20,959 nucleotides of DNA from Stenotrophomonas sp. Marseille-Q4652 (GTDB lineage: Bacteria > Pseudomonadota > Gammaproteobacteria > Xanthomonadales > Xanthomonadaceae). The stretch is taken from assembly GCF_916618915.1 (NCBI RefSeq), contig NZ_CAKAKE010000002.1, forward strand, positions 1-20,959, in the 5' to 3' direction. The translations under genes were made by a program, and so were the position numbers. The notes below the pieces were generated by a model. The model saw only the letters and a program-made list of their open reading frames with translations. It was not told the origin of the DNA and did not search any database. Shown here in pieces: positions 1 to 20,959 of the stretch (the stretch's first letter is position 1; each line of letters opens with the position of its first letter).

Positions 1-6
1 AGCGAA

Positions 7-243
7 ATGGAAGAAGACACCCGCAGCTGGGAAATCCGGATTTGGGAAGGCGTGGTGAGGTTCCACCGTGAGCACCCGTTCAAGGCCGGTTTTCTGGGCT
101 TGGGGCTGTGCGGCCTGGCCGCTCTGCATTGGCGCTACCCCCTGGCCGTCCTGTTCATTTTCTGGCTCCGCGCCCAGCCCTTGCCCGCCCTGTTGTTCGG
201 CTCCGTCGTTGGCGGGGCCGCGATGTTGCTCGGTTCGCCCTGA
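7..243 (+). CDS. small membrane protein, transfer-operon associated (possibly 5'-partial)
   Basis: A 78-residue product. A soluble charged N-terminus of about 25 residues is followed by two or three hydrophobic stretches (about residues 27-40, 44-54 and 58-76), so it is probably an inner-membrane protein. The reading frame is open to the left edge of the window, so the ATG used here may be internal to a longer gene. It lies 33 bases upstream of the IcmV/TraX-like gene on the same strand and is presumably co-transcribed with it. In IncI-type plasmids this position lies within the traV-traW-traX-traY block, but I recognise no specific family. The function is unknown; a transfer-apparatus accessory role is inferred only from position. 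Confidence 0.6.
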   Translation: MEEDTRSWEIRIWEGVVRFHREHPFKAGFLGLGLCGLAALHWRYPLAVLFIFWLRAQPLPALLFGSVVGGAAMLLGSP

Positions 244-276
244 CGTTTCAACCCACCCCACCAAGCGAGAACCCCC

Positions 277-786
277 ATGTTTCGATATGTCAAAACCAAG
301 GTAGCCAACGGGGCCAAGCGCTCCACCCGCTACGCCGGCAAGGTCGTGAACGCGGCCGAGATTGCCGAGACCGCCAGCGCCACCACCGGAATGCTTCGCC
401 AGTTCTGGGAAAGCCGCAAAGGCACCGACCGGCGCGAGACTTTCCAGAACGCCGTGGAGCGCCGCGGCCTGACCCAAGACGACTTGCGGGCTCTCCACCG
501 CCAGCACTCCATCGTTGCGCACCTGACATTTTTCTTTGCCTGCGTAGCCATCGCCATGGGCGCTTGGCACTACGCCCAGGGCTCCCTGCCAGGCGCCCTG
601 GCTGGTTTCGGTGCGCTGATGGCCCTTCTGGGCTACTTCCTCCGCGCCGGCTTCCGCGCGGCGCAGATTGAGCGCCGCGACCTGTTCCCGTTCCAAGACT
701 ACCTGCGCTCTCCCCTGAGCTGGCTTCCGGCGCTGTCGCTGCCGGCCCAGGGGAAGGCTGTGACCAAGGCGGTGCGCCATGACTGA
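277..786 (+). CDS. traX: IcmV/TraX-like type IVB secretion protein
   Basis: A 169-residue protein with a soluble N-terminal half and two adjacent transmembrane helices (about residues 80-100 and 104-126), followed by a short basic/aromatic tail. This layout, the LTQDDLRALHRQHS region before the first helix, the QIERRDLFPF stretch after the second, and the position directly in front of a dotA-like gene match Legionella IcmV (about 150 residues) and the TraX protein of IncI plasmids such as R64. IcmV acts with DotA in the inner membrane of Dot/Icm-type systems. The stop overlaps the start of the DotA/TraY gene by 8 bases, so the two are translationally coupled. The family call rests on remembered IcmV sequence plus synteny; the upstream spacing of 33 bases suggests one operon with the preceding gene. 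Confidence 0.65.
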   Translation: MFRYVKTKVANGAKRSTRYAGKVVNAAEIAETASATTGMLRQFWESRKGTDRRETFQNAVERRGLTQDDLRALHRQHSIVAHLTFFFACVAIAMGAWHYAQGSLPGALAGFGALMALLGYFLRAGFRAAQIERRDLFPFQDYLRSPLSWLPALSLPAQGKAVTKAVRHD

Positions 787-3463
787 GTCCACCCGGCTGG
801 CGCGTATGCCGCGCCCCACACTCAAAGAGCGCGTGGAATACCGCGACACCGCCGACGCGGTGAGCGAGTTCCGCGAGACTGCAGAAGCCATCGGCCGCAC
901 CCCGGCCGATTGCCTGCGCGAAGCCGCCCGCGACTGGACGGCTAAAACCAAAGCCGTTTACGGCTTGGCGCCCTACCTGCTGTTGCTGGTGAGCCTGTTC
1001 CTGCCAGGCCTGGCCATGGCCGGCCCGTTCGACGTGCCGGACAGTGACCTGTCTAAAAAGCTGTTCCTGGACAACCTCTTTCCCGAGCTGACCGGCGGCG
1101 GCGGCGGCAGCCCGCTGGGCGCAGCCGTGGGCATGTTCAACACCGCCGTGCTCATCGTGGCCGGGATCCTGGTGATGTATACGCTCATCGCCGGCACGCT
1201 CTCGACCGCGCACGACGGCGAAATGCTGGGCAAGAAGTGGTCCAGCCTGTGGCTGCCCATCCGCACCACCCTGGGCGCGGCCGCCATTCTGCCAACCATG
1301 GGCGGCTTTAGCGTCATCCAGGCCATCGTGATTTGGCTGGCCCTCCAGGGCGTTGGCATTGCCAACTCCGTCTGGGGCGCCTACGCCGACAACCCGCTCC
1401 AGGGCGCGGCCTACGTGCCGCCGTCCGAAGTCCGCCAGCTTGAGAAAATTGCCGGGCAAATGTTCCTGCAGCACGTGTGCCGGGCTGGCCTGGAACAAGC
1501 CGAAGCCAATACTGACATGAGCCAGCTTCAAGGCGTTGGCCTGCGCTCCTGGAAGGCCACCCGCCAGACCACGGACAACGACAACGTGATGGCCTGGAAC
1601 TACGTGACCAGCTGGGGCTTTTCCTGCGGCACGATGATGATTCACAAGCCCAAGCGCGGGGACTTTGCTACCGACGCGAGCAGCGCGGCGGCCCGCAACC
1701 TGGTAGACCCATACGCCATTGCTCAAGGCGTGTTTCCAGCCCACGTGTCGGCGCTCACGGCCATGGACGCGCGCATGTCAGCCCTGGCTGACCGGTTTGT
1801 GGCGGCTCCCACCATGGGCGCCGGCGATGACACGGTGAACGGGCCCGCGGTGACGGCTGAAATCAAAGCCGCGGCCGTGGCCTACTCGCAGACCATCAAG
1901 CAGGCGTCGCAGTCCCAGGCCAACGTCCTCCAGTCCGACGACTTCAAGCAAGCGCTGCAGCAAGACGGCTGGGTCATGGCCGGCGCGTTCTACACCAAGC
2001 TGGCCCACGCCTTGGACTCGATCTCTTCGGCCACCAGCCGGTCGGCCCAGCTGTCAGTCCAGGGCGAGTTCCCGAAGGCACTCCCCGACGTCCAACTGCG
2101 CTGGGCCGAAGCCAGCGCGGCGCTGCGTGATGTGACCAGCCCAGGCGCCCACACCGTGGGCAGCGAGCAGGGCGGCAACATCATGGACAAGCTGCTGACC
2201 GTGGTGCTAGACAGTGCCCGCGACGTGGATCCGGAAGGCATGTCTGGCCATCCCCTGATTGCCACCAAGAACACCGGCGAGTCCATGAAGTCCTGGGGCA
2301 TTGGTATCTACACCGTGGGCGCCGTGGTGGTGGCTGCTGCCGGCGTTATCGCCGGTAACGTCGCCGGCAAAGGCCTGGGCACTGACACCGCCTTACTGGC
2401 CCTGACTGACATTCTTTCCACTCCGCTGTTTGCCCTGGTCGGCCCCCTGATTTTGATGGGCGCCGTGCTCTCCAGCGTCATCCCCATGCTGCCTTTCATT
2501 CTCTGGGTGGGCGTGGTCCTGGGCTGGATTGTCCTGGTGACCGAGGCCGTCATTGCCGCGCCGCTCTGGGCCGTGGCCCACATGGCCCCGGACGGTGACG
2601 GCGTGGTGGGCCGCGGTGGCCAGGGTTACATGCTGGTGCTGTCGTTGACCCTGCGCCCGGCGCTCATGGTCCTGGGTCTGATTTGTGCCATCGCCATCCT
2701 GGTCCCCGTCGGCGAATGGCTCAACTCCACCTTTGCTCACGTGTTCCGCCTGAACGTCATGCAGGACAACCCGAGCTGGGGCGGCTTCATCAACATCCTG
2801 ATGGGCCTGGCCATCTACTCCACGCTGATGGTCACGGTGATGACCAAGATTTTCAGCCTCATCCACGTCATTCCCGACAACGTGCTGCGCTGGATTGGCG
2901 GCGGGGTGGACAACATGCTGGGCCAGAACGCTCAACCCCTGGCCGGTGCGGTTGAAGGCCAGTCCACCAACCTCCTGGGCGCCGGTGTGGCCGCCGGTGC
3001 GGTCACCAACCAGCTGGGTAACAAGGTGGCGGCGGCAGCCCGTGAGCACGCTGGAAGACAGAGGCGCGAGGAAGAGAACAACGAGCGTCAGAACAGCAAG
3101 CTGGTGGAAGACTTGGAGCAGTCCCGAGAAAAGGCCTGGGAGGCCAACGACCGGGCCGAAGAGCGCGGATCCGTCTCTAACTATGAGCGCGCTTTCGACG
3201 CCGAGGCACGCCACGGCCAGGCCGCTTTGAACGTGGCCGGCAGGATGGACGCAGGCTTTGGCCAGCGTCTGGCCCAGGCTCGCCAAGCCGACGCCGGCAC
3301 CGGCGGCACCCAGGCCCAAGATGAGCTGATTGCCTCAGAAGCCAGCACCGCCCCGGACGCCAAGCCCTACCAGCAGGCGCTGGCCGAGGCCCAGCGTGCG
3401 TTTGCCAAGGCTGAGCGCAACGCCCAGGCCGCCAAGAAGGCAGCCGAGCCGGAGGATGAGTAA
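779..3463 (+). CDS. traY: DotA/TraY family type IVB conjugation protein
   Basis: An 894-residue polytopic inner-membrane protein of the DotA/TraY family, a large component of type IVB secretion and IncI-type conjugation. A hydrophobic segment at residues 64-82 ending in AMA|GPFD looks like a signal sequence or first helix. It is preceded by about 60 charged residues that DotA signal sequences normally lack. Further helices lie at about 113-138, 160-200 and a dense cluster at about 505-720, including the PLFALVGPLILMGAVL, LPFILWVGVVLGWIVL and LRPALMVLGLICAIAIL stretches and an IFSLIHVIPDNVLRWIGG region typical of the family. The last 150 residues are strongly charged, predicted coiled coil and cytoplasmic. 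The start overlaps the TraX-like gene; the stop overlaps the next start by one base (TAATG). The family call is confident. Confidence 0.9.
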   Translation: MTESTRLARMPRPTLKERVEYRDTADAVSEFRETAEAIGRTPADCLREAARDWTAKTKAVYGLAPYLLLLVSLFLPGLAMAGPFDVPDSDLSKKLFLDNLFPELTGGGGGSPLGAAVGMFNTAVLIVAGILVMYTLIAGTLSTAHDGEMLGKKWSSLWLPIRTTLGAAAILPTMGGFSVIQAIVIWLALQGVGIANSVWGAYADNPLQGAAYVPPSEVRQLEKIAGQMFLQHVCRAGLEQAEANTDMSQLQGVGLRSWKATRQTTDNDNVMAWNYVTSWGFSCGTMMIHKPKRGDFATDASSAAARNLVDPYAIAQGVFPAHVSALTAMDARMSALADRFVAAPTMGAGDDTVNGPAVTAEIKAAAVAYSQTIKQASQSQANVLQSDDFKQALQQDGWVMAGAFYTKLAHALDSISSATSRSAQLSVQGEFPKALPDVQLRWAEASAALRDVTSPGAHTVGSEQGGNIMDKLLTVVLDSARDVDPEGMSGHPLIATKNTGESMKSWGIGIYTVGAVVVAAAGVIAGNVAGKGLGTDTALLALTDILSTPLFALVGPLILMGAVLSSVIPMLPFILWVGVVLGWIVLVTEAVIAAPLWAVAHMAPDGDGVVGRGGQGYMLVLSLTLRPALMVLGLICAIAILVPVGEWLNSTFAHVFRLNVMQDNPSWGGFINILMGLAIYSTLMVTVMTKIFSLIHVIPDNVLRWIGGGVDNMLGQNAQPLAGAVEGQSTNLLGAGVAAGAVTNQLGNKVAAAAREHAGRQRREEENNERQNSKLVEDLEQSREKAWEANDRAEERGSVSNYERAFDAEARHGQAALNVAGRMDAGFGQRLAQARQADAGTGGTQAQDELIASEASTAPDAKPYQQALAEAQRAFAKAERNAQAAKKAAEPEDE

Positions 3464-3795
3464 TGGCCTTTGAAATCACTCCCCGCCACGAACAGGAGCG
3501 CCTGCGGGCGCTCTACCAAAAGCACGTTGACCAGGTGATGGAACACCTGGCCAAGAACGGGCCCCCGCAGGTGCGGGCGGCACTGGAGAACTGGCACCCT
3601 ACCGCCTACGCGATTGAAGCCGAGGCCAGGCGTTTGAAAGCCGCCCGCCAGGAGGCCGAGGCCCTGCCGGGCCAGTGCGAAGCCATGGCCGAGAAGCGGG
3701 CCAGGGAGCGGGAGCGCCTGGAGCGTCGGGCGTATGCCCAGCGCGAGCGCGAGCGCTTCACGGCAGAACAGGACCGGAGGAACCGGAATGTATGA
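3463..3795 (+). CDS. charged coiled-coil protein of unknown function
   Basis: A 110-residue soluble protein rich in Glu, Arg and Ala. From about residue 50 to the end it reads as one continuous helix or coiled coil (repeated AEARRLKAAR, EKRARERERLERRA patterns). There is no signal peptide and no membrane segment. The start codon shares one base with the DotA/TraY stop, and the 3' end overlaps the following start by 8 bases, so it is part of the coupled transfer operon. In R64 the gene after traY is the entry-exclusion gene excA; position alone suggests a comparable or accessory role, but I see no sequence support for exclusion. Its charged helix could pair with the C-terminal coiled coil of the upstream DotA/TraY protein (inference). 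Confidence 0.7.
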   Translation: MAFEITPRHEQERLRALYQKHVDQVMEHLAKNGPPQVRAALENWHPTAYAIEAEARRLKAARQEAEALPGQCEAMAEKRARERERLERRAYAQRERERFTAEQDRRNRNV

Positions 3796-4117
3796 TATTA
3801 TATCATATAATATGAAAGGGATGGAGCAGCTACCGCCACCGCCCGGCGTCGAAACCCTGGCCAGGCTTCGCCGGTCCGAGGGCTACCAGTGCGTTCTGGA
3901 AGCCTTGGAGCCCCGCCCGCGTCCTGCGGAGCTGGCCCAGGCCCTGGAGGCTGCCGCTCTTTATGGGAACGCCCCCGGTGTGCTGGCTCTGCTGGAAGCC
4001 GGCGTGCCGGCCACGGCCGACGCCCTGGAGGCGGCCCTTCGCAGTGTCCACCCCACGGGCTTGGCGTCGGCGCGTTTGCTGTTCGACGCCGGCGCCCGCC
4101 TCCACCGGCTTCATTGA
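3788..4117 (+). CDS. short ankyrin-like protein
   Basis: A 109-residue product starting at the ATG at 3788, chosen because GGAGG at 3776-3780 lies 7 bases upstream. Residues 2-9 (YDIISYNM) are encoded by an A/T-rich palindromic block quite unlike the rest of the gene. From about residue 40 the sequence shows two degenerate ankyrin-type helix pairs (LEAAALYGNAPGVLALLEAG and LEAALRSVHPTGLASARLLF, followed by DAGARL). No signal peptide is seen. The gene overlaps the preceding coiled-coil gene by 8 bases and is the last gene before an intrinsic terminator. Ankyrin repeats mediate protein-protein contacts, so a role as adaptor or modulator is possible; the partner is unknown. Confidence 0.7.
   Translation: MYDIISYNMKGMEQLPPPPGVETLARLRRSEGYQCVLEALEPRPRPAELAQALEAAALYGNAPGVLALLEAGVPATADALEAALRSVHPTGLASARLLFDAGARLHRLH
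3791..3815. repeat. A/T-rich palindromic element a (family of six)
   Basis: A 25-base block made almost only of A and T, within GC-rich DNA. It contains two overlapping inverted repeats: TATGATA-TTA-TATCATA (3791-3807) and TCATA-TAA-TATGA (3803-3815). It lies inside codons 2-10 of the ankyrin-like gene, directly after its start codon. It shares the ATGATATTAT and CATATAATAT words with the promoter blocks at 4231, 4879, 9650 and 13998 and the block at 4496. No TTGAC box precedes this copy. Confidence 0.75.
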
Positions 4118-4145
4118 CCCTTTTCCCCTGGCTGTTCCAGCCCTT

Positions 4146-4169
4146 GCCGCCCTACGGGGCGGCCTTTTT
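4146..4169 (+). terminator. intrinsic terminator of the transfer operon
   Basis: A perfect 7-bp stem (GCCGCCC at 4146-4152, GGGCGGC at 4157-4163) with a TACG loop, then C and five T (4165-4169). It lies 28 bases after the stop of the ankyrin-like gene, so it ends the operon that contains traX and traY. Confidence 0.9.
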
Positions 4170-4220
4170 ATGAGCCCGGACGAAGATTCAAAAGTGTCTG
4201 GTTTCTCACACTTCTGGGGC

Positions 4221-4248
4221 TTGACGGCAATAGCATATAATATAATAT
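4221..4248 (+). promoter_or_regulatory. A/T-block promoter b
   Basis: TTGACG (4221-4226), a 16-base spacer and TAATAT (4243-4248) form a sigma70-type promoter in front of the 66-residue gene. The A/T block runs to about 4255 and ends in ATATGATATTA, the word shared with elements a, c and e. The predicted transcription start is near 4255, giving a leader of about 20 bases before the start codon at 4275. Confidence 0.7.
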
Positions 4249-4274
4249 GATATTACCACAACGGAGACACCCCC

Positions 4275-4475
4275 ATGAACAAGCTCGCTTCCACCACTGC
4301 CACCGCTTCGACCGTTCCGGTCCTGCGCTACGAAACCGCCGTCAATCCGGTGGCCCGCGAGCGCGAGCAGCGCGCCCGCCAGCAGCTGCGCGCCCCTGAC
4401 GCCTGCTATCGCGCCGCCGCCCGGGCCATGCCCGAAGCCGAAGCCCTGGCCCTGCTGGCCAGCTGGGAGAAGTGA
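4275..4475 (+). CDS. small protein of unknown function
   Basis: A 66-residue soluble product. The first 20 residues are rich in Thr, Ala and Ser; the rest is a charged helix rich in Arg, Glu and Ala. No membrane segment and no recognisable domain. GGAG at 4264-4267 serves as the ribosome-binding site (7-base spacing to the ATG). It is the first gene behind promoter b and is followed after one base by the 122-residue membrane protein gene, so the two form an operon ended by the hairpin at 4848. I do not recognise the family. Codon use and GC-rich third positions match the neighbours, which supports it being real. Confidence 0.65.
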   Translation: MNKLASTTATASTVPVLRYETAVNPVAREREQRARQQLRAPDACYRAAARAMPEAEALALLASWEK

Positions 4476-4476
4476 G

Positions 4477-4845
4477 ATGACCCCCAAGCCTAACACTATT
4501 ATATCATATTATATGACCTCATACGACAAAGACCCCGCCTGGCTCCAGTGGCTTGCCCGCGGAATGGAAGCCCTGGAGAACCTGGACGAGAACCCGGACA
4601 CCTGGCCGCGCCGTCTGGCCTGGTTGTTGCTCCTGCCGGTGCTGATGGCCATGCCGCTCCTGCGGGGCGTGCTGGTGAGCCTGGAGGCCGTGGCCCAATT
4701 CCTGATGAAACGCCCAAAGCGTGACTTCAAGCGCAACCCGGTAAGCCCTGCCTTCTGGCGCTTCCTCGCAGTGCTTCTGAGCGCAACAGCTGCGTGCTGG
4801 GTGATTGTCGCCCTGCGGGCCCTGGAGATCCTGGAACCGCTCTAA
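4477..4845 (+). CDS. small two-helix membrane protein
   Basis: A 122-residue protein with two hydrophobic helices, about residues 48-68 (LLLLPVLMAMPLLRGVLVSL region) and 96-114 (FLAVLLSATAACWVIVAL), joined by a basic loop, so probably an inner-membrane protein. The start used lies one base after the previous stop; an alternative ATG at 4514 would give a protein beginning MTSYDKDP. With the longer start, residues 7-12 (TIISYY) are encoded by A/T element f, mirroring the gene at 3788, where an A/T block encodes IISYNM just after the start. Stop TAA at 4843-4845 is immediately followed by a terminator hairpin. No known family recognised; proximity to parA and the transfer genes gives no specific role. 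Confidence 0.7.
   Translation: MTPKPNTIISYYMTSYDKDPAWLQWLARGMEALENLDENPDTWPRRLAWLLLLPVLMAMPLLRGVLVSLEAVAQFLMKRPKRDFKRNPVSPAFWRFLAVLLSATAACWVIVALRALEILEPL
4496..4516. repeat. A/T-rich palindromic element f (degenerate promoter-like copy)
   Basis: An A/T-rich block with the inverted repeat TCATA-TTA-TATGA (4504-4516), the reverse complement of the 3803-3815 repeat in element a. With the preceding bases it aligns to promoter c: CTAACACTAT here against TTGACACTAT there, and CATAT later, about 16 of 20 bases equal. The -35 box is lost here, and the block lies inside the 122-residue gene. Confidence 0.65.
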
Positions 4846-4847
4846 CC

Positions 4848-4874
4848 CAAGCCCCCACTGCGCTAGGGGGCTTG
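4848..4874 (+). terminator. terminator hairpin fused to promoter c
   Basis: A perfect 9-bp inverted repeat (CAAGCCCCC at 4848-4856, GGGGGCTTG at 4866-4874) with the loop ACTGCGCTA, starting two bases after the stop of the 122-residue gene. There is no long T run; the downstream arm runs directly into the -35 box (TTGACA at 4872). A near-identical hairpin occurs at 13968-13994. Confidence 0.7.
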
Positions 4875-4899
4875 ACACTATAATAGCATATGATATTAT
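4872..4899 (+). promoter_or_regulatory. A/T-block promoter c of the parA operon
   Basis: TTGACA (4872-4877), a 16-base A/T-rich spacer and TATTAT (4894-4899). This is a strong sigma70-type promoter about 45 bases upstream of the 42-residue gene that heads the parA operon. It aligns without gaps to promoter e at 13992. The -35 box overlaps the end of the preceding terminator stem, so termination of the upstream operon and initiation of this one are physically merged. Confidence 0.75.
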
Positions 4900-4942
4900 A
4901 TTTCCACCCTGGAAACCCCAGGCTTGAACCGAGAGAACCGCC

Positions 4943-5071
4943 ATGAACCGCTCAAAGAACCGCCGCCGTAACGCAAACGCCTCCTTCCTGGTGCTGCTGC
5001 CCCTGGCTGCGCTGGGCGGTCCCGTCCTGGCTGGTGCGGTTTTCCTGTTCTCCGGCCTGAACTTCTTCTGA
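4943..5071 (+). CDS. 42-residue single-pass membrane peptide
   Basis: Reading from ATG 4943 gives 42 residues: a basic N-terminus (MNRSKNRRRNANA), then a continuous hydrophobic helix from about residue 14 to the end (SFLVLLPLAALGGPVLAGAV, then FLFSGLNFF). The basic N-terminus predicts an N-in orientation. It is the first gene after promoter c, with a weak purine-rich ribosome-binding site (GAGAG), and it ends 10 bases before parA. A short membrane peptide leading a parA operon could be a leader, a toxin-like peptide or a membrane anchor for the partition complex; nothing in the sequence decides between these. It is short enough to be missed by gene callers, but its spacing and promoter position support it. 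Confidence 0.55.
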   Translation: MNRSKNRRRNANASFLVLLPLAALGGPVLAGAVFLFSGLNFF

Positions 5072-5081
5072 GGACACAACC

Positions 5082-5789
5082 ATGATGAGCCCCGCCAAAC
5101 CAGCACTCGGTAAAACAATCAGCATTGCCAATGCCAAAGGTGGCGTGGGCAAGAGCACCTGCACCCTGTTCACCGCCGGCGCCCTGGCCGCGGCCGGCCA
5201 CAAAGTCCAGGTGGTAGACCTGGACGGGCAGGGCTCCAGCCTCATCTGGGCGGCCAACCGCGCCCAGATGGGCAGGGCCCCGGCCTTCGATGTGACCCGC
5301 GCTCCCGCGCCCGGCTACGACTGGACGGTTTACGACCACCCCCCGGGCCTGCCCCAAAAGGTCAACACGCGCGCTCACGTGGTGCTGGTGCCCACCTTCC
5401 TGGCCCTGTTCGACCTGGCGGCCACTGGCAGCTTTGTGAAGGACCTCCACCAGGCCGGCCAGCGCTTCCTGGTGGTGCCCAACCGGTATGAAAAGGTTTC
5501 CGGTCACATCAGTGCCCTGACTGAGCTTTTCCCCGAGGGCCATCCCTACCTCAAGAAGCACTCCAGCATTCAGACCGGCATTTTTAACGGCGTGACCCCC
5601 TACGACGAGAAGAGCGGGATCCGCGACGCGCTGGTTATCCGTCAGCACTTCGATGAAGTCATGGACCACCTGGTGGCCCTGCTGACCGACCCCAGCCGTC
5701 AGTTGCCCTACACAGAACTGGTGAAGCTGGCGGAACAGGAGAAGGCCAAGCTGGCCACCGCCCAAGCCCCCAACGCCCCATTGTTTTAA
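5082..5789 (+). CDS. parA: ParA family partition ATPase
   Basis: A 235-residue P-loop ATPase of the ParA/MinD family. The deviant Walker A motif KGGVGKST lies at residues 19-26, the switch I region DLDGQGSS at 46-53 and the switch II region YDHPPG at 84-89. There is no N-terminal helix-turn-helix extension, so it is the short ParA form (type Ib-like), which typically pairs with a small ribbon-helix-helix protein rather than a full ParB. ParA uses ATP-dependent nucleoid binding to separate plasmid copies. AGGA at 5070-5073 precedes the start, which may be ATG 5082 or 5085. It is followed after 12 bases by the 110-residue RHH-like gene, its likely partner, and is transcribed from promoter c. 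Confidence 0.9.
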   Translation: MMSPAKPALGKTISIANAKGGVGKSTCTLFTAGALAAAGHKVQVVDLDGQGSSLIWAANRAQMGRAPAFDVTRAPAPGYDWTVYDHPPGLPQKVNTRAHVVLVPTFLALFDLAATGSFVKDLHQAGQRFLVVPNRYEKVSGHISALTELFPEGHPYLKKHSSIQTGIFNGVTPYDEKSGIRDALVIRQHFDEVMDHLVALLTDPSRQLPYTELVKLAEQEKAKLATAQAPNAPLF

Positions 5790-5801
5790 GGAACCGCACG
5801 C

Positions 5802-6134
5802 ATGACCACCAAGAAGACCCCCATGAGCTGGGCTCAGAAGCTGGAAGGCCTGGCCCCCACCATCGAAAAAGTGGCCTTTCAGCCCACCGCTGCCGCTTTC
5901 GACCACAAGCTCCACCCGGCTGCCCATGGCGCGCCCCGCGCCGTGGTGAAAGCCAAGGTTCGCGCCGCCCAGGGTGCCCAGGGCGTGCTGGTGCGCGTGC
6001 CCACCGCCACCCTGGAGCGCTTGAAGGCCCACACCGTGGGCAGCCATACGGTTTCCATCGTGGCGCTGGCCGATTGGGCCTTGGACTACCTGGAGCAGAC
6101 CGGGCAGGCCATTGAAACCAATGAGAAGGAGTGA
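5802..6134 (+). CDS. putative ParA partner, ribbon-helix-helix-like DNA-binding protein
   Basis: A 110-residue basic protein placed directly after parA with the ribosome-binding site AAGGAA. The last 45 residues fit a ribbon-helix-helix pattern: a short strand (VLVRVP, about 66-71), helix A (TATLERLKAHTVG) and helix B (VSIVALADWALDYLEQ). The same region is recognisably related to the RHH protein encoded at 13645-13914 (shared VALxDWALxxLE). In type Ib partition systems such a protein binds the centromere and represses the operon. The N-terminal 60 residues are basic and probably flexible. Candidate binding sites are the hairpin and CCCAC sites directly downstream (6128-6213). The RHH call is by pattern, not by search. 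Confidence 0.65.
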   Translation: MTTKKTPMSWAQKLEGLAPTIEKVAFQPTAAAFDHKLHPAAHGAPRAVVKAKVRAAQGAQGVLVRVPTATLERLKAHTVGSHTVSIVALADWALDYLEQTGQAIETNEKE

Positions 6135-6154
6135 CGTGGGAAACCCGTCACTCC
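6128..6154 (+). terminator. 9-bp hairpin over the end of the partition operon
   Basis: GGAGTGACG (6128-6136) and CGTCACTCC (6146-6154) form a perfect 9-bp stem with a 9-base loop, overlapping the stop codon of the RHH-like gene. There is no T run after it, so it may be an mRNA-stabilising hairpin or a DNA palindrome recognised by the partition protein rather than a classical terminator. Confidence 0.6.
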
Positions 6155-6213
6155 CCACAATCCCACCCCTGTAATTTAGTCTTAATTTGTGGGTTGACAC
6201 CCACAAGACCCAC
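6154..6213. repeat. cluster of CCCACAA/TTGTGGG sites (candidate operator or parS)
   Basis: CCCAC occurs at 6154, 6162, 6200 and 6209 and GTGGG at 6136 and 6189, six copies in about 78 bases. The longer word CCCACAA/TTGTGGG occurs three times (6154, 6187, 6200). Two of these form the perfect palindrome TTGTGGGT-TGAC-ACCCACAA at 6187-6206, which covers the -35 box of the next gene's promoter. Confidence 0.65.
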
Positions 6214-6221
6214 GCTAATTT
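6194..6221 (+). promoter_or_regulatory. promoter of the coiled-coil/ankyrin operon
   Basis: TTGACA (6194-6199), a 16-base spacer and TAATTT (6216-6221), about 32 bases upstream of ATG 6254. The -35 box lies in the centre of the 6187-6206 palindrome, so a protein bound there would block RNA polymerase. This promoter lacks the A/T block of promoters b-e. Confidence 0.6.
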
Positions 6222-6253
6222 GAATTCATCCCCCTGGTTAGGAGCGTTACCCA

Positions 6254-8095
6254 ATGAGCATTACCACCAACGGCGCCCCCCTGGGGACGGATGGAATCAA
6301 GGCCCTGGCGTCCACCGATAGCTGGCAGACCCCCAGCGAATACGTGGACCCCACCACCGGCAAGACCTACCGAGCCGACACCCTGGAAGACCTGTTGGAC
6401 ATGCTGGCGCAGAACAACGTGCCGCTGTTCGACCATGACGCCATGCGTGCCGCCGGCAAGACCACGGCCCCGAAGGGCAACCGCAGCGGGCAGGGCCCCA
6501 GCGGCGACGACAACCTCCAGTGGGACCGTTTGCTGATTCAGCTCCAGCACTACCCGGACCCGGAAAAAGCCCGCGAAATCATCATGGGCGCCCTCGCCAA
6601 CCCGGACGTGAGCATGACCCGCAACCTGGGCGGCGGTCGCACTGCCACCAAGGTGCTGCAGGGCCGTCGCGCCGTGCTGGCCCACGAAGTCCATCACGAC
6701 GACGAGCGCGGCCCGCACTTCATGGCCCAGGTTCATACCGTGGCCTTGGGCCCGGATGGCCATATCAGCCAGAAGTGGAGTTTTAGCCGCGGCGAAGACG
6801 CCAAGGCGATGGTGGAACAGGTCAACGAGGCCCTGGCCCAAAATGGCCTGGCCCCGCTGGTGTTCCGTCTGCGCGATGAAACCGGCACCTCCGTGGCCGA
6901 GCGCAAGGCCCAGCTGGACGCTGCACAGTCCGAGGAATACCGCCAGGCTGCGGAAAAGGGCGAGCTGCCCCCGTTGCTGGAAGACGACGCCGCCGACGCC
7001 CTGGCCGACGCCATGCCGACGTCGGCCAAGAAGGAGAGCCTGCGGGCCGCTGCGCAAAGCGCAGGCGCCCAAGCGGCCAGCCTCTACGCCCAGGCCGCTG
7101 CCCTCCAGAAGCAAAACGCGCTTTACCGCCAAGCCCTGCGCGCCCTGGAGGCCGAAGAGCAGCACTTGGCCCGCATCGGTTCGCTCAACACTCGCCTCCA
7201 GGAAGCGGTGGCCAACGCTGCCGAGGCCGAAGCCCAGCACGCGGCTACCGTGGCCGAGCAGGCGGCGGTGATTGAGCAGACCCAGGCCAAGGCGGCAGAA
7301 CTGTCCGAGCAGCTGGAAAGCACCACCGCGGCTTTGAATGAAACCAACGCCACCTTGGAGTCGACCGAAGCCGAGTTGACCCAGGCCCAGGCCAGCGTTT
7401 CCACGCTGACCAGCGCAAAGCTGGAGCTGGAGGAAAAGCTGGAGGAAACCAGCGCGCAACTGCGCGGCGTCACCGATGACCTGGCCGTGGCCACGCAGAA
7501 CATCGACCAGCTGGAAACCCGTCAGGCCGAGCTGTCCCGCGCCTTGGACACCGAGCGCCTGGCCCGCAAGAACGAAGCCGCCGCGCACGAGGCCGAGGTT
7601 TCCGAACTGCGCGGCGAGCTGTCGGCAGAGAAGAAGGCCCGCGAAAAGGTGGAGAGCCAGCTGGAGCGCACCCGCGGCGAGCTGGCCGACGAGCGCACCG
7701 CCCACCACGCGGCCCTGGCCGAGTTGAAGAGCGAAACCAAGCGCGCCGACACCGCCGAAAAGGCCGCCGCCAAGGCTCAGGACGAACTGGCCGCCCTGCG
7801 TGAGCAGCTGGCCATGGTCCAGGCCCAGGCCAAGGCCCAGGCCGCTGACCTGGAGCGCGAGCGCGAAGCCCGCAATCAGGCCGAGCAGGCCGCCCGCGCC
7901 GCTACCGCGGCCCAGGCCACTGCCGAAGCCCAGCGCGACGCCCGGCCGACCCAGGAGCAACTGCAGGACGCCCTGGCGGCCAAGGCCAAGGCCGAAGCCC
8001 AGCGCGACGCCCTGGCCGAGCGCCTGGAGCAGCTGGTGAAGGCTCAGGCCCCGACGCCGGGGAATGAGAACGGCAACAAGGGCCCCCAGGCGTAA
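6254..8095 (+). CDS. large coiled-coil protein with a degenerate Mob_Pre-like motif
   Basis: A 613-residue soluble protein. The ribosome-binding site TAGGAG lies 9 bases before ATG 6254. Residues 1-200 form a globular part containing HHDDERGPHFMAQVHTV (147-163). This fits the H-x-D-E-x-x-P-H signature of MOBV (Mob_Pre) relaxases as H148-x-D150-E151-x-x-P154-H155, although the final His of the family signature is Met157 and no motif I could be found. From about residue 255 to 600 the protein is one long coiled coil with heptad-like Leu/Ala and Glu/Lys/Arg, including SMC-like stretches (SEQLESTTAALNETNATLES). MOBV relaxases also carry long C-terminal coiled coils, so a diverged relaxase is possible; a structural or DNA-bridging protein is equally possible. 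It leads an operon with an ankyrin protein. Confidence 0.75.
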   Translation: MSITTNGAPLGTDGIKALASTDSWQTPSEYVDPTTGKTYRADTLEDLLDMLAQNNVPLFDHDAMRAAGKTTAPKGNRSGQGPSGDDNLQWDRLLIQLQHYPDPEKAREIIMGALANPDVSMTRNLGGGRTATKVLQGRRAVLAHEVHHDDERGPHFMAQVHTVALGPDGHISQKWSFSRGEDAKAMVEQVNEALAQNGLAPLVFRLRDETGTSVAERKAQLDAAQSEEYRQAAEKGELPPLLEDDAADALADAMPTSAKKESLRAAAQSAGAQAASLYAQAAALQKQNALYRQALRALEAEEQHLARIGSLNTRLQEAVANAAEAEAQHAATVAEQAAVIEQTQAKAAELSEQLESTTAALNETNATLESTEAELTQAQASVSTLTSAKLELEEKLEETSAQLRGVTDDLAVATQNIDQLETRQAELSRALDTERLARKNEAAAHEAEVSELRGELSAEKKAREKVESQLERTRGELADERTAHHAALAELKSETKRADTAEKAAAKAQDELAALREQLAMVQAQAKAQAADLEREREARNQAEQAARAATAAQATAEAQRDARPTQEQLQDALAAKAKAEAQRDALAERLEQLVKAQAPTPGNENGNKGPQA

Positions 8096-8104
8096 GGGGG
8101 CCAT

Positions 8105-8545
8105 GTGACCGACCTCCACCGCGCCGTTGAGGCCCGCGACCTTTCCACCCTCCAGCGGTTGCTGGAGGAAGGCGCGGATCCCAACCGGCGCGGTGGCCAG
8201 GTCCACCCGCCGCTCCACCGAGCCGCCCAGCTGGGCGATGTGGAAGCGGTCAAGGCATTGTTGGCCGCTGGGGCCAACCCAAATTCCCGCGGATTCTGGA
8301 AACAGACCCCGCTGATGTATGCGGCCCAGGGCGAGGGTGACACCTCTGCCGCCGCTGCTGTGCTGCTGAACGCCGGCGCCAAGTTGAGCGCGCGTGACCG
8401 CAGCAACGACACTGCATTGCTCTGTGCCGTCCGAACCGGCCACCCCAACGTTTCCCGCTTGCTCGCCGCGGCGAGCAAATCCCACCACCTGGAAACCATG
8501 TTGAAGCAGGCGCCAACGGCGCCTGCGTCACGGGGGAGGCTCTGA
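8105..8545 (+). CDS. ankyrin repeat protein
   Basis: A 146-residue protein with a GTG start at 8105, preceded by AAGGGGG at 8094-8100. Residues 2-120 contain about four ankyrin repeats with the usual features: DLHRAVEARDLSTLQRLLEE, GADPNRR, PLHRAAQLGDVEAVKALLAA, GANPNSRG, TPLMYAAQGEGDTSAAAAVL and LLCAVRTGHPNVSRLLAAA. No signal peptide or membrane segment. It follows the coiled-coil gene after 9 bases, and its stop overlaps the next start (TGATG), so the three genes are coupled. Ankyrin repeats bind partner proteins; the neighbours on either side are the obvious candidates. It is one of three ankyrin-type genes in the window. Confidence 0.85.
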   Translation: MTDLHRAVEARDLSTLQRLLEEGADPNRRGGQVHPPLHRAAQLGDVEAVKALLAAGANPNSRGFWKQTPLMYAAQGEGDTSAAAAVLLNAGAKLSARDRSNDTALLCAVRTGHPNVSRLLAAASKSHHLETMLKQAPTAPASRGRL

Positions 8546-9570
8546 TGAAAATACCCGGACCGGAAGAAGGCAGCGCCCGTGCTGATGACGACATTGCCGC
8601 TTTGTTGAGCGCGGCCGACGCGCGGATCCAATCGCAGAAAAAAGGCAGCTGGGAGAACCAAGGCGACGTGGCCCCCGTGGTCGTGGACCTGGGCGCCGAG
8701 CTGCGGAAAAACTGGCTGTGGGTGCGCCCCTGGCGCTCCAGGCCGGTGGACCCGCCGGACTTCTCCACCGCCGAGCCCATGGGCCGCTTGCCGGGTTGTC
8801 GCAGCAAGGCCAGCGCCTGGTGCTCCCGTCAGGGCGACCCGTCAGGCCCCTGGTGGGCGCTTCACCTAGACGGTGACCCGGAGAGCCTGGACACCGAAAC
8901 CATCGCCCGTTGCTGGCGCGTCTGGTGGCGCACCCAGGTCCGCATTTTCGTGGAGTTGGAAGACCTCACGGCCGACGCCGGCGACGGTCCGGCCGCCCAG
9001 GCCTGGTTGAAACTGACCTGGGAGGAAGTCGTGCGCCTGCGCGGCAAGGTGACGATGTTCCCCGTGCCTGGCCATCCCGACGAGTCCAAGGTCCGGGCCA
9101 TGGCCAAAGACCCCCACGCCATCAGCTACCTCAACGCCTGGCTGCGCGCCGAAGGCGCTCCCCGGCGGGTGCCCAAGGTGGCCACCCTGGAGGCGGTGGA
9201 GGCTCACGCAGCGAACGAGGCGCGCGACGCGCTGGCGGTCCTGGAGTTTGCCCGCCGTGACCTGGCCAGGGCACGCAGCGAGCGGGGCAGGGCGCGGTTG
9301 AACGTGGCCCAGCAGCGCCGGGCTGTGGGCGGCATGGCCGCGGTGATGACCGTGCTGGGCCTGGGCAAGCCCAAGGCCATGGACCCGAACCAGGAAGCGG
9401 CCACCAGGGCAGAGGCTGGCGTCATCGCCGCCAAGCGTGCCGTGCGCGAAGCCGAGAAGGCGTTGAAGCACAAGCAGGAAGCCCTGGAAGCGGCGCGCAG
9501 CAGGCTGGAGAAGGCCATCCGGGAGCGCTTGGAAGCAGAGCAAGCCGAAGCCTCCAAGCCGCCATCTTGA
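8545..9570 (+). CDS. Trp-rich protein with C-terminal coiled coil, unknown function
   Basis: A 341-residue soluble protein. The start overlaps the ankyrin stop by one base (TGATG). Residues 50-160 are unusually rich in tryptophan (KNWLWVRPWRSRP, SGPWWALHLDGDP, RCWRVWWRTQVRIF) and look like a compact globular domain. Residues 220-341 are a charged helical region (EFARRDLARARSERGRARLN; EAEKALKHKQEALEAARSRL), probably coiled coil, interrupted by a glycine-rich stretch at about 265-280. I recognise no family. It ends the operon started at 6254; the next 120 bases hold short tandem repeats and promoter d. The coiled coil suggests it may associate with the 613-residue coiled-coil protein of the same operon (inference). 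Confidence 0.75.
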   Translation: MKIPGPEEGSARADDDIAALLSAADARIQSQKKGSWENQGDVAPVVVDLGAELRKNWLWVRPWRSRPVDPPDFSTAEPMGRLPGCRSKASAWCSRQGDPSGPWWALHLDGDPESLDTETIARCWRVWWRTQVRIFVELEDLTADAGDGPAAQAWLKLTWEEVVRLRGKVTMFPVPGHPDESKVRAMAKDPHAISYLNAWLRAEGAPRRVPKVATLEAVEAHAANEARDALAVLEFARRDLARARSERGRARLNVAQQRRAVGGMAAVMTVLGLGKPKAMDPNQEAATRAEAGVIAAKRAVREAEKALKHKQEALEAARSRLEKAIRERLEAEQAEASKPPS

Positions 9571-9587
9571 CAGGGCAATGGTTGCAT

Positions 9588-9620
9588 GGGAACTGTGGGA
9601 ACTGCGGGAACTTGGGAATT
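9588..9620. repeat. short tandem repeats GGGAACTG(N)
   Basis: Three adjacent copies of GGGAACT with 8-9 base spacing (9588, 9597, 9606), followed by a partial GGGAATT (9614). They lie 15 bases upstream of the -35 box of promoter d and in front of the DUF927 ATPase gene. The arrangement resembles a small iteron or activator-site cluster. Confidence 0.6.
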
Positions 9621-9635
9621 TCAGCCCTGGAGCCC

Positions 9636-9664
9636 TTGACAGAACAAATAATAGAATATAATAT
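9636..9664 (+). promoter_or_regulatory. A/T-block promoter d of the DUF927 operon
   Basis: TTGACA (9636-9641), a 17-base spacer and TAATAT (9659-9664), inside an A/T block that ends at about 9668. It belongs to the same promoter family as b, c and e. Predicted start of transcription is about 20 bases before the start codon at 9692. Confidence 0.7.
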
Positions 9665-9691
9665 AATAGCATTACAGCCAGGAGAGTGGAC

Positions 9692-11950
9692 ATGGCGGCA
9701 CCCATGACCCCAAAAAACAGCAAGAGCCAGCATCCTGTGGCCCAGACCTTGGAAGCCTTGGAAGCCGAAGGCTGGGATCTGGACCTCCCCGCGAAAGGCG
9801 ACGAGCTGGAGGCGCCGGAGGGCGACCCGCTGGCACCCGGCGGAAGCCAGGTTTTCTACGCAGGCGGCGCCATGGGCGAAATCACCGCCCGCGGCTTCTG
9901 GAAGATGGACAGGGAGGGCGCTTACTACTGCGTCCACCCGTTGCCGTTGTGGCCAGCGGAAATCATTGAGGCTGCCACGCAAGACGGCACTACCGCGGTC
10001 TATGTGCGTATGCGCTTCGCGCGCGTCCATGGCGGCACCGGTGAGTTGAAGTTGCCCCTGGGTGAGCTGGGTGGCTTTGGCCGCAAGGACCACCCGCTGG
10101 TGCGCGGTGGCTGGAAGCCGCCGGCGTCAAAGCGTGCCGGCGCCGTCGAGGAAATCCTGACCTACGCGCTCAAGGAGCTTTCAGAGCTGGGAATGCTACC
10201 CACGCGCAAGGGCTACGAGATTGCCGGATGGGTGGAGCATGACAGGCACGTGCGCCCAGGCTCTGATCTTTACGTGGGCCAGGCCTTGGGCTCCACCGTC
10301 ACCGGCGGCAGCCGTGAGGTCTGGGCCAAGACCATGACCGAGCTGATGAACGATAGCGGCATTCTCGCTTTCACCATCGCTTGCGCCCTGGGTTCGCTGT
10401 TCCGCGGCGTGGTGCCGTTGCCCCACTCAACCAGCCACATCGTCAACCTGACCGGCGCGCCTTCGCGCGGCAAAACCACCATCCTCAAGGTGATTTCCTC
10501 GCTGGCCGGCGTGCCGGACAAGCCCGGTTTCCTGGATGGGGCCAGCACGGCGCGCGGCCTGGAGAACCGGCTGGCTGCGAGCAATCACGGCTGGATGCTG
10601 GTCGATGAGTTCGACCAGCTGCTGATGAAAGACGCCGACGGTGGCGCCACCACCTTGATGTTTGTCTCCAACGGCGGCGGGCGTGAGAAGGCCACCCAGA
10701 CCGGTGGCAGTGTCCAAGGCGCTACCTGGAGCGTGACCGTGGTGGGCACCGGCAACAAGTCACTGCTGGACCTGGCGGCCAGCGCGAAGAAGGGCGAGGC
10801 GCTGACCACCCGCATTTTCGAGCTGGACATCCTGGACGCAGACTTGACCACGTTCACCGAAGTGTCGGCGTTGCCGTCGCGCCTCCACAAGCTTTCAGAA
10901 AACTACGGCTGGGGCTATCCCACCGCGGTGGAAGCCATCGCCAGCCGGCGCGGCGAATGGATTCAACTGTTCTACGAGATTGACGAAGAACAGCGCAGCA
11001 ACGAGCGCCTGGCGCCGATTTTCCAGGACCAAGCGCGGCTGCTGGCCTTCTTTGAGCTGGCCCTGATGGGCGCCGAGCTTGCCAAGGAAGTCATTTCTCC
11101 CGCCGCCGGCGCCGCCGCCCTGGAAGCGGTGGGCATTGCCATGGCCCGCTACGAGCAAGAGCCCGAAAAAGGGATTACCCAGTCGCTTCACCGGCAGCAC
11201 AAGCTGCTGCTGGACCTCCACGAGTGGCTTTCCCTCAATGCGGGCCGGTTTGTCTGGAAAGGCTACGCATGGAAAGAACCGGCGCGTATGCGCTTTGACA
11301 CTGCCGGCGACGCTTACGACGAGGAAGCCAGCCGCGGCATTACCGAGGGCGATCGTCAGGCCGAGCAGGCCCGCTATTTGACCTCCTGCGCCCTGGGCGG
11401 CAGTCGTGGGGCCTTGGGCCAGGTGAAGCAGGTGCGCCCAATGAAGGATGACTTGGATTTTGAGGGCGAGCTGGTGCTGGGCGCGGCAGCGCTGGAAGAG
11501 CTGGAGCGCAACGCGAAGATTGACCGCGCCGAGCTGACGACCGCCGCCAAGGCGTTCGGCTTGCTCCAGACCAACGAGAAGGACCGCGACGCTTACAAGC
11601 TGTCCGGCGCCTTGGCTCGCCAGCTGGGCGGTGGCTCCCGTGGTTTGAAGCTGCTGCTGCGCAAGCCTGACCTGACCGAGCAGATCCGCACCTTGGCGGC
11701 AATGCCCGCCAAAGCTGCCTGGCGCCCGGCGCGCTGGGCCGATGACACCGGCATGGCCGACATGTGGGCCAGCCAGGACACGGCCGCCCTGGAAGCCCTG
11801 GCCCAGGCCAACGCCGAGCAGGTGGCCCAGGGTTACGTCCAGCACGACGACGACGACCAGGAGCTTTATATTCCGGGCTTCGATGACCTCGACGCCCAGG
11901 GCCAGGCCCTGCCTGGGTCAGTGGAAGCCCTGTTTGGAGGCAAACCATGA
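9692..11950 (+). CDS. DUF927-type ATPase (helicase-like)
   Basis: A 752-residue protein. ATG 9692 was preferred over GTG 9686 because AGGAG (9680-9684) lies 7 bases from the ATG but only one from the GTG. The central part matches the DUF927 family, described as helicase-like or inactivated helicase proteins of phages and mobile elements. Motifs are Walker A GAPSRGKTT (about 255-263), Walker B WMLVDEFD (about 301-308, with the DE pair) and a following SNGGGREKATQTGG region. The N-terminal 180 residues carry a separate domain (strand-rich, VYVRMRFARVHGGTGELKLP). The C-terminal 200 residues are helical and acidic at the end. These proteins are usually linked to plasmid or phage replication or primase modules. 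The following gene overlaps by 4 bases (ATGA). Confidence 0.85.
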   Translation: MAAPMTPKNSKSQHPVAQTLEALEAEGWDLDLPAKGDELEAPEGDPLAPGGSQVFYAGGAMGEITARGFWKMDREGAYYCVHPLPLWPAEIIEAATQDGTTAVYVRMRFARVHGGTGELKLPLGELGGFGRKDHPLVRGGWKPPASKRAGAVEEILTYALKELSELGMLPTRKGYEIAGWVEHDRHVRPGSDLYVGQALGSTVTGGSREVWAKTMTELMNDSGILAFTIACALGSLFRGVVPLPHSTSHIVNLTGAPSRGKTTILKVISSLAGVPDKPGFLDGASTARGLENRLAASNHGWMLVDEFDQLLMKDADGGATTLMFVSNGGGREKATQTGGSVQGATWSVTVVGTGNKSLLDLAASAKKGEALTTRIFELDILDADLTTFTEVSALPSRLHKLSENYGWGYPTAVEAIASRRGEWIQLFYEIDEEQRSNERLAPIFQDQARLLAFFELALMGAELAKEVISPAAGAAALEAVGIAMARYEQEPEKGITQSLHRQHKLLLDLHEWLSLNAGRFVWKGYAWKEPARMRFDTAGDAYDEEASRGITEGDRQAEQARYLTSCALGGSRGALGQVKQVRPMKDDLDFEGELVLGAAALEELERNAKIDRAELTTAAKAFGLLQTNEKDRDAYKLSGALARQLGGGSRGLKLLLRKPDLTEQIRTLAAMPAKAAWRPARWADDTGMADMWASQDTAALEALAQANAEQVAQGYVQHDDDDQELYIPGFDDLDAQGQALPGSVEALFGGKP

Positions 11951-12339
11951 CGTTGAGCGTTCGTGCCATCCATCGGCCCCTGGGCCTGGCCATCGGCCCG
12001 CTGTCGGTCGGCGTGGCCGAGCATGAAGGCCATTTCTACGCTGACGTGCCGCCCCTGGGCCGCATTTCAGCCAGCTCCCTGGAAGAGCTGGCCAGCTCGC
12101 TGCAGGCAGGACTGGCCGACTTCCAGAAGCGCGCCAGGGCGCTGGAAGTGGAAGAGATGGAGAAGGCCTTGGCCACGGCCCACCAGAACCGGCAGCGGTC
12201 CCTGGCCCAGCTGCGCGAAGCGGCCACCGTGGCGGCAGCCAGGGCGCACCGACTGGCGGCAACACGCTACGCGCTGCTGGTGTTGGTGCTCATGCCTCTG
12301 TTGAACCAGCACGCCCCAGCCTGGCGACTGGGGCGGTAG
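11947..12339 (+). CDS. small protein with HicB-like N-terminus and C-terminal membrane helix
   Basis: A 130-residue product whose ATG overlaps the DUF927 stop (ATGA), so translation is coupled. Residues 20-57 (VGVAEHEGHFYADVPPLG, then SSLEELASSLQAGLADF) resemble the strand-strand-helix unit of HicB/UPF0150 proteins, which normally read as a Gly-Tyr-x-Ala-x-Val-Pro pattern; this is a weak resemblance. Residues 58-100 are a charged helix or coiled coil, and residues 106-119 (RYALLVLVLMPLL) are hydrophobic and could anchor the protein in the membrane. No HicA-like partner is seen. The stop is 5 bases from the convergent mqsA stop, and the operon terminator lies further downstream inside mqsA. 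Confidence 0.65.
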   Translation: MTLSVRAIHRPLGLAIGPLSVGVAEHEGHFYADVPPLGRISASSLEELASSLQAGLADFQKRARALEVEEMEKALATAHQNRQRSLAQLREAATVAAARAHRLAATRYALLVLVLMPLLNQHAPAWRLGR

Positions 12340-12344
12340 AAATC

Positions 12345-13049
12345 TCAACGCCGGCCGGGTGCCGCCGAACGGTGTGAGGTGAGGGCTCCAGTCTTCGGAC
12401 TGGGGCCCTTTTTTTCAGTGCCGGCCACCAGCTTCCCGGTCACCACCTCGCCGGTGGCGGTCCTGACTTTCACCTGGCCACCGGAGGCGGTGAGCGTTCC
12501 CAGCCGCTTCTCCAGGGCCTTGCGGTTCATCACGCGGTTGACCAAGGCGGGGCGCTTGGCCCTGGGTGAAACGGACACTTTGCCGCGCATTTCCACCTTG
12601 ACCTTGCTGGCCAGCTGCGGGGCCACTTCCGCGAGCAAATCCGGGTGCTTGTCCAGCAGCTTGAACAAGTTGAACACCGCCGGCAGCGGTTCGGCCTCGC
12701 CGCGCTCGTAGCGGCTAAAGGCGTTGTGACCGCCGCCGGTGAGCAGTGCCGCCGCGGCCTGGGTCAGGCCCAGGGCTTCGCGGATCCGCTTCAACTCGTC
12801 GGCGCGGGCCTTGCGCACCTTCGCCACCAGGGCGTTGGAAACCGACGCCCAACGGGCGGTGCTGCCGGCGTCGGCAAAGGTTTCCTCGCACACGCGGCAC
12901 CGCTCGCCGGTCATCGTCAGCTCTTCGCTGAAATCGCCAACGCGCACGGTTTCCAGGCCCTTGTAGGGCTCTAGCGCCTGGGCGCTTCCGCACACCGGGC
13001 ACTGGCCAACGGCCAGGGCGACGCCGTGGTTCTCGTTGTGCTGTGTCAT
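12345..13049 (-). CDS. mqsA: MqsA-type antitoxin with C-terminal extension
   Basis: A 234-residue protein of the MqsA (YgiT) antitoxin family. The N-terminal zinc-binding domain has the CxxC pairs C17/C20 (CPVCG) and C51/C54 (CRVCEE). The C-terminal HTH_3 (Xre-like) domain spans about 84-140, with LGLTQAAAALLTGGG and NAFSRYERGEAEP, then LFKLLDKHPDLL, where E. coli MqsA nearly ends (131 residues). About 90 further residues follow (basic, then KVRTATGEVVTGKLVAG and a Gly/Pro/Ser tail) that E. coli MqsA does not have. It neutralises MqsR and represses the operon. The start overlaps the mqsR stop by 4 bases. The last 25 codons overlap the terminator of the opposite operon, so part of the tail may be fortuitous read-through rather than selected sequence. 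Confidence 0.92.
   Translation of the reverse strand: MTQHNENHGVALAVGQCPVCGSAQALEPYKGLETVRVGDFSEELTMTGERCRVCEETFADAGSTARWASVSNALVAKVRKARADELKRIREALGLTQAAAALLTGGGHNAFSRYERGEAEPLPAVFNLFKLLDKHPDLLAEVAPQLASKVKVEMRGKVSVSPRAKRPALVNRVMNRKALEKRLGTLTASGGQVKVRTATGEVVTGKLVAGTEKKGPSPKTGALTSHRSAAPGRR
12383..12415 (+). terminator. strong intrinsic terminator of the DUF927 operon
   Basis: An 11-bp stem with one G-T pair (12383-12393 with 12398-12408), a stable TTCG tetraloop and seven T (12409-12415). On the opposite strand these bases encode part of the C-terminus of MqsA (KKGPSPKTGA region), so the terminator is embedded in a convergent coding sequence. Confidence 0.92.
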
Positions 13050-13381
13050 GTGTCGTTTTCCTCCAGGCGTTTGAACGAAATCACCACGCGGGGGGTGGTG
13101 TTGGCGTCGGGCGGCTCAATCAGGGTGAACTTGACGTAAGCCGCGCCGGCGGGGGTGTCGCAGTGATAGACGTCCTGCCAGATCCGATGGTCCGCGTGGG
13201 TGGTCATCGACTTGTAGCAATCTGAGCGCTCCAGCGCCGCGATGGCCGCCAGGGCTTCGTCGGTGGTCAGCTTCATTTCTTCCACGCCCTTGCGGGCGCT
13301 ACCGGTGAAGCAGCCCACCCCGTGGATGGCCACAACTTCTTTGACCTTGGCCAGGGGGTAATGCGCGGACTTTTTTTCCAT
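13046..13381 (-). CDS. mqsR: MqsR-family mRNA interferase toxin
   Basis: A 111-residue RelE-fold endoribonuclease of the MqsR family; the E. coli enzyme cleaves mRNA at GCU/GCA. The diagnostic stretch SDCYKSMTTHADHRIWQDVY (53-72) is nearly the same as E. coli MqsR. The residues reported as important there (K56, Q68, Y81, K96) correspond to K57, Q69, Y82 and K104, so the toxin looks intact. It precedes mqsA, as in E. coli (toxin first, the reverse of most toxin-antitoxin operons). The ATG at 13381 has only a weak purine-rich site upstream. The promoter at 13394-13421 carries an MqsA-box-like palindrome, implying autorepression by MqsA. On a plasmid it likely acts as a stability or addiction module. 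Confidence 0.95.
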   Translation of the reverse strand: MEKKSAHYPLAKVKEVVAIHGVGCFTGSARKGVEEMKLTTDEALAAIAALERSDCYKSMTTHADHRIWQDVYHCDTPAGAAYVKFTLIEPPDANTTPRVVISFKRLEENDT

Positions 13382-13393
13382 GTCTCGGGTTCC

Positions 13394-13421
13394 ATTCTAC
13401 CCTTAAAGGGTAACGCGGCAA
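13394..13421 (-). promoter_or_regulatory. mqsRA promoter with MqsA-type palindrome
   Basis: Reading on the minus strand, TTGCCG (13421-13416), a 16-base spacer and TAGAAT (13399-13394) form the promoter. The spacer contains the palindrome ACCCT-TAA-AGGGT (13399-13411, extending to 13398-13412). E. coli MqsA binds AACCT-N3/4-AGGTT; the same architecture with one base changed per arm is seen here, between the -35 and -10 boxes. Confidence 0.75.
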
Positions 13422-13427
13422 GAGGGG

Positions 13428-13455
13428 TTGACAGTCAAGTCTAGACTGCTAGGTT
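13428..13455 (+). promoter_or_regulatory. plus-strand promoter with TCTAGAC operator O1
   Basis: TTGACA (13428-13433), a 16-base spacer and TAGGTT (13450-13455). The spacer is filled by the palindrome AGTCTAGACT (13438-13447), flanked by a second inverted pair CAGTC/GACTG (13432 and 13444). No protein gene follows on this strand before the terminator at 13535, so the promoter would make a short RNA. Confidence 0.55.
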
Positions 13456-13461
13456 CAAAGG

Positions 13462-13556
13462 GGCCGGGGGTGCTCCAACCTCCCTCCCCCGGCTTCCTTG
13501 GTGGGTATGTCGTTGCGTTGCAGTAGTAGGAGAGCCCCGCCCCTGGCGGGGTTTTC
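13462..13556 (+). ncRNA. candidate regulated small RNA (about 95 nt)
   Basis: This is the stretch between a TTGACA/TAGGTT promoter and an intrinsic terminator on the plus strand. Its 5' end forms a perfect 8-bp hairpin (GCCGGGGG at 13463-13470, CCCCCGGC at 13486-13493). The 15-base C-rich loop contains CCTCC, the complement of the Shine-Dalgarno core. A linker of about 40 bases follows, then the terminator hairpin. No convincing reading frame is present. The promoter carries operator O1, related to the sites in front of the neighbouring RHH gene and the JAB-like gene. C-rich loop sRNAs of this form act on ribosome-binding sites in other bacteria; the targets here are unknown. Both ends are inferred. 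Confidence 0.45.
13535..13555 (+). terminator. intrinsic terminator of the candidate sRNA
   Basis: A perfect 7-bp GC stem (CCCCGCC at 13535-13541, GGCGGGG at 13545-13551) with a CCT loop, then TTTT and TCTTT. It points rightward, although no protein gene lies upstream on that strand, which is the main reason to suspect a small RNA. Confidence 0.8.
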
Positions 13557-13563
13557 TCTTTGG

Positions 13564-13649
13564 GCCGGCAGGACGCCGGCTTTCCCCGACCTGGCCCGCG
13601 TCGTGCGGGCCCGTCTTTCCAGCCAAGCGGGTAGGGGCCGGCCCCTACC
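13564..13649. repeat. cluster of three further inverted repeats
   Basis: Three consecutive GC-rich inverted repeats: GCCGGC-N5-GCCGGC (13564-13580), GGCCCGC-N5-GCGGGCC (13593-13611) and the perfect 20-bp palindrome 13630-13649 (GGTAGGGGCC and its complement). They follow the sRNA terminator and lead into the 3' end of the RHH gene on the minus strand. They may act as its terminator or mRNA-stabilising structure, or as part of a plasmid origin. Confidence 0.6.
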
Positions 13650-13914
13650 GCGCCTTTTCTTCAACCACCAGCGTCTGGTCTCTGGCCTCCAGCTGGGCCA
13701 GGGCCCAATCCATCAACGCGACCATGGCCGGGCCAGGGGCGCCGTTCACGCTGTTTTTGACGCGCTCGGAGAGCTCGACCGGGAGCAGGAAAAACGCCTG
13801 TTTTGAGTAGGTCACCCCGTCGCGTTCGCGGGGGATGGCTGCCCGCATGACCACCCGCGTGCCGTCCACGGCCGGCTGGGTGCGGTGTTCAAAGAGGGGA
13901 GAGGGCGTAGGCAT
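13645..13914 (-). CDS. ribbon-helix-helix-like DNA-binding protein
   Basis: An 89-residue protein. Residues 43-80 fit a ribbon-helix-helix domain: strand AFFLLPV, helix A (ELSERVKNSVNG) and helix B (PAMVALMDWALAQLEARD). This region is a clear relative of the C-terminus of the protein encoded after parA (5802-6134), with VALxDWALxxLE in common and the same spacing. The N-terminal 40 residues are basic with a VVMRAAIPRER stretch. The upstream region contains the operator-like sequence AGTCTGGACTAGA (13927-13939), and related sites lie in front of the candidate sRNA and the JAB-like gene. It is therefore a good candidate for the regulator of this cluster and of its own gene (inference). The stop lies within the 20-bp palindrome at 13630-13649. 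Confidence 0.7.
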   Translation of the reverse strand: MPTPSPLFEHRTQPAVDGTRVVMRAAIPRERDGVTYSKQAFFLLPVELSERVKNSVNGAPGPAMVALMDWALAQLEARDQTLVVEEKAR

Positions 13915-13923
13915 TAGGGCGGT

Positions 13924-13940
13924 TCAAGTCTGGACTAGAA
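13924..13940. promoter_or_regulatory. TCTAGAC-type operator O2, upstream of the RHH gene
   Basis: TCAAGTCTGGACTAGAA, an imperfect palindrome that begins with the same TCAAGTCT as O1 (13435-13442) and ends with CTGGACTAGA, also found in O3 (14092-14101). It lies about 10 bases upstream of the RHH start codon, where a bound protein would block transcription or initiation. Confidence 0.55.
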
Positions 13941-13967
13941 GCCCAAAAGCATACTGCACCGGGCAAC

Positions 13968-13994
13968 CAAGCCCCCGCTGCGCTAGGGGGCTTG
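13968..13994 (+). terminator. second copy of the terminator hairpin, fused to promoter e
   Basis: CAAGCCCCC (13968-13976) and GGGGGCTTG (13986-13994) with loop GCTGCGCTA; it differs from the copy at 4848-4874 by one loop base. No plus-strand gene ends here, so its presence is best explained by duplication of a terminator-promoter cassette. It may insulate promoter e from upstream transcription. Confidence 0.65.
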
Positions 13995-14019
13995 ACTATA
14001 TTATATTATATGATATTAT
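13992..14019 (+). promoter_or_regulatory. A/T-block promoter e of the JAB-like gene
   Basis: TTGACT (13992-13997), a 16-base pure A/T/G spacer and TATTAT (14014-14019). It aligns base for base with promoter c, including ATATGATATTAT at the same distance from the -35 box. The predicted leader of about 90 bases to ATG 14119 contains a GGTGG/CCACC inverted repeat, a run of seven T (14060-14066 area) and operator O3, so initiation and elongation may both be controlled. Confidence 0.7.
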
Positions 14020-14074
14020 GTAGTTGACGGTGGAGGAAACCCCACCCAAGGACCACTCTTTTTTTCACTCCATC

Positions 14075-14104
14075 GGTCCAGTCTAGACTGGACTGGACTA
14101 GACC
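14075..14104. promoter_or_regulatory. TCTAGAC-type double operator O3, upstream of the JAB-like gene
   Basis: The perfect 14-bp palindrome CCAGTCTAGACTGG (14078-14091) is followed by GACTGGACTAGACC, so O3 combines an O1-like and an O2-like half, with GGTC/GACC at the outer edges. It ends 14 bases before ATG 14119, covering the leader of the gene. Confidence 0.7.
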
Positions 14105-14118
14105 AAAGGAAAGCCGCT

Positions 14119-14688
14119 ATGAACCGTATCGCTCTGACCATCGCCACCCTCCTGTTTGCCACCGTCGCCCAGGCCGCCGATTACGGCCCGGTTGAGAAGG
14201 TGAAGATTCCGGGCGTGGGCCCGGTGGACTACCAGCACGTTCTGACTGAGACCAGCCAGCCGGGCGAAACCATGGACGCTTTCGCGGCTCGCCTGTCGCC
14301 GCGCCTGCGGGCTTTCAGCGATGAAACCGGCTTCGAGGCCTGCGGCGTGATTGCCACCGACGGGGAGCGCTTCGGCGCTGTCATCGGCTCCAACCGTTCG
14401 CACATCGCTTGTGCCAATTTCAGCTCCAAGGTGCCGGAGGGTATGCGTCCCACCCTCCAGACGATCCACAGCCACGGCAAAGAGCGCGGCTTCAACGCGA
14501 ACCGCAACGACCTGGCGCTCAACGGTCAGGTGTTCGCTGGCCACCGCGGCCTGCGCGGTGTGGCAGGTCAGAACCTGCGCGAGTTCTCGGAGATGGACTA
14601 CGACGGCGGCGCGGGCTACCTGGCCACGCCGGAAGGCACCAAGCACCAGGCCGGGCATGGCACCGTTCGCACGGTCCACGCCCACTAA
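14119..14688 (+). CDS. secreted JAB/MPN-like putative metallopeptidase
   Basis: A 189-residue protein with an N-terminal signal peptide (MNRIALTIATLLFATVAQAA, cleavage after residue 19 or 20), so it is periplasmic or secreted. The mature part shows the ingredients of a JAB/MPN (JAMM) site: E73 in GFEACGVI, the H117-S-H119 pair in LQTIHSHG, and S157-x-x-D160 in FSEMD followed by GGAGYLATPEG, as in secreted JAB-type families such as DUF4329. The gap between HSH and SxxD is 37 residues, longer than the usual 7-10, so there is an insertion or the match is fortuitous. C76 and C98 could form a disulfide. AAAGGA at 14105-14110 is the ribosome-binding site. It has its own promoter e and operator O3, and faces the pilin gene 18 bases from its stop. 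Confidence 0.65.
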   Translation: MNRIALTIATLLFATVAQAADYGPVEKVKIPGVGPVDYQHVLTETSQPGETMDAFAARLSPRLRAFSDETGFEACGVIATDGERFGAVIGSNRSHIACANFSSKVPEGMRPTLQTIHSHGKERGFNANRNDLALNGQVFAGHRGLRGVAGQNLREFSEMDYDGGAGYLATPEGTKHQAGHGTVRTVHAH

Positions 14689-14696
14689 ACCGGTGG

Positions 14697-14719
14697 GCCG
14701 ACGCCGTTAGGGCGTCGGC
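14697..14719. terminator. bidirectional hairpin between convergent genes
   Basis: GCCGACGCC (14697-14705) and GGCGTCGGC (14711-14719), a perfect 9-bp stem with loop GTTAG, between the convergent JAB-like and pilin genes and overlapping the pilin stop codon. There is no T run on either side, so termination efficiency is uncertain. Confidence 0.6.
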
Positions 14720-17166
14720 AGCACGTCGCCGGGGAACTGCGGGTAGGGCGTTCCAGGCGTATCCCACGACAGGGCGCAAGGATTGCCCGGCAGAACCGGC
14801 TTCCACGGGCCTCCACCGGGGAAATCCCGATACCAGGCCGTGTAACCGCCAATCGGCGCGTGCGAGACCAGCAACTGGTATTGGACTTCATACGAGCGCA
14901 CGCACTTGGTCCCGGCAAAGCCGGCGACATAGCCCAAGCCGTCGTGCCACCAGCCCACGTTGCCCACCACGGCGGTGGCGCAGGTGCTGGAGGTGGTGGC
15001 CCAGCCGGTCACCGGCGTCCATTCACTCCAGGCTGACCAATCGCCCCACGAATAAGCACCCGTCGGCGCCGGGCAGTAAGCCGTGCGCGTCTGGGTCCGC
15101 TGTTCGTTGCGGGTCTGGGTAATGCCGCCGACCTGACCGACCGGACAGCCCAAGGTCTGAGTGGCCACGCGGTTCTCCACGTTCGTCTGCGTGCTGGGGT
15201 TGGGCAGGGCGCACGCCGGCGCCGGCGGCGGTGCCGGGGTGGCGCAGGTGTTGGACGTGGTGGTCCAACCGCCGGTCGCCGTCCAGGCACTCCAAGCACT
15301 CCAGTTGCCCCAGGTGTAGGAACCAGTCGGAGCCGGGCACGTGGCCGTGCGCGTCTGCGTGCGTTGTTCCGGCCGGCTCTGGATGATCGAACCAGACTGA
15401 CCAGCCGGGCAACCCAGGGTCTGGGTGGCCACACGGTTCTCCACGTTGGTTTGCGTGCTTGGGTTGGGCAGGGTGCAGTTGGTGGCGCAGGTGTTGGACG
15501 TGGTGGTCCAAGCCGTCACACCCGTCCATGCGGACCAGCTTCCCCAGCTTCCCCAGGTGTAGGAACCGGTCGCGGCCGGGCAGGTTGCGGTGCGCGTCTG
15601 GGTGCGCTGCTCGGTGCGCGTCTGGGTGATGGCTCCCGATTGGCCCGAGGGGCAAGCCAGGGTCTGGGTGCCGGTGCGGTTTTCAGTGTTGGTCTGCGTG
15701 CTCGGGTTGGGCAGGGAGCAAGCGGCCAAGCAATCACCGTAGTTGACGAAGGTGCCACCGGTGCCGTCCCAGGTCCACGGAGTAGCCACGGCCGCACCGG
15801 TCGGAGCCGGGCAGGACCAGGATCGGGTTTCACCCGTGACCCAGTTGCTGCTCGTGCCCACCCATCCTGCAGGGCAGGCGGCGGTGTAGAACAACTGGCG
15901 CCATTCCGGAGGCGGAGCCACGCACTGCGGGGCACAGGTGCTGCTGTAGTTGCGGGTGTTTCCCGTGTTGGTCCAGCTGCTCCAGGAACCATAGGTCGGG
16001 CCGGGCAGGCTGCGGGTTCCCACCGGGCAGTTGTAGGTCACCGAACGGGTGCGCGATTGCTCATACTGCCAAGTGGTCACCCCCAACTGGCCCGCAGGGC
16101 AGGCGCCCGAAGCGTTGACCCACTGGGTGCCGCTGTCCGTGGACGGAGCCGGGCAAGAAGCGCAGGTGTTGGTGGTATCCGTCCAGGCGCCGGCCTGGGG
16201 GGCTTCCCACGCTTCATAGTTGCCGCCGATTTCACCGCACCACCAGCGCCGCTCTTGGTTCGTAAGGCCCCAGGTGCCTGCCGGGCAGGTGGCCACGCTG
16301 CGGTTTTCAGTGGGCGGGATGACGCAAGCGGCCACCGAGGAAACCGGCGACGAGGGCGCAGGCACCGCCGGGGCCGGCGGCGTGTTCGGGCTCACCGGAG
16401 TGGGAGCAGGCGGCAGCGCCGGGCTCACGGTCGCAGGCGGCGCCATCGGCGCGCTGCTGACCGGTGCGACGGGAGCCGCACCGCCCACGGGCCCAACCGG
16501 GCCCACCGGCGTGCCCACGGGCGCGGAGGTTGGAGCCGTGACCGTGGGCACCGCCGGTGGAAGCGCAAGGGGCGGGGCTGCCACTGCCGTGCCAGCCACC
16601 AGGCCCGAGTAGAAAACAAAGCCCATGCGGCCGCTGCCGCGCTCGCAAGCGTCGCCGGCGGCGGCAATGTCCAGCTGGCCCTCGCTGGCCATCACGCTCA
16701 CGTTGTCCACGCGAACGTCCCAGGCGCGGGAAGCCATCGAGGCGGCCAGGCCAGCGCACGCGCTGGCAGGCACCTGGGTCTCCACCAGGAAAGCGTCGCC
16801 ACCGGTGTTCACTGTGGCCGGATGGAAGCTCACCGGGTTGCCCCAGGCGTTGACCAGGCCAGAGCCGGCCCGCTTGTAAGCGTCGCCGGCCAGGTCATCG
16901 CGCCGCACCAGGGCAGTGGTCAGGTTGTTGTAGTTGCCGAGCATTCCGATGGAGCGCTCGATGTTCAACGCGCTTTGCTCCAGCGCGTCGGTTTCGTTGC
17001 GCACAGCGGCCTTTGCGTCGGTGCTCTTGAAAGTCACCATTGCCACCATGCCGAGGACCGAAACAACGCCCAGGGCAAGCATGGTTTCCAAGAGGCCAAA
17101 GCCTTGGGCGCGGTCAATGGCCACGGCCAGGCGTGAGGGCTTAAAACGGGTGTGGGGGTGTGTCAT
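14707..17166 (-). CDS. type IV prepilin fused to thrombospondin-1-like repeats (pilus adhesin)
   Basis: An 819-residue protein starting at ATG 17166, chosen over ATG 17202 because TTGGAG precedes it by 10 bases. Residues 1-22 form a basic leader ending in QG; the mature protein begins FGLLETMLALGVVSVLGM, with Glu at +5, the prepilin peptidase signature. About 180 residues of pilin-like domain follow (NAWGNPVSFHP, then a Cys-flanked VETQVPASACAGL region as in PilS-type type IVb pilins). Next come a Pro/Ala/Val-rich linker and six Cys-rich modules with WGxWSxWSxWT and EQRTQTRTAxCPA patterns like thrombospondin type 1 repeats. The last three modules are nearly identical. A distinct C-terminal domain with three Cys ends the protein. 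It resembles PilV-type tip adhesins of IncI pili in layout, but no shufflon or recombinase is visible. It is probably a pilus tip adhesin. Confidence 0.85.
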   Translation of the reverse strand: MTHPHTRFKPSRLAVAIDRAQGFGLLETMLALGVVSVLGMVAMVTFKSTDAKAAVRNETDALEQSALNIERSIGMLGNYNNLTTALVRRDDLAGDAYKRAGSGLVNAWGNPVSFHPATVNTGGDAFLVETQVPASACAGLAASMASRAWDVRVDNVSVMASEGQLDIAAAGDACERGSGRMGFVFYSGLVAGTAVAAPPLALPPAVPTVTAPTSAPVGTPVGPVGPVGGAAPVAPVSSAPMAPPATVSPALPPAPTPVSPNTPPAPAVPAPSSPVSSVAACVIPPTENRSVATCPAGTWGLTNQERRWWCGEIGGNYEAWEAPQAGAWTDTTNTCASCPAPSTDSGTQWVNASGACPAGQLGVTTWQYEQSRTRSVTYNCPVGTRSLPGPTYGSWSSWTNTGNTRNYSSTCAPQCVAPPPEWRQLFYTAACPAGWVGTSSNWVTGETRSWSCPAPTGAAVATPWTWDGTGGTFVNYGDCLAACSLPNPSTQTNTENRTGTQTLACPSGQSGAITQTRTEQRTQTRTATCPAATGSYTWGSWGSWSAWTGVTAWTTTSNTCATNCTLPNPSTQTNVENRVATQTLGCPAGQSGSIIQSRPEQRTQTRTATCPAPTGSYTWGNWSAWSAWTATGGWTTTSNTCATPAPPPAPACALPNPSTQTNVENRVATQTLGCPVGQVGGITQTRNEQRTQTRTAYCPAPTGAYSWGDWSAWSEWTPVTGWATTSSTCATAVVGNVGWWHDGLGYVAGFAGTKCVRSYEVQYQLLVSHAPIGGYTAWYRDFPGGGPWKPVLPGNPCALSWDTPGTPYPQFPGDVLPTP
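14974..15720 (-). repeat. three tandem ~240-bp repeats inside the pilin gene
   Basis: Three in-frame direct repeats at about 14974-15213, 15240-15477 and 15481-15720, each encoding about 80 residues from a Cys-x-Leu-Pro-Asn-Pro-Ser-Thr-Gln start to a Thr-Cys-Ala-Thr end. The two left-most copies are separated by a short Pro/Ala-rich insert. High nucleotide identity suggests recent duplication or recombination between modules. Confidence 0.85.
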
Positions 17167-17275
17167 GGGTAAAAAGCTCCAACCTTTTCCTACCCCCACC
17201 ATGCGACAGGATTAGAAAAGCGCAAGCCCCTGAAAGTGCCTAAAAACAAGGGGTTTTTTAGTTTTTCCTGTTTGG

Positions 17276-18649
17276 TCATGGCGACGCCCTGCGCGGTGCT
17301 GGAGAGGGTGCGTTTAGCTCCAGCACACCCTGGAGCGAGGTCTTCAACTTCTCGCGCTCCAGGCGCAGTTGCGCGTTCTCTGCTTCCAGCCGTGCCAGCT
17401 TCGCCTCCAAGGTTTCAACGGGCGCCAGGCTGGCGTGTTCGTCGGTTGCTCGCTCGCGTTGTTCCCAGGCGCTGCGCCCCTGGCTCATTGCTGCCAGCAC
17501 GTCGGCATTGCCAGCGGCCACCTGGCGCGGTGTCCTGCCCAGGGCGTCGGGTGCGTCCAGGTCCGCGCCGGCGTCGGCCAGCAGTCGCGCGTGCTCGGTG
17601 TTGCCCTTGCGCGCGGCCACGTGCAGCGCCGTGGCGCCGTTGGCGTCCACACTGTTGGCGTCGGCGCCGTCTTCCAGCAATGCCGCCAGCACGGCCGGCC
17701 GGGGCTGTTCCGCGGCCACGTGTAGGGGCTGGGCCACGGTGTCGGTTTCCGACATGGCCCCCGCACGCAGCAGCGTTTTCACCGCCTCCACGTTGCCGCT
17801 GGAGGCGGCCATGTAGAGCGGAGTCATGCCGCAAAAATGGCTGTTGAGCGTGGCGGCCTGGCGCAGGGGTTGATGACGCAGCAGCACGTCCACCATCGCC
17901 GCGTCACCGCGGCCGGCGGCCAGGTGGAGCAGCGTGGGCCCGTGCCCTTCGCCGGTGGCCACGGGTTGGTCCAGGCCATCGGGCACACGGGCCACCACGC
18001 GCCGCAGGGCGTCCACGTCGCCGGTTTGAACGGCCTCATGGGCGGCCGCCACCGGATCCAGCGGCGCGAACAACTGCGCGCTGGTCGTGGGCCCGTGCTC
18101 GTCGGTCAGGCCCATCATTTCGGCCTGCTGGCGCACGGTGAAGCCGTGCGCGTTGGCCCGGTCTGGGTCTGCTCCATAGGTCAGAAGCTCATGGAAAGCC
18201 TCAAGGTGTGGCCGGCTCACTTCCCACCGGCTGGCGGTGTGGTCGTAGGTGAACGCGCCGGCCAGGGCCAGGTGGAGCGGGGACATGCCGCGCTCGTTGA
18301 GCGCGTCCAGGTCCGCGCCTTCGCGCACGGCCTGGCGCAATGCCGGCAAATCCGCACGCAAGGCGGCGGTGTGGAGCTGGTAGGGGTCGCGGTCCAGGTC
18401 CATGGGTTCCTCCGGGTCCAGGTCTTCAACAACAACAAAGGCGTAATCACAGGGCCCGCAAAAGTGGACCTGTTGGGGGCCATCGGCCCCGCTGCCTTCG
18501 GTGAAAGCGGTGCGGCTTCCGCACTTGGGACACCCTGCCGGCTGGTCGCCGGCGAAATAGGTATCTGCTGCCAGGCTCGAGTCCTGGGCCAGCAGTGCGT
18601 CCACGGCCACGCCGTCGTTGCGTTCGATGGCCCAGCGCAACGCGGTCAT
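17276..18649 (-). CDS. ankyrin repeat protein with zinc ribbon and C-terminal coiled coil
   Basis: A 457-residue protein. A zinc-ribbon-like pair of CxxC motifs lies at C40/C43 (CPKCG) and C64/C67 (CGPC). From about residue 90 to 395 there are seven or eight ankyrin repeats, for example SPLHLALAGAF, TLLHLAAGRGDAAMVDVLLR, TPLYMAASSGNVEAVKTLLR and TALHVAARKGNTEHARLLAD. Residues 415-445 form a leucine-zipper-like coiled coil (LEAKLARLEAENAQLRLE), ending in LKTSLQGVLELN. The same LK-x-x-LQGVL tail ends the ArdC-like protein encoded just upstream. The start overlaps the ardC stop by 4 bases, so the two are made together. Cytoplasmic, no signal peptide. A role as partner or regulator of the ArdC-like protein is inferred from coupling and the shared tail. 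Confidence 0.88.
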   Translation of the reverse strand: MTALRWAIERNDGVAVDALLAQDSSLAADTYFAGDQPAGCPKCGSRTAFTEGSGADGPQQVHFCGPCDYAFVVVEDLDPEEPMDLDRDPYQLHTAALRADLPALRQAVREGADLDALNERGMSPLHLALAGAFTYDHTASRWEVSRPHLEAFHELLTYGADPDRANAHGFTVRQQAEMMGLTDEHGPTTSAQLFAPLDPVAAAHEAVQTGDVDALRRVVARVPDGLDQPVATGEGHGPTLLHLAAGRGDAAMVDVLLRHQPLRQAATLNSHFCGMTPLYMAASSGNVEAVKTLLRAGAMSETDTVAQPLHVAAEQPRPAVLAALLEDGADANSVDANGATALHVAARKGNTEHARLLADAGADLDAPDALGRTPRQVAAGNADVLAAMSQGRSAWEQRERATDEHASLAPVETLEAKLARLEAENAQLRLEREKLKTSLQGVLELNAPSPAPRRASP

Positions 18650-19896
18650 GGCGTCACCGCCTTGCGCACCTGGGCGGTGACTTCGGGCTCTGCCGCCAGC
18701 ACGCCCTGGAGGGCGTTTTTCAGCTGGTCGCGCTGGGCCCGCAAGGTGGCCAGCTCCTGCTCCAGCTCCGGGGCCGGTCGCGGGTCGTAAGGGCCACGCG
18801 CCTGGAGGCCGTAGTCGTCGGCATATTCGCGCACCGCGTCCAGCGCGCTGTCCGCGTCGCGGTAGCGCAACACCTGCTCACGGGTCAGGCCAGCGTCTTC
18901 GACGGTCAGCGCGTAGTCGCGCTGCAGGAGCAAATCAAACTCCCGCACAAACGCGGCTTGCTGCTCGCTCTCCGCGGTGGCTTCGGCCACCTGGAGCGGT
19001 GCCGGGGGCTCAATGCCCAGGAAGTCCATCATCTTCTGAGCGTCGGACGCAGCGCGGTAGATTTCCCGCGGCTCCTTTTTGAGCACTTCAATCCAGTGCC
19101 CCACGTAGGCGTGATGTTGGCCAGGGTCGTGGCCAACCTGGAGCGCTTCGCCGGCCATCATTGAGAAGATTTCCGCACGCAGCTCTTCGCGTGCATAGCT
19201 CTCCGAACCGAAGGGCCCAGACAAGTCACGGTCCAGCCGGGACGGGTGACCGGTGGCGTGGCCAGCTTCGTGTAGGGCCGTGGCCCAATAGGCGTCAGCG
19301 GTGTGGAATTGGTGCTGTTCCGGCAGCTGGATCCGGTCCTGGGAAGGACGATAAAAGGCCTGGTTGCCGCCGTGTTCGATGGGCACGCCCAGGCGTTCAA
19401 GCACCTCAGCCACGGCCGCATGACGGAAGGCTTCGGGCACTTCCGGCGCCGGCGGCGGCGGCGGAAGGCCGTCAATCTGCGAAGCGTTGAACACGCGGGC
19501 ATGGAACACCGTCAACGAGGGCCGGCCCTTGGCGCTGGCTTCCTCGTCGGCGTCCTCGCCCGTGTCCTCATCTTTGCCTTTGCGCAGGCTCTTTTTCCAA
19601 TACTCAATGGAGGTCGATTTCTCGCCTTTTCGGACCTGGCCACCCAAGGCGGTGGCCTGTTTGTAGGTCATCCAGCGGCTGTCTGTGCTGCCAAGCTCTG
19701 CCTGCCGCAACATCAGATTGATGGCGTTGCCCCCGCGGTAAGCCTTGCCGGTGGTCGGGTTGAACGGCATACCGCCGGAAGGGCTGCGGGTGCCCGCTTT
19801 CCAGGGACGTTGCCAGGGGGCGGTGCCCGCCTCCAGGGCGGCAATCATGCGGTCGGCCACTTCGCGGTCATAGTCGGCTCGTTTGGTGCTGCTCAT
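18646..19896 (-). CDS. ardC: ArdC-like antirestriction protein (ssDNA-binding plus zinc metallopeptidase)
   Basis: A 416-residue protein; ATG 19896 was chosen because GGAG lies 8 bases upstream and the family's usual N-terminus (YDREVADRMIAALEAGTAPW) follows closely. The ArdC N-terminal ssDNA-binding domain covers about 5-140, with APWQRPW, NPTTGKAYRGGNAINLML and the WMTYKQATALGGQVRKGEKS stretch. The zincin-like metallopeptidase domain follows, with HEAGH at 209-213, TGHPSRLDRDL, and EELRAEI around 237-243 supplying the third ligand. ArdC proteins protect incoming plasmid DNA from host restriction during conjugation. About 120 extra C-terminal residues extend beyond the standard family length and end in a coiled coil with LKNALQGVL, shared with the ankyrin protein. 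A 12-residue acidic insert lies at 109-120. Confidence 0.9.
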   Translation of the reverse strand: MSSTKRADYDREVADRMIAALEAGTAPWQRPWKAGTRSPSGGMPFNPTTGKAYRGGNAINLMLRQAELGSTDSRWMTYKQATALGGQVRKGEKSTSIEYWKKSLRKGKDEDTGEDADEEASAKGRPSLTVFHARVFNASQIDGLPPPPPAPEVPEAFRHAAVAEVLERLGVPIEHGGNQAFYRPSQDRIQLPEQHQFHTADAYWATALHEAGHATGHPSRLDRDLSGPFGSESYAREELRAEIFSMMAGEALQVGHDPGQHHAYVGHWIEVLKKEPREIYRAASDAQKMMDFLGIEPPAPLQVAEATAESEQQAAFVREFDLLLQRDYALTVEDAGLTREQVLRYRDADSALDAVREYADDYGLQARGPYDPRPAPELEQELATLRAQRDQLKNALQGVLAAEPEVTAQVRKAVTP

Positions 19897-19997
19897 CGTT
19901 CGTTCTCCGGTTGGGGTGCCGCGCGCCAACCGCCCGCGGGGGTGTGATAGACCTGCCAGGTGCCCCATTGCCGGCTGTTGTCACGGGCGCGGTTCAT
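19893..19997 (-). CDS. 34-residue coupled peptide
   Basis: ATG 19997 to TGA 19893, reading MNRARDNSRQWGTWQVYHTP followed by 14 more residues. Its start overlaps the stop of the upstream gene (ATGA), and its stop overlaps the ArdC start (ATGA). This exact fit into the overlap chain is the main evidence that it is translated. It contains the ribosome-binding site of the ArdC gene. No domain can be seen. It may serve to couple translation rather than to make a functional protein. Confidence 0.5.
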   Translation of the reverse strand: MNRARDNSRQWGTWQVYHTPAGGWRAAPQPENER

Positions 19998-20332
19998 GCG
20001 TCCCCCTGGCCCGCAATGGGGCTTTCCGGCGGCACGTCGATATCCGGCACGACGGTGACGCCGTGACCGGCCAGCAGCGCCTCGCGCACCAGGTCCAGGA
20101 CTTCGCCCAGGGACACCAGCACGGCGCCCACTTCCGGCACCACCGGCACGCCGAAGGCATAACGGCCGTCGTGGAGGCGGGACATTTCAACGTCCACCGC
20201 GCTGTCCAGGGCGTCCTCTTCGCTCAGCGCGTCCTCTTCTAAGTAGTCATCACCGGCCTGGTCAGCGGCCGGAAAGCGGTAGGTGTAAGCAGGGTTTGCC
20301 AGCACGCTGGCGGCACGTTCCAGGTCATTCAT
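19994..20332 (-). CDS. small acidic protein of unknown function
   Basis: A 112-residue acidic protein. ATG 20332 was chosen because AAGGAA lies 8 bases upstream; an upstream extension in the same frame overlaps the preceding gene in a different frame and is not credible. Residues 25-50 are very rich in Asp and Glu (AGDDYLEEDALSEEDALDSA), and residues 68-100 look like a small alpha/beta unit (VGAVLVSLGEVLDLVREALL, then GHGVTVVPDID). The acidic stretch could mimic DNA, as in some antirestriction proteins (speculative). Its start overlaps the HTH gene by 8 bases and its stop overlaps the 34-residue gene, so it belongs to the ardC operon. Confidence 0.7.
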   Translation of the reverse strand: MNDLERAASVLANPAYTYRFPAADQAGDDYLEEDALSEEDALDSAVDVEMSRLHDGRYAFGVPVVPEVGAVLVSLGEVLDLVREALLAGHGVTVVPDIDVPPESPIAGQGDA

Positions 20333-20732
20333 GGGGTGGGTTCCTTGGGGGGTGGGTAGCAAGCAACCCGGCCAGGTCAGGGATCCGGCAGGGCTTGGCC
20401 ACCGGCTCCAACGCCGGCAGCTGATGGACGGGCGTGCCCAGGTGGGCCCGCAGGCAGCCGGCCGGTGGCGCGTCGTCGGGACGGGGAAGGGCCAGGAAGT
20501 CATCGGCCACCCCGCGCGGGGTGATGGCCATGCACAGGCGCGGCCTGGGCGGTGGGGCGTAGGTCGAAACCTTCCCCAGGCCCAGGTCCAAGCGCATGCG
20601 GCGAACGGTCGAATCGGATAGGCCGGTGGCGGCCACCACGTCCCTGGTCGCGGTGCGCCCCAGCAGGAGCCGGCGTGCCAGAGCCAGCGTGTCGCTATTG
20701 CTCTTGTTGTGGGGTGGGTGCCCTTGCCTCAT
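20325..20732 (-). CDS. helix-turn-helix protein, putative regulator
   Basis: A 135-residue basic protein. Residues 15-52 (ALARRLLLGRTATRDVVAAT, then GLSDSTVRRMRLDLGL) contain a helix-turn-helix, with TATRDVVAATGLSDSTVRRM as the core. The layout loosely recalls the N-terminal HTH of FlhC (A-x-x-L-x-x-LG ... TxLS), but the zinc site of FlhC is absent. The C-terminal half is Pro-rich with no recognisable domain. The start overlaps the preceding 56-residue gene (ATGA), and the stop overlaps the next start by 8 bases. As the only apparent DNA-binding protein in the ardC operon, it may control that operon; the operon promoter is outside the window. Confidence 0.7.
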   Translation of the reverse strand: MRQGHPPHNKSNSDTLALARRLLLGRTATRDVVAATGLSDSTVRRMRLDLGLGKVSTYAPPPRPRLCMAITPRGVADDFLALPRPDDAPPAGCLRAHLGTPVHQLPALEPVAKPCRIPDLAGLLATHPPRNPPHE

Positions 20733-20899
20733 TGGTCACCACCGCGCAGCATTTCCCGCCGCTTGCGAGTCGGGGCCACAGGCCGGCGCAAGGGCTGGAA
20801 CATGCCCAGCAGCCGTTGCTCAATCTCCCCGCGGGTGCAGTGGTGCACGTTTCTGCGGCAGGGGCGGGGGGTGCGTCCGGGGGCGTGATGTGCTTTCAT
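20729..20899 (-). CDS. 56-residue basic peptide
   Basis: ATG 20899 to TGA 20729, 56 residues, beginning MKAHHAPGRTPRPCRRNVHH and rich in Arg and His, with a pair of Cys (C14, C21). The ribosome-binding site GAGGGGG is 5 bases from the ATG. The stop overlaps the start of the HTH gene (ATGA). The basic composition suggests nucleic-acid binding, but no motif is recognisable. The coupling and the good ribosome-binding site support that it is real. Confidence 0.6.
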   Translation of the reverse strand: MKAHHAPGRTPRPCRRNVHHCTRGEIEQRLLGMFQPLRRPVAPTRKRREMLRGGDQ

Positions 20900-20908
20900 A
20901 CCGCCCCC

Positions 20909-20959
20909 TCAAACCCGCGGCTTGCGGGAGGCGGGGGCGGTGTCCTCTTCCATTCCGAC
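20909..20959 (-). CDS. 3' end of a gene cut by the window edge
   Basis: An open frame enters from the right edge on the minus strand and stops at TGA 20911-20909, 9 bases before the next start codon. The visible end is MEEDTAPASRKPRV, with two more codons before the Met inside the window. It is either the tail of a longer gene or a 14-codon peptide. Too short to identify. Confidence 0.4.
   Translation of the reverse strand, partial: VGMEEDTAPASRKPRV

Follow-up and report, generated by a model that had tools for sequence, protein, structure and literature searches.

FinP is a plasmid hairpin RNA that is encoded antisense to its target, traJ. Xanthomonas is related to Pseudoxanthomonas, the genus of strain Root630, whose plasmid is compared below with the locus analysed here. 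The sX13 RNA of Xanthomonas is described as a 115-nt molecule with three C-rich stem-loops that pairs with G-rich motifs near starts, acts without Hfq and has a large regulon that includes virulence genes (PMC3771888). The DNA under study is a stretch of 20,959 nt (the window; positions 1-20959 of contig C2 in a Stenotrophomonas genome of two contigs and 3.35 Mb), whose plasmid-like character is apparent from the parA, DUF927, ArdC and mqsRA proteins and the DotA/TraY protein that it encodes. Between mqsR and a putative regulator gene lies a unit that resembles sX13, as the latter is described, in that it would encode a structured RNA of about 100 nt whose C-rich apical loop is complementary to a G-rich translation start, here by computation. 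It differs in having one C/U-rich loop and a terminator instead of three stable C-rich stem-loops, and in being plasmid-borne, under a local operator and with one predicted plasmid target. We regard sX13 as the closest working model, from whose members the plasmid RNA would be set apart by its loop count.

The promoter, operator, hairpin and terminator of the unit are conserved in two plasmids, and the complementarity of its loop to a pilin-like gene exceeds that of shuffled loops when both plasmids are combined. From these observations we put forward, as an evenly balanced proposition, that the unit makes a repressor-gated, trans-acting plasmid sRNA of about 95 nt, which would repress the pilin-like gene by sX13-like loop pairing.

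The unit is conserved in two plasmids

An earlier note on this DNA had proposed a candidate operator-controlled noncoding unit, composed of a promoter TTGACA-N16-TAGGTT with a palindrome in its spacer, a perfect 8-bp hairpin with a C-rich, CCUCC-containing loop near the RNA start, and a terminator downstream. All of these parts are present in the window, the promoter with a TGC extended -10 in addition, and promoter, operator, 5' hairpin and terminator recur in Root630.

13428..13455, plus strand: sRNA promoter, with TTGACA (13428-13433), a 16-nt spacer, the TGC extended -10 and TAGGTT (13450-13455)
13438..13447, unstranded: palindromic operator AGTCTAGACT in the promoter spacer, at an identical position in Root630
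13462..13557, plus strand: predicted small RNA of about 95 nt, its start placed from the -10 and its end from the terminator
13460..13496, plus strand: 5' hairpin with 8 Watson-Crick pairs (11 bp with G-U), matched in Root630 by a stem of altered sequence
13471..13485, plus strand: C-rich loop UGCUCCAACCUCCCU, which holds CCTCC (13479-13483) and the proposed seed GCUCCAACCU (13472-13481)
13529..13557, plus strand: intrinsic terminator of 13 pairs including G-U, with 23 of the 23 bases of GGAGAGCCCCGCCCCTGGCGGGG identical in Root630

The promoter stands out from the composition of the DNA. When both strands were scanned, TTGACA-N15-18-TAnnnT was found four times in the window, always on the plus strand, whereas 200 dinucleotide shuffles averaged 0.03 and never exceeded 1. 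The form that has TG ahead of the -10 occurs twice, and not at all in the shuffles, for which the spacer range was one base wider. All four TTGACA-anchored matches have counterparts in Root630, which has one more. The sRNA promoter is missing from a standard promoter scan of 12400-14600 because TAGGTT fits the -10 consensus of that scan at only three of six positions.

The searches turned up a single related plasmid, contig NZ_LMGY01000009.1 of Pseudoxanthomonas sp. Root630. Its gene order follows that of the window, in collinear blocks that are about 66-79% identical, and its unit likewise sits between the regulator gene and mqsR. From TTGACA to TGCTA, 23 of 24 bases are the same. Promoter, operator and terminator are near-identical in the two plasmids, while the stem and loop between them have diverged, the Root630 hairpin being formed at the equivalent place by GUCGGCGGG and CCCGCCGGC around the loop UUUCCUUCCUUU. 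The perfect 8-bp stem of the window pairs 13463-13470 with 13486-13493 and leaves a 15-nt loop. When nine stacked pairs are compared from the loop outward, five are unchanged, three carry double-sided changes (a Watson-Crick swap in two cases, G-C to U-G in the third), one is changed on a single side and none is broken. The structure is thus kept in two of two loci with three of nine pairs altered on both sides, in a comparison of two sequences only. Of the hairpin described in the earlier note, the stem recurs with altered sequence in Root630 and the CCUCC of the loop does not. Conservation of the unit in a plasmid of only about 66-79% identity is the main evidence for the predicted sRNA; the two loci lie on homologous plasmids, and the tests based on them are therefore not independent.

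Could these parts form a promoter-operator-terminator cassette that has no RNA function, for instance an insulating or repressor decoy site, and whose hairpin is incidental? We consider this quite improbable. Perfect stems of at least 8 bp are common, with 20 in the window that enclose a loop of 10-20 nt, and the stem length was reached in 504 of 3000 shuffles for Root630 and in 75 of 3000 for the window (45 bases after the -10); the fold z-scores are -3.97 and -1.48, respectively. A hairpin by itself is weak evidence in G+C-rich DNA. Against the cassette, however, the stem at the predicted 5' end is kept in both plasmids via double-sided changes, and promoter and terminator are both conserved, although a decoy needs neither.

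The unit has its own promoter and intrinsic terminator and shows no conserved reading frame when frames are compared by eye with Root630. It looks noncoding because the frame that starts at ATG 13508 reads through the terminator and has, by eye, no counterpart in Root630; a coding gene was ruled out on these grounds. A leader or attenuator of a downstream gene was ruled out since there is no likely plus-strand gene before 14119. An MqsR decoy was dismissed because the GCU of the window loop, an MqsR site, is missing from the Root630 loop. Membership of a known Rfam family was rejected as well: the whole window gave no match at the gathering score, and the nine matches in 13400-13640 are sub-threshold, with E from 0.11 to 4.8.

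Operator sites and a putative regulator

The genes and sites around the unit are the following.

12345..13049, minus strand: mqsA antitoxin gene (PF15731, E 8.3e-26)
13046..13381, minus strand: mqsR toxin gene (PF15723, E 6.3e-27), divergent neighbour of the sRNA unit
13398..13412, unstranded: separate palindrome TACCCTTAAAGGGTA at the mqsR promoter, possibly an MqsA-type site and distinct from the sRNA operator
13645..13914, minus strand: 89-aa putative ribbon-helix-helix (RHH) regulator, proposed operator binder, 86% identical in Root630
13927..13936, unstranded: second operator-like site AGTCTGGACT, which precedes the start of the putative regulator by 12 bases, with the orthologous AGTCCAGACT in Root630
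14080..14089, unstranded: third operator AGTCTAGACT, located ahead of the 14119 gene, with the orthologous AGTCTATACT in Root630
14119..14688, plus strand: gene for a small exported-looking protein behind the third operator, without a family match

The 3.35-Mb genome contains only two exact copies of AGTCTAGACT, which lie within 652 bp of DNA at the sRNA locus. Matches with up to two mismatches number five in the window alone, against 2.1 expected. The pattern AGT[CA][TC][AG][GT]ACT, which was drawn from sites already seen, finds three sites per plasmid, confined to a 650-bp block around the 89-aa gene. In both plasmids one of these sites belongs to the sRNA promoter, another closely precedes the start of the 89-aa gene, and the last is found ahead of the 14119 gene.

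The 89-aa protein is most likely the natural candidate binder of the AGTCTAGACT sites, and its sequence pattern makes it plausible that it is an RHH protein. As for the RHH regulator that the earlier note placed next to the unit, the neighbour is present and has an RHH-like pattern, and Pfam, NCBIfam and Foldseek did not confirm the class. Neither Pfam nor NCBIfam gave a match, and a PDB sequence relative of the RHH kind was not found. The AlphaFold2 model has a mean pLDDT of 57, a confidence so low that the Foldseek search made with it, which returned no match at E≤0.001, carries no weight. We propose that this protein, as the most likely candidate, binds AGTCTAGACT between the -35 and the -10 and would thereby keep the sRNA off; once repression lifts, the RNA of about 95 nt would be made. 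Through the other two sites, both its own gene and the 14119 gene would come under the control of this protein.

MqsA is reported to bind AACCT-N3-AGGTT (PMC4894380). The mqsR palindrome TACCCTTAAAGGGTA, of which Root630 has two similar copies, resembles an MqsA-type site in kind without being identical to it, and differs from AGTCTAGACT. Given that mqsR carries a different palindrome of its own, MqsA is an unlikely owner of the AGTCTAGACT sites and was rejected as owner of the sRNA operator. The MqsRA operon resembles the unit in having a palindrome at its promoter, which adjoins the unit and is divergent to it, and differs in the identity of that palindrome; no link between the sRNA and the MqsRA toxin pair was found.

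The genes on both sides of the unit are on the minus strand, to which the unit is antisense. Its main rival interpretation, which we judge unlikely, is a cis-antisense RNA. Minus-strand transcripts that extend from the regulator gene towards mqsRA would contain its full complement, and by pairing with them the RNA would either regulate this read-through or be sponged by it, in the manner of FinP or CopA. Between 13645 and 13400, a simple scan (12400-14600) did not detect a terminator on the minus strand, and an antisense pair, being self-complementary, leaves stem and loop free to change fast while the ends are kept. The sRNA would be encoded on the strand opposite to a read-through RNA from the regulator to mqsR, and is not encoded opposite the regulatory region of the pilin-like gene. 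The read-through is hypothetical, however, and the antisense stretch has neither a start site nor a coding sequence. Moreover, a promoter-like site and a palindrome belong to mqsR itself, and a cis-antisense role does not account for the fact that the loops match the pilin start in the two plasmids.

Predicted pairing of the loop with the pilin-like gene

The predicted target of the proposed trans-acting sRNA comprises three features.

14707..17166, minus strand: pilin-like gene, whose product has a prepilin-type N-terminus (N_methyl, a weak match with E 0.018 and 15.1 bits, the cut-off being 21.2) and repeats in its C-terminal part
17167..17195, minus strand: translation initiation region of the pilin-like gene, which can form a hairpin around the target site
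17176..17185, minus strand: proposed target AGGUUGGAGC over the ribosome-binding site, a 10-bp perfect complement of the sRNA loop

We envisage that the 5' hairpin presents its C/U-rich loop to the pilin-like gene, which lies at a distance of 3.7 kb and has a purine-rich ribosome-binding site that is partly enclosed in a hairpin. The computed pairing of loop and site would block translation of the gene. Since the start region can fold into a hairpin around the target, the contact would be loop-loop. The sequence AAGGTTGGAGnTTTTTACCCATG of the start region is common to both plasmids and, by eye, its flanks are more diverged. FinP/traJ offers a parallel in that a plasmid hairpin RNA would pair through its loop with a ribosome-binding site while stem and loop vary between relatives; unlike FinP, which is antisense to its target, the plasmid RNA would reach the distant pilin-like gene in trans.

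Target scoring covered the translation starts of the plasmid genes, which were hand-placed in both plasmids, several of those in Root630 being approximate. In the window, GCUCCAACCU and AGGUUGGAGC form the best contiguous helix among 24 starts (10 bp, -21.3 kcal/mol), ahead of the next best (-15.9) by 5.4 kcal/mol, and 67 of 1000 shuffled window loops equalled the pilin match at some start. When interior loops are allowed in the window alone, the gene at position 7 (-24.2) beats the pilin-like gene (-22.4). The Root630 loop pairs at the pilin site as UUUCC-UU-CCUUU with AAAGG-UU-GGAGA (10 of 12 bases, -11.1 kcal/mol); shuffled loops were as good there in 3 of 2000 mononucleotide and 22 of 2000 dinucleotide shuffles. 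With interior loops this site ranks second of 22 starts, and by contiguous helix it falls outside the eight best of 24 listed. Such single-plasmid tests are weaker than the sum over both plasmids. Summed over 22 ortholog pairs (the 24 genes minus those at 7 and 4513, whose Root630 starts could not be placed), the pilin-like gene comes first at -33.5, followed by -27.7. In none of 2000 mononucleotide and none of 2000 dinucleotide shuffles of the loops did any gene equal this score, and with three other start-region sizes 1 of 3000 shuffles was as good.

Is this signal merely that of a ribosome-binding site? The generic anti-Shine-Dalgarno role assigned to the loop in the earlier note is not conserved, because the Root630 loop has no CCUCC. 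The 12-nt anti-Shine-Dalgarno tail of 16S rRNA ranks the pilin-like gene only 8th and 4th, but with the sRNA loops this gene takes first place among the 22 pairs; the pilin signal is therefore not mere Shine-Dalgarno likeness. The GGAGG at 3776-3780, offered earlier as an example target, did not emerge as such: it lies within the scored region of a gene whose start was taken as 3812, and this gene ranked fourth of 22 pairs and has its best contiguous helix elsewhere. A specific pilin target would appear to fit better than a generic anti-Shine-Dalgarno role.

The loop is C/U-rich in both plasmids, and many mRNAs are described as targets of sX13 through their G-rich motifs (PMC3771888). One may instead picture a trans-acting sRNA with chromosomal or many targets, a general binder of G-rich or Shine-Dalgarno sequences for which the pilin match is incidental, but we give this little credence. 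CCUCC is not conserved, and the pilin-like gene stands out over shuffled loops. In the sole look at the chromosome, a pattern count, 12-base complement-like sites GGGAGGTTGGAG with up to one mismatch numbered 9 against 11 for the reversed control in the own genome and 9 against 14 in Root630, and thus were not in excess over the control in either whole genome.

When loops and sites are exchanged between plasmids, the window loop scores -20.5 with the Root630 site and the Root630 loop -10.7 with the window site (own site, -11.1). The loops pair with the site of either plasmid, which therefore indicates a kept target and not a co-change of loop and target. Separately, a 12-bp match to the loop lies on the plus strand near 16501-16545, antisense to the pilin-like gene, and internal repeats of about 74% identity are found within that gene at 14974-15723.

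What would a repressor-gated, trans-acting sRNA imply? If it exists, a small plasmid controls a surface pilin by its own repressor-gated RNA, and mobile elements, too, have RNAs of the sX13 type, which block start sites with C-rich loops. The pair of plasmids would then be a ready test of an sRNA loop that changes while its target is kept. A broader picture, which we offer tentatively and with the balance somewhat against it, is that of a family of small Xanthomonadaceae plasmids with a compact surface switch: a single plasmid repressor would act on its own gene, on that of a small exported protein and on a trans-acting sRNA, which would silence the pilin-like protein of the plasmid by kissing the loop that holds the ribosome-binding site, the pairing being kept as the hairpin diverges fast. 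Among the papers listed in literature searches, none dealt with a plasmid-encoded sRNA that acts on a pilin; one concerns a different plasmid-encoded sRNA, linked to persistence (PMC11980398).

Distribution and neighbourhood of the unit

The unit is rare in the genomes searched. A DNA search of 101 relatives gave five with a match, namely the own locus and four with matches of 33-39 nt in the terminator region, three of which (L008-L010) are terminator-like hairpins; Rfam applied to L007-L011 returned one tRNA. A scan of genome contigs found one locus. The regulator protein was detected in 3 of 395 genomes of the family (the own genome, one taken to be Root630 and, at 31%, genome G197) and in 1 of 397 genomes of the order, both sets being samples of larger groups. 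The DUF927 protein is found in 2 of the 395 family genomes, and the operator pattern in 1 of 91 genomes of the own genus and 1 of 38 of the Root630 genus. Querying the plasmid collection with 13000-14120 gave 16 records, all in the mqsR region only. The regulator had no match among plasmids and phages. Viral contigs gave no relative, the 39 stretches inspected included, and the single viral-contig hit shares only a 21-nt blastn match with the window (E 0.24). As proteins, regulator homologs named Stenotrophomonas occur in 25 contigs (P0004) and 11 contigs (P0005). In G197 (G197:C86:12000-20000, L021), a pilin-like gene, a small exported protein and a regulator-like gene have a similar arrangement, and the operator and TTGA-type promoter patterns were not matched there.

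Several further features of the replicon were observed. Enterobacterial plasmids of about 30 kb (e.g. NZ_CP039278.1) encode distant relatives of the DotA/TraY and DUF927 proteins (window 779-3463 and 9686-11950), hinting at a wider plasmid family. Directly after parA, 5802-6134 encodes a second protein akin to the 89-aa regulator (29% identity in alignment), which is possibly a partition partner of parA. The 14119-14688 protein, for which Pfam and NCBIfam gave no family match, has a JAMM-like HSH motif in both the window and the Root630 copies.

AT-rich, promoter-like stretches recur before plasmid genes at 3784-3826, 4226-4266, 4872-4909, 9635-9681 and 13989-14032. They consist of TATAATATAATAT-like runs, several of them behind TTGAC, and Root630 has six such stretches. 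Positions 4847-4899 and 13967-14019 are 88.7% identical and have in common a hairpin AAGCCCCC..GGGGGCTTGAC; it has the look of a terminator, and its second arm continues into the next -35. Finally, the interval 13570-13649, from the regulator stop to the sRNA terminator, is well kept in Root630 and bears hairpins, among them a 20-bp perfect palindrome at 13630-13649; it is perhaps the 3' end of the regulator mRNA.
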